DNA of 64,000 bases from contig NZ_CP132542.1 in NCBI RefSeq assembly GCF_030845175.1, forward strand, positions 2,949,501-3,013,500, written 5' to 3'. Positions 1 through 64,000 of the stretch are shown piece by piece. The first letter of the stretch is position 1. Each line of letters opens with the position of its first letter. The DNA is from Coralliovum pocilloporae. GTDB taxonomy: Bacteria; Pseudomonadota; Alphaproteobacteria; Rhizobiales; Cohaesibacteraceae. Under the pieces are notes generated by a model. The model did not search any database, was not told the origin of the DNA, and was given only the letters and a program-made list of their open reading frames with translations. The position numbers and the translations under genes are program-made.

Positions 1-210
1 GGATGTCTGACGCACATACTTGCAGTAATCGAGCCCGGATTGTCCGGGGAGCATGATGTCGATGATCAGAATGTCAAAATCATCGCCGGAATGTGTCCGA
101 GCTTCTTCAACCGATCCGGAAACCGTACAGTTAAAGTCCCGTTCTGACAGATACTCTGATAGCAATGAGGAGATTTCCGGATCATCCTCAATCACATGAA
201 CACGACGCAC
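1..210 (-). CDS. Response regulator, N-terminal receiver domain (partial)
   Basis: The left edge of the window cuts this gene; 70 residues are visible. They form the start of a CheY-like receiver domain: an acidic pair in VIEDDPE near residue 8 and the phospho-acceptor Asp in ILIIDIMLPG near residue 51. The start is GTG at 210, chosen because GGAGGA lies directly upstream at a normal distance. The output domain is outside the window. It is divergent from a glucose transport and Entner-Doudoroff operon. In Pseudomonas an OmpR-family regulator (GltR) controls the equivalent genes, so a GltR-like role is likely but inferred. Confidence 0.85.
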   Translation of the reverse strand, partial: MRRVHVIEDDPEISSLLSEYLSERDFNCTVSGSVEEARTHSGDDFDILIIDIMLPGQSGLDYCKYVRQTS

Positions 211-274
211 TTGCTCCTCCCGCGTCTGGTCTTGGTCACAGTATCTATCATATTTGTCCGCCTGTACGGCCAGT

Positions 275-292
275 TTTGTAACACTTTGTAAC
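275..292. promoter_or_regulatory. Direct repeat TTTGTAAC, candidate OmpR-family operator
   Basis: TTTGTAAC occurs at 275-282 and again at 285-292, ten bases apart start to start. Side-by-side direct repeats near one helical turn are typical of OmpR/PhoB-family sites. It lies between the response regulator (start 210) and the sugar-binding protein (start 443). That the neighbouring regulator binds here is inference. Confidence 0.5.
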
Positions 293-442
293 GTCAGGCG
301 GTATCGGGCGCATGGTCTGAAACAAAAACATACAAAAAGCTGCATCTGGCAGGCCCTGCCTTGCTGTACAAAGATAGCAAGACTCGGTCCGTTGATGGGT
401 AACGGGCCGATCGGGATCAGATCTGGATTCTGGGAGGGAACC

Positions 443-1687
443 ATGAAATCGCTGAAATTTGCCCTGATGGGCGCTGTTGTCATGCTGGCATCTGCGGCAC
501 ATGCCGAGCCGAAGGCCGAAGTGCTCCATTACTGGACATCCGGTGGAGAGGCGAAAGCTCTGAAAGAACTTCAGAAAGCGTTCAATGCCCGCGGCGGAAA
601 ATGGGTGGATGCACCCGTTGCCGGTGGCGGCGGAGATGCGCAGGCTGCCGTTCTGCGGGCCCGCGTTCTGTCTGGTGACCCGCCTGCTGCTGTGCAGATC
701 AAGGGGCCGAACATCAAGGAATGGGCGGAAGCAGGTGCTCTTGGCGATCTGTCCGAAGTGGCCAGTGCGCAGGGCTGGGATGATGTCCTGCCTGAAGCCA
801 TCAAGGACATCGTCAAGTATGAAGGCAAATATGTTGCCGTCCCGGTGAATGTGCATCGTGTTGACTGGATCTGGGCCAACCCCGCCGTATTGGCCAAGGT
901 GGGAGCAAAGGTTCCGACCACCTGGGATGAGTTCAACGAAACCGCAGAAAAGCTGAAAGCCGCAGGCATTATTCCGCTGGCGCATGGTGGGCAGCCCTGG
1001 CAGGACGCAACTGTGTTTGAAACCGTTGTGCTGGGTGTTGGCGGTATCGATTTCTACAGAAAGGCGCTGGTTGAGCTCGATGAGGAGGCCCTCGGTTCCG
1101 AAACCATGGTCAAGGTCTTTGACCAGATGCGCAAAATCCGCGGCTTTGTTGACCCTGATTTCCCGGGCCGTGACTGGAACCTGGCAACAGGCATGGTGAT
1201 GCGCGGAGAAGCCGCAATGCAGATCATGGGCGACTGGGCCAAGGGTGAGTTCGTCGCTGCTGGCAAGAAACCGGGCGTGGATTACATCTGTGCGCCAACA
1301 CCATCCGCTGGGGGCTATCTTCTGAACTCGGACAGTTTTGCCATGTTCAATGTGTCTGGAGATGACAATGAGGCAGGCCAGGCGATCCTGGCTGAACTGA
1401 TCCTGGGTGAGGAGTTTCAGGAGACCTTCAACCTCTTCAAGGGGTCTGTTCCGGCGCGGATTGGTGTGAAGCGGGACAACTTCGATGAATGCGCCATCCG
1501 GTCCATGGATGATATGGTGTCATCTGCCAAAAATGGCACACTTCTGGGCTCCATGGCTCATGAGATCGCGCAGGCCGGTGCTGTTCGCGGTGCCTTCATT
1601 GATGTGGCAACAGCGCATTTCAACTCGGATATGTCGTCGGAAGACGCGGCCAGCAAGCTGGTTGATGCAATCCGTCTTGCCAAATAA
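443..1687 (+). CDS. Sugar (probably glucose) ABC transporter, periplasmic binding protein
   Basis: A 414-residue extracellular solute-binding protein of family 1. It has a Sec signal peptide (hydrophobic core, cleavage expected after AHA near residue 21) and the YWTSGGE opening typical of glucose/mannose binding proteins such as GtsA. It would capture sugar in the periplasm for the permeases encoded next. The reading frame is open further upstream, but ATG 443 is chosen because GGGAGGGA lies eight bases before it and the signal peptide begins there. A 15-bp hairpin follows the stop. Glucose is inferred from the glucokinase, edd, eda, zwf and pgl genes downstream; the sequence alone does not fix the sugar. 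Confidence 0.9.
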   Translation: MKSLKFALMGAVVMLASAAHAEPKAEVLHYWTSGGEAKALKELQKAFNARGGKWVDAPVAGGGGDAQAAVLRARVLSGDPPAAVQIKGPNIKEWAEAGALGDLSEVASAQGWDDVLPEAIKDIVKYEGKYVAVPVNVHRVDWIWANPAVLAKVGAKVPTTWDEFNETAEKLKAAGIIPLAHGGQPWQDATVFETVVLGVGGIDFYRKALVELDEEALGSETMVKVFDQMRKIRGFVDPDFPGRDWNLATGMVMRGEAAMQIMGDWAKGEFVAAGKKPGVDYICAPTPSAGGYLLNSDSFAMFNVSGDDNEAGQAILAELILGEEFQETFNLFKGSVPARIGVKRDNFDECAIRSMDDMVSSAKNGTLLGSMAHEIAQAGAVRGAFIDVATAHFNSDMSSEDAASKLVDAIRLAK

Positions 1688-1701
1688 TCGGCTCTGAACC
1701 A

Positions 1702-1737
1702 TCACCACCAGTCTGCCCAGGTGCAGACTGGTGGTGA
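1702..1737 (+). promoter_or_regulatory. Intercistronic stem-loop behind the sugar-binding protein gene
   Basis: A perfect 15-bp inverted repeat (1702-1716 against 1723-1737) with a six-base loop, no U-tract after it. In ABC operons such hairpins commonly protect the binding-protein message from 3' decay or partly stop transcription, giving more binding protein than permease. Confidence 0.75.
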
Positions 1738-1780
1738 GACACAGCTGATAGTCTCTTCTGTCTCATGATCGGAGTCTGAA

Positions 1781-2677
1781 ATGGCACGCCCGTCAGCCGG
1801 GGGTTCGTGGCGCCTTGATCGTCTGATCCCGCAAATTGTTGTCTCGCCGGGTTTTCTGGCCATCCTGCTCTTTGTCTACGGTTTCATTCTGTGGACGGGT
1901 TATGTCTCCATGACCAAGTCCCGCATGCTGCCGAAATACGACTTTGCCGGACTGATCCAGTATGAGCGCCTGTTTCAGATGGATCGCTGGAATGTGGCCA
2001 TCAACAATCTCTTTGTCTTTGGGGTCCTGTTTATTCTGGTCTCGATTGTGATTGGTTGTCTCTTGGCCGTGTTGCTCGATCAGAAAATCAGAGCAGAAGG
2101 CTTTATCCGCACCGTCTATCTTTATCCGATGGCAATTTCCTTCATCATCACGGGAACGGCCTGGAAATGGATCATGAACCCATCTCTTGGCCTGGAAACC
2201 GTGGTCCGATCCTGGGGTTGGGAAAGCTTCTCCTTTGGCTGGACAGTGGATCAGGACCTGGCGGTCTATGCCCTCGTCATGGCGGCCGTCTGGCAGTCGA
2301 GCGGCTTTGTCATGGCTCTGTTTCTCTCGGCCCTTCGCAGTGTCGATCAGGATATCATCAAAGCGGCCAGCCTGGATGGAGCAACACCGTTCCGCATTTA
2401 CACGCGGATCATTCTGCCCTCCATGCGTCCGGTCTTCATGAGTGCGGTGGTCATCCTCTCGCATCTGGCCATCAAGAGCTTTGATCTGGTGGTGGCGCTG
2501 ACGGGCGGCGGGCCGGGTTATGCCTCAACCTTGCCAGCCAATTTCATGTACGAGATGACCTTCCGCCGCAATGAAATCGGTGTCGGTGCAGCATCCGCAA
2601 TGGTCATGCTGGCAACGGTGGCGGCGATCATGGTGCCATATCTGTACTCGGAACTGAGGGGGCAGAAACATGATTAA
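1781..2677 (+). CDS. Sugar ABC transporter permease 1 (GtsB/MalF-like)
   Basis: A 298-residue inner-membrane protein with about six transmembrane segments and the EAA loop (AASLDGATPFRIY, near residues 200-212) that contacts the ATPase subunit. A GGAG box lies seven bases before the ATG. It pairs with the next permease, whose start overlaps its end by eight bases, to form the channel of the importer. The family is CUT1-type carbohydrate uptake. Confidence 0.9.
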   Translation: MARPSAGGSWRLDRLIPQIVVSPGFLAILLFVYGFILWTGYVSMTKSRMLPKYDFAGLIQYERLFQMDRWNVAINNLFVFGVLFILVSIVIGCLLAVLLDQKIRAEGFIRTVYLYPMAISFIITGTAWKWIMNPSLGLETVVRSWGWESFSFGWTVDQDLAVYALVMAAVWQSSGFVMALFLSALRSVDQDIIKAASLDGATPFRIYTRIILPSMRPVFMSAVVILSHLAIKSFDLVVALTGGGPGYASTLPANFMYEMTFRRNEIGVGAASAMVMLATVAAIMVPYLYSELRGQKHD

Positions 2678-3557
2678 GTCTGCACCATTGAATGGCGACG
2701 GCGGTATGTCAAAGCTGGCTGGCCGTTGTCTGATCTGGACCGCGCTTGTGGTCTTCGCGCTCTGGTTCCTGTTGCCCGCCTATGTGGTGGTTGGCACATC
2801 CCTCAAGGATCTGGAAGAGATACGCGGCGGTTCGCTGCTGGCTCTGCCACATGAAATCAATCTCGATGCCTGGCGGTTTGCCTGGAGTGAGGCCTGTATC
2901 GGTGTGGAATGTACCGGACTTGAACCCTATTTCTGGAACTCGGTGGCCATGGCGGTTCCTGCCGTTCTCCTGTCCACCTTCCTTGGAGCGATCACGGGTT
3001 ATTCGCTGACGAAATGGCAGTTCAGAGGCGCGAATATCGTCTTTGCCCTGATCTTGTTCGGCTGTTTTGTGCCGTTTCAGGTCGTCATCCTGCCCATGGC
3101 CCAGACATTGGGTATTCTGAGGATCACGAATACGGTCTATGGCCTCATTCTGGTCCATACCGTCTATGGTCTGGCCTTCACCACACTGTTTTTCCGCAAT
3201 TACTACGTCACCATCCCTGATGAGCTGGTCCGGGCTGCAACAATCGACGGGGCCGGGTTCTTCACCATCTTCTTCCGTATCATCTTGCCTTTGTCGCCGC
3301 CCATTATCGTGGTCTCGGTCATCTGGCAGTTCACCCAGATCTGGAATGACTTCCTGTTTGGCGCAAGTTTCACCACTGGCGGAACCCAGCCGATCATGGT
3401 GGCCATGAACAATCTGGTGAACACCACGACCGGGGTGAAACAATACAATGTGGATATGGCTGCCGCGCTGATCACGGCAGCTCCCACAATACTCGTCTAC
3501 ATCATTGCCGGGCGCTATTTCGTCCGCGGTCTGACCGCTGGCTCCGTGAAAGGGTAG
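2670..3557 (+). CDS. Sugar ABC transporter permease 2 (GtsC/MalG-like)
   Basis: A 295-residue membrane protein with an N-terminal membrane segment, further helices and the EAA loop ([13 protein letters not shown], near residue 190). It ends with the usual MalG-type tail ([12 protein letters not shown]). The eight-base overlap with the preceding permease suggests translational coupling. ATG 2670 is used; an in-frame ATG at 2706 is possible. Confidence 0.9.
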
Positions 3558-3562
3558 AAATC

Positions 3563-4672
3563 ATGGCTTCTCTTACCATCAAGAATGCAGTCAAGCGTTA
3601 TGGCTCTGTCGAGGTTCTGAAGAATGTCTCCATCGATCTGAAAGATGGCGAGTTTCTGGTCCTTCTCGGTGCATCCGGCTGCGGCAAGTCCACGCTTCTG
3701 AATATGATTGCCGGGCTTGAAAGCGTGACGGAAGGCGAGATCATGATTGGCGATCGCGTCATCAACGATGTGCATCCGAAAGATCGGGATATCGCCATGG
3801 TATTCCAGTCCTATGCGCTCTATCCCAACATGACAGTTGCGAAGAATATCGCGTTTGGTCTGGAAATGAGGGGTGTTCCCAAGGCAGAGCGGCAGCAGGC
3901 GGTGCAGAGCGTTGCCAGCATGCTGCAGATCGATCATCTGCTGAACCGGAAACCGGCGCAATTGTCTGGCGGCCAGCGCCAGCGCGTGGCCATGGGGCGG
4001 GCCCTGGTCCGTCGCCCGGAAGTATTCCTGTTCGATGAGCCTCTGTCCAATCTGGACGCCAAGCTCAGACTTGAGATGCGTACAGAAATCAAACGGTTAC
4101 ACAAAGAACTTAATGCAACAATGGTTTATGTGACGCACGATCAGATCGAGGCGCTTACCTTGGCGGACCGGATCGCGATCCTGCGGGATGGTCACGTCCA
4201 GCAACTGGCGTCGCCGTCTGAGATCTACAACAGCCCGGCCAATATGTTTGTAGCTGGTCTGGTGGGCTCGCCGCCGATGAATTTCATCCCCGCCCGCATC
4301 CGTCAGACGGAGCACGAGCTTTTTGCTGACGTTGATATGGGCGAAGGGCAGACACTGTCTCTGTCTCTCGCTCGCAACGGCGCGGATGTCAGCACCTATA
4401 TCAATCAGGAGGTTGTTGTGGGCCTGCGCCCGGAAATGATCACCTATACCGGCCGGGGTGATGCAGCAGGCGAACAGGGTGTGGACTGCGAGGTCAATGT
4501 GGTGGAACCGACTGGGGCGGATACGCTGTGTTTCCTGAAATGGGGAGAGCAGAATGTGATTGCCCGGGTAAACTCTGCCATTGAGCCCATGTCTGGTGAC
4601 ATGCTGCGTTTCACCATCGATATGAAGCGTGCAACCCTGTTTGATCCAGCCTCCCAGACCCGTATTGTATGA
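3563..4672 (+). CDS. Sugar ABC transporter ATPase (MsmK/UgpC/GtsD-like)
   Basis: A 369-residue ATP-binding subunit. Walker A is GASGCGKST (near 36-44), the signature LSGGQRQR (near 134-141) and Walker [12 protein letters not shown] (near 155-165), followed by an intact H-loop (VTHDQ). The C-terminal 130 residues form the MalK-type OB-fold regulatory domain. It starts five bases after the second permease and completes the importer. Confidence 0.92.
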
Positions 4673-4685
4673 GTCCTGACCCTAG
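4669..4685 (+). repeat. Dispersed motif copy at the ATPase stop codon
   Basis: ATGAGTCCTGACCCTAG overlaps the stop codon of the ATPase gene. It resembles copies near 10325, 10567, 23051 and 25406. Confidence 0.45.
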
Positions 4686-4697
4686 AGGGAGACCGGG

Positions 4698-5681
4698 ATG
4701 GTTTGGGATCTGATCGCCGATATCGGCGGTACCAATATGCGCCTCGCTGCTGTCATTGATGGAGAAATTGCCCATCGTATCACCCATGAGACGTCCGGGG
4801 CTCTGGCTGTCACGGAGGGTCTGTCAGCGCTCTGTCGGCACATGGCAACATCACCGCGTCGGGTCTGGGTTGCAGCCGCCGGTGTTGTCAGGGGCGGATA
4901 CGTGCAGCTAACCAATGGCGGGCAGGGGTTTTCCGAGAGAGATCTTCTGCAGGCAACCGGGGCTGAGACTGCCCGCATCATGAATGATTTTGAAGCCGCA
5001 GCCTGGTCGCTGGTCTCTCCCGGTCAGGCGGACCTTCTGGTCCTGCAGGGAGACGCCCCTGAGCCTGAAGGCCGAACGCCGAGGCTGATTGTCGGGCCGG
5101 GAACCGGTCTTGGTGTCGGGTCTCTGGTATGGCGCGGCGACTGCCCCGTTGTGGTGCCGGGTGAGGGCGGTCATGTGCGGATAGCACCGCGCCATGCGCA
5201 AGATATTCCGCTGTTTGAAACGCTCGGGAATCTTTGGCCGGAAACACGGATGGCCCAGGGGCAGGAAGGGCATCTGGCACTGGAAGCGGAAGCCATCATC
5301 AGCGGCACAGGCATACCGGTTCTGATGAGGGCGTTGTGTCAGCTTCACGGGCGCGAAGAGGAAGTCTGGGATGCTGCAGCTGTTTTTGAAGCCGCACGGC
5401 TGCAATCAGATCCGTTAGCGTCTGAGGCGGTTGAGCTGCTCTGTACGTTTCTAGGCGCAGTAGCCGGGGATCTGGCACTTGTGGTCAATGCGCGTGGGGG
5501 TGTGTTTCTCTGTGGCGGTGTTCTGGCGGGCAATGCCTGGATTTTCGACAGGCCAACCTTTCTTGATGCCTTTAATCAGGGTGGGCGTCATACGGTGTTC
5601 AGGAAGACTCTGCCAATCTACTTGTATCGAGATGCGAAATTCGGACTGAATGGTGTGCTGAACGCCATGAGTCATCAATGA
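4698..5681 (+). CDS. glk: Glucokinase
   Basis: A 327-residue proteobacterial-type glucokinase that phosphorylates intracellular glucose to glucose 6-phosphate. It has the phosphate-binding ADIGGTN at residues 7-13, a second glycine-rich GPGTGLGVG near 133 and the GEGGH segment near 156 characteristic of this family. A GGGAG box precedes the ATG. It sits between the sugar importer and edd, so imported glucose passes straight to the Entner-Doudoroff enzymes. Confidence 0.93.
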
Positions 5682-5691
5682 GGCGGGAACA

Positions 5692-7515
5692 ATGGAACGA
5701 TCAGTACAGGACGTGGTGAAACGGGTGACGGATCGTGTGCGCGAACGCAGCAGAGCGACCCGCGAGCCTTATCTGACACGGATGGAAAAAGCACGGGCAG
5801 ACGGGCCAAACCGAGCCCATCTGACCTGTGGTAATCAGGCTCATGCCTATGCCGCATCACCGGATGAGGACAAGGATCTGCTTGCCGGTGGGCGCGTGCC
5901 CAATCTTGGGATTGTGACGGCTTACAATGACATGCTGTCCGCCCACCAGCCTTATGAGGCCTATCCTGCTCTCATTCGCCAGGCTGCCCGGGAGATGGGG
6001 GCAACAGCGCAGGTTGCAGGCGGTGTGCCCGCCATGTGTGATGGGGTCACACAGGGGCAGACTGGAATGGACCTGTCGCTGTTTTCCCGGGATCTCATTG
6101 CCATGGCCAGCGGGGTTGCGCTGTCTCACAATGTCTTTGATTCAACGGTTTATCTGGGTGTGTGTGACAAGATCGTCCCCGGTCTCGTTATCGCGGCGGC
6201 CACCTTTGGCCATCTGCCAGCGGTCTTTCTGCCCGCCGGTCCCATGACATCCGGCCAGACCAATGATGAGAAGGCCAGGGTCAGGCAGGACTTCGCGAAA
6301 GGCCTTATCGGGCGCGACGAACTGCTGAAGTCCGAGATGGCATCCTATCACGGACCGGGCACCTGCACGTTCTATGGTACGGCCAACACCAATCAGATGC
6401 TGATGGAATTTATGGGTTTGCATCTGCCTGCGGCGAGTTTTGAAAACCCGGGCTCAGGTATGCGCGAGGCGCTGACTCTGGCCGGTGCCAGGCGGGCCGT
6501 GGAAATTTCTGCCCTGGGCGATGATTACCGCCCGGTCTGCCATATCCTCGATGAGCGGGCTTTCGTCAATGGCATCGTCGGCTTGAATGCAACAGGCGGG
6601 TCCACCAATCTGCTCATTCACCTGCTGGCCATGGCACGCGCGGCTGGTGTCGTGCTGGACTGGGAGGATTTTGAGGAGATCTCTGCCGTCACACCGCTTC
6701 TGGCGCGGGTGTATCCCAACGGGCTGGCTGATGTGAACCAGTTCCATGCCGCTGGTGGTCTTGGCTTTCTCATCGGCGAATTGCTGCACGCGGGCCTGCT
6801 GCATCCGGATACGGAGACTGTGGCGGGGCAGGGGCTTGAACTCTATACCCGTGAGCCGAGGCTGCAGGGGGACAAAACCCTGCACTGGGTAGCCGGGGTC
6901 GGAACCTCGCTTAACGAGAATATCGTGCGTGGCTATGACCAGCCGTTTCAGGAGACCGGTGGGCTCAAGCGACTGGATGGCTCTCTCGGCGCTGCCGTAA
7001 TGAAGATCTCAGCCGTTGCAGAGGACCGGCATGTGATTGAAGCCCCTGTAAAAGTGTTTCGCACTCAGGAAGCGGTCCGAGCAGCTTTTCAGGCTAAAGA
7101 GCTTGATCAGGATGTGGTGGTCGTCGTCCGGTATCAGGGGCCAAAAGCCAATGGCATGCCGGAGCTGCACAATCTGACGCCCATTCTGGCCGTCCTGCAG
7201 GATCGGGGGCACCGTGTGGCCCTTGTCACCGATGGCAGAATGTCCGGGGCATCCGGCAAGGTGCCAGCCGCTATCCATGTAAGTCCGGAGGCTCTTGATG
7301 GTGGCCCCATCGCACGACTTCAAGACGGGGACAAGGTCCGCGTTGATGCCCGGAACGGTCGGCTTGATATTCTCGATGAAGCGGTTCTTGATCGGCCGGT
7401 TGAAGCGCCTGATCTGAGTGAACATCACACAGGCACGGGCCGGGAATTGTTTACGCTCTTCAGACAGAATGTCGGGACAGCGGAGTTCGGCGCAACCATT
7501 CTGTTTGGAGATTAG
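5692..7515 (+). CDS. edd: 6-Phosphogluconate dehydratase
   Basis: A 607-residue IlvD/Edd-family dehydratase, the usual Edd length. It converts 6-phosphogluconate to 2-keto-3-deoxy-6-phosphogluconate. The three cysteines expected to hold the [4Fe-4S] cluster are visible in LTCGNQ (about 46), [10 protein letters not shown] (about 116) and GVCDKIVPG (about 158). The conserved SDGRMSG-type motif appears as [15 protein letters not shown] near the C terminus. It follows glk by ten bases and is followed at once by eda. Confidence 0.95.
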
Positions 7516-7516
7516 A

Positions 7517-8161
7517 GTGTACTCATCCGTCATCAAGTCCATGGTTGCGCTGGATGATTTCTGTTCCAGAGCGCCGATTATACCGGTCCTGTCCGTTGAG
7601 CGCGCCTCTGATGCGGTTCCTTTGGCAAAGGCATTGATTGCCGGTGGACTGCCGGTTCTGGAAGTGACACTCAGAACCGATGCGGCGCTGGATGTGATCC
7701 GGGCCATGGCCAGGGTGAACGGTGGTGTGGTTGGAGCGGGAACCGTTCTGACCTCATCCCAGGCCGAAGAGGTGAAGAAAGCAGGCGCGCGGTTCTGCGT
7801 GTCTCCCGGGGCGACTGAAGCGCTTCTGGATGCCTGCGAGATGCTCGAGCTGCCGCTTCTGGCCGGTGCAGCCACAGCATCGGAAGTCATGCGGCTTATG
7901 GAACGCGGTTACCGCTATGCCAAGTTTTTCCCCGCAGAAGCAGCAGGCGGCATCCCGATGCTCAAATCCCTGAATGGTCCTTTGCCGGATATGCGGTTTT
8001 GCCCGACTGGTGGTCTGACACCGGACAATGCCGCAGACTATCTGTCCCTGCCCAACGTGGTTTGTGCTGGCGGGTCATGGGTTGCGCCTGCCGCGCTGGT
8101 TCGTCAGGGGGGCTGGTCGGAGATTGAGGCACTGGCCCGTCAGGCGGCCGCGCTGCGATAA
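7517..8161 (+). CDS. eda: KDPG aldolase
   Basis: A 214-residue 2-keto-3-deoxy-6-phosphogluconate aldolase that yields pyruvate and glyceraldehyde 3-phosphate. EVTLRT (with the catalytic Glu) and YAKFFPAEAAGG, with the Schiff-base Lys near residue 136, are intact; RFCPTGG binds phosphate. I chose the GTG at 7517 because GGAG lies six bases upstream; the in-frame ATG at 7541 has no visible ribosome site. It starts one base after the edd stop. Confidence 0.93.
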   Translation: MYSSVIKSMVALDDFCSRAPIIPVLSVERASDAVPLAKALIAGGLPVLEVTLRTDAALDVIRAMARVNGGVVGAGTVLTSSQAEEVKKAGARFCVSPGATEALLDACEMLELPLLAGAATASEVMRLMERGYRYAKFFPAEAAGGIPMLKSLNGPLPDMRFCPTGGLTPDNAADYLSLPNVVCAGGSWVAPAALVRQGGWSEIEALARQAAALR

Positions 8162-8184
8162 CATCAAGACGAAGGAGGCGTCCT

Positions 8185-9642
8185 ATGGTCGCGCAAGTCA
8201 TCCCGGTTGAGGAATGCGATCTGGTTATCTTCGGTGGGACCGGCGATCTGTCGCGCCGCAAGATCCTGCCTGCTCTGTTTCAGCGGTTCAAGGCCGGACA
8301 ATGGCTTGAAAGCGGGCGCATTATTGCGGCTGCCAAGAGTGAGCATTCAAACGAGCGTTTCCGGCAGATTGTGAAGGAGGCCTTGCTGGAATTTGCAGGG
8401 CTGTCTGATGCCGATGATCCGCATATGACAGCGTTTCTTGAGCGGATTTCCTACGTCCAGATCGATGCGACGGGAGACCTGGGCTGGAAGGCATTGCTCG
8501 ACAGCATGCGGGCGGAAACGGTTCGGGTATTCTATCTTTCGGTTGGCCCATCCCTGTTCGCGCCCATTTGTCAGCAGCTCGTGGCCTATGGCATTTCTGA
8601 TGAAGACAGCCGGATTGTGATGGAAAAGCCGTTTGGTCATGACCTTGAAAGCGCCCGAGCTCTCAATGCCCAACTGGCTGATTGTTTTGATGAGACGCAG
8701 ATTTATCGGATTGACCACTATCTTGGTAAGGAAACCGTTCAGAACCTGATGGCTCTGCGTTTTGCCAACGCCCTGTTTGAGCCGCTGTGGAACTCGCAAT
8801 ATATCGATCATATCCAGATTACAGCCGCCGAAAAGATCGGTGTTGAGGGGCGAGGTGCCTATTATGACAGGTCAGGCGCCATGCGGGATATGGTGCAGAA
8901 CCATCTGCTGCAGCTGATGTGCCTGATTGCCATGGAGCCGCCATCCGCATTCTCGCCGGATGATATTCGGGGTGAGAAACTCAAGGTTATCAACGCCCTG
9001 TCACCGGTTGGCCCGGAAGATGTGACCCGTGGCCAATATCGCGGCACGGACGACACGTTGTCCTATCTGGATGAGGTGGGAGACGCGACCAGTACCACGG
9101 AGAGTTTCGTTGCCTTCAAGGCTCATGTGGAAACCTGGCGCTGGGCCGGAACCCCTTTCTACATTCGCACAGGCAAACGCCTGCGGGCGCGCATGTCGGA
9201 AATCTCGATCCAGTTCAAGGAACCTCCACACAATATCTTCAAACCACTCGGCAAGGGATTGAGCGGAAACTCCCTGATTATCCGGTTGCAGCCGGATGAG
9301 GGCATCAAGCTTCATGTGATGATCAAGGAACCGGGACCAGGCGGTATCCGTCTTCTGGATGTGCCGCTCGACATGACCTTCATGGACCTCACTGACAAGA
9401 CGGATGTGGCGATGCCGGACGCTTACGAGCGTCTGCTGATGGATGTGGTGCGTGGAGATCAGACATTGTTCATGCGCGGTGATGAGGTGGAAGCTGCCTG
9501 GCGCTGGACAGACCAGATGATCGCCCAATGGGAAAACCGTGCGGACAAACCCGACCCCTATGACAGCGGGTCATCCGGCCCGGAACAGGCCCTGATGCTG
9601 ATGCACAGGGATCATCGCCGTTGGCGGGAGATAGAGGCATGA
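8185..9642 (+). CDS. zwf: Glucose-6-phosphate 1-dehydrogenase
   Basis: A 485-residue enzyme oxidising glucose 6-phosphate to 6-phosphogluconolactone with NADP+ (or NAD+). The dinucleotide motif GGTGDLSRRK lies near residues 16-25, and the active-site RIDHYLGKE near 175-183. AAGGAGG precedes the ATG at 8185. It overlaps pgl by four bases (ATGA). Confidence 0.95.
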   Translation: MVAQVIPVEECDLVIFGGTGDLSRRKILPALFQRFKAGQWLESGRIIAAAKSEHSNERFRQIVKEALLEFAGLSDADDPHMTAFLERISYVQIDATGDLGWKALLDSMRAETVRVFYLSVGPSLFAPICQQLVAYGISDEDSRIVMEKPFGHDLESARALNAQLADCFDETQIYRIDHYLGKETVQNLMALRFANALFEPLWNSQYIDHIQITAAEKIGVEGRGAYYDRSGAMRDMVQNHLLQLMCLIAMEPPSAFSPDDIRGEKLKVINALSPVGPEDVTRGQYRGTDDTLSYLDEVGDATSTTESFVAFKAHVETWRWAGTPFYIRTGKRLRARMSEISIQFKEPPHNIFKPLGKGLSGNSLIIRLQPDEGIKLHVMIKEPGPGGIRLLDVPLDMTFMDLTDKTDVAMPDAYERLLMDVVRGDQTLFMRGDEVEAAWRWTDQMIAQWENRADKPDPYDSGSSGPEQALMLMHRDHRRWREIEA

Positions 9643-10328
9643 CGGTTGAGGTTCAATATCCCGGCCGGGCCTCGCTCATGTCCGCACTGGCTGAGAAGGT
9701 TGCAGAAGAGCTTCAGGTCGCTCTGGATGCGGCAGGGCGTGCTACACTCGCAGTGCCAGGGGGCACCACGCCAGCTCCATTTTTCGAAATCCTGCGCAAG
9801 GCGCCGCTTGACTGGAGCAAGGTCATAGTCCTGCTGACCGACGAACGCTTTGTACCGGAAAGCTCGGACCGATCCAATACCCGTCTGCTGAAAGAGGCCT
9901 TGCTGCGGGACAAGGCTGCAGCAGCCTCTCTTGTGCCTTTCTATCAGATTGCAGATCAGCCTGAGGATGTCCTCGATCATATCAGAGCGGGCCTGGACGC
10001 GGCCCTGCCAATAGATGTCTGTGTTCTCGGCATGGGAGTGGATATGCATACGGCATCTCTCTTTCCCGGAGCAGATCTCCTTGAAGAGGCTTTATCCATG
10101 ACAGCGCCCATTATTCTGCCCATGCGCGCGCCAGGTGCACCAGAGCCGCGATTGACCCTGACCGCTCCTGCACTTCTGGGCGCACGAAAAATCCATGTTC
10201 TGATTACAGGCGAGGAGAAGAAACACGCCCTGGCTTTGGCAATGAGTGACCTTGATGCAATTGCCGACGCGCCCGTTCGCCTGATCCTTCGGGATGGGGC
10301 AGAGGTGACCGTCCACTATGCAGATTAG
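9639..10328 (+). CDS. pgl: 6-Phosphogluconolactonase
   Basis: A 229-residue DevB/NagB-fold lactonase hydrolysing 6-phosphogluconolactone. Visible family motifs are PGGTTP and LTDERFVPESSDRSN, and GMGVDMHTASLFPG. The start is the ATG within the ATGA overlap with zwf, which suggests translational coupling. It is the last gene of the glucose module. Confidence 0.92.
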   Translation: MTVEVQYPGRASLMSALAEKVAEELQVALDAAGRATLAVPGGTTPAPFFEILRKAPLDWSKVIVLLTDERFVPESSDRSNTRLLKEALLRDKAAAASLVPFYQIADQPEDVLDHIRAGLDAALPIDVCVLGMGVDMHTASLFPGADLLEEALSMTAPIILPMRAPGAPEPRLTLTAPALLGARKIHVLITGEEKKHALALAMSDLDAIADAPVRLILRDGAEVTVHYAD

Positions 10329-10345
10329 GGTCAAGACTCATTGCT
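10325..10345 (-). repeat. Dispersed motif copy at the pgl stop codon
   Basis: Read on the minus strand it is AGCAATGAGTCTTGACCCTA, essentially identical over about 19 bases to the copy at 25406-25425. It overlaps the pgl stop codon. Confidence 0.55.
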
Positions 10346-10566
10346 CATAGCAAGGCCGCACCGGTGATTGTTCACTGGTTCTGAATGTTGTGTTGAACGA
10401 ATGTGTTTTGATTTAGGGTTCAGGCTGTGTCTTTCCCGTGGACCCGAAGGGCGGGGCTGTTTCCCAGTCTGGCTTTGTTGGAAATCTTTGAAAGCCGTCC
10501 AGGCTTCCTGCAGACTTCCGCCGCGCCCGACAGAAAAACATCCTCCGCAGAACGGACGGAATTTAG

Positions 10567-10581
10567 GAGTCTGAACCCTAG
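10567..10581 (+). repeat. Dispersed motif copy, diverged
   Basis: GAGTCTGAACCCTAG, a variant of the AATGAGTCTTGACCCTAG motif, here far from any gene end. Confidence 0.3.
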
Positions 10582-10807
10582 GGTTTGATGGCGCAAAAGA
10601 ATTGTTATATTTGCAGAATATCAGTTTGGATCATTTTTTTATTTTATATTCTAATCACAGAGCGCATTCTTCGTTTGCGGATACTGATAACAATCCAGAT
10701 GATGTTTTTATTCAACATAAAATCTGTCAACCGTCTGTGAACGCATTGTGAAAGGTATCAGGCCTGTGGTCTTGATGCTGCCCAAAATCATCAAAAACGG
10801 CCTAATT

Positions 10808-10819
10808 GTGATCGATCAC
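10808..10819. promoter_or_regulatory. 12-bp palindrome, possible operator
   Basis: GTGATCGATCAC is self-complementary. Its half-site resembles CRP/FNR half-sites, but the spacing between half-sites does not fit either consensus. The binding protein is unknown. Confidence 0.3.
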
Positions 10820-10861
10820 CTTTAGTTGATGATAGAAATTCGATGCGAAATGAGGCGGATT

Positions 10862-10887
10862 TGACAGAATCGGGCATGATTCTGTCA
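10862..10887. promoter_or_regulatory. 10-bp inverted repeat upstream of the RTX gene
   Basis: TGACAGAATC at 10862-10871 is repeated inverted as GATTCTGTCA at 10878-10887 with six bases between. It sits in AT-rich DNA about 240 bases before the RTX start and could be a dimeric regulator site. Confidence 0.45.
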
Positions 10888-11123
10888 CAAAATCATATTG
10901 ATTTTTCAGCATTTTTTATGTTTTTGAAAATTATTCGCCACATTTCTTTATTTGGTATTCAGGGAACGAAATGTGATCCAAATTGGCGATCACGCCCCGG
11001 CCCATCAGTCATATTTCTCATATTTTTGTCAGTTTAATACTCCTTAGGTACCTCATTATTGTCCGTCCTGTACAGCGATGAGCATCCGTTGTGGTTGCTC
11101 GAACTCAAGTATAGGTCAAAATC

Positions 11124-14100
11124 ATGGATAGCATTGATCAGGGCCCAATCGTTCTCGATGAGGACGGGGCAAATAATATCCAGTCTAATGACGTTCAATC
11201 GGCCGAGGTCGGTATCCGGGTGGAGGGAAACCAGGTCAATCTTCTGAACAGTGGCACAGTCACTGCGGATGGTGACGGCGTTGTTGTCGCCGGCGATGAA
11301 GTCAATTTGACAAACTCCGGTTCGATCACGGGGGATCCTAACGGCGTTTCCATTGAAAGTAACGAAGCCGATCTGGTAAATTCCGGAACAATCACCGGCG
11401 AAGACGTTGGCGTCTCCATCTCCGGTCGTGATTTCAGTGTCCTGAATTCAGGAACGATCACCGGGGGTGAGGCGTCAATTGATGCGTCAGAATCCACCGG
11501 AACGAACAGCCTCACCAACTCCGGTACCCTGGAAGGTGACGTCATCCTCGGTTCAGGTGCTGATACCGTCGATTCCACCAACGGCACCATTAATGGTGAA
11601 GTTGATCTGGGTGCAGGTGATGACAGCTTCACCGGTACATCAGGAAATGACACGATTACCGGTGGTCTCGGTAACGATGTCATCAATGGTGGTCCGGGCA
11701 TCGACACCGTACGGTTCGATGATATCGACGTACCGGTGACGGTCGATCTTGGTTCTGGTACCGCGACCCGGGAAACCGGCTTCTCTATCACGGTGACAGA
11801 CCAGCCACTCGCTTCGCTGACAACAGATCAGTCTCCGGCTGATCTGGTTGAAGAAGCGGTCAATGATCGGCTCTACTACAACATTCACACCAATGACTTT
11901 AATGGTGGTGAAATTCGTGGCCAGCTGATCACTCAGACTGATGAAACAGCTGAAGACGGCACGCGTACCATCGTTCTGGAAGCCGAGCTTGATGCCGCTC
12001 AGGAGCCTGGACCAACCAGCGATTCTGAAGCAACAGGTACAGGTCGTGTGACGATCACCGTTTCTCCAAGCGGCTCTGTGTCCTACAGCTCCGTACTGGC
12101 TGTGACAGGTCTTGCGACATCTGACCTTCTGCCAGTGGCAGGTGTCAGTGCTATCCACATCCACAACGCTCCTGCAGGTCAGAATGGCCCTGTAATCACA
12201 GACGTTGTTCAGGATGCAGGTGGTGACATCAACGGTGTAGCCCAGTCCGAAGCCGCTGATACCGGTGATGGCAATGTGTTTGCTGAGGTAACCGAAACAG
12301 ATCAGTTGATCGGTATTGAGAACGTCATTGGTTCCAATGATCCAGACAGCATCACGGGTGATGCGCTTGCCAACCGTCTTGAAGGTCTTGATGACAATGA
12401 CACGCTGATCGGCCTCGGTGGCAACGATACGCTCGAAGGTGGTGAAGGGAACGACATCCTGCGTGGTGGCGGTGGCACCGATGTGATCCGCGGTGGTCTC
12501 GGTATCGACACCAACGATTTCTCTGACATCAACGCCAATGCGGAAAGCCCGGATGGCACCGGTGTTACGGTCACAGTCAATGCGGATGGTACAGGCACTG
12601 CCCAGTACATCGCGCCGAATGGCAATGAAATCAACGAAGAGTTCACCGGTATCGAGAACATTACCGGTTCCGTGAACAACGATGAGATCACAGCCGAAGG
12701 CGAAGCGAACAACGTTCTGATTGGCCTTGGCGGCAATGATACCCTGAATGGTGGTGCCGGTAACGACATCCTACGTGGTGGTGGTGGTACCGATATCATC
12801 AACGGTGGCCTTGGTATTGACACCAACGACTTCTCTGACATCAATGCCAATGCGGAAGACCCCGATGGCACTGGTGTAACCGTTGCACTCGGAGCCGATG
12901 GTTCTGGTACAGCCCAGTACATCGCGCCGAATGGCAATGAGATCAACGAGAGCTTTACCGGTATCGAGAACATCACCGGCTCCAACAACAATGACACGAT
13001 CATTGCAAGCGGTGCTGCAGCCAACGAGATCTCCGGCGGAGACGGCAATGACTTTATTGCTGGCGGTGGCGGCGTCGATGTTCTGGACGGCGGTGCAGGT
13101 AGTGATACCAACAGTTTCCAGGGTATTGGTGCTCCGGTTATTGCTGATCTCGGGTCCGGCAGTGCCTCCTATCAGCCGAACGAAAACACGACCGTGTTCG
13201 AGAACTTCCAGAATTTCGAAAATCTGGATGGATCTTCAAACAACGATCAGCTGTTTGGCGATGGCGGTGCCAACACCCTGACGGGCAATGACGGAAACGA
13301 TCTGTTGGCAGGCCGTGGCGGTAATGACATCCTTGAAGGTGGTATCGGCAACGACGTCCTGCGTGGCGGCGGTGGCAATGACAGCCTTGATGGCGGAGCG
13401 GATATTGATACGGCTGATTTCTCCGATATCGGTGTATCTGTTGATGTCAGCCTCGAGCGCGGTAATGGCCAGTATGAGGTAAATGGTAACCAGGTCGAGG
13501 ATACGATCCGGAATATCGAGAACGTCACAGGTTCTGCCAATGATGACCGTATTGAAGGTGATGGTGGCAACAACCTGCTTGCAGGTGGTGCTGGTGCCGA
13601 TACGCTGCTTGGCGGTGGTGGTGCAGATATTCTGCGCGGCGATTCCGTTGGCGATGGCGAAGCGATCACTGTAACGGTCACAAACACCCTTGGTGAAGGT
13701 GGAACCTTCCTGACCCCGGTCTGGTTCGGCTTCCATGACGGTCAGAACTTCGATCTGTTCAACGCTGGCGAAGCTGCAAGCACTGGTCTTGAGCGTCTGG
13801 CAGAAGACGGATCAATTGAAGGGATCGCCGCTGAATTCAACGCTCAGGTCGATGGCCGCGGTGTTGATGCGACAATCATCGGCCCGGATGGAGCTCCCGG
13901 CCCGATTGATCCGGGTGAGACGGCAAGCTTCACCATCAACGTCAATCAGGCACAGGTCGGTCAGGGCTTCTTCACCTGGGCAACCATGATCATCCCGTCC
14001 AACGACGCCTTCCTGGCGGTGCCGGATGATGCGCTTGCTGATCCGATCTTTGATGAAAACGGCAATTTCATTGGTCCGGTCATCATCGAACGCTTCGGTC

Positions 14101-15326
14101 GTGATGTTCTGGATGCGGGTACAGAAGTCAACAATGAAGAAGGCGCTGCCTTCCTCAACCAGACCGCTCGTGACCAGGGAACCGTAGAAAACGGCGTAGT
14201 CGGCGCGCATCCGGGCTTCAATGGCTCAGAAGGCAACCCGAACGGTGCACCGCAGAACATTCTCGGTGGAACAACGGCTGCCGGAACCATCGTTGACCCG
14301 GTCGAAGGCGACTTCACCCGTAATGGCGGCAATGAGCAGCTCCTGCGCATTGTGATCGACCGGGTTGCAGGCTCCGACGACATTCTCGATGGCGGTGCAG
14401 GCGATGATACGCTGGAAGGCGGCGGAGGTCGTGACACCTTCATCGTTCGTCGTGGTACGGGATCGGATACGGTTGTCGACTTCACGGTCGGTGCAGAATC
14501 CGGTGACTTCCTCGATGTGTCCGATTTCGCCAACCTCACCAATCTCCAGACTGTCCAGGCCGCTGCGGTTCAGGATGGTGATGACACAGTCATCACGCTT
14601 GCTGAAGGCGATCAGGTCCGTCTGGAAAACGTCAATGTCAACGAGCTCGTCTCTGACAACTTCGTCTTTGCTGAAGAGCAGGGCGGTGTAGACGTTGTCG
14701 GTGGCAACGATGATGACGACATCGAAGGTGGCGAAGAAGCCGACAACATCGACGGCGGCAACGGCGACGATGTCATTAACGGCAATGGCGGCAACGACAT
14801 CCTTGCTGGCAGCAATGGCGATGATGACATTGACGGTGGCGATGGTGATGACACCATTACCGGAAGCCGTGGTGATGACGACCTTGATGGTGGCAATAAC
14901 AACGACAACATCAGTGGTGGTCGTGGTGACGACGACATCGAAGGTGGTGCCGGTAACGACATCCTCGAAGGTGGCCGTGGCAATGACATCCTCAATGGTG
15001 GCTCCGGTGAAGATCTGCTCTGCGCCGGTATCGGTAATGACGAGCTGAACGGCGGTGAAGACAATGACCGTCTGGAAGGTGGTCGCGGTGCCGACACGTT
15101 CGTCTTCGAGCGTGGCACGGACAGTGATGTTGTCACCGACTTTGCCGGTATGGAAGACATTCTGGATCTGACGGACGAAGAACTGATGTTCGAGACCTTC
15201 GAAGACGTTCAGGAGGCTGCAATGCAAGACGGCAACAATGTGGTGATCGACCTTGGTGAAGGCGATCAGGTCACATTGCTCGGCGTCTCTCTCGCAGACC
15301 TCAACCAAGACAACGTCCTCGTTTGA
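11124..15326 (+). CDS. Large secreted RTX protein with CHRD and spondin-N-like domains
   Basis: A 1400-residue acidic protein without a Sec signal, as expected of type I secretion. Order: an N-terminal block of about five 20-22-residue beta-helix-like repeats built on NSGTITG (residues 20-150); first Ca-binding nonapeptides; the tail end of a CHRD domain ([18 protein letters not shown]) then a whole CHRD domain (about 275-380); many GGxGxDxL nonapeptides, including a 104-residue tandem duplication; a spondin-N-like domain (about 850-1075); more RTX repeats; and a C-terminal region ending DNVLV, as in type I secretion signals. Exporter genes follow. Its target is unknown; a surface or biofilm matrix role is inference. 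The ribosome site before ATG 11124 is weak. Confidence 0.9.
12405..13028 (+). repeat. 312-bp tandem duplication inside the RTX gene
   Basis: Two copies, 12405-12716 and 12717-13028, each encoding about 104 residues. Both contain [35 protein letters not shown] and [11 protein letters not shown] in the same order. The period is in frame. Confidence 0.8.
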
Positions 15327-15339
15327 TGACGTGATCAGG

Positions 15340-15363
15340 CGGAGGCCGGTTATCCGGCCTCCG
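15340..15363 (+). terminator. Hairpin between the RTX gene and its exporter genes
   Basis: A perfect 10-bp GC-rich stem (15340-15349 against 15354-15363) with loop TTAT, followed by a pyrimidine-rich tract. It may stop part of the transcription so that substrate exceeds exporter. Confidence 0.65.
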
Positions 15364-15394
15364 TTCTCCTTATTTCAGACAGGGGGTCGTTCCC

Positions 15395-17143
15395 ATGACA
15401 CAGAAAAACAAAGGTTATCGTTATCTCCAGCTCGCGTTTCAGCGGTGCAAGAGCGGCCTCTACGGCATTGCCGCATTCAGCTTCCTTATCAATCTGCTGA
15501 TGCTGGCCGGACCGCTCTATATGATGCTGGTGTATGACCGGGTTCTTGCCAGCCAGAGTGTTCCGACACTTGTGGGCATCAGCGTTCTGATTGGTGGCCT
15601 CCTTCTGGCACAGGGCATTCTCACCATGATCCGTTCCCGTATGCTGATCCGTGTCGGCAACCGGTTGAGCCAGTCAATGGAAGAGGTGGTTTTTCATGCT
15701 CATGTGGAGAAATCGGTTCAGAAAGGCGCGTCATCGGCTCAGACCCTGCGTCAGCTGAAGACTCTCCGCGAATTTCTTGGCGGCTCGACCCTGCCGGTTC
15801 TGTTCGATGCTCCGTGGGCGCTCATCTATATCGGTGTGGTCTATCTACTGCATCCGGTCCTCGGTCTTATCTCCCTGGCGGGCTTTGTCGTCCTGCTTCT
15901 GTGTGGCATCGCCAATGAATTCTTCACCCGCGGTCGCCTGCGTGAGGCTGCCGAATGGTCTCATGAGAGCGGCAAGCTGCTGGGTGATACAATGCGCAAT
16001 GCAGAAGTGGTCTCCGCTCAAGGCATGACCGCGCGTCTTTTCAAGCGCTGGACCAAACTGGAAAGCCGGGCTCAGTATCGCCAGAGCAAGGCCAGCGATG
16101 TGTCGTCTGATTTTGGCGCGATGTCCCGCACAGTGCGTCTGATCCTGCAGTCAATGATCCTTGGCACAGGTGCCTATCTGGCCATTCAGGGACAATTGTC
16201 TCCCGGCGCAATCATTGCGGCCTCTATCATCATGGCGCGTGGTCTGGCTCCGGCAGAGCAGGCAATTACCGGCTGGAAACAGTGGCTGACAGCCCGTGCG
16301 GCCTACCGGACCCTTAAGCTGGATCTGATGGAATTTATGCTTGAGCAGCCGCGTATGACGCTGCCGAAGCCAAAAGGCTCGCTGATCGTGCGTCAGGCCT
16401 ATATTGCCGCGCCGAACAGCACCAAGCCGATCCTGAACAATGTCTCGTTCAGCCTTGCAGCCGGTGACGTGCTCGCAATTATCGGCCCGAGTGGCTCCGG
16501 CAAATCAGCCCTTGCCCGTTCACTGGTGGCGGCATGGCCTGCCATGCGGGGAACCATCCGCCTGGATGGGGCGGATCTGACCCAGTGGAGCAAGAACCAG
16601 CTTGGCGATGCCATCGGCTATCTGCCGCAGGATGTGGAGCTTTTCGATGGGACCGTTCGTGAGAACATCGCTCGCTTTGCTGATGAGATCGACGACCGCG
16701 AGGTGGTCGAGGCTGCCAAAAAGGCTGGCGCTCACGGGCTGATCCTGTCTCTGCCGAACGGCTATGAAACCCGCATCGGCGAAAGTGGACGGCATCTGTC
16801 CGGTGGCCAGCGCCAGCGGATCGGTCTTGCCCGTGCCATGTTCGGCAATCCCTGCCTCATCGTTCTGGATGAGCCGAATTCCAATCTCGACAGTCTGGGT
16901 GACGTGGCTCTGCATGATGCCATTCGCTCCTGGAAGGAGGAGGGACGGACCGCGATTATCGTTTCTCACCGTCCGAGTGCGGTGGAACTGGCCCACAAGG
17001 TTCTGGCGCTCGATAACGGTCGTGTCCGCGCCTTCGGGCCGAAGGACCAGATCCTCAAAACAACAGATCGCGGTACCATGATTGCATCTGGTATCGCATC
17101 CGGAATGAGCCAGAGCCGTACGGCTGCGGTTGCAGCAGAATAG
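15395..17143 (+). CDS. Type I secretion ABC transporter/ATPase (PrtD-like)
   Basis: A 582-residue fused permease-ATPase. The N-terminal half has the membrane segments of an ABC exporter; the C-terminal half has Walker A GPSGSGKSA (near 364), signature LSGGQRQR (near 468), Walker B LIVLDEPNSNLD (near 488) and the H-loop IVSHRPS. There is no C39 peptidase domain. The ALIYIGVVYLLHP segment is typical of the PrtD/AprD family. It is placed between the RTX substrate and the membrane fusion protein, so it most likely exports that RTX protein. The outer-membrane TolC partner is not in the window. Confidence 0.93.
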   Translation: MTQKNKGYRYLQLAFQRCKSGLYGIAAFSFLINLLMLAGPLYMMLVYDRVLASQSVPTLVGISVLIGGLLLAQGILTMIRSRMLIRVGNRLSQSMEEVVFHAHVEKSVQKGASSAQTLRQLKTLREFLGGSTLPVLFDAPWALIYIGVVYLLHPVLGLISLAGFVVLLLCGIANEFFTRGRLREAAEWSHESGKLLGDTMRNAEVVSAQGMTARLFKRWTKLESRAQYRQSKASDVSSDFGAMSRTVRLILQSMILGTGAYLAIQGQLSPGAIIAASIIMARGLAPAEQAITGWKQWLTARAAYRTLKLDLMEFMLEQPRMTLPKPKGSLIVRQAYIAAPNSTKPILNNVSFSLAAGDVLAIIGPSGSGKSALARSLVAAWPAMRGTIRLDGADLTQWSKNQLGDAIGYLPQDVELFDGTVRENIARFADEIDDREVVEAAKKAGAHGLILSLPNGYETRIGESGRHLSGGQRQRIGLARAMFGNPCLIVLDEPNSNLDSLGDVALHDAIRSWKEEGRTAIIVSHRPSAVELAHKVLALDNGRVRAFGPKDQILKTTDRGTMIASGIASGMSQSRTAAVAAE

Positions 17144-17154
17144 AGGTTAGGACA

Positions 17155-18462
17155 ATGAAAAAGCTGACACAGAAAAAAGCACCAACAGGCCTCCTGCGCT
17201 GGGGCTTCCTCGGGCTGGTCATTTCCGGCACCATGGTTGGCGGCAGTCTCGCCTGGTCTCTCACCACAAGCATTGACGGAGCGGTGATCGCCCCCGGACT
17301 GGTGATGGTGGAAAGCAACCGCAAGACCATCCAGCATCTGGAAGGCGGGATCATCCGCGATATCCGGATCAAGGAAGGGGATCTGGTCAAGGAAGGCGAT
17401 ACGCTGATTGTCCTTGATGATACGGAATCCAGCGGCGAATTGCTGGTGCTGAGGGATCGACTGGCCGATTTCAAGGCCCGAAAGGCGCGCCTCAGCGCCG
17501 AGCTCGAACTGGCAAGCGACGTGTCTTACCCGCAATCGCTTTTGGCCCGTGCCGATGAAGCCAAGATTGCCGCCCTGATCCAAACCCAGAACAGCCTTTT
17601 CCTGTCGCGCAGCGCAGCACGGGAGGCCCAGGCGGCCCTTCTTGGCAAGCGGATTGATGCGCTTAAGGCCGAGCGATCCAGTCTCACCAAACAGACCGCG
17701 TCCCTGCGCAAGGAAATGGCATTGCTTGAAGAGGAAAACGGGGTTCTGTCCAAGCTCAACAAGCGTAACCTGGTGCCGATCTCGCAAGTCCTGTCTGTCC
17801 GCCGCAATATTGCCCGGACGGATTCCCAGATTGCCAATAATGACGGACGGTTTGAAAGCCTTGCAGCACAGATCCTGCAGATCAAGGCCGAGAAGGCGCA
17901 GATGAAGTCCGGATTCCTTGAGACGGTGGCGACCGAACTTGCCAATGTGCAGTCGGAAATCCATACACTCAGCGAGCGTGAGGCGACCTTTATCGACCGT
18001 CAGGGCCGCAAGAAGATCATCGCACCCAAGACAGGCCGGGTTCTGAACCTGCAATATTACACGGTCGGTGGTGTTATTCCGCCAGCCCAGGCGATTATGG
18101 ATATCGTGCCCAGTGCTGATGCTCTTGTTCTGACGGCTCGTGTGCCGGTGAATGATATTGATCTGGTTTCCGCCGGTATGGACGCCCGGGTGCGTCTCAC
18201 GGCGTTCAACCGCAATGCAACACCGGAGTTCTCCGGCACGGTCGAGAGCATTTCCGCAGACAGCATTGTCAACGCGGAAGATGGCACAGCCCACTACAAT
18301 GCCCGCATTTCCCTGAACAAGCAGGAACTGCAGGACGCGAAACTGGAGCTGGTCCCGGGCATGCAGGTCGAGACCATGATCCTGACAGGTGAGCGGCTTG
18401 TCGCATCCTATCTGGCCCGCCCGCTGAAAGACGGCTTCAGCCGATCCTTCAGGGACGAATAA
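17155..18462 (+). CDS. Type I secretion membrane fusion protein (HlyD/PrtE-like)
   Basis: A 435-residue periplasmic adaptor. It has a short cytoplasmic N terminus, one membrane span (about 15-37), a lipoyl-like half with LEGGIIRDI and KEGDLVKEGD, a long coiled-coil region (about 100-270) and the C-terminal beta-barrel. It links the ABC exporter to a TolC-type channel. It starts eleven bases after the exporter gene. Confidence 0.92.
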   Translation: MKKLTQKKAPTGLLRWGFLGLVISGTMVGGSLAWSLTTSIDGAVIAPGLVMVESNRKTIQHLEGGIIRDIRIKEGDLVKEGDTLIVLDDTESSGELLVLRDRLADFKARKARLSAELELASDVSYPQSLLARADEAKIAALIQTQNSLFLSRSAAREAQAALLGKRIDALKAERSSLTKQTASLRKEMALLEEENGVLSKLNKRNLVPISQVLSVRRNIARTDSQIANNDGRFESLAAQILQIKAEKAQMKSGFLETVATELANVQSEIHTLSEREATFIDRQGRKKIIAPKTGRVLNLQYYTVGGVIPPAQAIMDIVPSADALVLTARVPVNDIDLVSAGMDARVRLTAFNRNATPEFSGTVESISADSIVNAEDGTAHYNARISLNKQELQDAKLELVPGMQVETMILTGERLVASYLARPLKDGFSRSFRDE

Positions 18463-18513
18463 ACCGGAGCGGACAGCGGGCTCTCCAGCCGCTGGTCCTG
18501 ATGTGACATCCGG

Positions 18514-19338
18514 TCAAGAGCGTATCGGTGTTTCTCCTGGCACCGATACGCTTTGCTGTTTGTCTACAACGGGTTTCGCCGCGCTGAGCCAATAGCCCAG
18601 TCCCATGATGACAGAACCAGACAGAGCGTTGCCGAGGGTGACATAGGCAAGATTGCGGATCGCGCCTGCCAGGGTGATGGTCTCGGGATGATCAGACAGC
18701 AGGGCGACGGAAAAGACCGTCATGTTGGCGACGCTATGCTCAAAGCCTGCGGCGATGAAGGCATACAGGCACCAGAAGATAATGATGCATTTGAAGACGT
18801 CATTACTGCTGCGGGATGAACACCATAACGCGAGACAAACCAGCCAGTTACAGAGAATAGCTCGTGCAATCAGCTCAAGAGCCGGGGCGTTCATCTTCTT
18901 TGCGGCAACCGCGTGAAGAAGCGCGGGATCTGAATGCCCGACAACCAGTCCGCCGCCGCCCATGATGAACAGGAGCGCAAGAAGGCCGGCACCAGCCAGA
19001 TTCCCCACCCAGCTCATGCCCCAGCATCTGAAGAGATCAGGCAGGCGCACCTGTCGGGTGAGCCAGCCGATGGTCATATACATGGTATGGCCGGTAAACA
19101 GCTCCGCTCCGGCAAAGACCACGAGCGTCAGTGCGATCCCGAAGCTGGCCCCCATGACAAGAGGCCGGATTGAAGCGTCAACCCCTTGACCAACTGAAAA
19201 AATCAGCAGGATTCCGACACCGACATAGGCTCCGGCTTTCATGGCCAGAACGAGAAAAGCCAGCGGGTTCGTTTTCACGGAAACACTTTTGGCTTCCGCA
19301 AGATTGGAAAACAACAGAACGGTCTCTTTCAGCGTCAT
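18514..19338 (-). CDS. Formate/nitrite transporter family channel
   Basis: A 274-residue FNT-family membrane protein with about six helices. Family traits include the SFGIALTLVVFAGAELFTG stretch with its N-terminal half-helix, and the second half-repeat containing ANMTVFSV. It would pass nitrite, formate or a similar small anion across the inner membrane. The ATG at 19338 lies in an ATGA overlap with the preceding membrane-protein gene, so it belongs to the presumed NO reductase operon. The open frame extends upstream to 19887, but that part is antiparallel filler over the neighbour. Its final codons overlap a hairpin. Confidence 0.88.
   Translation of the reverse strand: MTLKETVLLFSNLAEAKSVSVKTNPLAFLVLAMKAGAYVGVGILLIFSVGQGVDASIRPLVMGASFGIALTLVVFAGAELFTGHTMYMTIGWLTRQVRLPDLFRCWGMSWVGNLAGAGLLALLFIMGGGGLVVGHSDPALLHAVAAKKMNAPALELIARAILCNWLVCLALWCSSRSSNDVFKCIIIFWCLYAFIAAGFEHSVANMTVFSVALLSDHPETITLAGAIRNLAYVTLGNALSGSVIMGLGYWLSAAKPVVDKQQSVSVPGETPIRS
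18519..18552 (+). terminator. Hairpin, likely terminator of the type I secretion operon
   Basis: A perfect 12-bp stem (18519-18530 against 18541-18552), extendable by two pairs, with a ten-base loop and then TTGCTGTTTG. It lies inside the last codons of the opposing FNT gene, so it serves two convergent transcripts or only the plus-strand one. Confidence 0.6.
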
Positions 19339-19883
19339 GAGAACCCTCGTTTGATAAGGCGTTCGGCAGGCAATGCACCAAACAGCAGGGGCCACCCCCA
19401 GAGAATGATCAACCCGGCAGCAAGGTAGAGAAAGCCATAGCCGAGCCGTTCCTGATCGGAGACCAGGTAGGAATTGCAGATGCGCACCGGCGCGTGAATA
19501 TAGAGAAAGCCGAGAACTCCCAGCATGGAGAGCGCGTTTGCCTTGAGGAACCCGCGCAACATGGGGGTGAGTGATGACCAGCACAGGGTAAAAGGCACTC
19601 CAGCCAGAAGCGGTAGAGTGATGAATTTCGCTCCATCGACCCACAAGGAGCCAAGCGCCGCATCGATGCTTCTCGGAAGCATCCAGAAAGCCAGGGTGAA
19701 CAGGGCTACAATCAACAGGCTGTAACGGTCCCTGCTGTTTTGGAAGCCCCAGGCCCCTGCGACGCCAATGCCGACCAGAAGAGGAATCTGGACGAGCACA
19801 TGAATGACAGGATCCCGCTCCGCATGGGGGATGAGCCAGAGTGCGGCAATCAGCATGAGGAGGGCGAGGGGAAGACGGATCAT
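19335..19883 (-). CDS. Membrane protein of the norYS-senC cluster (orf1-like)
   Basis: A 182-residue hydrophobic protein with about five or six membrane segments and no recognised catalytic motif. It overlaps the SCO gene upstream by four bases and the FNT gene downstream by four. In ammonia oxidisers the NO reductase cluster norS-norY-senC is followed by an unassigned membrane-protein gene called orf1, and this protein has the same place. Similarity to that protein was not tested; only the context is seen here. Confidence 0.7.
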   Translation of the reverse strand: MIRLPLALLMLIAALWLIPHAERDPVIHVLVQIPLLVGIGVAGAWGFQNSRDRYSLLIVALFTLAFWMLPRSIDAALGSLWVDGAKFITLPLLAGVPFTLCWSSLTPMLRGFLKANALSMLGVLGFLYIHAPVRICNSYLVSDQERLGYGFLYLAAGLIILWGWPLLFGALPAERLIKRGFS

Positions 19884-20479
19884 CCAAGCCGTTCCTTCAC
19901 CGCTTCTGCCACCTCTGCCACGGCATCAATGTCATAGAGGGCTGCAAACCGGCCTGTGCGGTCAATCAGAAGGATAGCGGCATTGTGCTGGAAACCGCCC
20001 CATTCATCCGGGATGACGGTCACCTCGAAAGTCGAAAGCAGGGCCTGGAGGTCTCTTGTCTCGGGTCGTGCGACTGTCCAGCGCCTGCCATCTGCGCCAT
20101 GGGCTTCTCCATAGTGGCGGAGAGCATCTGGCGTATCCCGCTCCGGGTCAAAGCTGACAGACAGCATCCGAACCGGCAGACCCTGCTCCTCCAGCCTGTC
20201 CCGCAGGGTCGAGAAGTCTATGGCGGCCAGCTGGCAGATATCCGGGCAGGTGGTGTAGATAAATTCCACCAGAACGATCTCGCCGTTCTCGGGTTTCAGC
20301 GGAATGGAATGCCCGTCCATCGCCTGAAGAGTCACATCAGGCACCGAACGGGGGGCTTCGGCAATGGCAATCCGCCTGGCGCCTTCGGCTGTGACAGCAC
20401 GAAGGCCGTCTGTTGCCTGCCAGAAAAGCCCGCCGCCCGTTAGGGCCAGGGCGGCGGGCAAGAGGAGGGAGCGGATCAC
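19880..20479 (-). CDS. senC: SCO1/SenC family copper chaperone
   Basis: A 199-residue thioredoxin-fold protein anchored by one N-terminal membrane segment. The copper ligands of the SCO family are present: Cys78 and Cys82 in TTCPDIC, and His165 in FQHNAAIL. It would deliver copper to the CuA site of the subunit II encoded two genes upstream. I chose the GTG at 20479, preceded by GGAGGGA; it overlaps the stop of the subunit I gene by four bases (GTGA). The frame is open further upstream only as a shadow of subunit I. Confidence 0.9.
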   Translation of the reverse strand: MIRSLLLPAALALTGGGLFWQATDGLRAVTAEGARRIAIAEAPRSVPDVTLQAMDGHSIPLKPENGEIVLVEFIYTTCPDICQLAAIDFSTLRDRLEEQGLPVRMLSVSFDPERDTPDALRHYGEAHGADGRRWTVARPETRDLQALLSTFEVTVIPDEWGGFQHNAAILLIDRTGRFAALYDIDAVAEVAEAVKERLG

Positions 20480-21912
20480 ATCTCCCTCCGGGGGGTTACA
20501 AGACGGATGGTATAGGCCAGTACAAACCACAGGGTGCCGAGCACAATCAGGATGGCAAACAGAGTGCCTATCTGGCTCTGCAGCATCCATTCTGGGAAAT
20601 GCACAGCCCAGCGGCGGGGAATGGAGCTGGCGCCTGAGACGAGGAAGACCAGAACAAACCCGATGGCCCCGGCCACGTAGGTAATGAACGCAGCCTTGTC
20701 GAGGCCGGTCAAGGTGGCGGTCTGCTGACCACGGACCAGCCAGGCCATGAAGCCGAAGGCCATCGCCACTTCGCCCAGCAGCAGATAGGTGTGGAAATGC
20801 CCCGGTACCCACTGGGTGTTATGCATCACCTTGTTGACGGTGATCATACCGTCAATGGTGGCCGGGATGGACCCGATGGACCAGCCGATGACTGAAATGA
20901 CGAGCAGGGCAGAGGCCAGATCCCACCTGATGCCGGACCCGCGCAGATAGATGCACAGAGAAAAGGCTGTGACTGCCAGAAGTGGAATGCCGCTGAAGTA
21001 GGAGACAAGCTGACCGATGACCAGCATCCACGGCGGCATGACCACATCCTGCAGCAGATGATGCCAGTAGACAGCCATGACGAAGAAAAGGATTGCGGTC
21101 CAGGCGAGGACAAACACCTTGGTGGTCTTCCACGGGCGCCCCGTATATTCGGGGATGATCTCATAGACAGCAACCACGGCCATGTAGATGGCAGCGTTGA
21201 TGAAGACATGGCCAAAGAAGAAGATGAGGTTCTTTGCCAGAAGCGCATCCACCTCAAAGCCGGGGATCAGAAGATGAACAAGGCTGGCAACCAGTACGGC
21301 AGCCCCGAGAATAATGCCGATCGAGTTGAAGATTGTCACCGCAGCAGCAGCAACGATCGTCGGCGGTGGTACGTCATCGGTCTTGCCTGCGAAAACGAAT
21401 GACCAGCCGAGCGCCTTGCCCAGCGAGCCGTAGCGCTTGATGATCTTGAGACCAAGCTCGAGATAGTAGAGCAGAAAACCAACCCCGATCAGCGTGTAGC
21501 CAATCATGAAAAGGGCAGCGGACCAGAGTTCCCAGACACCGCCGGACTGGGCAGGAAGGGGAAACAGGAAGGTCCAACCGCCAGCATATCCGCCAATGAA
21601 GATTGACGTGAGAATAGCAATGACGCCCGCCAGAAACAGGCCGATAAAGCCCCAGAAAATGCCATGATTAAGCGGCAGATGCCGTCCGGCGAAATACCAG
21701 AGGATGGCTGCACCGGAAAGGCCTGCAGTTCCAACCATACCTGCACCATGGGCCGTCAGGATCTGGTAGAACAGATCAGCTTCAAGTGGCAGCCAGCCAG
21801 CCTGAGCAGCCCTCATTGCGACACCAAGAACCATCATCAGCGCGAAAACGGCTCCGGATATCAGCATGGTGAATTTCACCGCACCGGCCTGCGGGGGAAG
21901 TTCCGTCTGCAT
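20476..21912 (-). CDS. norS: Heme-copper oxidase superfamily subunit I, probably sNOR-type nitric oxide reductase
   Basis: A 478-residue protein with about twelve membrane helices. All six metal-binding histidines are present: His55 (LTAHGAGM), His235 (FGHVFIN), His284-His285 (YWHHLLQD), His372 and His374 (PGHFHTY). Four residues after His235, where oxidases of the A and B families carry the cross-linked Tyr, this protein has Asn239. That loss argues against an oxygen reductase and fits the sNOR branch of B-family-related NO reductases. The gene order subunit II, subunit I, SenC, membrane protein and the divergent nsrR support this. A B-type oxidase is the alternative. Confidence 0.8.
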   Translation of the reverse strand: MQTELPPQAGAVKFTMLISGAVFALMMVLGVAMRAAQAGWLPLEADLFYQILTAHGAGMVGTAGLSGAAILWYFAGRHLPLNHGIFWGFIGLFLAGVIAILTSIFIGGYAGGWTFLFPLPAQSGGVWELWSAALFMIGYTLIGVGFLLYYLELGLKIIKRYGSLGKALGWSFVFAGKTDDVPPPTIVAAAAVTIFNSIGIILGAAVLVASLVHLLIPGFEVDALLAKNLIFFFGHVFINAAIYMAVVAVYEIIPEYTGRPWKTTKVFVLAWTAILFFVMAVYWHHLLQDVVMPPWMLVIGQLVSYFSGIPLLAVTAFSLCIYLRGSGIRWDLASALLVISVIGWSIGSIPATIDGMITVNKVMHNTQWVPGHFHTYLLLGEVAMAFGFMAWLVRGQQTATLTGLDKAAFITYVAGAIGFVLVFLVSGASSIPRRWAVHFPEWMLQSQIGTLFAILIVLGTLWFVLAYTIRLVTPRREM

Positions 21913-22436
21913 CAGTTTTTCTCCTCTGATGATGTGGTTTCAGAGACCGTGAAACTGTTAATCATGTCGTGATGGGCGACACCGCAATATTCAAGGCACA
22001 GAATCTGATAGGTGCCCGGTTCCGTGAAGGTGTAGGTGATGGTGCTGGTATAGCCGGGTATGGCCTGGGTCTGGACCAGCAGACGCATGTCGCTGTTATA
22101 GATCCCCATGCCGTGGGTAACGTCTTCCGTTGTGACATCGAAATTGATCGGCTGGCCGAGAGGAACCTGCTCCTGATCAATCTCCCACCACCATTGCCCG
22201 CCTGTGACCGACACCGTGAACGCCTCGGATTCAGAAGCCGTGGCATGCGGCCATTCCCGCAGGGAGGCGACCGAGATGATGACACCGGCAATGGTCAAGG
22301 CCCAGATGAGGCGGGTTCTGAGACGATCCGGGTTGATATCGGGTGGTGATCCGTTGGCTGCGCGAACAGCACGCCAGAAGATCAGGGCAAGCGCGGCCAT
22401 CAGGACCAGCGCTACCGCAAGAACGGTTGGCTGCAT
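21912..22436 (-). CDS. norY: CuA-containing subunit II of the heme-copper enzyme
   Basis: A 174-residue protein with two N-terminal membrane segments (about 4-22 and 42-60) and a periplasmic cupredoxin domain. The CuA ligands are complete: His108 (VTHGMG), then Cys147, Cys151, His155 and Met158 in CLEYCGVAHHDM. The glutamate-bearing CLEYC spacing is standard. It passes electrons from a c-type cytochrome to subunit I. It is the first gene of the operon; its stop and the next ATG share one base. A palindromic NsrR-like box lies 22 bases upstream. Confidence 0.88.
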   Translation of the reverse strand: MQPTVLAVALVLMAALALIFWRAVRAANGSPPDINPDRLRTRLIWALTIAGVIISVASLREWPHATASESEAFTVSVTGGQWWWEIDQEQVPLGQPINFDVTTEDVTHGMGIYNSDMRLLVQTQAIPGYTSTITYTFTEPGTYQILCLEYCGVAHHDMINSFTVSETTSSEEKN

Positions 22437-22457
22437 TGGTTTTCCCTAGCTTTATTA

Positions 22458-22480
22458 AATATGCTTTTATAATGCGTATT
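22458..22480. promoter_or_regulatory. NsrR-like operator 1
   Basis: AATATGCTTTT and TAATGCGTATT flank a central A in an 11-1-11 imperfect palindrome, close to the known NsrR consensus built on AAGATGCATTT half-sites. It lies 22 bases before the subunit II start, where a bound repressor would block the promoter. Confidence 0.75.
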
Positions 22481-22509
22481 AAAGCGACGGGAAAGATTCT
22501 GTCAAGATA

Positions 22510-22532
22510 AATACGATTTTTAAATGCGTATT
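22510..22532. promoter_or_regulatory. NsrR-like operator 2
   Basis: AATACGATTTT, a central T, then AAATGCGTATT: a second 11-1-11 palindrome. It lies 42 bases before the nsrR start and 29 bases after the end of operator 1, so nsrR is probably autoregulated. Confidence 0.75.
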
Positions 22533-22574
22533 ATATGTCTTTTAAATCCGGAGCAGATGTGCAACAAAGAGAGC

Positions 22575-23045
22575 ATGCAAATTACCAAGTTCTCAGATTT
22601 CGCCCTGAGGGTGCTGATCCATCTGGCCGTTTCCGACGGTGAGTTACGCTCCACCCGCGAGTTGGCAGAGATGCATAATCTGTCCTTCAACCATCTGGCG
22701 AAGGTCACCCAGTGGCTGACCAGCGAAGGCTATGTAGACTCCATAAGAGGGCGGTCGGGCGGCCTGCGTCTTGCCATGGAGCCTAAGGATATCTCACTCG
22801 GTGCCCTGATGCGAAAGTCAGAACGGGGCTCGCCGCTGGTCGAATGCATGAAGGATGGCTACACCGGATGCTGTGTGATGACACCCGCCTGCGGGCTTCT
22901 GCCGGTGCTGCATGATGCGCAGGAGGCGTTTTTCCAGTCTCTCGATAAGCGCACCTTGGCTGATGTGATGGCAGGCAATCGCGGTATGATCAACCTGCTG
23001 AAAACACTGGAAAAGCATCGGGCAGAGGCTGAGACCTCTACCTGA
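22575..23045 (+). CDS. nsrR: NsrR, Rrf2-family NO-sensing repressor
   Basis: A 156-residue Rrf2 protein with an N-terminal winged helix (SFNHLAKV, RGRSGGLRL) and a cysteine cluster: Cys91, Cys99, Cys100 and Cys106 in a C-x8-C-x5-C pattern (Cys91, Cys100, Cys106) ending in TPACGL, the NsrR arrangement for an Fe-S cluster that NO destroys. I chose ATG 22575, where the family begins (MQITKFSD); the earlier ATG at 22524 would lie inside operator 2. It is divergent from the norYS cluster and is its likely repressor. IscR is less likely given this context and the TPACGL ending. Confidence 0.9.
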   Translation: MQITKFSDFALRVLIHLAVSDGELRSTRELAEMHNLSFNHLAKVTQWLTSEGYVDSIRGRSGGLRLAMEPKDISLGALMRKSERGSPLVECMKDGYTGCCVMTPACGLLPVLHDAQEAFFQSLDKRTLADVMAGNRGMINLLKTLEKHRAEAETST

Positions 23046-23050
23046 GCTAT

Positions 23051-23072
23051 CAGCAATGAGCCTTGATCCTAG
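23051..23072 (+). repeat. Dispersed motif copy after nsrR
   Basis: CAGCAATGAGCCTTGATCCTAG differs by two bases from the copies at 10325 and 25406. It lies between the convergent stop codons of nsrR and the thioredoxin-like gene. Confidence 0.5.
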
Positions 23073-23075
23073 CTC

Positions 23076-23576
23076 CTAGCTTTCTAGAAGAAGTCGGAAG
23101 GCATTGGCCAGCTCGTATTGGCCGCGCTGCCCTTGTAGCACCTGCTTCAGCTCTCCCTTGCCATCAAACAGCAGCAAGGTGACATGGGGAACCCGGTAGC
23201 GGCTGGCGAAGTCCAGCCCCTTGCTGGTGCGGATATCGGCGATCACATAGTCAATCCTGCCTTCATCAAACCCTTCAAGAGCGTTGCGGGTGGCTTTCTG
23301 CAGGGCCTGGCAGAGCGCGCATTCGGGATCATGAATCTGGACCACGGTCGGTGTGCCGTTGCCCACACGTGTCAGGTCATGATCATGGGCGGAACTGCTG
23401 ATTGTCTGCCCGATAAGGAGACCGCCACCGGCCAGAACAGTCAGGCCGATGGCACCATTGCGCACCTTCCTGAGAAAAGCGCGCTTGTCCTCATCAACAT
23501 CAGGCGACGCGGGTGCGGACGGAGCCTTGCGGCTCTTTGTCTGTTTGGGCTTGCGGGTTCTGTTGTTCTTTTTCAT
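23076..23576 (-). CDS. Membrane-anchored thioredoxin-like protein
   Basis: A 166-residue protein with a very basic N terminus rich in Lys and Arg, one membrane segment (about 41-58) and a periplasmic thioredoxin-like domain. A CxxC pair is present at Cys86 and Cys89 (PECALCQ), and the cis-Pro region is RVPHVTLLL. It may reduce or form disulfides, or handle metal or heme thiols; the partner is not evident. It is convergent with nsrR. Specific assignment to DsbA, TlpA or CcmG is not supported. Confidence 0.8.
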   Translation of the reverse strand: MKKNNRTRKPKQTKSRKAPSAPASPDVDEDKRAFLRKVRNGAIGLTVLAGGGLLIGQTISSSAHDHDLTRVGNGTPTVVQIHDPECALCQALQKATRNALEGFDEGRIDYVIADIRTSKGLDFASRYRVPHVTLLLFDGKGELKQVLQGQRGQYELANAFRLLLES

Positions 23577-23660
23577 AGGTCACCTGCTGAAACAGGGGGT
23601 ATCAGTTGAGGCATGCTGGCCGCTGGCGCGATGCGGCGACCAGATTGTACCGTGGGTCTG

Positions 23661-24317
23661 TCAGGTGACAAGAATGCGCGCACCCGGTTTGACCCGGTTA
23701 TAGAGGTCGATCACATCCTGATTGACCAGCCGGACGCATCCACTCGAAACAGCTTTGCCGATGGAATGGGGCTCGTTGGTCCCGTGTAGCCGGTAGAGCG
23801 TGTCGACACCGTTCTGGAAGATGTAGAGTGCTCTGGCGCCAAGCGGATTGCGCAAACCCGGTGGCATGCCACCATTGCGAATGCTGTACTTCTCAAGCTC
23901 GGGACGACGGGCAATCATCTCATCCGGTGGTGTCCAGGTCGGCCAGGGGCGTTTCCAGGCCACATTGGCCCTTCCTGACCACTCAAAGCCCTGGCGACCA
24001 AGGCCGACCCCATAGCGCATGGCCGTTCCGTTCCGCTCCACCAGGTAGAGGTAGAAGCTGCTGGTATCGACCACGAGGGAGCCGGGCCGTTCATCTGTTT
24101 CATACCGGATCCGCCTGCGTCTCAACTGAGGTTTCAGAACAGAGGGGCTGATTGCCGGAAGCGGAAATTTCTCTTCAGGGCGTGGGCCGTAATCCTCAGC
24201 AAAATTGCTGATAAAAGACGGATCTCCATCACGTGTGGTCTGGCATCCGGCCAGCGCAAGTGCTGCTGCACTCGCACCGGCGCCGACAAACTGCCGCCGC
24301 GTCAGTGTTTTTCGCAT
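23661..24317 (-). CDS. L,D-transpeptidase (YkuD/ErfK) lipoprotein 1
   Basis: A 218-residue cell-wall enzyme. The N terminus has twin arginines (TRRQF), a hydrophobic stretch and a lipobox ending in Cys25 (LALAGC). The YkuD catalytic centre is complete: His178 in HGTNEP and Cys194 in SSGCVRL. It would cross-link peptidoglycan stems or attach proteins to them. The start is ATG 24317; a TTG fifteen bases upstream is possible. The next gene upstream on the same strand is a paralogue. Confidence 0.9.
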   Translation of the reverse strand: MRKTLTRRQFVGAGASAAALALAGCQTTRDGDPSFISNFAEDYGPRPEEKFPLPAISPSVLKPQLRRRRIRYETDERPGSLVVDTSSFYLYLVERNGTAMRYGVGLGRQGFEWSGRANVAWKRPWPTWTPPDEMIARRPELEKYSIRNGGMPPGLRNPLGARALYIFQNGVDTLYRLHGTNEPHSIGKAVSSGCVRLVNQDVIDLYNRVKPGARILVT

Positions 24318-24359
24318 TATTGTCACATCCAAAAAATCAGGAATTCATCGACCTGTTGA

Positions 24360-24938
24360 TCACAGCACCACAACACGGGTTCCAAGCGGAACGCGATTGT
24401 AGAGATCAATCACATGGTCATTGATCATCCGGATGCAGCCATTGGACACCGACCGACCGATTGAAGACGGCTGTGTGGTGCCATGAATGCGATAGAAGGT
24501 GTCACGTCCGCCCTTAAACAGATAGAGGGCTCGTGCACCGAGCGGATTATTGATCCCGCCGGGAACGCCTTTGGCATATTTGGCGTATTTGCGCGGCTGA
24601 CGACGGATCATGTTCTTTGTTGGCGTCCAGCGGGGCCATTCGGCTTTGCGCTTGATGGTCGCCGAACCTCTGAATGCGAGGCCTGCGCGTCCGACCCCGA
24701 CACCATAACGGCGCGCCCGACCACGTGTCTCGATCAGGTAGAGGAAGTGGTTGCGCGGATCGACCACAATTGTGCCCGGATCATACTTGGTGGAGTAGGA
24801 TACGGTCTGGGGCGCGAATTCGGGGTTCAGCTTGAAGGTCTTCTTGAACTTCTTGGTATGGTGCGCAAGGGCTTCATGAGACTGCGGTACCAACAGAGCA
24901 GCCAATCCCCCAAGCAGAAAATTACGTCTTGTAAACAC
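24360..24938 (-). CDS. L,D-transpeptidase (YkuD/ErfK) 2
   Basis: A 192-residue paralogue of the neighbouring L,D-transpeptidase with an N-terminal export signal (TRRNF, then a hydrophobic stretch, cleavage near ALA-HH) but no lipobox. Catalytic His152 (HGTTQP) and Cys168 (SNGCIRM) are present. I chose the GTG at 24938 because GGAG lies seven bases upstream; the frame continues up to a TTG at 24968. It is encoded 42 bases before the other enzyme on the same strand, so the two are probably co-transcribed. Confidence 0.88.
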   Translation of the reverse strand: MFTRRNFLLGGLAALLVPQSHEALAHHTKKFKKTFKLNPEFAPQTVSYSTKYDPGTIVVDPRNHFLYLIETRGRARRYGVGVGRAGLAFRGSATIKRKAEWPRWTPTKNMIRRQPRKYAKYAKGVPGGINNPLGARALYLFKGGRDTFYRIHGTTQPSSIGRSVSNGCIRMINDHVIDLYNRVPLGTRVVVL

Positions 24939-25000
24939 GGGTAATCTCCAAAGTTGCCATATCGTCAAAGAGCCTGATGGCTCCGGATGTCACAACAGGA

Positions 25001-25324
25001 TCAGGAGATTGGAGGGGGCAGGTCCACCGGCGGGCCAAGGGCCATGAGGCTTAGAGACTGGCCGAAATCGAAAATCCGGGCAGGGTGATAATCTGCGAAG
25101 ATAACCGTTGGCAGAAGGGCCTTGCAATCTGATTTGCAGAGCGACGGCGTTGTATCAGCCACAGCCTCTGTCTTGCAGCAGTCACCGGTCTCTGCGTCTT
25201 GCAGCACAGCGGCCACTGTTTCGGTTGTCGTATTTGGAGGATCGGAAATGTCAGGCGCACCGCGCGGCACACTCTGTAGAGTGAGCACGACCATCAGGCT
25301 GACCATGAGCAAAATCCGTAACAT
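25001..25324 (-). CDS. Small secreted cysteine-containing protein, unknown function
   Basis: A 107-residue frame that begins with a good hydrophobic signal segment (LRILLMVSLMVVLTL) followed by a mature part with four or five cysteines (DCCKTE, LCKSDCK). No family is recognised. Cysteine pairs suggest a metal-binding or disulfide-bonded periplasmic protein. No strong ribosome site is visible before the ATG at 25324. The region is otherwise empty, which mildly favours a real gene. Confidence 0.5.
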   Translation of the reverse strand: MLRILLMVSLMVVLTLQSVPRGAPDISDPPNTTTETVAAVLQDAETGDCCKTEAVADTTPSLCKSDCKALLPTVIFADYHPARIFDFGQSLSLMALGPPVDLPPPIS

Positions 25325-25405
25325 CTTGGGAGCTTAACCCGAATCGGCTGTTTCGCACAAATCCTAGATTTCTCGCGCCTATCACACTCCTGTGAGCTTA
25401 GGGGT

Positions 25406-25425
25406 CAGCAATGAGTCTTGACCCT
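25406..25425 (+). repeat. Dispersed motif copy near the BKACE gene end
   Basis: CAGCAATGAGTCTTGACCCT; with the preceding GGGT it can form a six-pair stem (GGGTCA with TGACCC). It lies just beyond the stop codon of the DUF849 gene. Confidence 0.55.
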
Positions 25426-25431
25426 TGGACT

Positions 25432-26199
25432 CTAAAGGCCTGAAAGACCATTGACGACCTCTTTTACCCGCTCTGCATTGTCCCGGGCAACGGATCCATC
25501 GGCATTCCAGAGTGAGTTTTCAAACCCGACCCGAAGTTTGCCGCCGAGACTGGCGGCGTACAGGAGACAGGGTGTCTCGGCCACACCAAACGCGCAGATA
25601 CCCCAGTCAGGACGGATGCCCAATGTCTCTGTTGCTTTCAGGAAGGGTGCCAGATCATCCGGTGTGCTGACCTGGCCCGGCGTATACCGACCCAGCACAT
25701 AGAGGAGCTGCAGGGTATCGTCCGTCAGCAGCTCTGAAGGCAACACTTCGGAGAGCAGCCTGATGTCCGTGTCACTGTAGAGAATGTGCTGCACAGCAAT
25801 AGTGCGCTCGGCACAGGCTGCGTAGAAGGTTCGGGCAGATTGATGGTCACCATCAGAGGTCATTTCACGGATGGAGACAGAGACGAGGTCTGCTCCGGTC
25901 TCGAGAGCAACCTGGCGCTGTTCCGGCGGGCTGTAGAGCCCAACGGCTTCCGTGGTGATCTGAATGGCCATATCCGGCACAGCAAGATTCAGCTCGGCCA
26001 GAGCCTCACGGTAGAGCCCGGAATCCAGAAGGTGCCCGCCTTTGTTGTCTCGAATATGCAGATGAAGACCATCGGCCCCGGCCTTATGGCAGGCCTTTGC
26101 GGCTTCAACAGAGTCTGCAATGGTCAGAGGCAGGGCTGGATGATCTGCCTTGGTTCGTCTTGCCCCATTGGGAGCAACCATCAAGCGGGGGAGAGCCAT
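25432..26199 (-). CDS. BKACE-family beta-keto acid cleavage enzyme (DUF849)
   Basis: A 255-residue TIM-barrel protein of the beta-keto acid cleavage family. Such enzymes condense a beta-keto acid with acetyl-CoA to give a CoA ester and acetoacetate-like products. The metal-binding HLHIRD at residues 46-51 and the C-terminal RVGFEN motif are present. At 255 residues it is a little shorter than the typical 270-310. Its ATG shares one base with the stop of the aminotransferase gene before it, so the two are probably consecutive steps. The substrate is unknown. Confidence 0.85.
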   Translation of the reverse strand: MALPRLMVAPNGARRTKADHPALPLTIADSVEAAKACHKAGADGLHLHIRDNKGGHLLDSGLYREALAELNLAVPDMAIQITTEAVGLYSPPEQRQVALETGADLVSVSIREMTSDGDHQSARTFYAACAERTIAVQHILYSDTDIRLLSEVLPSELLTDDTLQLLYVLGRYTPGQVSTPDDLAPFLKATETLGIRPDWGICAFGVAETPCLLYAASLGGKLRVGFENSLWNADGSVARDNAERVKEVVNGLSGL

Positions 26200-27518
26200 C
26201 AGAAAACAGCCTCAAAGGCAGTGGACAGTTTATCGATCATCTCATCGATATGCCGGTCCTCGAGAATGAATGGCGGGGCAAGCAGAATGTGATCGCCGTT
26301 TTTCCCGTCAATGGTTCCACCCATTGGATAGCAGATAAGGCCTGCCTCGAATGTTGCCCGCTTCAGGGCCTTGTTTTTCGCGTCTTCAGCGGGGAAGGGG
26401 GCCTTGCTCTCCCTGTCCTGAACCACTTCTAGACCGATAAACATGCCCCGGCCTCTGATGTCACCGATATGAGGATGCTGACCGAAAGCTGACCGCAATG
26501 CATCCTGAAGCCTGTCGCCGACAGCAGCTGCGCGCTCGACCAGACCGCCGTCGGTCAGTTTGGTCACAACGGCATTTGCCGCAGCACAGGCCGTCGGATG
26601 GCCGATATAGGTGTGTCCATGCTGAAAGAAGCCGGACCCCCCTTCAACCGCTTTATAGATGTCAGCCGAACAGAGCATGGCCCCGATGGGCTGATAACCC
26701 GCTCCGAGACCTTTGGCGATGGTGACAATATCGGGTCTGACCTCATCATGTTCTGACGCAAACAGGCGTCCGGTCCGGCCCATCCCGCACATCACCTCAT
26801 CAAGGATCAGCAGGATGCCGTATTGATCGCAGATCTCCCTGATGCGTTTGAAATAGCCGGTGACAGCGGGCACGCCGCCCAGGGTCGCGCCGACCACAGG
26901 CTCAGCCACAAAGCCGATAACCGTCTCCGGACCCAGACGCAGAAGTTCCGCCTCCAGCTCATCGGCCACCCGGCGGCCATATGTTTCAGGCGTTTCATCA
27001 GGGCGCTGATCTCGATAAGCGTAACACGGAGCAATATGGGAGGTTTCGACCATCAGCGGTTCAAAGGGTGCCCGCCGCCAGGCATTGCCGCCGGTGCCGA
27101 GCGCGCCAAGCGTATTGCCGTGATAGCTCTGCCTGCGGGCGATAAACCGTCTGCGTTCCGGCTGACCCGTTTCAAGACAATATTGCCGGGCCAGTTTAAG
27201 GGCGGACTCAACCGCCTCAGAGCCGCCTGAGACAAAATAGACCCGGTCAATGCCCTCGGGTGCATGGGCAATCAGCCTGTCGGCAAGCGCCTCTGCCGGT
27301 TCGGATGAAAAGAAACCCGTATGAGCAAAGGCAAGTGTTTCAATCTGATTGCGGATTGCACCGATCACATCCGCATCTGAATGCCCTAGGCAGGAGACAG
27401 CGGCACCGCCTGAACCATCAAGGTACTGTTTCCCAGATTTATCAATGAGATAGACACCGTCACCACGCATGGCAACAGGCGGGGCGGCTTTGGTGTGGCG
27501 AGGAAAAATATGGGACAT
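26199..27518 (-). CDS. Class III PLP-dependent aminotransferase
   Basis: A 439-residue fold-type I omega-aminotransferase. It has the cofactor-binding VSGGSEAVESALKLAR segment, LILDEVMCGMGRTG, and the Schiff-base Lys in IAKGLGAGY near residue 269. Such enzymes move an amino group from an omega- or beta-amino acid, diamine or similar donor. It is translationally coupled to the BKACE gene and divergent from an RpiR regulator, so it probably makes the keto acid that BKACE cleaves. The substrate cannot be named from the sequence. Confidence 0.9.
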   Translation of the reverse strand: MSHIFPRHTKAAPPVAMRGDGVYLIDKSGKQYLDGSGGAAVSCLGHSDADVIGAIRNQIETLAFAHTGFFSSEPAEALADRLIAHAPEGIDRVYFVSGGSEAVESALKLARQYCLETGQPERRRFIARRQSYHGNTLGALGTGGNAWRRAPFEPLMVETSHIAPCYAYRDQRPDETPETYGRRVADELEAELLRLGPETVIGFVAEPVVGATLGGVPAVTGYFKRIREICDQYGILLILDEVMCGMGRTGRLFASEHDEVRPDIVTIAKGLGAGYQPIGAMLCSADIYKAVEGGSGFFQHGHTYIGHPTACAAANAVVTKLTDGGLVERAAAVGDRLQDALRSAFGQHPHIGDIRGRGMFIGLEVVQDRESKAPFPAEDAKNKALKRATFEAGLICYPMGGTIDGKNGDHILLAPPFILEDRHIDEMIDKLSTAFEAVF

Positions 27519-27544
27519 GTAGAGGCTCCGGTCATTTGCTGCAT

Positions 27545-27590
27545 TGAAACAAATAAATCAAACGTTGACAATATATGAAACAAATGAAAC
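27545..27590. promoter_or_regulatory. Repeated TGAAACAAAT sites, candidate RpiR operator
   Basis: TGAAACAAAT occurs at 27545-27554 and 27576-27585, 31 bases (about three turns) apart; the second continues into another GAAAC. The DNA is AT-rich and lies between the divergent aminotransferase and rpiR genes. Confidence 0.5.
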
Positions 27591-27617
27591 AGTGCGCCGA
27601 AGTTTGGGAGGACTTTC

Positions 27618-28484
27618 TTGACGCGTATCATCGAACAGGCGCTGGCAGAGCGCTACGATTCCCTGAGCACGAAGCTCAAGGAAGCCGGGGATTTCATTGT
27701 GGATCACCCGGTGGACGTGGCGACCCGCAGCCTCAGGGTTATCGCGCATGAAAGCGGGCTTGCTCCGGCCACCTTTTCACGCCTTGCCCGCGCCCTTGAC
27801 TATGAGAGTTTCGAAGATCTTCGCGAGTCCGTCCGCCTCAAGATCGGACGGCGGGTTGACAATTTTGCCGACAGGGCAGAGCGGTTGCAGGCACAGCACG
27901 GAGGAGGTCGCACAGGAGGCTTTTTCGATGCTCATGTGCATGCCTGCATGGAAAATGTCCACAGATTACAGCAGGATATTGATCAGGAACTGCTTGCGCA
28001 CACTGTGGAACAATTGCATGCTGCCAATCGGGTCCTTCTCGTTGGGGAGTTGGGCTCCATGTGCGTTGTGGAATATCTTTCCTATGTTGCGAATTTCTGC
28101 ACCGGAAACTGGACGATGACAGGGACGCCGGGCACCTCGATAGGAAGTTCACTCGCGGGCCTTGGAAAACAGGATGCGCTTTTGACGATTACCAAGCCGC
28201 CGTTTTCCGCCCGATCCATCAGTGCGGCCCAACGCGCCTTTGAACAGGGGGCCTATGTGGTCGTCATTTCCGACACCCATACATGTCCGGCGCTGAAATA
28301 TGCCTCTGCCGGTTTTGTGGTTCCCACAGGGAGCCCGCATTTCTTTTCATCCTATGCGGCCACCATGGTTCTGATTGAAGCCATGATTGGCATGCTGGTC
28401 GGTCTGTCCGGGCCGGAAGCCCGGGCACGTATTGCCGAAATCGAAGAAAACAATCGTCTGCTGGATGGTGCATCCGGCAGGTGA
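27618..28484 (+). CDS. MurR/RpiR family transcriptional regulator
   Basis: A 288-residue regulator with an N-terminal RpiR helix-turn-helix (PATFSRLARALDY near 50-62) and a C-terminal SIS domain that would bind a small, perhaps phosphorylated, ligand. The start is TTG at 27618, supported by GGGAGG nearby upstream and the lack of an in-frame ATG. It is divergent from the aminotransferase/BKACE pair and just upstream of a TAXI-TRAP transporter, so it probably controls both. Confidence 0.87.
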   Translation: MTRIIEQALAERYDSLSTKLKEAGDFIVDHPVDVATRSLRVIAHESGLAPATFSRLARALDYESFEDLRESVRLKIGRRVDNFADRAERLQAQHGGGRTGGFFDAHVHACMENVHRLQQDIDQELLAHTVEQLHAANRVLLVGELGSMCVVEYLSYVANFCTGNWTMTGTPGTSIGSSLAGLGKQDALLTITKPPFSARSISAAQRAFEQGAYVVVISDTHTCPALKYASAGFVVPTGSPHFFSSYAATMVLIEAMIGMLVGLSGPEARARIAEIEENNRLLDGASGR

Positions 28485-28526
28485 GTGTTCCAATAATTTG
28501 AAGACAACAAACCAGGGAGAAACACC

Positions 28527-29495
28527 ATGTTGTCCACATTCAAAAGCCTGATGGCTGGTGCTGCATTGGCTGCAATGTCCGCGTCCGCTGTCTCTGCTGC
28601 CGAGTTCGTTACCATCGGTACAGGCGGTGTAACCGGCGTTTATTATCCGACCGGTGGCGCGATCTGCCGTCTGGTAAACAAAGGCCGTAAAGATCACGGT
28701 ATTCGCTGCTCTGTGGAATCCACAGGCGGTTCTGTCTACAACATCAACACCATTCGTGAAGGTGAGCTCGAGTTCGGTGTGGCCCAGTCTGACTGGCAGT
28801 TCCACGCTTATCACGGCACATCCAAGTTTGCCGATGCCGGCAAGTTTGAAGACCTGCGCGCTGTTTTCTCCGTGCATCCGGAGCCGTTCACTGTTGTGGC
28901 CCGTAAGGATTCCGGCATCAAGAGCTTTGATGACCTGAAAGGCAAGCGCGTCAATATCGGCAACCCGGGTTCCGGTCAGCGGGCCACCATGGAAGTGGTG
29001 ATGGATGCTGTGGGCTGGAAAACCGACACATTCGCTCTGGCAACCGAGCTGAAGCCTGCTGAGCAGTCTGCTGCACTCTGCGACAACCAGATCGATGCCA
29101 TGATCTTCACCGTTGGTCATCCGTCCGGCACCATTCAGGAAGCCACAACAGCCTGTGACTCAAACCTGGTGAACGTATCCGGTGCGGCCATCGACAAGCT
29201 GATTGATGACAATCCTTACTACCGTTCTGCTACGATTCCGGGCGGCATGTATCGCGGTAACGATGCAGACGTGAACACCTTTGGTGTTGGCGCGACCTTC
29301 GTCACCTCTGCAAAGGTTTCCGAGAAAACCGTTTACACGCTGGTCAAGTCTGTCTTTGAAGATTTCGAAGCCTTCAAGAAACTTCACCCTGCATTCGCCA
29401 ACCTGAAGCCGGAAGAAATGGCAACCGCTGGTCTGTCTGCTCCGCTGCATCCGGGTGCTGCGAAATACTACAAGGAAAAAGGCTGGATCAAGTAA
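28527..29495 (+). CDS. TAXI-family TRAP transporter solute-binding protein
   Basis: A 322-residue periplasmic binding protein with a clear signal peptide (cleavage near AVSA, residues 21-24). The start of the mature protein ([20 protein letters not shown]) is characteristic of the TAXI class. TAXI proteins bind dicarboxylates, amino acids or related anions; the ligand here is unknown. An AGGGAG box precedes the ATG. A hairpin follows the gene before the fused permease. Confidence 0.93.
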
Positions 29496-29515
29496 TTCGG
29501 CTGACCAAAAAGAGA

Positions 29516-29539
29516 GGGGCGGTGCTAGCCGCCCCTTTT
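29516..29539 (+). terminator. Hairpin with T-run between TAXI binding protein and permease
   Basis: GGGGCGG (29516-29522) pairs with CCGCCCC (29529-29535), followed by TTTTGATTTCTTT. It looks like a partial terminator that leaves permease expression lower than that of the binding protein. Confidence 0.7.
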
Positions 29540-29621
29540 GATTTCTTTCCTGAACAGGACAGAAAAATCCGAGGCACAAGAATAACAATCTGAGACGTAA
29601 TCCGGGCAGGAAGGGCGACAG

Positions 29622-32231
29622 ATGGCAGAGTCAAATCAACAGAAAAGCGGGATGAGCGAAGAGGAACTTCAGGACCTCGTTGCTTCTACAGATGCAGGTG
29701 CGCGAAACCCGTCCCACGCGGTTGGCCTTCTTCTGGCAACCATTGCGGTGGTCTGGTCGCTGTTTCAGGTGCTGCTGGCCTCACCGATTGCCAATTATGT
29801 GCTGCCGGGTGATGTTATCAACAATTCCCGTCAGATCCATCTGGCCTTTGCCATGTTCCTGGCCTTTATGGCTTATCCGGCTCTGCGGACTTCACCGCGC
29901 CATTTCGTGCCCATACAGGATTGGGCCATGGCGTTTATCGGTGCTTTCATCGCGCTCTACGGATTTATTTTCTACGACAAGATCGTCAATGCCGGTGGCC
30001 TTGCGGATGACACAGACAAGTGGATCGCTCTTCTGGGCCTGATCCTGCTGTTCGAAGCGGCCCGGCGGGCTCTTGGCCCGGCAATGGCCATTATTGCCAC
30101 GATCTTCCTCGGCTATGTGTTTTTCGGCTCCTCTGAATGGGTGCCGGATGTCATCCAGTGGAAGGGTGCATCTCTCAAGAAGGCCATGTCCCATATGTGG
30201 ATCACGTCTGAGGGCGTGTTCGGTATCGCGCTCGGGGTTTCCACCAAATTCGTCTTCCTGTTCGTGCTGTTTGGGGCTCTGCTGGATAAGGCGGGGGCTG
30301 GAAACTACTTCATCAAAATGGCCTTCGGTGCGCTTGGGCACCTGAAGGGTGGTCCGGCCAAGGCGGCTGTTGTCGGCTCTGCCGCAACCGGTCTGATCTC
30401 AGGCTCATCCATCGCCAATGTGGTGACCACCGGCACCTTCACCATCCCGCTGATGAAGCGCGTCGGCTTCTCGGCTGAAAAGGGCGGCGCGGTCGAGGTG
30501 GCCAGTTCCGTCAACGGTCAGATCATGCCGCCTGTCATGGGGGCTGCTGCCTTCCTGATGGTGGAATATGTGGGAATTTCCTATGTGGACGTGATCACTC
30601 ACGCCTTCCTGCCTGCGGCTATTTCCTATATCGCGCTGGTTTACATCGTGCATCTGGAAGCGGTGAAGAACAACATGCCGACCCTCGGCAACCGGGTTGT
30701 CTCCACCGGTCGGACCATTGGCGGTATGGCGCTGTTCTTTGCCGGATTTGCCGGGCTTTGCTACGGCGTGAAATTCCCCATCCAGTGGATTACGGCGCTT
30801 GTGCCGGACAGTGCAAGCTGGATCCTCGCGCTGCTGCTGTTCCTCGCTTATGTGGGGCTGCTCTATCTGGCTGCGCAGACCGAAGACCTGAAGCCGGATG
30901 ATCCCAACGCCAAGGAAGTCGAGCTTCCGGTGGTGAGCGAGATCTATAAGGCGGGTCTTTACTTCCTGCTGCCGATCATCGTGCTGGTCTACTTCCTGAT
31001 GATCGAGCAGAAATCACCTGGCCTGTCCGCCTTCTGGGCAACCGCACTTCTGTTTGTCATTCTGTTGACCCAGCATCCTCTGAAAGCTCTGTTCCGGGGG
31101 ACGGGAGCTCTTTCTGACGCGACAAAGCAGGGGATCGTCGATCTGAAAAACGGTCTGGTGGACGGTGCCCGGAACATGATCGGTATTGGCCTTGCAACGG
31201 CGACCGCCGGTGTGATCGTCGGTACCGTGACACTGACCGGCGTCGGTCAGGTGATGGCTGATCTGGTCGAGTTCCTCTCTGGCGGCAATCTTATCCTCAT
31301 GCTGGTCATGGTCGGGCTTCTGAGCCTTATCCTTGGCATGGGCCTGCCGACCACTGCCAACTATATCGTGGTCAGCTCGCTGATGGCCGGTGTTGTGGTG
31401 GAACTGGGCGCGCAGTCCGGTCTGATTGTGCCGCTCATTGCCGTCCATCTGTTCGTCTTCTATTTCGGCATTATGGCGGATGTGACGCCACCTGTGGGGC
31501 TGGCATCGTTCGCTGCGGCAGCTGTTTCGGGTGGTGATGCCATCCGTACCGGTTTTACGGCTTTCTTCTATAGTCTCAGAACCGTAGCTCTGCCGTTTGT
31601 CTTCATCTTCAACACCGATCTGCTGTTGATTGATGTGACGCTGTTCCAGGGCATTCTGGTCTTTGTGGTGGCATCCATAGCCATATTGGTGTTCACCGCC
31701 GGGACCATGGGATGGTTCCTGACCAAGTCGCGTATCTATGAAAGTGTCGCACTGGTTCTGGTGGCGTTTGCCCTGTTCCGGCCTGACTTCTTTATGGACC
31801 GCATTCAGCCGCCTTATACTGATATCGCCCCGGCAGCGCTCGCGAGCGCCGTGGGAGGTGCAACGGATGGGGATGCCATTCGCGTGGTGGTCTCGGGTCC
31901 GGATTTTGATACGGGCCAGATCAAGGAAACCACTCTGGTGCTCGATATCAAGGGAGCGGGCAGCCAGGATGAGCGGCTGACAGCCTTCGGCCTGACCCTG
32001 ATCGAAGAGGGTGATGTGGTGAAGATGGATGAGCCGCTGTTCGGCACACCTTTTGCCGAAACCATGAGCGGTTTTGATTTCTATGGTGACGATCCTGTCC
32101 GGATCGCATCGGCCAAGGCGGCTGCGGATCAACTGCCGAAAGAACTGATATTCCTGCCCGCACTTCTGTTGCTTGGCCTGATTGCCATGCTGCAGCGCGG
32201 ACGGATGAGAAAGGAAGAGGCCACGGCATGA
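29622..32231 (+). CDS. TRAP transporter fused permease (DctQM-type, TAXI)
   Basis: An 869-residue membrane protein fusing the small DctQ-like (N-terminal four helices) and large DctM-like permeases, the usual form in TAXI systems. Conserved DctM stretches include GSAATGLISGSSIANVVTTG, and LGMGLPTTANYIV further on. The last approximately 110 residues include a soluble stretch (about 725-830) before a final membrane helix. It uses a sodium or proton gradient to import the ligand delivered by the binding protein. Confidence 0.93.
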   Translation: MAESNQQKSGMSEEELQDLVASTDAGARNPSHAVGLLLATIAVVWSLFQVLLASPIANYVLPGDVINNSRQIHLAFAMFLAFMAYPALRTSPRHFVPIQDWAMAFIGAFIALYGFIFYDKIVNAGGLADDTDKWIALLGLILLFEAARRALGPAMAIIATIFLGYVFFGSSEWVPDVIQWKGASLKKAMSHMWITSEGVFGIALGVSTKFVFLFVLFGALLDKAGAGNYFIKMAFGALGHLKGGPAKAAVVGSAATGLISGSSIANVVTTGTFTIPLMKRVGFSAEKGGAVEVASSVNGQIMPPVMGAAAFLMVEYVGISYVDVITHAFLPAAISYIALVYIVHLEAVKNNMPTLGNRVVSTGRTIGGMALFFAGFAGLCYGVKFPIQWITALVPDSASWILALLLFLAYVGLLYLAAQTEDLKPDDPNAKEVELPVVSEIYKAGLYFLLPIIVLVYFLMIEQKSPGLSAFWATALLFVILLTQHPLKALFRGTGALSDATKQGIVDLKNGLVDGARNMIGIGLATATAGVIVGTVTLTGVGQVMADLVEFLSGGNLILMLVMVGLLSLILGMGLPTTANYIVVSSLMAGVVVELGAQSGLIVPLIAVHLFVFYFGIMADVTPPVGLASFAAAAVSGGDAIRTGFTAFFYSLRTVALPFVFIFNTDLLLIDVTLFQGILVFVVASIAILVFTAGTMGWFLTKSRIYESVALVLVAFALFRPDFFMDRIQPPYTDIAPAALASAVGGATDGDAIRVVVSGPDFDTGQIKETTLVLDIKGAGSQDERLTAFGLTLIEEGDVVKMDEPLFGTPFAETMSGFDFYGDDPVRIASAKAAADQLPKELIFLPALLLLGLIAMLQRGRMRKEEATA

Positions 32232-32659
32232 GCAAGACTGTTCTCTGTGCTGTTGATATCAGCAACAAGACCCAGGACACCAACGTGCTTGAACAGGCCG
32301 CACGGCTGGCCGAAATGGATCAGGCGCAACTGGATGTCATCACCGTTGTTCCGGATTACGGGATGAGCATTGTCAGCGGCTATTTTGATGAGCAACATCA
32401 TGAAAAGCTGGTGGATGGCACCCGCAAGGCGCTTGAAGAACTGGTCGCGGGGGTGCTGGGCAAGGATAAGGCTGCCTCAGTCCGACATATCGTTGCCACT
32501 GGCAATGCCTATGAGGAAATTCTGCGCACTGCGGATGCGGATGGTGCGGAGCTGATCGTTATTGGCGCACACAAACCCAACTTCCGTGATTTCCTGCTCG
32601 GCCCCAATGCGGCGCGTGTGGTGCGGCATTCCAATTGTTCGGTCTACGTGGTCCGGTAG
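32228..32659 (+). CDS. UspA-family protein linked to the TRAP transporter
   Basis: A 143-residue universal stress protein with the ATP-binding signature G-2x-G-9x-GS/N seen as VIGAHKPNFRDFLLGPNAARV near the C terminus. Its ATG overlaps the permease stop by four bases (ATGA). UspA proteins coupled to TRAP genes (as TeaD is to TeaABC) can regulate transporter activity; that role here is inferred. Confidence 0.88.
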   Translation: MSKTVLCAVDISNKTQDTNVLEQAARLAEMDQAQLDVITVVPDYGMSIVSGYFDEQHHEKLVDGTRKALEELVAGVLGKDKAASVRHIVATGNAYEEILRTADADGAELIVIGAHKPNFRDFLLGPNAARVVRHSNCSVYVVR

Positions 32660-32695
32660 CTCACCATTGAAACAGGTTTCAGCTGAGAGGCGGTT

Positions 32696-33652
32696 ATGAC
32701 ATCGCAGTTCAATCAGCCCCTGGGCGGCAACGACATGGCGCGGTTCAGTGGTCCGGCCACCATGATGCGCCTGCCAACGCAGGAAACTGCTGAAGGACTG
32801 GATGCCTGTTTCTGCGGTATTCCACTCGATATCGGGGCGTCCAACCGCTCCGGTACCCGCCATGGTCCGCGTCAGATCCGGGCTGAATCCTGCATGCTGC
32901 GCCCCTATAATATGGCCACTGGAGCAGCGCCGTTTGAACAGTTGCAGGTGGCGGATATCGGTGATGTGCCGATCAACACATTTGACCTGAAGGACAGCGT
33001 CCGCATTATTTCGGACTTCTATGACGGCATTCTCGCTCATGACTGTGTACCGCTGACCCTTGGCGGTGACCACACGCTGACCTATCCGATCCTGCAGGCC
33101 ATGAAGCGTAAATACGGGCCTGTGGCTCTTGTCCATGTGGATGCCCATGCGGATATCAATGATGAGATGTTCGGGGAGAAGATCGCCCATGGAACACCGT
33201 TCCGTCGGGCTGTGGAAGAGGGGCTTCTGATCTGCGACAAGGCCTGGCAGATCGGTTTGCGGGGAACCGGTTACTCGCCGGATGATTTCAACTGGTCACG
33301 CCAGCAGGGGTTCACGGTGGTTCAGGCGGAGGAGTGCTGGCACAAGTCGCTGGCTCCGCTGATGGAACAGGTGCGATCTGAGACCGGCCCCGATGTCCCC
33401 GTTTATCTGAGTTTTGATATCGATTCTCTTGATCCAGCCTTCGCACCAGGCACTGGTACGGTCGAAATCGGCGGTCTGACCATCTGGCAGGCGCTCGAGA
33501 TCGTGCGGGGCTGTGCAGGGCTTAATCTGGTTGGCTGTGATCTGGTCGAGGTCTCACCACCTTATGACCCGAGCGGCAACACGGCTCTTGTTGGCGCAAA
33601 TCTGCTCTACGAAATGCTGTGTGCCCTGTCCCAGACACGCCGGCAGGTCTGA
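32696..33652 (+). CDS. Ureohydrolase (agmatinase/guanidinobutyrase family)
   Basis: A 318-residue manganese enzyme of the arginase superfamily. Metal-binding motifs are GGDHTLTYP, HVDAHADIND and SFDIDSLDPAFAPG. It hydrolyses a guanidino compound to an amine plus urea. The length and the PGTGTVEIGG motif match agmatinases, guanidinobutyrases and guanidinopropionases about equally, so the substrate is open. It lies 36 bases after the UspA gene in the apparent TAXI operon, which suggests that the imported compound or one of its relatives carries a guanidino group. Confidence 0.87.
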   Translation: MTSQFNQPLGGNDMARFSGPATMMRLPTQETAEGLDACFCGIPLDIGASNRSGTRHGPRQIRAESCMLRPYNMATGAAPFEQLQVADIGDVPINTFDLKDSVRIISDFYDGILAHDCVPLTLGGDHTLTYPILQAMKRKYGPVALVHVDAHADINDEMFGEKIAHGTPFRRAVEEGLLICDKAWQIGLRGTGYSPDDFNWSRQQGFTVVQAEECWHKSLAPLMEQVRSETGPDVPVYLSFDIDSLDPAFAPGTGTVEIGGLTIWQALEIVRGCAGLNLVGCDLVEVSPPYDPSGNTALVGANLLYEMLCALSQTRRQV

Positions 33653-33681
33653 GAGTAATCGGGCGAAGACCGGAGAAGGCT

Positions 33682-34371
33682 CTATCTGCGTTGACCCAAT
33701 CGGTATCCTCGACCACGGACCGTGACGATAAGCTTGGTGTTGGAGCCGTCATCAATCTTTGTGCGTAGCCGTTTGATATAGACATCCACGACATTCGTCA
33801 GTGGATCCTCGTGCATACCCCAGACATTTTGCAGAATGCGCGCGCGACTGACGACCTTGCCGGCCTGTGTCATCAGAAATTCCAGAAGCGCGTATTCCAG
33901 TGATGTCAGCTGTATCTCACGACCATTCCGATTGACGACAAGAGCCTCAAGGTCAAAGAACAGGTCATCGACCTGCAATGTGCTGACCTGCGTAGACCGT
34001 GGCACGACCATGTTGTCACGCTGGGTGATGGTATCGAGCCTTGCCAGCAGTTCATCAAATGCAAAAGGCTTGCTCATGTAATCATCGGCTCCGAGGCGCA
34101 AGCCGGTGACGACGTCATCAGTACTGTCGAGGGCGGTCAGCATCAGGATTGGTGTTTTATTCTGCTCCAGACGTAATGTGCGGCAGATTTCGCGCCCGTC
34201 GATCCCCGGCAACATGACGTCCAGGATAATGGCTGTCCACGAGCCTCTCCGTGCCTGGTCCAGACCGCTCACACCATCCTCAACGGCGGAAACGTTGTGA
34301 CCCTCGTTGCGCAGACCACGCGCCAGAAACTCTGAGATCCGGTGATCATCTTCTACCAACAGAAGGTTCAT
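33682..34371 (-). CDS. OmpR-family response regulator
   Basis: A 229-residue regulator: receiver domain with acidic pair Asp8/Asp9, phospho-acceptor Asp51 (IILDVMLPG) and a conserved Lys (MSKPF); then a C-terminal winged helix (LEYALLEFLM, NVVDVYIKRLRTKID, TVRGRGYRLG). Its start overlaps the end of the kinase gene by four bases. The set of four genes on this strand suggests it regulates its own operon through the direct repeats at 38831-38871. Confidence 0.92.
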   Translation of the reverse strand: MNLLLVEDDHRISEFLARGLRNEGHNVSAVEDGVSGLDQARRGSWTAIILDVMLPGIDGREICRTLRLEQNKTPILMLTALDSTDDVVTGLRLGADDYMSKPFAFDELLARLDTITQRDNMVVPRSTQVSTLQVDDLFFDLEALVVNRNGREIQLTSLEYALLEFLMTQAGKVVSRARILQNVWGMHEDPLTNVVDVYIKRLRTKIDDGSNTKLIVTVRGRGYRLGQRR

Positions 34372-35993
34372 GCAGCCTCCTCTTCATGCTTCGCATGCCG
34401 GGCGTGAGCCGGATCTGCGGTGAATGCGGGGAAGGCGGCTGTCACCCGCATTCCCGTGGTCTGGCGTTTGCTGATCCAGATGCGGCCGCCATGTGCTTCA
34501 ACGATGGATTTGGCTATGGGCAGGCCGAGGCCGGTGCCATGAGCGCTTTTGCCTTCCCCCTGCGTCGGTCCTCGATAATAGCGTTCAAAAACCTGATCGG
34601 TCTGCTCTGCGGAAATACCGGGTCCGTCATCTTCAACAGATAGCAACCAGTTTCCCTTCTCCTGTTGAAGACTGACGGTGATGTTCACCGGATCTGGTGA
34701 GTGATGAATGGAATTGCCAATCAGTATCTGGATGAATTGGCAGATCCGCTGTGCGTCACCCTTTATCTGAGCCTCACATTCGGGCAGATTCGTATAAATT
34801 GCAGCCATGTTTTCAACCGCGCATGCATGGGTCTGCTCAATTGCAGATCTGATCGGAATCTTCAGATTCAGACGGCTCTGTCGCATGTCAAGAACACCGG
34901 CTTCCTGACGGGCAATCAGAAAGATGTCGTTGATAAACCGGGTCAGCTGGTCAGTCGCAGCTATGATACGCTCCAGTGCGGCACGATAGGCATCGCGCTG
35001 ATTTTTACGCGTCCGAAGCGCAACTTCAGCTTCCCCGCGCACGGCGGTAATCGGAGTGCGCAGTTCATGGCCGATATCAGCGAAGAGGAGGGTTCGCATG
35101 CTGTCCCGCCGTTTCAGCCTGTCGTTTGCAATGCGGAGCTGTTCGGTCCTTTCAGTAACCCGGTGCTCCAGTGAGGCTCTCGCATATTCAAGCTCGGCTC
35201 TTTGGTCCTGAAGCTGTTGCGCCATGGTGTTGTATCGTTTCGACAGGGTCGCCAGTTCGTCATTCCCCGTTATAGGGATACGATGGTCCAGACGTCCTGA
35301 CGCGAACAGACGAGCCCCATTCTTCAGATGGCTGAAGCCGATGCTGACAGGATACGCAATCACATACAACGCGATTCCGGCGAACAGGAAGGCGAGTGTA
35401 GCGGCTCCTATGGCGACCCAGAATTCAATGCGATTGATCTGTTCTATTTCAGCCAGGGCAGTGGCAACTTCGTTCTTTTCATCGGCTATTGCACTCTGAA
35501 AAGTCTTGTCAATCGTGCCATCAACACGCTGTTTCAGGCTCGTTGACAGAAACTCGCGGCCTTCTGCCTCCTGACCACTGGCTATCATGGCCAGTGCCGT
35601 ACGCACATCCGTGAATGCAGCCTTGAGCTCTTGAGAGAGAATGTCGATACGCTCAACATCATCGTCATCTTCATCCTCTCTCAGACCCACCTCGGCTTCG
35701 GCTGTAGCCTCGGTCTCAATCTGCCCGACTGTGTAGAAGATGGATTTTTCCAGCTTGTTCAGATCAAAGGAGATTTCTCTCTCATCAAACATGAGATCGC
35801 GTCGGATCTGCTTGAATGCTCTGAAGGTCTGGCTTGAAAGCTGCAGGTAGCCTGCCAGTTCCCGGTATGCCAGGTCAGTTCGCTTGTCATTGTATGACGT
35901 GCTGTAGGTATGCCACACCAGCAGGCTGGTACAGAATATAACAATACCGGTGAGAGAGGCGATGCAGACAGTCAGTTTGGCGCGTAATTCCAT
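34368..35993 (-). CDS. Membrane sensor histidine kinase
   Basis: A 541-residue kinase: membrane segment (about 8-27), a periplasmic helical sensor of about 160 residues with an unusual run of acidic residues (LREDEDDDDVE), second membrane segment (about 190-212), HAMP, coiled coil, the H-box GHELRTPITAVRGEAE (His near 308), and the ATPase boxes NSIHHSP, DDGPGI and GTGLGLP. It phosphorylates the adjacent regulator. It begins 57 bases after the ABC protein gene and is probably in that operon. Confidence 0.92.
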   Translation of the reverse strand: MELRAKLTVCIASLTGIVIFCTSLLVWHTYSTSYNDKRTDLAYRELAGYLQLSSQTFRAFKQIRRDLMFDEREISFDLNKLEKSIFYTVGQIETEATAEAEVGLREDEDDDDVERIDILSQELKAAFTDVRTALAMIASGQEAEGREFLSTSLKQRVDGTIDKTFQSAIADEKNEVATALAEIEQINRIEFWVAIGAATLAFLFAGIALYVIAYPVSIGFSHLKNGARLFASGRLDHRIPITGNDELATLSKRYNTMAQQLQDQRAELEYARASLEHRVTERTEQLRIANDRLKRRDSMRTLLFADIGHELRTPITAVRGEAEVALRTRKNQRDAYRAALERIIAATDQLTRFINDIFLIARQEAGVLDMRQSRLNLKIPIRSAIEQTHACAVENMAAIYTNLPECEAQIKGDAQRICQFIQILIGNSIHHSPDPVNITVSLQQEKGNWLLSVEDDGPGISAEQTDQVFERYYRGPTQGEGKSAHGTGLGLPIAKSIVEAHGGRIWISKRQTTGMRVTAAFPAFTADPAHARHAKHEEEAA

Positions 35994-36050
35994 AACATCA
36001 ATATAGGGTTGCTCATTGCGGTCCTGAAGGCTCTGAACATGAACAGTAGA

Positions 36051-37613
36051 TTAAAAATGTGGTATAAGTTGTCCCTGCTCAATGCGCAGATGCCGATCAG
36101 CAAACCTGTCGAAATGACCGGTGTCGCAAGCAATCAGAACGGTTGCTTCAGTTAAATCCAGAAGTCTGCCGATAGCTTCGACCGTGGCTGGATCAAGCAC
36201 GATATCAGCTGCATCAAGAACAATGAGTTCGGGTCTGGTGAATTCTGCGCGGGCGAGCAGGACACCTGTTCGTTCACTGCTGCTGAGGTTCCGTCCGGCT
36301 TCGCCCACGCGTCCGTCCAGACCTTCAAGCCGCTGGACGAGCGCCTCCAGACCATATTTGCCAAGAACAGACAGGATTTCGTTGTCTGATGGTCGTGGCT
36401 CCACACCAAGACAGAGCGCCCTGCGCAGGCTTCCCTGTAGAATTGGTGCCTGTGATCCAATGATTGCTGAGACCGGTCGCAAGGTCCTGTCACCGAATGA
36501 CACTGTGCCGGTTTCAGCAATATTAAGTCCGATAGCAAGGCCGAGAATGCTTGATTTGCCCGAGCCGGGCCCGCCACTGATCAGCACCTTCTCGCCAGCA
36601 TCGATCGAGAAATCGAGATTAAGTCCCCGATAGGTCACCTGGTCAAACTTTACAATGGCGGCCCCGCTGCGTGCTCGCTCCCCTCGGGGGTGGGATGGCT
36701 TTGCGAAAACAATCTCGCATTTTTGCCGTGCAATCATCCAGGCGCACCGTCTGTCCCAGACACCCGCAAGGTCTCTGACAGGAAGAAACAGAATACTCAG
36801 GACAGCAAGTGCTCCGGCCACCTCTGCGGCAGGCGCGGACACCAGGAAGGCGGTAGCCATGACTGAAATGCCGGCAACGGCGAGCCCGATTTCGGGTACC
36901 GCACGTAAGCACGCAACTGTTCGGGCCCGCGCAACGGCAACGGACTTCAGTTGCTTGTTGTCCTTTTCCAGCCGGGTTGTTTCCATGGGCAGGCGACCCA
37001 GAACGTTGAGATTGGCTGCGACCGCGACCCGCTCCATCATTGATGTGGCTATGCTTGCTCGCTTGGACCTTAGATTACTGTGTAAAGGCGCGATCTGCCG
37101 TGCAACAGCCAGCATCACGACAACGGTGAACAGAATTGGCCACAGAGCCGAAGTCGCGAGTGAGATGTTCAGCCAGTACAGCGCTATGATGGCCCCGGGC
37201 AGAACAACTGTTGCAGAATAGAGCTGCGTCAGGCCGAGTCCAACCCATAACCGGGCGGCTGACAGATCGCCGACGAAACGCAGTCCCATTGCACCCATGC
37301 GGCGTCCGGCTATGTCGGACTGGTTCATATTGCTCAGGTGTCTGAAAAGCGCGTGCCGCAGTGATGCAGCAAAATCCTGTCCGAGCCGTTCCGCTATGGT
37401 GCGGTTGACGATGCGCAAAAGGGCGATCAGCAGCCAGGCAAGCATCAGCACAGCGAGCGCTGTTTTGGGGGCCGGGCTACTGTTCTGCAGCGCTCCAAAA
37501 ATGTCTCGTGTTGCAAACGCGGCAAGCCCGGCACCAATGGCCTGTCCAATGCTTGCCGCTGTGACCAGGGCTACGTCCTTGCTGCGGCCCTGGTCCAGAA
37601 TTGCGGGTATCAT
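36051..37613 (-). CDS. ABC exporter-type protein with a degenerate ATPase centre
   Basis: A 520-residue fused ABC protein: N-terminal membrane domain with about six helices and a C-terminal nucleotide-binding domain. Walker A GGPGSGKSS is intact (about 345-353) and a Q-loop Gln is present (IIGSQAP). The signature is LSSSE rather than LSGGQ; Walker B ends LDAADI, so the catalytic Glu is Ala; and the H-loop His is replaced by Asp (LIACDTGHF). Nucleotide may bind, but hydrolysis should be poor. ATG 37613 is used; the frame also runs up to a TTG at 37664. It follows the DUF1611 gene with one base between. Confidence 0.85.
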   Translation of the reverse strand: MIPAILDQGRSKDVALVTAASIGQAIGAGLAAFATRDIFGALQNSSPAPKTALAVLMLAWLLIALLRIVNRTIAERLGQDFAASLRHALFRHLSNMNQSDIAGRRMGAMGLRFVGDLSAARLWVGLGLTQLYSATVVLPGAIIALYWLNISLATSALWPILFTVVVMLAVARQIAPLHSNLRSKRASIATSMMERVAVAANLNVLGRLPMETTRLEKDNKQLKSVAVARARTVACLRAVPEIGLAVAGISVMATAFLVSAPAAEVAGALAVLSILFLPVRDLAGVWDRRCAWMIARQKCEIVFAKPSHPRGERARSGAAIVKFDQVTYRGLNLDFSIDAGEKVLISGGPGSGKSSILGLAIGLNIAETGTVSFGDRTLRPVSAIIGSQAPILQGSLRRALCLGVEPRPSDNEILSVLGKYGLEALVQRLEGLDGRVGEAGRNLSSSERTGVLLARAEFTRPELIVLDAADIVLDPATVEAIGRLLDLTEATVLIACDTGHFDRFADRHLRIEQGQLIPHF

Positions 37614-37614
37614 G

Positions 37615-38697
37615 TCAAGCAGCCCTTGCCAGTCTTTCTGTTGACCCTGGCAGGCAGGATTCAACCATCTCCCGGACTAGGCGGGGATCTCTCAGGTCAT
37701 TCTTGCTCATAAAGGGAACACCGGTTGCTGCTTCTGCTTCGCGAAGAGCCAGCGGTGAGTTTGTTACCGTGCCTGAGACAGCCAGCGGGGTAAGACCATG
37801 CTTGCGAAGCGTCTCAACACCACCTGCCGCGCTGAGGGCGTCTGGAGCGGCAAAGAGAACGGCATTCATCCGGTCTATGATGCTCGACCCTTTCAGAATG
37901 GAGGCTGTCTCATTCTGGAAAACGCCATCAGCAATTTCGACCACGACCATTTGCGCGCCACGGTCAGCCGCAGCTCCTACCAATGTACGGAAGCCTTCTT
38001 CAATCCGCTTCATTGGCATTTTGTAAGTCGTCGGCATGCCTGCATCGGTGAAGTCGAGCGCTGGCACACCAGCATCAAGAAACGCATTGTAGTCACCAAA
38101 TGCGCCGGTACCGGTGGCCTTGACGCCAGCGACCTGATAACCAGCGCGCTTCAAGCCGTGGGCAAAACTTGCTGCGGTGGTTGTTTTCCCGGCATTCATA
38201 GACGTGCCGAAGACACCGAAAACATAGACATCATCAGGAATCTCGCGTGGCATCAGACCATAAGAACTGATGTTGATGACATCGCCATTCTCGTTGGTCA
38301 GAAGGCCCAGCGGCTTGAGGCGTGTTGGTCGCTCCATCATGCCATGAGATGCGACAGCCTTGCCCACAATGCCACCCGCCGCGATCATATCGGCACCGGT
38401 CTCGTCAATCTGGGCGAAGCCTTCAAACTGGTCGGGTGCATAACGATCGCCGACAACCATGACCGCAATATCACCGATATAGCTCTCGGAGTAACGCCCA
38501 CTGGACAGCTGAATCCGCTTGTGCTGTCCGATAGCGGTAACCTGACCAAGCATCAGATCGCCAGGGGTTGCGGTTTCGAATGCTGTTGTCACACCAAAAA
38601 GATCCGCTCTGTTGACGCGTCTGGTCGTAAACGCCCATTTCGTGGATGCGGGGATGGGGTGATAGCGACATGTACCGTGAAGGGTTTTGGAAGTCAT
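37615..38697 (-). CDS. DUF1611 P-loop NTPase-like protein
   Basis: A 360-residue protein of the DUF1611 family. A P-loop is visible as GTSMNAGKTTTA near residues 165-176, related to that of dethiobiotin synthetase. The N-terminal half is a smaller Rossmann-like or beta domain. One family member, DgcN, acts in D-glutamate breakdown in marine alphaproteobacteria, but the partner enzyme DgcA is not in this window, so I do not assign that role. It is the first gene of the operon with the degenerate ABC protein and the two-component system. Confidence 0.85.
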   Translation of the reverse strand: MTSKTLHGTCRYHPIPASTKWAFTTRRVNRADLFGVTTAFETATPGDLMLGQVTAIGQHKRIQLSSGRYSESYIGDIAVMVVGDRYAPDQFEGFAQIDETGADMIAAGGIVGKAVASHGMMERPTRLKPLGLLTNENGDVINISSYGLMPREIPDDVYVFGVFGTSMNAGKTTTAASFAHGLKRAGYQVAGVKATGTGAFGDYNAFLDAGVPALDFTDAGMPTTYKMPMKRIEEGFRTLVGAAADRGAQMVVVEIADGVFQNETASILKGSSIIDRMNAVLFAAPDALSAAGGVETLRKHGLTPLAVSGTVTNSPLALREAEAATGVPFMSKNDLRDPRLVREMVESCLPGSTERLARAA

Positions 38698-39151
38698 GAA
38701 ATCCTCTCCTGCCTTTATCGAAACGTTGAGTTGGGTCCGTGTGGTTCATCGAAGTGCAGCTCGTTGCACAGCTTTGGAGATAGACCTGCCCGGATGCTCA
38801 GGAAAGGCGCTTAACCGACAGGTAATTGGTTGCTCATCGCCTGCTCATCAGATGCTCATCTGCTGTTCATGAATGCCGCAATTTCAGCAGATTTTCGGCG
38901 GTTTTGACTTGATTTCGGCACAATCATGCCGGATTGAGCAGCACGTGCTGTACAAGCTGAAGCTCGACTTCGGAACCAGGCCGGGTGCGTTTCAAAGGCC
39001 GATTCCAAGATCCGAGGTTTTGTAATGCTGAGATTTTTGTTATCTACCCTGTCAATGGCGCCTACAGCTCAGGATCAGGCATAGGCTTTGGCAATCTGAT
39101 CCGGACAGGGTTTGCGCATTTGACCCCGGACACTTTGAAGACAAGCAAGAC
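38698..39151. other. Intergenic region between the DUF1611 operon and dusA
   Basis: 454 bases with no convincing gene. It must carry the promoter of the minus-strand DUF1611 operon and that of dusA on the plus strand. The direct repeat array at 38831-38871 is the only structured element I see. Confidence 0.7.
38831..38871. promoter_or_regulatory. Array of four 11-bp-spaced TGCTCATC repeats
   Basis: TGCTCATC starts at 38831, 38842 and 38853, and a degenerate copy (TGTTCATG) at 38864: an exact 11-base period. Arrays of this kind are bound by OmpR/PhoB-type regulators, two protomers per pair of repeats. It lies 134 bases upstream of the DUF1611 start, whose operon ends with such a regulator. 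A single similar octamer, TGCTCATT, is at 36010-36017 before the kinase gene. Confidence 0.7.
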
Positions 39152-40162
39152 GTGACTGACTATCAACGACATAGATTCTCTGTTGCACCGATGATGGACT
39201 GGACGGATCGGCACTGCCGGTTTTTCCATCGCCTGTTGACGCGGGAAACGCTGCTCTACACAGAGATGGTGGTCGCTGATGCGGTCATTCACGGAGACCG
39301 GCAGCGGTTGCTCGGCTTTTCCGATGAAGAGCATCCCATTGCTCTGCAGATTGGCGGGTCGGAGCCTGACAAGCTGGTACAGGCCGCAGAGATTGCGACC
39401 GGTTGGGGATATGACGAGATCAATCTCAATGTGGGTTGCCCGTCAGACCGGGTTCAATCGGGTCGGTTTGGGGCCTGCCTGATGCAGGAGCCGGACCTGG
39501 TTGCCGATTGCGTCCGGGCCATGAAGGGGGCAACCGACCTTCCTGTTACGGTGAAATGCCGTATCGGGGTTGATGACCAGGACCCGGAAGAGGCACTCGA
39601 CAGACTGGCAGACAAGGTTCTTGAAGCAGGCTGTGATGTGCTCTGGGTGCATGCTCGCAAGGCCTGGCTTGACGGTTTGAGCCCGAAGGAGAACCGGGAT
39701 ATTCCGCCGCTGGATTATGACCGTGTCTACCGGCTGAAAGAACGACTGCCTGATGTCTGGATCGGCATCAACGGCGGAATTGAAACGCTTGAGGCATCGG
39801 AAGAGCATCTGCGCCACGTGGACGGTGTCATGCTCGGCAGGGCGGCCTATCACAGCCCGGCATTGCTGGCCGATGTGGATCAGCGGATTTATGGAGCGGA
39901 AACTGTCTCGCCAGTCCTGAACAGGGTGGTTGAAGAGATGGCCACCTATACAGACCGCCATGTGGCGCAGGGCGGGCGCGCCAATCAGGTCGCACGGCAT
40001 ATGCTGGGTCTGTTTCAGGGCGTGCCTGGCGCGCGGCGCTGGCGACAGATCCTGTCGAGCGAGTCTGTTCTGCCAGGCGCTGACGGATCCGTTTTTCTGC
40101 GCGGTCTCGACAGTCTGGCAGAGGCCGCAGAGAGCTTGTCCCGAGATCGTGTATCTGCATAG
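39152..40162 (+). CDS. dusA: tRNA-dihydrouridine synthase A
   Basis: A 336-residue flavin enzyme that reduces uridines in the tRNA D-loop (positions 20/20a for DusA). Characteristic motifs are APMMDWTDRH near residue 12, EINLNVGCPS with the catalytic Cys near 99, HARKAWLDGLSPKENR and GINGGI. The DusA-specific HARKAWL form separates it from DusB and DusC. The start is GTG 39152 with only a weak ribosome site. Confidence 0.93.
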   Translation: MTDYQRHRFSVAPMMDWTDRHCRFFHRLLTRETLLYTEMVVADAVIHGDRQRLLGFSDEEHPIALQIGGSEPDKLVQAAEIATGWGYDEINLNVGCPSDRVQSGRFGACLMQEPDLVADCVRAMKGATDLPVTVKCRIGVDDQDPEEALDRLADKVLEAGCDVLWVHARKAWLDGLSPKENRDIPPLDYDRVYRLKERLPDVWIGINGGIETLEASEEHLRHVDGVMLGRAAYHSPALLADVDQRIYGAETVSPVLNRVVEEMATYTDRHVAQGGRANQVARHMLGLFQGVPGARRWRQILSSESVLPGADGSVFLRGLDSLAEAAESLSRDRVSA

Positions 40163-40201
40163 GCCCGCTTTTCTTATGGGTTTCAGAAAAAGGGTGGGTA
40201 T

Positions 40202-41020
40202 GTGAGCGTGCTTCTGGAAAACTGGGCACTGATCCTGGCTCTTTTAGGCTGCGGTGCTGTTGCCGGGTTCATGGCCAGTATCTTTGGTGTCGGTGGCGGT
40301 GCCGTGGTGGTGCCGGCACTCTATCAGGCGCTGAGTTTTCTTGGCGTGGACGAAGGCGTCCGGATGCATATTTCCATCGCGACCTCACTTGCCATCATGA
40401 TCCCCACATCTGTCCGGTCTTATCTGTCTCACTTGAAACGTGGTGCGGTGGATACAGATCTGCTGAAGGGGTGGCTCCTGCTCATTCCGCTCGGAACCGT
40501 TCTCGCCTCCCTGATTGCGGCACATCTCTCGGGCGATGTGCTCAAGGGTATTTTCGGGGTAATGGCTCTGATGGTTGCCTTCAAGCTGCTGTTCAGCAAG
40601 GACAACTGGCGGCTCGGGTCAAATCTGCCAGGGCAGCCGGTGCGCGGGCTTTACGGCATGCTTATAGGGTTTCTCTCGACCTTGATGGGGATTGGTGGCG
40701 GAATTCTCTGCAACACCTTCATGACCCTGTTTGGCCGCCCCATCCATCAGGCCATCGCCACCTCATCCGGTGTTGGCGTACTCGTCTCGCTTCCGGGTAT
40801 GATCGGACTGCTGCTTGCGGGCCTGTCTGCCGAGGGGCTGCCGACCTTCTCGCTCGGCTTCGTCAATCTGCTGGCTGTTATCTTGATCACGCCGGTCGCG
40901 GTTCTGGTCGCACCTCTGGGGGTGAAGGCAGCGCATGCCCTGTCAAAACGCCAGCTTGAGCTGGCCTTCGGTCTTTTCCTGATTGTGGTCGGTCTGCGGT
41001 TCGCAGCAGCGCTTTTCTAG
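40202..41020 (+). CDS. TSUP family permease (TauE/SafE)
   Basis: A 272-residue membrane protein with about eight helices and two internal repeats. The glycine-rich GVGGGAVVVPAL and GIGGGILCNTF mark the two halves, as in sulfite/sulfoacetate exporters. The substrate is unknown; no sulfonate genes are nearby. It begins 39 bases after dusA with GTG 40202. Confidence 0.88.
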   Translation: MSVLLENWALILALLGCGAVAGFMASIFGVGGGAVVVPALYQALSFLGVDEGVRMHISIATSLAIMIPTSVRSYLSHLKRGAVDTDLLKGWLLLIPLGTVLASLIAAHLSGDVLKGIFGVMALMVAFKLLFSKDNWRLGSNLPGQPVRGLYGMLIGFLSTLMGIGGGILCNTFMTLFGRPIHQAIATSSGVGVLVSLPGMIGLLLAGLSAEGLPTFSLGFVNLLAVILITPVAVLVAPLGVKAAHALSKRQLELAFGLFLIVVGLRFAAALF

Positions 41021-41070
41021 AGTATTTTGCGATGAACAGGATGCATGCGCATGCTCTATGTCTTTGAAGA

Positions 41071-41122
41071 CGCGAGTTGTTTGTCGCCAAACCGGTCTCC
41101 ACTTTGGCGCAACACGCTCTAA
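41071..41122. repeat. Short intergenic palindrome of alphaproteobacterial type
   Basis: CGCCAAA at 41085-41091 pairs with TTTGGCG at 41103-41109 around the loop CCGGTCTCCAC, and the flanks pair weakly. The centre AAACCGGTCTCCACTTT recalls, from memory, the AAACCGGTTTCCACTTT core of palindromes spread in Rhizobiales genomes. It lies between two convergent genes and may end both transcripts. Confidence 0.5.
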
Positions 41123-41832
41123 GGCCTCAGGGTCAGACGATCCCCTTCCACTTCCCAGCCGGAGAGCTGCGATAGAAAGGACATGCCGAGCAGGCTGGTT
41201 CCGAGAGCACCTTGTTTTGCCACAAGCGCATCAATGCGGTAACGGCCGATCGGGCCGATGGCCAGATGCCCGATCCGGGTTATCGCGGCCTCGGCGCGTC
41301 CATTGGCCGTGGCAACAGGAAGAGAAAAGACCAGTCGGTCCATATCGATGCCGATGGCTTCAGCATCCTCGTAACTCAACACCACAGAGGAGGCACCGGT
41401 ATCCACCAGCATGGAGACCGGGACGCCATCGACCCGCGTATCCACATGAAATTGGCCGTCAACAGAGCGGAAAATGGTTACACCATCACCGGTCTCCACA
41501 CTCAGGGACTGCGCCAGTTCCGATCCTGGTGCCAGTGCTGCAATAGTGCGAGCCGCAATGGCCTGTAGCTCGAACCGGTAGGCATACGCTGCCACGATAA
41601 CGAGGAAAATCCCTACCCAGTGTAGAAAGTTCTTGATGTGATCTGATATGGCCACCCGCCCGGAGAACAGGCCGCCGCCAATAACAATGGCAAGGGCTAT
41701 CATCGTGGCGATGCTGGCAAAGCCTGTCAGACGTTCAAAGGAAACAAAATCACCATAATAGAGGACCATCAGGGCGATCATGGTGATAATCAGAATGGCA
41801 ATGCCAAGACCATATCGAAAGTTACGCGACAT
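41119..41832 (-). CDS. Membrane-anchored retropepsin-like aspartic protease
   Basis: A 237-residue protein with three N-terminal membrane segments (about 8-27, 37-55, 70-86) and a retroviral-type protease domain. The active-site VDTGASSVVLS is at residues 143-153, and the second hydrophobic-Gly element is LLGMSFLS. It matches the clan AA TIGR02281 family of alphaproteobacteria. Its substrate is unknown. Its start overlaps the end of the DUF1289 gene by eleven bases. Confidence 0.88.
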   Translation of the reverse strand: MSRNFRYGLGIAILIITMIALMVLYYGDFVSFERLTGFASIATMIALAIVIGGGLFSGRVAISDHIKNFLHWVGIFLVIVAAYAYRFELQAIAARTIAALAPGSELAQSLSVETGDGVTIFRSVDGQFHVDTRVDGVPVSMLVDTGASSVVLSYEDAEAIGIDMDRLVFSLPVATANGRAEAAITRIGHLAIGPIGRYRIDALVAKQGALGTSLLGMSFLSQLSGWEVEGDRLTLRP

Positions 41833-42010
41833 CCATGCTGTCCGTGTCTGTCATCCGTCGCTCGGGCAGAGCTTCCATGACCTGAAGACGTTCGTCATGA
41901 CTCATGGACGACCAGCGACGGATCTCGTCCATTGTTCTCTGACACCCGGCGCAAAGGCCACTTGATGTTTCAATCGCACAGAGCTTTACGCACGGGCTGA
42001 CTATGCTCAT
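41822..42010 (-). CDS. DUF1289 small cysteine protein
   Basis: A 62-residue protein with four cysteines at 7, 11, 20 and 23 (SPCVKLC and LCAGC), the DUF1289 pattern, which probably binds zinc or an iron-sulfur cluster. The RRWSSMSHDER stretch is typical. Function is not known. It overlaps the protease gene downstream. Confidence 0.88.
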   Translation of the reverse strand: MSIVSPCVKLCAIETSSGLCAGCQRTMDEIRRWSSMSHDERLQVMEALPERRMTDTDSMDVA

Positions 42011-42020
42011 TCAGGTCGTC

Positions 42021-42845
42021 CTACAAAACCATAACAAGGCCCAGCAAATAGGCAAGTTCACAGCATTGCTGACAAGCCCCTAAAACGTCGCCTGTCTGCC
42101 CGCCGATCTTCCGCCGCGCCACGGATGCGCAGGCAAAAGCAACAGCGAAGGCCAATATAAGACCGAGAATCGCACCGCCCGATGTGACAAAAGCGATAGG
42201 AATAACGCCGACTGCGACACTGAGACCTGCTGCACTCAGCGCTGACAGGCGGTCAGGACGCCCAGCGTCATGGGAGAGGCCCGACGCGCGTGCATTGCCC
42301 AGCCTGTGCCACAGCCAGACCATCGGCCCGCGGGAAACAGGAAAGGCCGCAAGATAGAGCAGCGCAGCGATGCCGGGGGACATCACTGGAGACGCACTTT
42401 CTGCCAGCCCTGCAAGCAGGCTGGTCTTCAGGATAAGGCTGGCCACAAGACCAAGCACACCATAGCTGCCAACACGGCTGTCTTTCATAATCTCAAGGCG
42501 TCTTTCGCGGGTCATACCACCCCAGAAACCATCGAGAACATCCGCAAGGCCGTCTTCATGCAATGCACCTGTGAGGAACAGCTGCACGATGATGGCAAGG
42601 ATCGCGGCAGATAAGGGCGGTAGAGACAGCGTCAGCCCAAGCCACAGGGTGAAGGCGGGCAGAAGACCAATCAGCAATCCGGCAAGAGGCACGACGCCGG
42701 CACCCCGTTCGAAAGCGGGCATGGCCTGGGGATTGCCGAAGCGGTCAGGCACCGGAAGGCGGGAGAAGAACCGCACCTGATCGGCTATATCGCCCGGCGC
42801 AGCAAGAAGCCGTCCCGTAAAGCCGTTGAGCTGGTTAGCCGTCAT
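42021..42845 (-). CDS. cobS: Adenosylcobinamide-GDP ribazoletransferase (cobalamin synthase)
   Basis: A 274-residue membrane enzyme joining adenosylcobinamide-GDP with alpha-ribazole phosphate in the last part of B12 assembly. Conserved motifs are FFSRLPVP, GALHEDGLADVLDGFWGG and ILKDSRVGSYGV-like (IMKDSRVGSYG). The frame is open upstream to 43265, but that part only mirrors cobT; I chose ATG 42845 because AGGGA lies upstream and the protein family starts there. ATG 42878 is an alternative. It is divergent from cobT. Confidence 0.92.
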   Translation of the reverse strand: MTANQLNGFTGRLLAAPGDIADQVRFFSRLPVPDRFGNPQAMPAFERGAGVVPLAGLLIGLLPAFTLWLGLTLSLPPLSAAILAIIVQLFLTGALHEDGLADVLDGFWGGMTRERRLEIMKDSRVGSYGVLGLVASLILKTSLLAGLAESASPVMSPGIAALLYLAAFPVSRGPMVWLWHRLGNARASGLSHDAGRPDRLSALSAAGLSVAVGVIPIAFVTSGGAILGLILAFAVAFACASVARRKIGGQTGDVLGACQQCCELAYLLGLVMVL

Positions 42846-42923
42846 GATCCGGAATCCCTGATTGCGCTTTTGGAGCATTGTCGTTAGAACGCGGCAAAAT
42901 ACACAAAAATCAGGATCTGTCCT

Positions 42924-43952
42924 ATGTCCAATACTGCCATGCCGTCTCCGTTCGCAGATTTTCGTGCCATTGTCGGTTCCATGCCGGGGCCGGACCAGTG
43001 CGCGATCGACGCGGTGCGGGAGCGTGACGGGCAGTTGACCAAGCCTGCCGGGGCACTTGGGCGTCTGGAAAATCTGGTGGAATGGCTGGCAGGTTGGCAG
43101 GCCAAGACCCCGCCAACAGTGCAGAAACCGCTCGTCGCTGTCTTTGCGGCAAACCATGGTGTTGCTGCAAAGGGGGTCTCTGCCTATCCGTCCGATGTGA
43201 CGAAACAGATGGTGGCCAATTTTGCGGCCGGTGGTGCGGCGATTAATCAGCTCTGCAAAATGCATGATATCGGTCTGAGAGTGTTCGAGCTGGCGCTTGA
43301 AATGCCAACCCCGGATATCTCGGAGCAGGACGCGTTCACTGAGCAGGAATGCGCCGCCACCATGGCTTTTGGTATGGAATCAATTGCCGGTGGGACGGAT
43401 CTTCTCTGCCTTGGTGAAATGGGTATTGGCAATACGACCGTTGCGGCTGCCATCTATCATGCGCTCTATGGCGGAGAAGCTGCTGACTGGGTCGGTCGCG
43501 GTACCGGGATTGATGATGAAGGTCTTGAGCGCAAGCGGGCTGTTGTTTCCCAGATTGTAGAGCGTCTGGACGGTGAAAAAGATCCGCTTGAAATCCTGCG
43601 TCGTGCCGGTGGCCGTGAGATTGCTGCGATGGCCGGTGCCATTCTGGCCGCAAGGGTGCAGCGCATTCCGGTCATTGTTGACGGTTTCATCGCAACCTCA
43701 GCGGCCGCAATCGTTCATGCCATGGGACCAGGCGCAATCGATCACTGCCTGATTGCCCATGCTTCTGCGGAAGCAGGACATGCCGCAGTGGTGAAGCGTC
43801 TGGATAAGCGCCCTGTGGTGGATCTGGATATGCGTCTGGGCGAGGGCTCTGGCGCTGCTCTGGCTGCTGTTATTCTCAAATCAGCGGTTGGACTTCACAC
43901 CGGCATGGCGACTTTTGCCGAAGCTGGTGTCTCAGGGCCTGCCGACGAGTAA
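42924..43952 (+). CDS. cobT: Nicotinate-nucleotide--dimethylbenzimidazole phosphoribosyltransferase
   Basis: A 342-residue enzyme that activates the lower ligand of cobalamin as alpha-ribazole phosphate. The conserved PAGALGRLE, ANHGV, GEMGIGNTT and RLGEGSGAALA (with the catalytic Glu) are intact. The short 78-base gap to cobS holds no room for a typical cobalamin riboswitch and I see none. Confidence 0.93.
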   Translation: MSNTAMPSPFADFRAIVGSMPGPDQCAIDAVRERDGQLTKPAGALGRLENLVEWLAGWQAKTPPTVQKPLVAVFAANHGVAAKGVSAYPSDVTKQMVANFAAGGAAINQLCKMHDIGLRVFELALEMPTPDISEQDAFTEQECAATMAFGMESIAGGTDLLCLGEMGIGNTTVAAAIYHALYGGEAADWVGRGTGIDDEGLERKRAVVSQIVERLDGEKDPLEILRRAGGREIAAMAGAILAARVQRIPVIVDGFIATSAAAIVHAMGPGAIDHCLIAHASAEAGHAAVVKRLDKRPVVDLDMRLGEGSGAALAAVILKSAVGLHTGMATFAEAGVSGPADE

Positions 43953-43996
43953 TTCAGGCAGTGTTGGTTGCCACCAGACCGGTCGCCTCACACCCT

Positions 43997-45553
43997 CTAG
44001 GCCATCTTGTAGAGCTTGACCTTGTTGCGTTCCTTGTCCGCTTCCAGGCGGTCCATGACGCGAGTCCGTGGGAAGATCGCGATTGTTTCTGTGCCTTCCC
44101 GCAATTTTGAGCGGAGCTCAAACGAACCATTGTGCATGGACATAAGCGCCTGAACAATGGGCAGACCAAGGCCTGTACCGCGTTCATCCGTCTCATTGGC
44201 GAGGGAACCCTGACCGAACTGGGAGAGGATGACCGGGATTTCATCTTCCGGAATACCAGGACCTGTATCTCTCACTGAGACATATTGGCCGCCATTGGCT
44301 GTCCAGGCGATGGTAATGGTGACCGAGCCACCGGCAGGCGTGAATTTCACCGCGTTCGACAGAAGGTTGAGCATGATCTGTCGGACGGACCGTTCATCGG
44401 CCCAGAGTTTGGGCAGCTGCGACTCGTAATTCTCGACCAGCTCGACGCCCTTGCCCTGCGCTTTCAGATCCATCATGTGCACGCAATCCTCGGCCACTTC
44501 AGACAGGGAGACAGGCTCTTCCTGCAGGGTATAGCGACCGGCCTCAATCCGTGACAGATCAAGAATCTGATTGATGAGGTTCAGGAGATGGTTGCCTGAG
44601 CTGTGAATATCACCTGCATAGTCCTTGTAGGTGTTGTTTTCCATTGGCCCGAGCAGCTCGGTTTTCATCACCTCTGAAAAGCCGAGGATCGCATTCAACG
44701 GTGTGCGGAGCTCATGACTCATGGTGGCGAGAAACTTGGATTTGGCCAGATTGGCTGCTTCGGCCTGCCGTCTTGCCTCGTCAGACACGGCCTTCGCCTG
44801 TTCCAGCTCGACAATGAGGGAATCTTTTTCAGCCCGGAAGGACAGACTGACAATGGTTGCCGCATAAAGCCTGTTGGCAATGGTGATAAAGAACAGCAAG
44901 GCCCCGAATGACAGAACGGTCATGGTCCAGGCCATGATGTCGCCTGCGGGCAGGAACCGAATGGCTGCCGCAATCACCGCCGGTGCGCAGGCCAGGGTCA
45001 CACTGAGAGGCAGGTTGGCGCTCAACAGGGTGGTCATGGCAATCATCACCAGCAAGGTGATGACAATGAAGATGCCAATAAGATCCTGGGTCAGCCCCAG
45101 ATTGACGATCGGGCTATCTGTGACCGGAAGAACAGCAAAGCCGGACCAGGCCAGACCATAGATTGCCTGGGCAATCAGGAATCGTGTCCGCCAGGGCTTG
45201 ATCTGAACCGTCTCAAGGTCGGTCTGGGTAAATTTCTGACTAAGAAACAGCAGTCCGGTATGGGCGGTGAACACAGCAAGCATCCAGCCGCCAATCGCCC
45301 ATGTCGGCGACCAGAGCATGGACAGAAGAGCCGTGGTCAGAACGATCACCGGAACCGGCAGAATGCCGCTCAGCTGGTGCTGGGCGAACATCAGAAGCAG
45401 TTCGTGATCAAAGGCCAACCTGAGGCCCGTCGGCGAGTTCAGCCGTTCGCGCACATCCTTAACGGTCCGCGTCACATTGCGACGGCGGTCCGACCGTTTT
45501 CGGACAGATGCGGTCTCAGCCGATATCTTCACAGACGCGTTCTGTTCGCTCAT
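43997..45553 (-). CDS. PleC/DivJ-like membrane histidine kinase
   Basis: A 518-residue kinase with a basic cytoplasmic N terminus, about six membrane segments (about 60-240) and no PAS domain, then the H-box SHELRTPLNAILGFSE (His near 280) and ATPase boxes LLSNAVKFTP, RDTGPGIP and GTGLGLPIV. The tail (KLREGTETIAIFPRTRVM) resembles alphaproteobacterial DivJ/PleC/PdhS kinases that feed cell-cycle regulators. No response regulator is adjacent, so it is an orphan kinase. The signal is unknown. Confidence 0.9.
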   Translation of the reverse strand: MSEQNASVKISAETASVRKRSDRRRNVTRTVKDVRERLNSPTGLRLAFDHELLLMFAQHQLSGILPVPVIVLTTALLSMLWSPTWAIGGWMLAVFTAHTGLLFLSQKFTQTDLETVQIKPWRTRFLIAQAIYGLAWSGFAVLPVTDSPIVNLGLTQDLIGIFIVITLLVMIAMTTLLSANLPLSVTLACAPAVIAAAIRFLPAGDIMAWTMTVLSFGALLFFITIANRLYAATIVSLSFRAEKDSLIVELEQAKAVSDEARRQAEAANLAKSKFLATMSHELRTPLNAILGFSEVMKTELLGPMENNTYKDYAGDIHSSGNHLLNLINQILDLSRIEAGRYTLQEEPVSLSEVAEDCVHMMDLKAQGKGVELVENYESQLPKLWADERSVRQIMLNLLSNAVKFTPAGGSVTITIAWTANGGQYVSVRDTGPGIPEDEIPVILSQFGQGSLANETDERGTGLGLPIVQALMSMHNGSFELRSKLREGTETIAIFPRTRVMDRLEADKERNKVKLYKMA

Positions 45554-45720
45554 TCAACCCGGAACCTTGAGAGATACTGTGTCTCCAAACTGCGTCCAGT
45601 GTGTAAGCAAAGTCTTAAAAACACTCTTACAATCGGAATAATCTCGCTTATCTTTTAAAGAAAACACAGAAGATCCACAGATCTGGATAAGAGACTGAAA
45701 AACAGACAGCCGGGGTACTG

Positions 45721-46332
45721 ATGAAGCTCTATGACAGCGCGTTTGCGCCCAACCCAAGACGGGTTCGGGTGTTTCTGGCCGAAAAGGGACTGGAGATCCC
45801 CCGGGTTGTTCTGGATATCGGAGCAAAAGACCATAAACAGTCGGATTATGCCGGAGTGAACCCGTTTCAGCAGGTTCCAGCTCTTGAGCTGGATGATGGC
45901 ACGGTTCTGACGGAAACCATGGCCATCTGCCGATATCTTGAGGAGCTGCATCCAGAACCCAACCTGTTTGGCCACACGGCTCTTGAGCGGGCACAGATCG
46001 AGATGTGGAACCGGCGGCTGGAGCTGATCTTCTTTGCGCAGGTCGCCCATACATTCCGTCATGCCCATCCGGCGATGGCAGAACTGGAAATCCCGCAAAT
46101 CCCGGAATGGAGTGCCGTTAACCGCGAACGTCTGGGGCAGACTTTACATCTTCTCGACAGGGAACTTGCTGACCGGCCATTCATAACAGGGGAGCGCTTC
46201 ACTATTGCTGATATCACCGGCTATTGCGCACTGCTGTTCATGAAACCTGCCAGGATAGAGATTCCGGACACCTGTCCGAATGTCTCTGCATGGTTTGACC
46301 GCCTGAAACAACGCCCGGGAGCTGATGCATGA
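45721..46332 (+). CDS. Glutathione S-transferase family protein
   Basis: A 203-residue protein with an N-terminal thioredoxin-like domain (YDSAFAPNPRRVRVFLAEKG, the NPFQQVPALELDDG cis-Pro motif and ETMAICRYLEE) and a C-terminal helical domain (FTIADITGY). It conjugates or reduces with glutathione; the substrate is unknown. Its stop overlaps the start of the uracil-DNA glycosylase gene by four bases. Confidence 0.9.
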   Translation: MKLYDSAFAPNPRRVRVFLAEKGLEIPRVVLDIGAKDHKQSDYAGVNPFQQVPALELDDGTVLTETMAICRYLEELHPEPNLFGHTALERAQIEMWNRRLELIFFAQVAHTFRHAHPAMAELEIPQIPEWSAVNRERLGQTLHLLDRELADRPFITGERFTIADITGYCALLFMKPARIEIPDTCPNVSAWFDRLKQRPGADA

Positions 46333-46943
46333 CCACGATTGATGAACTCGTTGGCGAAATCACCAGATGTCGTCTGTGCGTTGAGAGCCCGGATAAAACT
46401 CCCTTGCCACATGAGCCGCGCCCGGTGGTTCGTCTGTCCTCAACCGCACGACTGTGTATTGCCGGACAGGCACCGGGCACCCGTGTGCATGCCTCGGGAA
46501 TACCGTTTGATGATCGCAGCGGAGACCGCCTGCGCGACTGGCTCGGTGTTGATCGGGAGACATTTTACGACACGTCGAAACTGTCCATTGTGCCGATGGG
46601 GTTCTGTTTTCCGGGGCTTGATGCCAAGGGAGGCGACCTGCCACCACGTAAGGAATGCGTTCGTCAGTGGCATGACCGGATTTTCCCGCTGATGCCACAG
46701 CTTGAGCTGATCCTTGTTATCGGGCAATACGCCCAAGCCTATCATATGGGCAAGGAACGGCAGAAAAGTCTCACTGATACGGTGAAAAACTGGCGCAGCT
46801 ATTTCGAGCAGGACCGTTCGCCGAAAATTCTGCCTTTACCGCATCCGTCCTGGCGGAATACGGGGTGGCTGAAGAAAAATCCGTGGTTTGAAGCGGAGCT
46901 GCTGCCGGTCTTGCGCAGAACGGTGACTGAACTCACCGGATAG
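46329..46943 (+). CDS. Uracil-DNA glycosylase family protein
   Basis: A 204-residue protein of the uracil-DNA glycosylase superfamily. An N-terminal CRLC motif, the GQAPGTRVHASGIPFDDRSG loop and the C-terminal LPHPSWRN-type motif are characteristic of a subgroup without a well-defined role. Only the pairs CRLC and one later Cys are seen, so a complete Fe-S set of family 4 is not evident. It could remove damaged bases. It is translationally coupled to a GST. Confidence 0.82.
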   Translation: MTTIDELVGEITRCRLCVESPDKTPLPHEPRPVVRLSSTARLCIAGQAPGTRVHASGIPFDDRSGDRLRDWLGVDRETFYDTSKLSIVPMGFCFPGLDAKGGDLPPRKECVRQWHDRIFPLMPQLELILVIGQYAQAYHMGKERQKSLTDTVKNWRSYFEQDRSPKILPLPHPSWRNTGWLKKNPWFEAELLPVLRRTVTELTG

Positions 46944-47041
46944 GGTATCCGGATGGGATTGCTCTTTGGAAGGATTCTATTTCAACTCAATTCGCCTTGA
47001 TGGAAATCCATACTCTCTATAAGGTAAGGTGGAGTTCATAG

Positions 47042-47054
47042 TAGAATATTCTTC
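47042..47054. promoter_or_regulatory. Palindromic Lrp/AsnC-like site
   Basis: AGAATATTCT (47043-47052) is a perfect palindrome, and with flanks TAGAATATTCTTC it comes close to the Lrp consensus YAGHAWATTWTDCTR. It ends 14 bases before the lrp start, fitting autorepression. Confidence 0.45.
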
Positions 47055-47068
47055 CAGAAAGTGCCGTC

Positions 47069-47557
47069 ATGATTGATCGCCTCGACCGCAAGATCCTGTC
47101 TATTCTGCAGGAGGATTCAACCGTCCCCGTGGCTGAGATTGGACGTCGGATCGGCCTGTCGACAACACCATGCTGGCGCAGGATCCAGAAGCTGGAAGAG
47201 GACGGGGTTATCACGGGCCGTGTTGCGCTCTTGGAACCCAAGCAGGTGAACGCCCATGTGACGGCCTTTGTGGCCATTACCACCAGCCAGCATTCGGAAG
47301 ACTGGCTGAAACGCTTTGCCTCCACTATCAGCGAATTTCCCCAGGTGGTTGAGTTTTATCGCATGGCCGGGCAGGTGGACTATCTGCTGCGCGTGGTGGT
47401 GCCCGATATCGAAGCCTATGATGCCTTCTACAAAAAGCTGATTGCGAAGATCGATATCGCCGACGTCTCGACCACCTTCGCTATGGAACAGATCAAATAC
47501 ACCACCCAGCTGCCGCTTGAATATGTGAAAGAAGCCAAGGACGGCGGTAAGTCTTGA
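47069..47557 (+). CDS. Lrp/AsnC family transcriptional regulator
   Basis: A 162-residue regulator with an N-terminal helix-turn-helix (DRKILSILQ, GRRIGLSTTPCWRRIQKLE) and a C-terminal RAM ligand-binding domain (VVEFYRMAGQVDYLLRVVV). It would sense an amino acid. No amino-acid gene is immediately adjacent; a DUF2585 gene follows after 19 bases. Confidence 0.9.
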   Translation: MIDRLDRKILSILQEDSTVPVAEIGRRIGLSTTPCWRRIQKLEEDGVITGRVALLEPKQVNAHVTAFVAITTSQHSEDWLKRFASTISEFPQVVEFYRMAGQVDYLLRVVVPDIEAYDAFYKKLIAKIDIADVSTTFAMEQIKYTTQLPLEYVKEAKDGGKS

Positions 47558-47576
47558 CCTAAGGCGGCGGTATCCG

Positions 47577-48137
47577 ATGTTCGAGCGAAAACACTTCCTT
47601 GCCATGTCGCTCCTGGCGGTGGCAGGCATGATTGTCATTCTTCTGTGGATGGGGCGCTCGCCCATCTGCATCTGTGGCTATGTGCTGCTGTGGAGCCCGG
47701 ACGTGATGAGTTCGGATAATTCCCAGCATATCGCAGACTGGTACACGCCATCCCATATTGCCCATGGTTTTCTGTTTTTCGGCTTTTTCTGGCTGATTGG
47801 CCGCAGCTGGGCCTGGGAATTACGGCTGTTTCTGTCCGTCCTGATCGAGGCGGCTTGGGAAATTGCCGAGAACACCAATGCGGTGATTGAGCGCTATCGG
47901 GAAGCGACCATTGCGCTTGATTATTATGGCGACAGCGTTCTGAACTCCTTTGCTGATCTTGGCTTTATGGTTGTTGGGTTCTGGCTGGCGGCGAGGCTGG
48001 GGCTAAAGTGGTCCATTGCTGTGGTGCTGGCGATGGAACTGGCAGCAGCCTGGGTCATCCGGGATAATCTCACCCTCAACGTGATCATGCTGATCCATCC
48101 GCTTGAGAGCATCAAGGCCTGGCAATTGGCTGGCTGA
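47577..48137 (+). CDS. DUF2585 family membrane protein
   Basis: A 186-residue inner-membrane protein with about five helices and the DUF2585 motifs SHIAHGF, EAAWEIAENT and YYGDSVLNSFADLG. Conserved polar residues (His, Glu, Asp) within the membrane suggest an enzyme or channel, but no function is established. It may be co-transcribed with the Lrp-type regulator. Confidence 0.87.
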   Translation: MFERKHFLAMSLLAVAGMIVILLWMGRSPICICGYVLLWSPDVMSSDNSQHIADWYTPSHIAHGFLFFGFFWLIGRSWAWELRLFLSVLIEAAWEIAENTNAVIERYREATIALDYYGDSVLNSFADLGFMVVGFWLAARLGLKWSIAVVLAMELAAAWVIRDNLTLNVIMLIHPLESIKAWQLAG

Positions 48138-48146
48138 TTGAGAAAG

Positions 48147-48167
48147 GGCCGCATCGATGATGCGGCC
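48147..48167. terminator. Bidirectional terminator hairpin
   Basis: GGCCGCATC and GATGCGGCC form a perfect nine-bp stem with a three-base loop, flanked by AGAAAG on the left and TTGAAAG on the right, between the converging DUF2585 and dehydrogenase genes. Confidence 0.7.
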
Positions 48168-48198
48168 TTGAAAGAAACGGGTGTTGTTCAGCGTTCCG

Positions 48199-49074
48199 TC
48201 ACTCATCCCGTTCCAGCAGGGCGAGGAGGGAGGATGTGTCCCAGCGACCACCGCCCATTTTCTGGACAGAGTGGTAGAACTGATCCACCAGAGCCGTAAC
48301 GGGGAGGGAGGCGTCCACCTGGTTGGCCATGTCGAGACAGATGCTCAGATCCTTGCGCATCCAGTCCACAGCAAAGCCGAAGTCAAACTCTCCACGAGAC
48401 ATGGTCTTGTTGCGGTTGATCATCTGCCATGAGCCTGCCGCGCCCTTGTCGATGACGTCAAAGACCACATCGGGGTCAAGCCCGGCTTTCTTGGCGAAAT
48501 GCACCCCTTCGGCCAACCCCTGAACAAGGCCGGCGATACAGATCTGGTTGACCATCTTGGTCAATTGTCCGGCACCGGATCCACCCATCAGGCGGGAGGC
48601 CTTGGCGTAACACATGATCAGTTCTTCCGCGCGGGTGTAGGCTGTCTCATCACCACCCACCATAACAGTGAGAATGCCGTTCTCGGCCCCGGCCTGACCG
48701 CCAGAGACCGGAGCATCCAGAAAATGGAAGCCGCCTGCCTGGGCTGCTGCATAGAGCTCGCGTGCCACATCGGCACTGGCTGTGGTGTTATCGATGAAAA
48801 CGCTGTCGGCCTGCATGGATTGGAAGGCGCCGGTCTCGCCGGTGGTGACGGACCGCAGGTCATCATCATTACCCACGCAGCAGAAGACGAAATCGGCTCC
48901 CTTGGCGGCTTCCGCCGGGGTGGTGGCGTAGCTGCCGCCAAATTCCTTTGCCCAGGCCTCAGCCTTGGCTGTGGTCCGGTTATAGACCGTAACCTCATGG
49001 CCACCCTTGGTCTTCAGATGCCCTGCCATGGGGTAGCCCATGACGCCAAGACCGATAAAGCTCACCTTTGCCAT
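48199..49074 (-). CDS. Beta-hydroxyacid dehydrogenase (HIBADH/GarR family)
   Basis: A 291-residue NAD(P)-dependent enzyme with the N-terminal GLGVMGYPMAGHL dinucleotide motif, FLDAPVSGGQAGAENG substrate motif, and the catalytic Lys in GSGAGQLTKMVNQ. Members act on 3-hydroxyisobutyrate, tartronate semialdehyde or succinate semialdehyde relatives; the sequence does not decide which. No pathway neighbours are visible. Confidence 0.88.
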   Translation of the reverse strand: MAKVSFIGLGVMGYPMAGHLKTKGGHEVTVYNRTTAKAEAWAKEFGGSYATTPAEAAKGADFVFCCVGNDDDLRSVTTGETGAFQSMQADSVFIDNTTASADVARELYAAAQAGGFHFLDAPVSGGQAGAENGILTVMVGGDETAYTRAEELIMCYAKASRLMGGSGAGQLTKMVNQICIAGLVQGLAEGVHFAKKAGLDPDVVFDVIDKGAAGSWQMINRNKTMSRGEFDFGFAVDWMRKDLSICLDMANQVDASLPVTALVDQFYHSVQKMGGGRWDTSSLLALLERDE

Positions 49075-49163
49075 ATAAACGCCTCCCGAATACGGCTGGA
49101 AATCGTGCCAATGTTCTATCCCGATTGGGAAAACCTGTCATGTGCTATCCTAAACAGGCACAC

Positions 49164-49194
49164 AAAAAGGGGCGCGGCATCGCGTGCCGCGCCC
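49164..49194 (-). terminator. Rho-independent terminator of the EF-hand gene
   Basis: A 10-bp GC-rich stem (49170-49179 against 49185-49194) with loop of five; on the minus strand it is followed by five T. It lies just past the EF-hand gene. Confidence 0.8.
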
Positions 49195-49215
49195 TTGTCG
49201 GAATATCTTCGCGTG

Positions 49216-49869
49216 TTAGTAAGAGATATTCTCGGCCTTCATCATGAAGCCCATATGCTTGTTGGAGGCTGCAAGGCCACCTTCGCCCTCTTTCCAGGTG
49301 ATTTTGCCGTCACCATCCTTGTCTGTGCCTTCGATAAGGGCTTTGGCGAGTGTATGCAGTTTTTCCATGTGCGGTTTGGCGTCTTCGGCTGTTGTTGCCG
49401 CATCAATCGCCTTGATATGTTTCATCATGTAGTGGACACGGCCTATCGTATTCTGGGCAGAGGTTGCCACATGAACCGCATGGGTCTTCACCGCCTTTGA
49501 GGCATCCTTGCTGTCTGCGGCCAGGTTGACATGCTGTACAACCCCCTTGGCGGCGCGCTTGACGCCAAAGCCGGAGCCGACGGCAACATCGCCTTCAGGA
49601 GCAATCGCGTCGCGAACATGGCCAGCATGCAGTTTCATGGAGGTGAGATCGGATGTGTCAGCAGCGCCATAGCCTGCATGTTTCGCCGCCACTTCAGCAT
49701 CAGCCAGAGCAACCGGCAGAAGGCCTTCCGCATTCGGCGTTTCGCCCCAGTTTTTCATCACATGACTGATATGCTGATGGGCTTCAATGGTTCCGGAGAC
49801 AGCTGGTGAAAGGGAAAAGGCAAGGCCTGCTGCAAGGGCAGTTGCGCCCAAAAAGTGCTTGATCGACAT
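49216..49869 (-). CDS. Secreted His-rich protein with one EF-hand
   Basis: A 217-residue exported protein: signal peptide (cleavage near AVSG, about residue 26), an alpha-helical, His-rich middle (about 15 His, including HQHISH and HAGHVRD) and one canonical EF-hand loop, DKDGDGKITWKE, at 183-194. It is of unknown function. The helices and histidines suggest metal or heme binding, but no CxxCH is present. It has its own terminator and is not in an operon. Confidence 0.82.
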   Translation of the reverse strand: MSIKHFLGATALAAGLAFSLSPAVSGTIEAHQHISHVMKNWGETPNAEGLLPVALADAEVAAKHAGYGAADTSDLTSMKLHAGHVRDAIAPEGDVAVGSGFGVKRAAKGVVQHVNLAADSKDASKAVKTHAVHVATSAQNTIGRVHYMMKHIKAIDAATTAEDAKPHMEKLHTLAKALIEGTDKDGDGKITWKEGEGGLAASNKHMGFMMKAENISY

Positions 49870-50020
49870 AGGGTGTCCTCCCGCTTAGACATTTGACTAT
49901 CAAGCTAACACCTCAGAAGGTTTGTTATGTGCTCACGATCCGGTGAAGCCTCTATCGACTATAGTTGCATGAAGGTGCGGCTGCCCGATAGTCTGGGAGA
50001 GATCACTGAAAGGAATCGCG

Positions 50021-51811
50021 ATGAAATCCTGGAATGAATGCGCAATTCGGCTGACCGATGTGGCCATGGGCCGTCAGCCTGCCGATCTTGTTATCACCAA
50101 TGGGCGTTGGGTGAATGTGCATTCGGGCGAGATTATCCCCGCAATGGATTTCGCGATTGCCGATGGCCGCTTTGCCTATGTGGGGCCTGATGCATCCCAT
50201 ACGATCGGGGAAGAGACCAGGGTCATTGATGCTGGTGGGCGCTATGCGGTTCCCGGTCTCTGTGACGCGCATATGCATGTGGAATCCGGCATGGTTACGG
50301 TGACCGAGTTTGCGCGCGCTGTCCTGCCGCACGGCACCACCAGTATGTTCATTGATCCTCATGAGATCGCCAATGTGCTGGGGCTTGAAGGTGTCCGGTT
50401 GATGCATGACGAGGCCATGAGCCTGCCCATGACCGTGTTCGTGCAGATGCCAAGTTGTGTGCCCAGTGCTCCGGGGCTTGAGAATGCGGGGGCATCCATC
50501 GGCCCGTCAGATGTGGCCGAGGCCATGGCTTGGCCAGGTATTATCGGGCTGGGCGAGGTGATGAACTTCCCCGGCGTGGCCCATGGAGACCCCACCATGC
50601 ATGGTGAAATGGCTGAGACCATGCGAGCGGGCAAGACCATTGGTGGTCACTATGCCTCGCCGGATCTTGGTCCGCTGTTCCATGGCTATGTGGCTGGTGG
50701 TCCGGCTGATGATCATGAGGGTACGCGCAAGGAGGACGCCATTGCCCGGGTCCGGCAGGGCATGCGCGCCATGCTGCGGCTCGGTTCAGCCTGGTATGAC
50801 GTTGCCGAGCAGGTGAAGGCGATTACTGAGGACGGGCTTGATTCCCGCAATTTCATTCTCTGCACCGATGACAGTCATTCAGGCACTCTGATCCATGAAG
50901 GGCATATGAACCGGGTGGTGCGCCACGCCATCGCGCAAGGGCTGAAGCCGATGACCGCCATCCAGATGGCGACCCTCAATACGGCCCAGCATTTTGGGCT
51001 TGAGCGGGAGCTCGGGTCGATCACACCGGGTCGTCGCGCCGATATGATTATCACGTCAGACCTGCCGACCCTGCCGGTGGAGCTGGTTCTGGCCCAGGGG
51101 CAGCTGGTGGCGCAGGACGGGGCTCTCGTGACGGACATTCCAGCTTACACCTATCCGGAATTTGCCAAGGGCACGGTGCGTATGGGGCGCAGCCTTGAAG
51201 CCGATGATTTCGATATTCCGGCACCGGCGGGCACGGAAGGGGTCAAGGCACGGGTCATCGGGGTGATTGAGAATCAGGCCCCGACGCGGGCGCTGGAAGA
51301 GACGCTCCCGGTCAGAGGTGGCATCGTACAGATGGACCAGAAGAAGGATGTCTGCCAGATCGCCCTGGTGGAACGGCACAAGGGCACGGGCCATCTGACC
51401 AATGGCTTCGTATCCGGCTTTGGCTATAACAAGCCCTGCGCCATGGCATCCACCGTAGCCCACGATAGCCATCATATGATCGTGGTCGGCACCAGCAAGG
51501 CGGATATGGCGCTTGCGGCCAATCGCCTGAAGGAGGTCGGAGGCGGTGTTGTGCTGTTTTCTGAGGGCGAAGAACTGGCCTTGGTGGAAATGCCGATTGC
51601 CGGACTGATGTCAGATGAGCGATCTGAAGTGGTGGCAGGCAAGGCGGATCGTCTGGTCGAGGCCATGGCCCAGTGTGGCTGCACCCTCAACAATGCCTAT
51701 ATGCAGCATTCCCTGCTGGCTCTGGTGGTTATACCGGAGCTGAGGATTTCCGACATGGGACTGGTGGATGTGACAAAGTTCCAGATGACGGAACTACTCG
51801 TCAGCGAGTAA
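50021..51811 (+). CDS. ade: Adenine deaminase
   Basis: A 596-residue amidohydrolase that deaminates adenine to hypoxanthine. Metal ligands are seen in DAHMHVESGM, in TSMFIDPHEIANVLG, and in ICTDDSHS. The C-terminal domain is of the ade type (HDSHHMIVVG). Length is close to known Ade proteins of about 590 residues. An AAAGGAA box precedes the ATG. The stop codon is two bases from a palindromic element. Confidence 0.92.
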   Translation: MKSWNECAIRLTDVAMGRQPADLVITNGRWVNVHSGEIIPAMDFAIADGRFAYVGPDASHTIGEETRVIDAGGRYAVPGLCDAHMHVESGMVTVTEFARAVLPHGTTSMFIDPHEIANVLGLEGVRLMHDEAMSLPMTVFVQMPSCVPSAPGLENAGASIGPSDVAEAMAWPGIIGLGEVMNFPGVAHGDPTMHGEMAETMRAGKTIGGHYASPDLGPLFHGYVAGGPADDHEGTRKEDAIARVRQGMRAMLRLGSAWYDVAEQVKAITEDGLDSRNFILCTDDSHSGTLIHEGHMNRVVRHAIAQGLKPMTAIQMATLNTAQHFGLERELGSITPGRRADMIITSDLPTLPVELVLAQGQLVAQDGALVTDIPAYTYPEFAKGTVRMGRSLEADDFDIPAPAGTEGVKARVIGVIENQAPTRALEETLPVRGGIVQMDQKKDVCQIALVERHKGTGHLTNGFVSGFGYNKPCAMASTVAHDSHHMIVVGTSKADMALAANRLKEVGGGVVLFSEGEELALVEMPIAGLMSDERSEVVAGKADRLVEAMAQCGCTLNNAYMQHSLLALVVIPELRISDMGLVDVTKFQMTELLVSE

Positions 51812-51812
51812 C

Positions 51813-51979
51813 ACCAACGGAACGAATTCCTGACGCATTTGACCGGCCTTCGGTGACGACAAATCGCCCGCTGAACTGCGTTGTTTCTCTTGACCAATAC
51901 CCCGCATTGCCCTTCGAGAAATGCCTTGTCAGCAGACGATTTGACATCATCAAATGGGTCAGGAATTCATTCCGTTGGT
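51813..51979. repeat. 167-bp imperfect palindromic element
   Basis: The outer 30 bases, beginning ACCAACGGAA at 51813, are repeated inverted at 51950-51979 with two mismatches; pairing continues inward with gaps to TTTCTC against GAGAAA around a loop of about 26 bases. The element fills the space between the converging ade and PLP-enzyme genes, and its right arm supplies the last codons and stop of the latter. No transposase is present. It may act as a bidirectional terminator; a MITE-like origin is possible. Confidence 0.8.
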
Positions 51980-53121
51980 ATAAGCGCCTGCTCGAGGTCC
52001 GCGATAAGGTCGTCGGAATGCTCAATGCCTACCGACAGGCGGAGCATGGTTTCCGGGACGCCGGTGCCGAGGTCTTTCTCAATCGTATGACGATGCTCAA
52101 TGACGCTTTCAACGCCGCCAAGGGATGTGGCACGGATGATCGTCTTCAGACGCCCCGCCACGGCCAGGGCGTCAGCTCCATCACCGGTGATATCAAATGA
52201 CATCAGACAGCCGAAACCGCCCGGCATCTGCGTGCGGGCCAGGCTATGGTGCGGATGGCTCTGCAGGCCGGGATAGCGCACCAGCGCAACCCTGTCATGA
52301 CCATCCAGAAACCGTGCAACGGCAAGCGCATTGGCGCTGGCACGTTCTATCCTCAGGGCCATGGTGCGCATACCGCGCAGCAGAAGCCAGGCCTCAAACG
52401 GGCCAAGCATCGCACCAGCCAGATTGCGGTCTGCGCGTATAGCGGCCCAGCGTTCTGTTTCCCGCGCAGCAATCAGAGCGCCAGCCAGCACGTCGGAATG
52501 CCCGTTCAGGCTCTTGGTGGCGGAATGCAGAACGTAGTCCGCGCCAAAGGAGAGAGGCCTGCTGAGAATGGGAGTGGCCGCTGTTGAATCAATCGCCAGC
52601 TCAGCGCCGACGGCATGCGCCTCATCTGCAGCCCGCTTGATATCAACAAGGCCTATCCATGGATTAGACGGCGTTTCCAGCAGAACGAGGTCCGGTTTTT
52701 CGGAGCGGATTGCGGCGCTGAGGGCATCTCCATCAAGGGCATCCACTGTAACCAGCCGGACTGCGCGCCGCTCACAGAAATTCCGCATCCACACTGTCGT
52801 GCCATGATAGATGCCCTCTTGAAGCAGAATGGTTCCGCCTGTCCTGACAGTGCGTCCAAGGGCTGCAATCGCAGCCATGCCGGATGAGAAGAGCAGGGCG
52901 TCTGTGCCGCCTTCCAGCCGGGTCAGAATATCCTCTGCAAGTCTGTGAACCGGCGCACCATAGCGGGAATAAGTATTGTCCGGGTTATGCAGGGCATACG
53001 CCTCATCCCGGGCAAAGGTGGTTGAGGGTTGCAGCGGCGGCACAACACCGCCGGTGGCCTCGTCCAGATAATGATCCAGCTGCGCTGTGATGGTTTCCGG
53101 CCTGAGAGGACGGTCAGTCAT
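51967..53121 (-). CDS. Trans-sulfuration PLP enzyme (cystathionine lyase/synthase family)
   Basis: A 384-residue Cys/Met metabolism PLP enzyme. SSGMAAI binds the cofactor, and the Schiff-base Lys is in HSATKSLNGHSDVLAG. Arg and Tyr residues near NTYSRYGAP are typical. Whether it acts as cystathionine beta-lyase, gamma-lyase or gamma-synthase is not decidable here. It lies 16 bases downstream of an amino acid ABC importer on the same strand, so it probably breaks down the imported amino acid. The C terminus is encoded by a palindromic element. Confidence 0.87.
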   Translation of the reverse strand: MTDRPLRPETITAQLDHYLDEATGGVVPPLQPSTTFARDEAYALHNPDNTYSRYGAPVHRLAEDILTRLEGGTDALLFSSGMAAIAALGRTVRTGGTILLQEGIYHGTTVWMRNFCERRAVRLVTVDALDGDALSAAIRSEKPDLVLLETPSNPWIGLVDIKRAADEAHAVGAELAIDSTAATPILSRPLSFGADYVLHSATKSLNGHSDVLAGALIAARETERWAAIRADRNLAGAMLGPFEAWLLLRGMRTMALRIERASANALAVARFLDGHDRVALVRYPGLQSHPHHSLARTQMPGGFGCLMSFDITGDGADALAVAGRLKTIIRATSLGGVESVIEHRHTIEKDLGTGVPETMLRLSVGIEHSDDLIADLEQALIPTE

Positions 53122-53137
53122 GAGAAGATCCTCTTGA

Positions 53138-53965
53138 TCAGTCCGCAGACCGTCTCAGATGGCGTGTCAGATAGAGCTCAAGTCTGTCCCAGAGACGGCG
53201 AAGGGTTTCCACCATGGCCAGATAGAGCAGGGCAGCCCAGAGATAGACTTGGAAGTCGAAGGTCCGGGCATAGGCCAGACGTGTATTCCCCATCAGGTCA
53301 TAGACCGTGATGATACTAGCCAGGGCCGAGCCTTTGATCATCAGGACAATCTCGTTGCCAAACGGACGCAGAGCGATGATGGCTGCATTCGGAACTATGA
53401 TCTTCCAGAAGATCACAACGCGATGCAGGCCGAGTGCCTTGCCTGCTTCCACCAGGCCTTTCGGGACGGATTGGATAGCGCCGCGGAAAATCTCGGCCTG
53501 ATAGGCTGCCGTATTCAGGGAGAAGGTGAAGATTGCGCAATAATAAGCATCGCGGAAAAACCACCACAATCCAACACTTTGCAGTTCAGGGCGGAAGATT
53601 CCTGCCCCATAGTAGATAAGGAAGATCTGGGCCAGCAAAGGTGTGCCGCGGAAAAAATACACATAGGCAAAACAGAGCGAGCCGATCAGCCTGTTCTCAG
53701 ACAACCGACCCAGTGTCACGGGAATGGCCAGCGCAAAGCCAATGGAGATCGAGAAGATAATCAGCTCAAGCGTAGTCAGAACACCGGTCAGAACCCGCGG
53801 GGCATATTTCTGATAGATCTCGACGTCATAGCCATCAATCAGGACCTTGATCAGCATTGCCCCGATCAGGGCCCAGACAGCAAGAATGGCAATGCCGCAG
53901 ATCTTCGAACGTGTAAGGCCGGTTGAAACGGCCGGCGGCGGCGGGCGCGAGGTGATATCTGTCAT
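53138..53965 (-). CDS. Polar amino acid ABC transporter permease (HisM-like)
   Basis: A 275-residue membrane protein with about five helices and the EAA loop EAGKALGLHRVVIFWKIIVP. The NTAAYQAEIFRGAIQSVP motif is the HisM/HisQ hallmark. The start overlaps the end of the partner permease by four bases (ATGA). Confidence 0.9.
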   Translation of the reverse strand: MTDITSRPPPPAVSTGLTRSKICGIAILAVWALIGAMLIKVLIDGYDVEIYQKYAPRVLTGVLTTLELIIFSISIGFALAIPVTLGRLSENRLIGSLCFAYVYFFRGTPLLAQIFLIYYGAGIFRPELQSVGLWWFFRDAYYCAIFTFSLNTAAYQAEIFRGAIQSVPKGLVEAGKALGLHRVVIFWKIIVPNAAIIALRPFGNEIVLMIKGSALASIITVYDLMGNTRLAYARTFDFQVYLWAALLYLAMVETLRRLWDRLELYLTRHLRRSAD

Positions 53966-54681
53966 GAGCGCGCTCCCATGTCACCCTTGCTCGACCAGCG
54001 CTCAAGGCCGCGAATGCCGATAGAGGAGATCATTGCCAGGGCCACATAGACAAGGCAGGCAAGGAGGTAGAAGAAGAAAGCTTCCTTGGTCACGCCCACT
54101 GCAATACGGGTCTGGCGCATGAAATCACTCAGCGCGATAACGGAAACAAGCGAGGTTTCCTTGACCAGAATAAGCCAGAGATTCGAAAGACCGGGCAAGG
54201 CCAGGCGGATGAGTTGTGGCAGGATGATAAGGCGCAAGGTCTGAAACCGCGACAGGCCAAGGGCGTCGCCCGCTTCATATTGACCCGCCTTGATGCCTTT
54301 GAAGGCACTGAGAAACACTTCGCTTGCAAAGGCGGAAAAGACGCAGCCGAGTGCCACCATACCGGCAACAAAGCCGTTAATCTCGATATGGGCATCGTCC
54401 GAGAAGAATTTGATGAAACTCTGAAGAGCGATCTGGGCGCCGTAATAGACGATGAACAGGGTCAGCAGTTCCGGCAGGCCGCGGAAGATCGTTGTGTAGA
54501 TATTGGCGGCAGACCGCAGGGTTGCCTCTTCGGAATTCTTGCCCAGCGCCAGCAGAAAACCGGCCAGCAGACCAAAAGGCAGCGTGGCAAGGGCCAGGCT
54601 GACGGTAATCCAGAGCCCGGATGCAAGCTCATCTCCCCAGCCTTCCGGTCCGAAAGAGAGCAAAGCAATATACTCAGACAT
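53962..54681 (-). CDS. Polar amino acid ABC transporter permease (HisQ-like)
   Basis: A 239-residue inner-membrane protein pairing with the HisM-like permease. The EAA-type loop (EAGDALGLSRFQTLRLIILP) and FASEVFLSAFKGIKAGQ are present. It follows the binding protein gene after a hairpin. No ATPase gene is in this operon, so one must be supplied from elsewhere. Confidence 0.9.
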   Translation of the reverse strand: MSEYIALLSFGPEGWGDELASGLWITVSLALATLPFGLLAGFLLALGKNSEEATLRSAANIYTTIFRGLPELLTLFIVYYGAQIALQSFIKFFSDDAHIEINGFVAGMVALGCVFSAFASEVFLSAFKGIKAGQYEAGDALGLSRFQTLRLIILPQLIRLALPGLSNLWLILVKETSLVSVIALSDFMRQTRIAVGVTKEAFFFYLLACLVYVALAMISSIGIRGLERWSSKGDMGARS

Positions 54682-54716
54682 GGGGCAGACTGTCCCGCTG
54701 TGCGCTTGTGGAAGGA

Positions 54717-54742
54717 GGCTCGCCTGCCGGAGCAGACGAGCC
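54717..54742 (-). promoter_or_regulatory. Intercistronic stem-loop behind the amino acid binding protein gene
   Basis: On the minus strand an 11-bp stem (one G-T pair) with loop TCCG lies between the binding protein gene and the HisQ-like permease gene. It has the same position as the hairpin at 1702-1737 in the sugar operon. Confidence 0.7.
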
Positions 54743-54760
54743 GTGCGTTAAATCAGCGGA

Positions 54761-55537
54761 TCAGTAAACGTCAAACGCAAAGTATTTTGCGTTGATTTTC
54801 TGATAGGTGCCATCTTCACGGATTTCTTTGATGGCTTTTGAAAACGCGTCAGCGAGGTCCTGATCTTCCTTGCGAACGCCGATGCCAGCGCCTTCACCGT
54901 GAATAGCGACAACGCTTTCAAGCGGGGTCAGGATTTTGCAGCAGGAACCTTCTTCGGTGGCCAGCCATTCGCTGAGCACAACGATGTCGTCCACAACAAC
55001 GTCAATACGGCCGCTGGCGAGGTCAAGCTTGTATTCATCCGCGGTCGGGTAGAGCTTCACTTCAGAGCCTTCACCGAAGAACTGCTCGGCATAGTTGCCA
55101 TGCGTGGTGGAAGACTGTGCGCCAACCAGACGACCCTTCAGGGCGTCAGCTGTGCCAGCTGTCAGGTCGGAATCTTTCGGTACAGCAAGCGCTGGCGGAG
55201 TGTTGTAGTATTTTTCGGAGAAGGAAATCTGCTTCTTGCGCTCATCGGTAATCGACATGGATGCGATGATTGCGTCATATTTGTTGGCAACGAGAGCCGG
55301 AATGATGCCATCCCAATCCTGGGTGACGAATTCGCATTCTGCGCCCATCTTTTCGCAGAGAGCGCGGGCAATATCGATGTCGAAGCCCTCAAGTTTGCCG
55401 TCAGACGTCAGGTTGTTGAACGGAGGGTAGGCGCCTTCCGTACCGATACGGATTTTCTTCCAGTCTTTTGCTTCAGCAACGCTGATAGCAACAACCAGCG
55501 CAGATGCGGCCAGAGCGAGTTTTTTAAAGAGTACCAT
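54761..55537 (-). CDS. Polar amino acid ABC transporter binding protein
   Basis: A 258-residue periplasmic binding protein of family 3 with a signal peptide (cleavage near AEA, residue 23). The opening RIGTEGAYPPFNN, DIDIARALCEKMGAECEFV and MSITDERKK motifs match lysine/arginine/ornithine/histidine binding proteins. An AGGGGAAT box precedes the ATG. Linkage to a trans-sulfuration enzyme hints at cystine or another sulfur amino acid as ligand. Confidence 0.9.
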   Translation of the reverse strand: MVLFKKLALAASALVVAISVAEAKDWKKIRIGTEGAYPPFNNLTSDGKLEGFDIDIARALCEKMGAECEFVTQDWDGIIPALVANKYDAIIASMSITDERKKQISFSEKYYNTPPALAVPKDSDLTAGTADALKGRLVGAQSSTTHGNYAEQFFGEGSEVKLYPTADEYKLDLASGRIDVVVDDIVVLSEWLATEEGSCCKILTPLESVVAIHGEGAGIGVRKEDQDLADAFSKAIKEIREDGTYQKINAKYFAFDVY

Positions 55538-55729
55538 GGTATTCCCCTGTGAAGGCTCTTCTTAGATTTTTTTGTCAATGTGGCCCGATTGGTATCGGGT
55601 CCAGCATCCCGGCGCAATAATCCCATTATTTTTCTTCATATTGCAAGCCTGTCCGACGAAAACAGCGCTTTGAGCACGAAATTGGGGATTAAATCGCCAT
55701 CACAAAAGATTCTGCGCAAAAGAAAACGC

Positions 55730-56992
55730 TTATCGAAGGACGCCCAGCTCGGAGAATGGCAGAAAGGCCACGGGTTCTCCGTCAGCTAATGCCGTCACAT
55801 GCTCAGGAATCATGATCAACCCGTCAGCTTCCCTCAGGCTGGAGATGAGACCGGAACCATCCCGCTGATATTTCCGGGCAACCAGTTTGCCTGTTTCATC
55901 GATGGCCAGAATCCCGCGCAGGAATTCTGTCCGATCCGGTTTCTTCTTGCCAATGGAAAAGGCGGCTGGAACAGGAAAGGCCGGGACATCCCGCCATGTG
56001 GCCCCGGCGAGGGCAAGAATGGCCGGTCGTGCGTAGAGAAGAAAACAGATCATCGCGGCTACCGGATTGCCCGGCAGACCGATCATGGCGCAATCACCGA
56101 TCTCACCAAAACTCATCGGTCGCCCGGGTTTGATGGCCAGTTGCCACAGGTACCGTTTGCCCAGCCGGTCCATGGTATCGATAATGTGGTCTTCCTCACC
56201 ACGGCTGGCTCCGCCTGACGTCAGGATGATGTCATGGTTGCTCGCAGCCTTTTCAAGCGTCGAGCTGATCACCGGTGCCTGATCGGGCAGAATGCCATAA
56301 TCAGTAATCTCGACGGGGAGGGTGGCCGCGAGGCTGTTCAGGAGATAACGGTTTGCGTCATAAACCTGGCCTGGCTGAATGGGCTTGCCCGGCAGAACCA
56401 GCTCATCACCAGTAGACAGAATAGCAATGCGCAGCTTGCGATAGGCTGAGACCTGATGACGCCCCACGGATGCGAGGGCCGCCACATCCTGAGGCCGCAA
56501 TCTGTCACCGGGGGAGAGGAGTGTGTCACCCTCCTGAAGGTCTTCACCAGCCTTGCGACGGTTTGCACCATTTTTCAAGCCTTGAGGCACGCTGACCATA
56601 TCGCCATCATCAGTGCAGTCTTCCTGCATCGCCACCGTATCGGCACCCTCTGGCATGACGGCTCCGGTGAAAATCCGCGCAGCGGTGCCGGGAGCAAGGG
56701 GGGAGCCGTCCAGATCTCCGGCCGCAATTCGGCGGGAAACGGGCAGTTGACCCTCTGTTGAGATATAATCCTCGTGGGCAAAGGCATAGCCATCCACGGC
56801 AGAATTATCCGTCAGCGGCACATTGCGCGGGCTGGTAATGGTTTCCGCCAGAATACGTCCCGCACACGCTTCAAGAGTGACTGTTTCCGGCTCGGCAATC
56901 CGCTTGACCTGCCGTTTCAGGATGTCCAGTGCCTCTGCGTGTTTCAACCGGTCCTTGTCATGAAGAAAACAGTCATCAAGCAGCTTGCGCAT
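55730..56992 (-). CDS. moeA: Molybdopterin molybdenumtransferase
   Basis: A 420-residue MoeA that inserts molybdate into molybdopterin. Motifs present are NSAVDGYA near the N terminus, FTGAVMPEGADTVAMQED, STGDEL, SGGASRGEEDHI, and GLPGNPVAAM. It follows mobB by four bases and is the last gene of the molybdenum cofactor operon fdhD-mobA-mobB-moeA. Confidence 0.93.
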   Translation of the reverse strand: MRKLLDDCFLHDKDRLKHAEALDILKRQVKRIAEPETVTLEACAGRILAETITSPRNVPLTDNSAVDGYAFAHEDYISTEGQLPVSRRIAAGDLDGSPLAPGTAARIFTGAVMPEGADTVAMQEDCTDDGDMVSVPQGLKNGANRRKAGEDLQEGDTLLSPGDRLRPQDVAALASVGRHQVSAYRKLRIAILSTGDELVLPGKPIQPGQVYDANRYLLNSLAATLPVEITDYGILPDQAPVISSTLEKAASNHDIILTSGGASRGEEDHIIDTMDRLGKRYLWQLAIKPGRPMSFGEIGDCAMIGLPGNPVAAMICFLLYARPAILALAGATWRDVPAFPVPAAFSIGKKKPDRTEFLRGILAIDETGKLVARKYQRDGSGLISSLREADGLIMIPEHVTALADGEPVAFLPFSELGVLR

Positions 56993-56996
56993 GGCC

Positions 56997-57509
56997 TTAT
57001 CGCTCCAGTCCGCATTTGGAGATGATCAGATCAGCCAGTCCGGGAATGTCATCAAGATCATAGACCGGGCGATCAGCATTTTCGACCTCATGATCCGCTG
57101 CGATCGCAACAATCTGCGGATCGTCAGGAGCAAGAGGCACGCGCTTTTTTGACTCTGTCCGCCGGGCTTCAATCTTCATGTGGCCTTCGCGTTTGAAACC
57201 CTCCACCATGACGATGTCACTTGGCCCAAGGCGGCTGATGATTGTCTCAAGCGATGGCTCCGGCTCTCCGGCCAGCTCATGCATGATAGCCCAGCGGGAC
57301 CCTGCAACGAGCGCCACTTCCTGAGCCCCTGCCTGCCGGTGGCGATAGGAGTCCGTTCCCGGAGTGTCAATATCAATGGTGTGATGGGCATGTTTGACAG
57401 AGGCCACACGATAGCCGCGCTCAGTCAGCTCGGTAATCAGCCTTGTCACAAGAGTTGTCTTGCCGGAGTTTTTCCAGCCGGTCACGCCAAAGACAGGTGC
57501 GCTTGCCAT
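56997..57509 (-). CDS. mobB: Molybdopterin-guanine dinucleotide biosynthesis protein B
   Basis: A 170-residue GTP-binding protein with Walker A GWKNSGKTTLV near residue 11 and the KHAHHTIDIDTPGTDS switch region. It assists MobA in forming the guanylated cofactor. I use ATG 57509; a GTG three bases before is also in frame. Spacing to mobA is ten bases. Confidence 0.92.
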   Translation of the reverse strand: MASAPVFGVTGWKNSGKTTLVTRLITELTERGYRVASVKHAHHTIDIDTPGTDSYRHRQAGAQEVALVAGSRWAIMHELAGEPEPSLETIISRLGPSDIVMVEGFKREGHMKIEARRTESKKRVPLAPDDPQIVAIAADHEVENADRPVYDLDDIPGLADLIISKCGLER

Positions 57510-57519
57510 CACTGTTCCT

Positions 57520-58146
57520 TCAGATGCTTCTTAGGTGATTGAGAGCTGCATCCAGATCGTCCGGACGGTTGATGTTGAAAAACGGGTCCAGATCTGAAGC
57601 CGGATCGTCAAAAGACACCAGATCGAAACCATGCCTGTCTGTCCAGGCGAGAACCTTGCGATTGTCCTGACTGGTCAGCCAGTCCCGCAGATCATGGCGG
57701 AGTGCCACAGGCCACAGGCCGAAGACTGAATGGGTCTTGCCGCCGGTTGAGGCCAGAAGAATGGCGTCTGACCTGTCTCCGGCTGCCGCAGACAGTCGCT
57801 CGACCAGGTCTTGCGGGAAAAAGGGCGTGTCAGCTGCGGCTGTCACAATGTGACTGGCGTCAGGATGTGCCTCTGCCGCCCAGTCCAGCCCGGTCAGAAC
57901 ACCAGCCAGTGGCCCGGCAAAGCCCTCAATGCTGTCCGGTATCACACTATATCCCAGATAGGAGAACCGATCAGACGGGCCGTTTGCATTGATGGCGATA
58001 TCCGTGACCTGGGGGCGAAGGCGTTTCACCACATGGTCGATCAGATTAAGGCCGTTGAGGTCAAGCAGGCTCTTGTCGCCGCCACCCATCCGTCTGGACA
58101 GGCCGCCTGCGAGAATGACACCGGGGAGAGGAGGGCGCATCGTCAT
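57520..58146 (-). CDS. mobA: Molybdenum cofactor guanylyltransferase
   Basis: A 208-residue nucleotidyltransferase adding GMP to molybdopterin. The N-terminal AGGLSRRMGGGDKSLLDL binds GTP and VTAAADTPFFP is the metal-binding segment. It follows fdhD by five bases. An in-frame ATG at 58140 is an alternative start. Confidence 0.92.
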   Translation of the reverse strand: MTMRPPLPGVILAGGLSRRMGGGDKSLLDLNGLNLIDHVVKRLRPQVTDIAINANGPSDRFSYLGYSVIPDSIEGFAGPLAGVLTGLDWAAEAHPDASHIVTAAADTPFFPQDLVERLSAAAGDRSDAILLASTGGKTHSVFGLWPVALRHDLRDWLTSQDNRKVLAWTDRHGFDLVSFDDPASDLDPFFNINRPDDLDAALNHLRSI

Positions 58147-58151
58147 GGTCT

Positions 58152-59027
58152 TCAGCTATCCTTGCCGCTGCCTTTGCGGCGGTGTTTGGGGTCTTCATCG
58201 CCGATTTCGGCCGGATCACTGTCAAAGACAATCCGATCAGCACCGGAGAGGGCTACAAAGCGTTTGCCGCGCGCGCGGCCTATGAGAGTCAGACCCACCT
58301 CGCGAGCCAGCTCCACCCCTGATGCCGTGAAGCCTGAACGGGAAACGAGGATGGGAATACCCATCATGGCTGTCTTGATGACCATTTCAGACGTCAGCCG
58401 ACCGGTGGTGTAGAAGATCTTGTCAGACGGGTCGACCCCGTTCATGTGCATCCAGCCGGCGATTTTGTCCACCGCATTGTGACGACCCACATCTTCCATA
58501 TAGACGAGCGGGCGGTCTTCAGCACACAGAACGCAGCCATGAATGGCACCTGCCGAGAGATAGAGCGAGGGCTCCGTGTTGATTTTCTTTGTCAGCGCAT
58601 AGAGCCATGAGGTCTTGAGGCTGGCATTCTCGGGCAGATTGATCGACTCAAAACTGTCCATGATATCGCCGAAGACAGTTCCCTGTGCACAGCCTGAGGT
58701 GCGCACCTTCTTCTTCAGCTTTTCCTCGTAGTTGGTTTCCCGCTCGGTGCGGACAATGACCACTTCAAGATCATCATCATAGTCAATGCCCGTGATCACA
58801 TCGTCCGGCTTCAGCATGTTCTGATTCAGCAGATAGCCCACAGCCAGCAGATCAGGATGATCACCGATCGTCATCATGGTGACGATTTCCTGTGCATTGA
58901 GAAAGAGTGTCAGGGCCCGCTCACTCACCACATTGACCTGAACGGCCTGGCCGTCATGGTCGACACCATCGACCGTACTTGACAGCTTCGGATCATCGGG
59001 GGTCGGGCGTATCAGAAATTCATCCAA
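58152..59027 (-). CDS. fdhD: FdhD-like sulfurtransferase for formate dehydrogenase
   Basis: A 291-residue member of the FdhD family, which moves sulfur to the bis-MGD cofactor of formate dehydrogenase. EDVGRHNAVDKIAGW is the family hallmark. The catalytic CxxC of the E. coli protein is CAQG here: Cys113 is kept and the second Cys is Gly. A TTG at 59027, eight bases after AGGAG, is the start. No formate dehydrogenase is in the window. It heads the molybdenum cofactor operon. Confidence 0.88.
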   Translation of the reverse strand: MDEFLIRPTPDDPKLSSTVDGVDHDGQAVQVNVVSERALTLFLNAQEIVTMMTIGDHPDLLAVGYLLNQNMLKPDDVITGIDYDDDLEVVIVRTERETNYEEKLKKKVRTSGCAQGTVFGDIMDSFESINLPENASLKTSWLYALTKKINTEPSLYLSAGAIHGCVLCAEDRPLVYMEDVGRHNAVDKIAGWMHMNGVDPSDKIFYTTGRLTSEMVIKTAMMGIPILVSRSGFTASGVELAREVGLTLIGRARGKRFVALSGADRIVFDSDPAEIGDEDPKHRRKGSGKDS

Positions 59028-59142
59028 CCGGAAGGCTCCTCTGGTGCATCATCCGACCGCGAAAAAGTGAATGGCTTTCGGATGACAAACTGATTTGATG
59101 ACTTACATAGAACATAGAGCGCGGGATTTATACGTCGAGAGC

Positions 59143-60189
59143 ATGAGTGCGACATTGACACCATTTTTTCGCCGGTTGGGCATTATCGGTGCAGCACTCG
59201 GCCTTTTTGTTATTGTGGGGCCGGGGCTCTCGGTCTTTACAACGCAGAAAACCTCACTCCAGAGATGGCGGGCGGACTTTGCAAGACCTGAGACCGTTCC
59301 CTATCCGACTCACAATCCCTATACGGCCGAGAAAGCGTCTCTTGGAGAAGATCTCTTTTTTGATCCACGCCTGTCCCGCCTTCAGCGTATGTCCTGCGCC
59401 CGATGCCACAATCCGGAACTGGGGCTGGAAGATGGCATCCCTGTTGCCGAAGGTGAGAACGGCCTTCTGGTTGACCGCAATACCCAGACCGTATGGAACC
59501 TTGCCTGGACGGAGCCTTTGTTCTGGGACGGACGCGTCCAGACGCTGGAAGACCAGGTCAAACATCCGATTACAGAACCCCGCGAGATGAATTTCAGTTT
59601 TGAAGGGGTGATAGAACGCCTGTCGCTGGATGCGGAGATGGTGGAGTCGTTCAGAGCGGCATTTCCGGAACGGGACAGGATTACGGCGCAGTCAATCGAA
59701 GAGGCTCTGGCCACATACCAGCGCGGCCTCATCTCTCCACCAACCCGGTTTGATCAATGGGTTGAGGGGGATGATGCAGCATTGTCTGAGGCGGAAGAGA
59801 GAGGACTGGCGCTCTTTGTTGGTCGTGCCGGATGCGTTCAGTGCCATTCAGGCTGGCGCTTTACGGATGACCAGTTCCGTGATGTAGGGGTCGGCAATCA
59901 CGATAAAGGACGCTTTGAGGTGACAGGGGACAAGAGGGACCTCTATGCCTTCCGTACCCCGGGGCTCCGGGAAATCACGAAAAGAGCGCCTTATATGCAT
60001 GATGGGTCGCTGAAAACCCTTGACGATGTGATCCGGCATCATACATCCGGATTTGTACGCAGATCGTCTGTTGATCCGGTGTTGAAGCCTGTGGAGTTGT
60101 CTGATGCTGAAATCGGACACCTGACGGCTTTTCTGGGCACACTGTCTGCGACACAGGAAGCTATTGATGCGGCTCTGGCCGCGGAGTAG
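59143..60189 (+). CDS. Di-heme cytochrome c peroxidase (MauG/Ccp family)
   Basis: A 348-residue periplasmic protein with an N-terminal membrane anchor or signal segment (about 12-33) and two heme c sites, CARCH (85-89) and CVQCH (231-235). The EPLFWDGRVQTLEDQ motif is typical of bacterial peroxidases. It reduces hydrogen peroxide or modifies a partner as MauG does; without a partner in sight, peroxidase is the safer guess. Start ATG 59143 has GAGAG upstream; ATG 59098 is an alternative. Confidence 0.88.
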   Translation: MSATLTPFFRRLGIIGAALGLFVIVGPGLSVFTTQKTSLQRWRADFARPETVPYPTHNPYTAEKASLGEDLFFDPRLSRLQRMSCARCHNPELGLEDGIPVAEGENGLLVDRNTQTVWNLAWTEPLFWDGRVQTLEDQVKHPITEPREMNFSFEGVIERLSLDAEMVESFRAAFPERDRITAQSIEEALATYQRGLISPPTRFDQWVEGDDAALSEAEERGLALFVGRAGCVQCHSGWRFTDDQFRDVGVGNHDKGRFEVTGDKRDLYAFRTPGLREITKRAPYMHDGSLKTLDDVIRHHTSGFVRRSSVDPVLKPVELSDAEIGHLTAFLGTLSATQEAIDAALAAE

Positions 60190-60311
60190 TCTCCCGCAAA
60201 TTCCTCTGGCACGGGATAGACCCTGTGACGCTCATAAAAAAACTGATGAAGGCATTTGGACAACGCGCTGATGGACAGCGATCCGGTCCGAATGAAGGGA
60301 AAGACGGCGCA

Positions 60312-61433
60312 ATGACTGGTGTGACCCGTGACGATGTTCTTGATGCGCTCAGTCAGGTCAAAGGACCGGACCTGAAGGGTGATATTGTCTCAATGGGATT
60401 GGTGTCCGATCTCCTTGTCTCTGACGGCAAGGTGATTTTTTCCGTCAAGGTGCCCGCCGAACGGGCCCAGGAGCTGGAAGGCATGCGTCTGGCGGCAGAA
60501 AAGGTCGTAAAGGCAATCCCCGGCGTTCAGTCGGTTATGGCTGCAATGACAGCGGAACGGAAACCGGGAAGTGCAGCTCAGAAATCTGCAGCACAGGCCC
60601 CCAAAGCGCCGGGTGGCGGGCGTGGCAAGGCTGGCATTCCGGGCGTTGGCGCAATCATCGCTGTCGCGTCCGGCAAAGGCGGGGTGGGAAAATCCACTAC
60701 CTCGGTCAATCTGGCTCTGGGCCTTCAGGCCAACGGGCTCAGAGTGGGCATCCTGGATGCTGATATCTACGGTCCGTCCATGCCAAAGCTGCTTGGTCTG
60801 AAAGGTCGTCCGGATACGATTGACGGCAAGATCATGAAACCGATGAATGGTTATGGTCTGTCCGTTATGTCGATCGGCTTCATGGTGGATGAAGAAACAG
60901 CCATGATCTGGCGCGGCCCCATGGTCATGTCGGCCCTGACCCAGATGATGCGGGAAGTGGCCTGGGGTGAGCTGGATGTGCTGATCGTCGATATGCCTCC
61001 CGGAACGGGTGATGCTCAGCTGACCATGGCGCAGCAAGTGCCGCTGGCGGGTGCCGTCGTTGTTTCTACTCCGCAGGATCTGGCCCTGCTTGACGCGCGT
61101 CGAGGCATTGCCATGTTCGAGAAAACCGGCATTCCGGTCCTTGGTCTGGTGGAAAACATGAGCTATTTCCTCTGTCCGAGCTGTGGTGAGCGGTCAGACA
61201 TTTTTGGCCATGGTGGTGCACGGGCGGAAGCCGGGAAGATGGGTGCTCCCTTCCTTGGTGAGGTGCCGCTTCACATGGATATCCGGGCCTTCTCAGACGC
61301 GGGTACCCCCATCGTGGCAACCGAGCCTGACAGTCAGCATGCCGTGATCTACAAGGACATTGCCAAAGCCCTGTGGGACCGTCATCTGACGGTTTCCGGT
61401 CAGGCCTCAGCGCCGAAGATCGTCTTTGAATAG
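60312..61433 (+). CDS. apbC: Iron-sulfur cluster carrier (Mrp/ApbC)
   Basis: A 373-residue P-loop ATPase carrying Fe-S clusters to target proteins. The N-terminal MIP18-like domain (VTRDDVLDALSQVKGPDLKG) is followed by Walker A ASGKGGVGKSTT, then VDMPPGTGDAQL and the cluster-binding CPSCG. I use ATG 60312, where the family starts; a GTG at 60225 would add 29 residues and has a GGGAT box. Confidence 0.92.
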   Translation: MTGVTRDDVLDALSQVKGPDLKGDIVSMGLVSDLLVSDGKVIFSVKVPAERAQELEGMRLAAEKVVKAIPGVQSVMAAMTAERKPGSAAQKSAAQAPKAPGGGRGKAGIPGVGAIIAVASGKGGVGKSTTSVNLALGLQANGLRVGILDADIYGPSMPKLLGLKGRPDTIDGKIMKPMNGYGLSVMSIGFMVDEETAMIWRGPMVMSALTQMMREVAWGELDVLIVDMPPGTGDAQLTMAQQVPLAGAVVVSTPQDLALLDARRGIAMFEKTGIPVLGLVENMSYFLCPSCGERSDIFGHGGARAEAGKMGAPFLGEVPLHMDIRAFSDAGTPIVATEPDSQHAVIYKDIAKALWDRHLTVSGQASAPKIVFE

Positions 61434-61452
61434 AAAACAAGATCGGGCGGTG

Positions 61453-62694
61453 CTATCCGGTGCCGCCTGATGCTTCTGCTGTCTCGCGAGGCTCAAGAGC
61501 CCGGCTCCATAGGGAGCAGAGGGTTCCAAGCACGGTGACCAGTGCGAGGACGATCAGCAGCGGCCAGATTGACGCATAAGCCTCGACGGCTGTTCCTGCG
61601 ATAATTCCGAAAATCATGCCTCCGCCGACTTGCAGTGAGCCGGTCATGCCGGAGGCTGACCCCGCTAGGTCGGGTCGAACGCTGATGGCACCAGCCGTGG
61701 CGCTGGGCAATACCATGCCATTGGCAATGCTTGTGAGCACCAGAGGGCCAAACAGGGCCATCGGATGCAGGGAGCCACCGGCAATGAGAGCGACGGAAAT
61801 CCCGACACCCGCAAGGCAGAGCATGTTACCGGTCAGCATCATCCGGTGCAGACCGGCATGTTCGGCAAAGCGACCCGAGAGAAAGTTGCCGATGATGTAA
61901 CCTCCCGGCAGAAGGCAGAAATAAAGGCCGTACTCGCTCGGCGTCATTCCGTAGATGCGGTTGCACACATAGGGTGCTGCTCCGAGGAACGCGAAGAAGA
62001 CGCTGGTGGTGAAACTGGTTGATCCTGAAAAAGCCCAGTAGCGGGCATAGGTGAAAAGATGTCCCCATTCCTTAAGGATGGTCGCCATGCTGCGAGCTGA
62101 CACGCTGGCCGGGCGGGTTTCCACAAGGGTCAGGAACACGGCAATCAGCGTCAGTCCGCCAAACGCCAGAACCAGTTCGAAGGCTGCCTGCCAGCCGTAG
62201 AGCTCGTCGAGGAACCCGCCGATTGCCGGTCCGATCAGCGGTGCAACAGCCATGCCCATGGTTACATAGCCGATCATGCTGGCAGAGCGCCGGTTGTCAT
62301 AGACATCCCGGATAATGGTTCGGCTGAGTACAATCCCCACTGCTCCGCCGCTGCCCTGTACGAGCCGCCCGAAAATCAGCATTTCAATAGAGCCCGAAAA
62401 CAGGCAGATCAGAGTGCCGATGAGAAACAGGACAAAGCCCCAGAGGATCACCGGCCGTCTGCCAAAGCGGTCGGCCAGAGGTCCGACGATCAGCTGGCAG
62501 ATACAGATGGCACCCAGATAAACGGACAGAGTGAGCTGCACCATGCTGTAGGTGGTGCCAAAGAAATCTGCCATGCCCGGCATGGACGGGACAAAAATGT
62601 TCATCGCCAGCGGGTTCACCGCTGTAACCGCGACCAGAACAAGGATGGACGGACGACGGACAATGCCGCCGGGTGTGGGAGCCGAGACTGACAT
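61453..62694 (-). CDS. Bcr/CflA-type MFS multidrug efflux transporter
   Basis: A 413-residue major facilitator with twelve predicted helices. Features are NIFVPSMPGMADFF near the start, the GPLADRFGRRPVILWG loop between helices two and three, and GYVTMGMAVAPLIGPAIGGFL in helix five, all typical of the Bcr/CflA group. ATG 62694 is the start; the upstream frame is unlikely. It faces the apbC gene and would export drugs or metabolites. Confidence 0.88.
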   Translation of the reverse strand: MSVSAPTPGGIVRRPSILVLVAVTAVNPLAMNIFVPSMPGMADFFGTTYSMVQLTLSVYLGAICICQLIVGPLADRFGRRPVILWGFVLFLIGTLICLFSGSIEMLIFGRLVQGSGGAVGIVLSRTIIRDVYDNRRSASMIGYVTMGMAVAPLIGPAIGGFLDELYGWQAAFELVLAFGGLTLIAVFLTLVETRPASVSARSMATILKEWGHLFTYARYWAFSGSTSFTTSVFFAFLGAAPYVCNRIYGMTPSEYGLYFCLLPGGYIIGNFLSGRFAEHAGLHRMMLTGNMLCLAGVGISVALIAGGSLHPMALFGPLVLTSIANGMVLPSATAGAISVRPDLAGSASGMTGSLQVGGGMIFGIIAGTAVEAYASIWPLLIVLALVTVLGTLCSLWSRALEPRETAEASGGTG

Positions 62695-62893
62695 GAACCT
62701 GAGACAGAAAAATGGTTGAACAATCTGAAGACTATATCCCGGATTAAGGTGCCGATTGATCAATTCTTCACCGCAATTCATCAGCTCCGTGAATGAATGT
62801 CTCAGGTAGCAAGATTCAGGTGACAAGATTCTGCCTCTTGCCGTCTTGCCACTTTCGCGACATTCTGTGATGTCCGGTCATATGGGAGGATGG

Positions 62894-63799
62894 ATGAAGC
62901 GAGGAGAGTGGATTACAATTGTACTTCTGGGGGGCGTCTATGGTCTCTGGGGCCTGACGACAATCTTCTGGCACAGTCTTGGTCTGTGGGCATTGCCGGT
63001 TCTGGCTTTGCTGATCGCTCAGCACTCGTCACTGCAACACGAAGCCTTGCACGGGCATCCGACCCGGTCACGCAGTCTGAACGAGTTGCTTGTCTTTCCT
63101 GCCGTCGGGCTTTTCATTCCCTATCGCCGCTTCAGAACGCTCCACCTGAGACATCATAATGACGAGCGGTTGACCGACCCATATGATGACCCGGAAACCG
63201 CCTATTGCACCGAGCGCCACTGGCGGACATTACCACGATGGGTGTGTCATCTTCTGATGTGGAACAATACTCTGTTTGGTCGCCTTGTTATCGGTCCTGT
63301 TCTGACATGCCTATTCTTCTGGCGCGATGAGTTGAAGCTTATTGTGAAGGGAGACAGGGAGGTTCTGTCTGACTGGCTGATGCATGGTCCCGCTGTAGGC
63401 CTGGTGCTGGGCTGGTTGGTCTACTGGCAGGTGGACCTCTGGATTTATGTCCTCGGCGCGGCCTTGCCCGGTCTGGCATTGCTGAAAATCCGAACCTATG
63501 CGGAGCATGTGGCGAAGGAAAATGTGCTGGAGCGCACTGCGATTATCGAAAGCAGCTGGTTCTTCTCTCTGCTGTTTCTCAACAACAATCTGCATGCGGT
63601 TCATCATCGGAACCCGACAGCAGCCTGGTATGAGCTGCCGCGCCTGTATCGTGAGCGCCAGCAGGCATATCTGGATGACAACAATCACTATCGTATCAGG
63701 GGATATCGGCACCTGTTTCGCGCCTATGCCCTGAAGCCCAAGGAGAGTGTAGTGCACCCGTTTATCGATGACCGGCAGACCGGGAGCCGGCCTCTGTGA
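62894..63799 (+). CDS. Fatty acid desaturase-type membrane di-iron enzyme
   Basis: A 301-residue membrane protein with the histidine boxes of the family: QHEALHGH (49-55), HLRHH (84-88) and HAVHH with NN before it near residue 238. It inserts double bonds or hydroxyl groups into fatty acids or a similar lipid. ATG 62894 is preceded by GGGAGG; earlier in-frame ATGs at 62870 and 62882 lack ribosome sites. Its stop overlaps the GTG start of the next gene by four bases. Confidence 0.88.
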   Translation: MKRGEWITIVLLGGVYGLWGLTTIFWHSLGLWALPVLALLIAQHSSLQHEALHGHPTRSRSLNELLVFPAVGLFIPYRRFRTLHLRHHNDERLTDPYDDPETAYCTERHWRTLPRWVCHLLMWNNTLFGRLVIGPVLTCLFFWRDELKLIVKGDREVLSDWLMHGPAVGLVLGWLVYWQVDLWIYVLGAALPGLALLKIRTYAEHVAKENVLERTAIIESSWFFSLLFLNNNLHAVHHRNPTAAWYELPRLYRERQQAYLDDNNHYRIRGYRHLFRAYALKPKESVVHPFIDDRQTGSRPL

Positions 63800-64000
63800 T
63801 TGGTGCCTATGCCATGTATGCCTGGCCGGAAGTGGCTGACGAGGTACAGGCGTTCTGGTCTGAACTGGCTGAGCGGTGCAGGGGAGCAGGATTGGCATTC
63901 CCTGCGCAGCCGTCAAACCGCGCTGATGTGTCGGCGGTCTGGCGTGATCCAAAGATGATCCTGTCCCAGACCTGCGGTTACCCTTACACAATGCTGTACC
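63796..64000 (+). CDS. PhnD-like phosphonate/phosphate binding protein (partial)
   Basis: The first 68 residues are in the window, starting at a GTG in a GTGA overlap with the desaturase. The beginning (IGAYAMYAWPEV) and the LSQTCGYPY motif match the PhnD-like periplasmic binding protein group often found as stand-alone proteins without signal peptides. The gene runs off the right edge, so its length and domain ending are unknown. Confidence 0.7.
   Translation, partial: MIGAYAMYAWPEVADEVQAFWSELAERCRGAGLAFPAQPSNRADVSAVWRDPKMILSQTCGYPYTMLY

What the first reader, a model, noticed from the sequence alone, without database searches (positions are those of the whole stretch)
19335..22436. norY-norS-senC-orf1-like cluster: probable sNOR nitric oxide reductase
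Seen: CuA subunit II, heme-copper subunit I with all six His, SCO/SenC and a membrane protein, each overlapping the next by one to four bases. Known: ammonia oxidisers carry norS, norY, senC and orf1 together, assigned to an sNOR-class NO reductase. The divergent NsrR and its two sites add strong context for NO. An annotator would most likely call subunit I a cytochrome oxidase. In a heterotrophic alphaproteobacterium this type is little studied.
Basis: partly seen in the sequence, partly recalled or inferred. Interest (0 to 1): 0.75.

Follow-up and report, generated by a model that had tools for sequence, protein, structure and literature searches.

The report
NsrR-controlled sNOR nitric oxide reductase operon
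This is a five-gene operon for an sNOR-type nitric oxide reductase (an enzyme that annotators usually mistake for an oxygen-using cytochrome oxidase) with a nitrite channel, under a nitric oxide-sensing repressor; it is a good new member of a known, still unpurified enzyme class, not a new kind of system.

Summary
On the minus strand lie norS (CuA subunit II), norY (subunit I with all six haem/CuB histidines), senC and orf1, overlapping by 1-4 bases. A divergent NsrR sits upstream with two NsrR boxes, the best two of the 64 kb.

The cross-linking tyrosine of O2 reductases is asparagine (N239), the published sNOR signature, invariant in every relative. Subunit I falls with ammonia-oxidiser sNORs and Ruegeria (Silicibacter) pomeroyi, and apart from ba3 oxidases (100/99 support). 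The gene order matches ammonia oxidisers, including orf1. The refutation test was not met.

The genome is a complete NirS-cNOR-NosZ denitrifier without NsrR boxes in that cluster, so sNOR is a second NO reductase, probably for detoxification.

sNOR was already listed in a close relative, so this is a new member of a known kind. The NsrR boxes and the recurrent nitrite channel bear on the open NO-versus-O2 dispute. No activity is shown here.

The parts
21912..22436 (-). norS: CuA subunit II, 174 aa, two N-terminal hydrophobic helices, CuA ligands H, C, E, C, H, M present
   Evidence: COX2 Pfam match; aligned to ba3 CuA subunit; ligands conserved in sNOR loci; helices by hydropathy
20476..21912 (-). 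norY: catalytic subunit I, 478 aa, 12 membrane helices, six ligand His, Asn239 in place of the cross-linking Tyr
19880..20479 (-). senC: SCO/SenC copper chaperone with CPDIC motif; GTG start overlaps norY by 4 bases
   Evidence: SCO1-SenC Pfam match 6e-20; sequence
19335..19883 (-). orf1: six-helix membrane protein, probable assembly factor or third subunit; overlaps senC by 4 bases
   Evidence: no Pfam match above cut-off; HMM finds it at the same place in the amo-bearing nitrifier family, E 1e-57 to 1e-62; model pLDDT 93.6, no PDB fold match
18514..19338 (-).
   Evidence: Form_Nir_trans 1e-62; NirC model 272 bits, cut-off 293, versus FocA 164; beside sNOR in 31 of 63 loci
22575..23045 (+). 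nsrR: NO-sensing Rrf2-family repressor, divergent; likely true start is the second ATG at 22575 (listed ORF starts 22524)
22458..22480 (.). NsrR box 1, overlaps the putative -10 of the norS promoter
   Evidence: 19.9 bits, best site of the 64 kb and best strict match of the genome
22510..22532 (.). NsrR box 2
   Evidence: 17.0 bits, second best site of the 64 kb
22476..22505 (-). putative sigma-70 promoter of norS: TTGACA (22505-22500), 18 nt, TAATAC (22481-22476), read by eye
   Evidence: sequence; not reported by the automatic scan, which demands T at the last -10 position

Best explanation
A translationally coupled operon norS-norY-senC-orf1-nirC that encodes a cytochrome c-dependent, haem-copper nitric oxide reductase of the sNOR family with its copper chaperone, its membrane assembly or accessory protein and a nitrite channel. 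Electrons pass from a periplasmic cytochrome c to CuA in NorS, then to the low-spin haem and the haem-CuB site of NorY, where two NO are reduced to N2O; Asn239 replaces the tyrosine that O2 reductases use. NsrR binds two palindromes in the divergent promoter, one over the norS -10, and represses; NO attacks its Fe-S cluster and releases the operon. In this genome the enzyme is a second NO reductase, kept apart from the NirS-cNOR-NosZ denitrification cluster, and most likely removes toxic NO (inferred). The channel probably lets nitrite leave or enter as N oxides are handled (inferred). Shown: gene content, ligands, Asn239, clade, gene order, boxes. Inferred: NO-reducing activity, NO-induced expression, electron donor, direction of nitrite flow.
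For: Asn239 and six His by alignment to ba3, invariant in the sNOR rows. Tree: one N-type clade at 100/99-100, apart from ba3 O2 reductases, which pair with eNOR. Gene order norS-norY-senC-orf1 in the amo-bearing family, two loci followed by an octahaem protein as in Nitrosospira (PMC4940428). R. pomeroyi ortholog 74% identical with the same NsrR/operon layout; Silicibacter listed as sNOR with active-site N. NsrR boxes: 26 of 29 loci with nsrR beside the operon, 11 of 31 without, scored with the locus left out; in the home genome a strict palindrome has only three sites, two of them here, control 0. The purified B. azotoformans CuA-NOR also has Asn in place of the Tyr (PMC3475470). Home genome has NirS, cNOR, NosZ, aa3 and cbb3 elsewhere.
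Against: No sNOR proper appears to have been purified in the literature held; PMC6967387 argues that N. europaea sNOR may be a high-affinity O2 reductase because it rises under O2 limitation. In the ammonia-oxidiser loci no NsrR box was found (best 5.4 bits), so NO control is not universal. NsrR scores below its curated cut-off. bNOR, gNOR and qNOR sequences are not in the tree, so its outer placement is incomplete.
Confidence: 0.82

Rival explanations
1. The enzyme is mainly a high-affinity cytochrome c oxidase that keeps respiring O2 in the presence of NO; NO reduction is a side reaction.
For: Proposed for N. europaea sNOR from transcript rises under O2 limitation and from B-type affinity (PMC6967387). 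CuB His set complete and partial K-path retained: Y248 and T312 of ba3 correspond to invariant Y250 and T315.
Against: The cross-linking Tyr is Asn in every member. Not nested in ba3 O2 reductases. NsrR boxes on the promoter. The genome already holds aa3 and a cbb3 oxidase. Other K-path residues are lost (Y244 to V246, S309 to L311).
Confidence: 0.1
2. A true sNOR, but part of respiratory denitrification for energy rather than NO detoxification.
For: The genome carries NirS, cNOR and NosZ, so NO is made in the cell; ammonia oxidisers carry sNOR beside cNOR.
Against: Separate location (2.97 against 2.09-2.12 Mb) and regulator; no NsrR box in the denitrification cluster (best 7.7 bits), which has a Crp/Fnr-type regulator instead.
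Confidence: 0.2
3. The Asn-type enzyme belongs to bNOR (CuA-NOR type I) or another relative rather than sNOR.
For: bNOR also has Asn, CuA, SenC and a six-helix protein (PMC3475470); no bNOR sequence was available for the tree.
Against: Subunit I is short with 12 helices and NorS has two N-terminal helices, as in the shorter type II form and unlike type I; clade and gene order match amo-family norSY and Ruegeria.
Confidence: 0.06

Closest known systems
sNOR of ammonia-oxidising bacteria (norSY-senC-orf1, Nitrosomonas, Nitrosospira, Nitrosococcus)
   Same: Gene order, Asn active site, CuA subunit, orf1, a formate/nitrite channel beside it in the ten classical loci examined; NorY 48-54% identical
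   Different: No NsrR box in the amo-family loci tested; there the cluster may stand next to hao; here a denitrifying heterotroph with NsrR control
Ruegeria (Silicibacter) pomeroyi DSS-3 megaplasmid SPO_RS20760-20740
   Same: 74% identical NorY, divergent Rrf2 regulator with box, norS-norY-senC-orf1-nitrite channel in the same order
   Different: On a megaplasmid beside cbb3 genes and followed by a cytochrome c; annotated as cbb3-type oxidase
Bacillus CuA-NOR (qCuANOR; type I = bNOR, type II shorter)
   Same: CuA subunit, Asn for Tyr, SenC and a membrane protein (PMC3475470); type II shares 12 helices in subunit I and two in subunit II
   Different: Type I is longer, quinol and cytochrome c dependent and purified; not sequence-compared here
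ba3-type B-family O2 reductase (Thermus 1EHK)
   Same: Fold, six His, CuA subunit
   Different: Tyr237 present; separate clade
eNOR
   Same: Haem-copper NOR with cupredoxin subunit
   Different: Gln at the Tyr position and a different clade

Membership tests
sNOR | Asn in place of the cross-linking Tyr in subunit I | tested here: met
   N239 by alignment to ba3 Y237, invariant in relatives; signature from PMC8756737 Table A4
sNOR | CuA-bearing subunit II (NorS) | tested here: met
   COX2 match and full CuA ligand set
sNOR | Gene set norSY-senC-orf1 | tested here: met
   Same order here and in the amo-bearing family, orf1 by HMM E about 1e-57 or better
sNOR | Subunit I in one clade with known sNORs, outside O2 reductases | tested here: met
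   100/99 clade with amo-family NorY and Ruegeria; ba3 group apart
sNOR | Reduces NO to N2O with cytochrome c as donor | not testable with these tools
   needs enzyme assay
sNOR | No proton channel (predicted 0) | tested here: inconclusive
   two of four K-path residues checked are kept, Y250 and T315; two lost
ba3-type O2 reductase | His-Tyr cross-link residue | tested here: not met
   Asn239
ba3-type O2 reductase | Clusters with B-family O2 reductases | tested here: not met
eNOR | Gln at the Tyr position | tested here: not met
cNOR/qNOR | NorB-type subunit I with NorC or fused haem c fold | tested here: not met
   subunit II is CuA type; the genome's own cNOR is a separate distant gene
bNOR (CuA-NOR type I) | 13-helix subunit I and one-helix subunit II | tested here: not met
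   12 helices and two helices (PMC3475470); no direct sequence comparison possible
NsrR | Rrf2 protein with three cluster cysteines | tested here: met
   Rrf2 match and conserved Cys pattern
NsrR | NsrR-type palindrome at target promoters | tested here: met
NsrR | Curated NsrR model cut-off | tested here: not met
   107 bits against 182, though the best-scoring of the Rrf2 models; so 'works like NsrR' rests on cysteines, boxes and context

The most novel reading that the evidence does not exclude
sNOR and a NirC-type nitrite channel form one functional unit for handling NO together with nitrite: the channel adjoins sNOR in 31 of 63 loci from Alpha- and Gammaproteobacteria, ammonia oxidisers, Nitrospinota and Thermomicrobium, and in many genomes the whole unit is under NsrR. 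I found no description of this link in the papers searched.
Probability: 0.35. Interest if true: 0.55.

Novelty: new member of a known kind. Interest (0 to 1): 0.42.

Why it matters
Whether sNOR reduces NO or O2 in vivo is disputed, and nearly all data come from slow nitrifiers that are hard to work with. NsrR boxes on sNOR promoters across several classes, and a near-dedicated NsrR regulon in this genome, argue for NO, and they point to tractable heterotrophs such as Ruegeria pomeroyi, where a deletion can settle it. It also warns that such genes are annotated as cytochrome oxidases, so N2O-forming capacity is undercounted. The recurrent nitrite channel is a part of the system that the norSY-senC-orf1 description leaves out.

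Tried and rejected
A loose IUPAC NsrR pattern on the genome was too noisy (335 hits against 259 in the control) and was replaced by a strict palindrome. The PDB fold search of orf1 gave nothing (best E 2.5); comparison of orf1 with the Caa3_CtaG protein that follows the channel in the Thermomicrobium operon was not significant (probability 1.3%), and DUF1404 is only a weak lead (15 of 48 members, best E 8e-4). The PNAS 2024 paper that defines the NOR families is not held. None of the first 21 sNOR genomes carried AMO genes, so an ammonia-oxidiser family had to be found separately. A copper nitrite reductase in the home genome was looked for and rejected (22 bits against a 296-bit cut-off); NirS is the nitrite reductase. 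The idea that box conservation is a by-product of how training sites were chosen was checked by leaving each locus out and by loci never used in training, such as L138-L153.
Full report
OBSERVATION. The minus strand carries norS (21912-22436), norY (20476-21912), senC (19880-20479, GTG start) and orf1 (19335-19883), overlapping by 1, 4 and 4 bases. A fifth gene, a NirC-type formate/nitrite channel (18514-19338), follows with one more 4-base overlap. Pfam and NCBIfam name the parts COX2, COX1, SCO1-SenC, formate/nitrite transporter and an Rrf2 regulator; orf1 has no family.

ACTIVE SITE. Alignment to Thermus ba3 places all six histidines (H55, H235, H284, H285, H372, H374) and shows that Tyr237, the residue cross-linked to a CuB histidine in O2 reductases, is Asn239 here. 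Asn is invariant in all sNOR rows examined, while A-family and ba3-type rows have Tyr, eNOR rows Gln and cbb3 rows Gly at the aligned place. The CuA ligands of NorS are complete. The predicted structure of NorY (pLDDT 90) has 12 membrane helices and matches haem-copper oxidases. PMC8756737 (Table A4, after Hemp and Gennis 2008) gives Asn as the sNOR residue and lists Betaproteobacteria, Silicibacter, Deinococcus and Geobacillus. PMC3475470 reports Asn in the purified Bacillus CuA-NOR as well, and describes a shorter type II with 12 helices in subunit I and two in subunit II, the architecture seen here.

TREE. With 59 haem-copper rows the window sits in an N-type clade (100/100); ba3-type O2 reductases form their own group (100/99) and pair with eNOR, not with the window. 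To tie the clade to real ammonia-oxidiser sNORs, a family whose member G159 has three identical amoA copies was found and searched: 25 of 120 genomes hold a NorY, nearly all full-length and 48-54% identical. Ten of eleven fetched loci show norS-norY-senC-orf1 in order, two followed by an eight-haem protein and two tetrahaem proteins, the arrangement published for Nitrosospira (PMC4940428). A second tree with these rows keeps all N-type proteins together at 100/99, apart from ba3. Limits: no bNOR, gNOR or qNOR rows were available, and the midpoint root is for drawing only. Identification of the family as ammonia oxidisers rests on amo copies and hao context, since genome names are withheld.

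CLOSEST RELATIVE. Ruegeria pomeroyi DSS-3 (formerly Silicibacter) carries a 74% identical NorY on its megaplasmid with the same divergent Rrf2 gene and the same five-gene order, annotated as 'cbb3-type cytochrome c oxidase subunit I'. That the literature's 'Silicibacter sNOR' is this gene is an inference; its chromosome was not searched.

REGULATION. A 23-bp matrix built from 19 boxes of other loci, with the window left out, ranks 22458-22480 (19.9 bits) and 22510-22532 (17.0) first and second in 64 kb; the next site outside this promoter scores 8.2. Shuffled intergenic DNA reached the best score in 1 of 5000 trials, and a 3.9 Mb Markov sequence had no site of 17 bits or more. Across loci, with each locus left out of its own matrix, 26 of 29 with nsrR within 1.6 kb have a box of at least 12 bits, against 11 of 31 without; loci never used in training, such as L138, L139, L140, L147, L150 and L153, confirm it. 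In the whole genome a strict palindrome has three sites, two of them here, none in the reversed control. Box 1 overlaps a putative -10 (TTGACA-18-TAATAC), which suits a repressor. NsrR is known to sense NO through an Fe-S cluster (PMC2577008, PMC11500311, abstracts), and an NsrR gene lies near sNOR in Nitrosococcus oceani by locus tag (PMC3772326). The amo-family loci lack boxes, so this control is common but not universal.

GENOME CONTEXT. The genome has one each of aa3, cbb3, cNOR and sNOR subunit I. NirS, cNOR and NosZ lie together at 2.09-2.12 Mb with a Crp/Fnr-type regulator and no NsrR box. It is thus a complete denitrifier from nitrite to N2 with a second, separately regulated NO reductase. 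Detoxification is the likelier role, by inference; a similar pairing of sNOR with another NOR is usual in Bacillota (PMC11388526).

NITRITE CHANNEL. A formate/nitrite channel lies within 4.5 kb of norY in 31 of 63 loci, including ten of eleven loci of the amo-bearing family, Nitrospinaceae and Thermomicrobium roseum; nsrR-like genes in 28 of 63. Loci are not fully independent. The classical norSY-senC-orf1 description omits it, and the passages I read of an FNT survey report no link to NO reductases (PMC5525234). Nitrite transporters are known or predicted NsrR targets elsewhere (PMC1274295), so nitrite export during nitrosative stress is a reasonable but untested role.

VERDICT. A well-supported sNOR operon under NsrR: a new member of a known kind. 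Its value is that it speaks to the unresolved NO-versus-O2 question (PMC6967387) in organisms where it can be tested, and that it adds a recurrent nitrite channel to the module.

Noticed in passing
home genome C1:716082-716104 (L217:4083-4105): A third NsrR-like palindrome (17.3 bits) lies about 60 bases upstream of a Rieske-cytochrome b-cytochrome c1 operon, the complex that feeds cytochrome c-dependent NO reductases; could be chance.
   Followed up: partly
window 23076-23576, minus strand: A 166-aa thioredoxin-like protein (HDPECALCQ) with an N-terminal membrane anchor and no Pfam match, convergent with nsrR.
   Followed up: no
L055, L121, L213: A deep, long-branched N-type group (Thermomicrobium roseum and two others, 33-35% identical); orf1 was not found beside any of the three, and a Caa3_CtaG protein follows the channel in T. 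roseum. Possibly a separate NOR family.
   Followed up: partly
home genome, e.g. C1:43896, 3081626, 3383830, 3650157; L169:6904: A near-identical 23-base word AATGGGCATGAGCAATGAGTCTT recurs at many places, probably part of a dispersed repeat.
   Followed up: no
L011, L014, L023, L033, L155: Further strong NsrR-like boxes (23-31 bits) occur elsewhere in several sNOR loci, suggesting neighbouring NsrR targets.
   Followed up: no
window 23661-24332 and 24360-24968, minus strand: Two adjacent related genes that look like L,D-transpeptidases.
   Followed up: no
window 15395-18462, plus strand: ABC transporter and HlyD-like pair (looks like type I secretion) that ends convergently at the operon's 3' end, with a strong hairpin at 18517-18554.
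   Followed up: no
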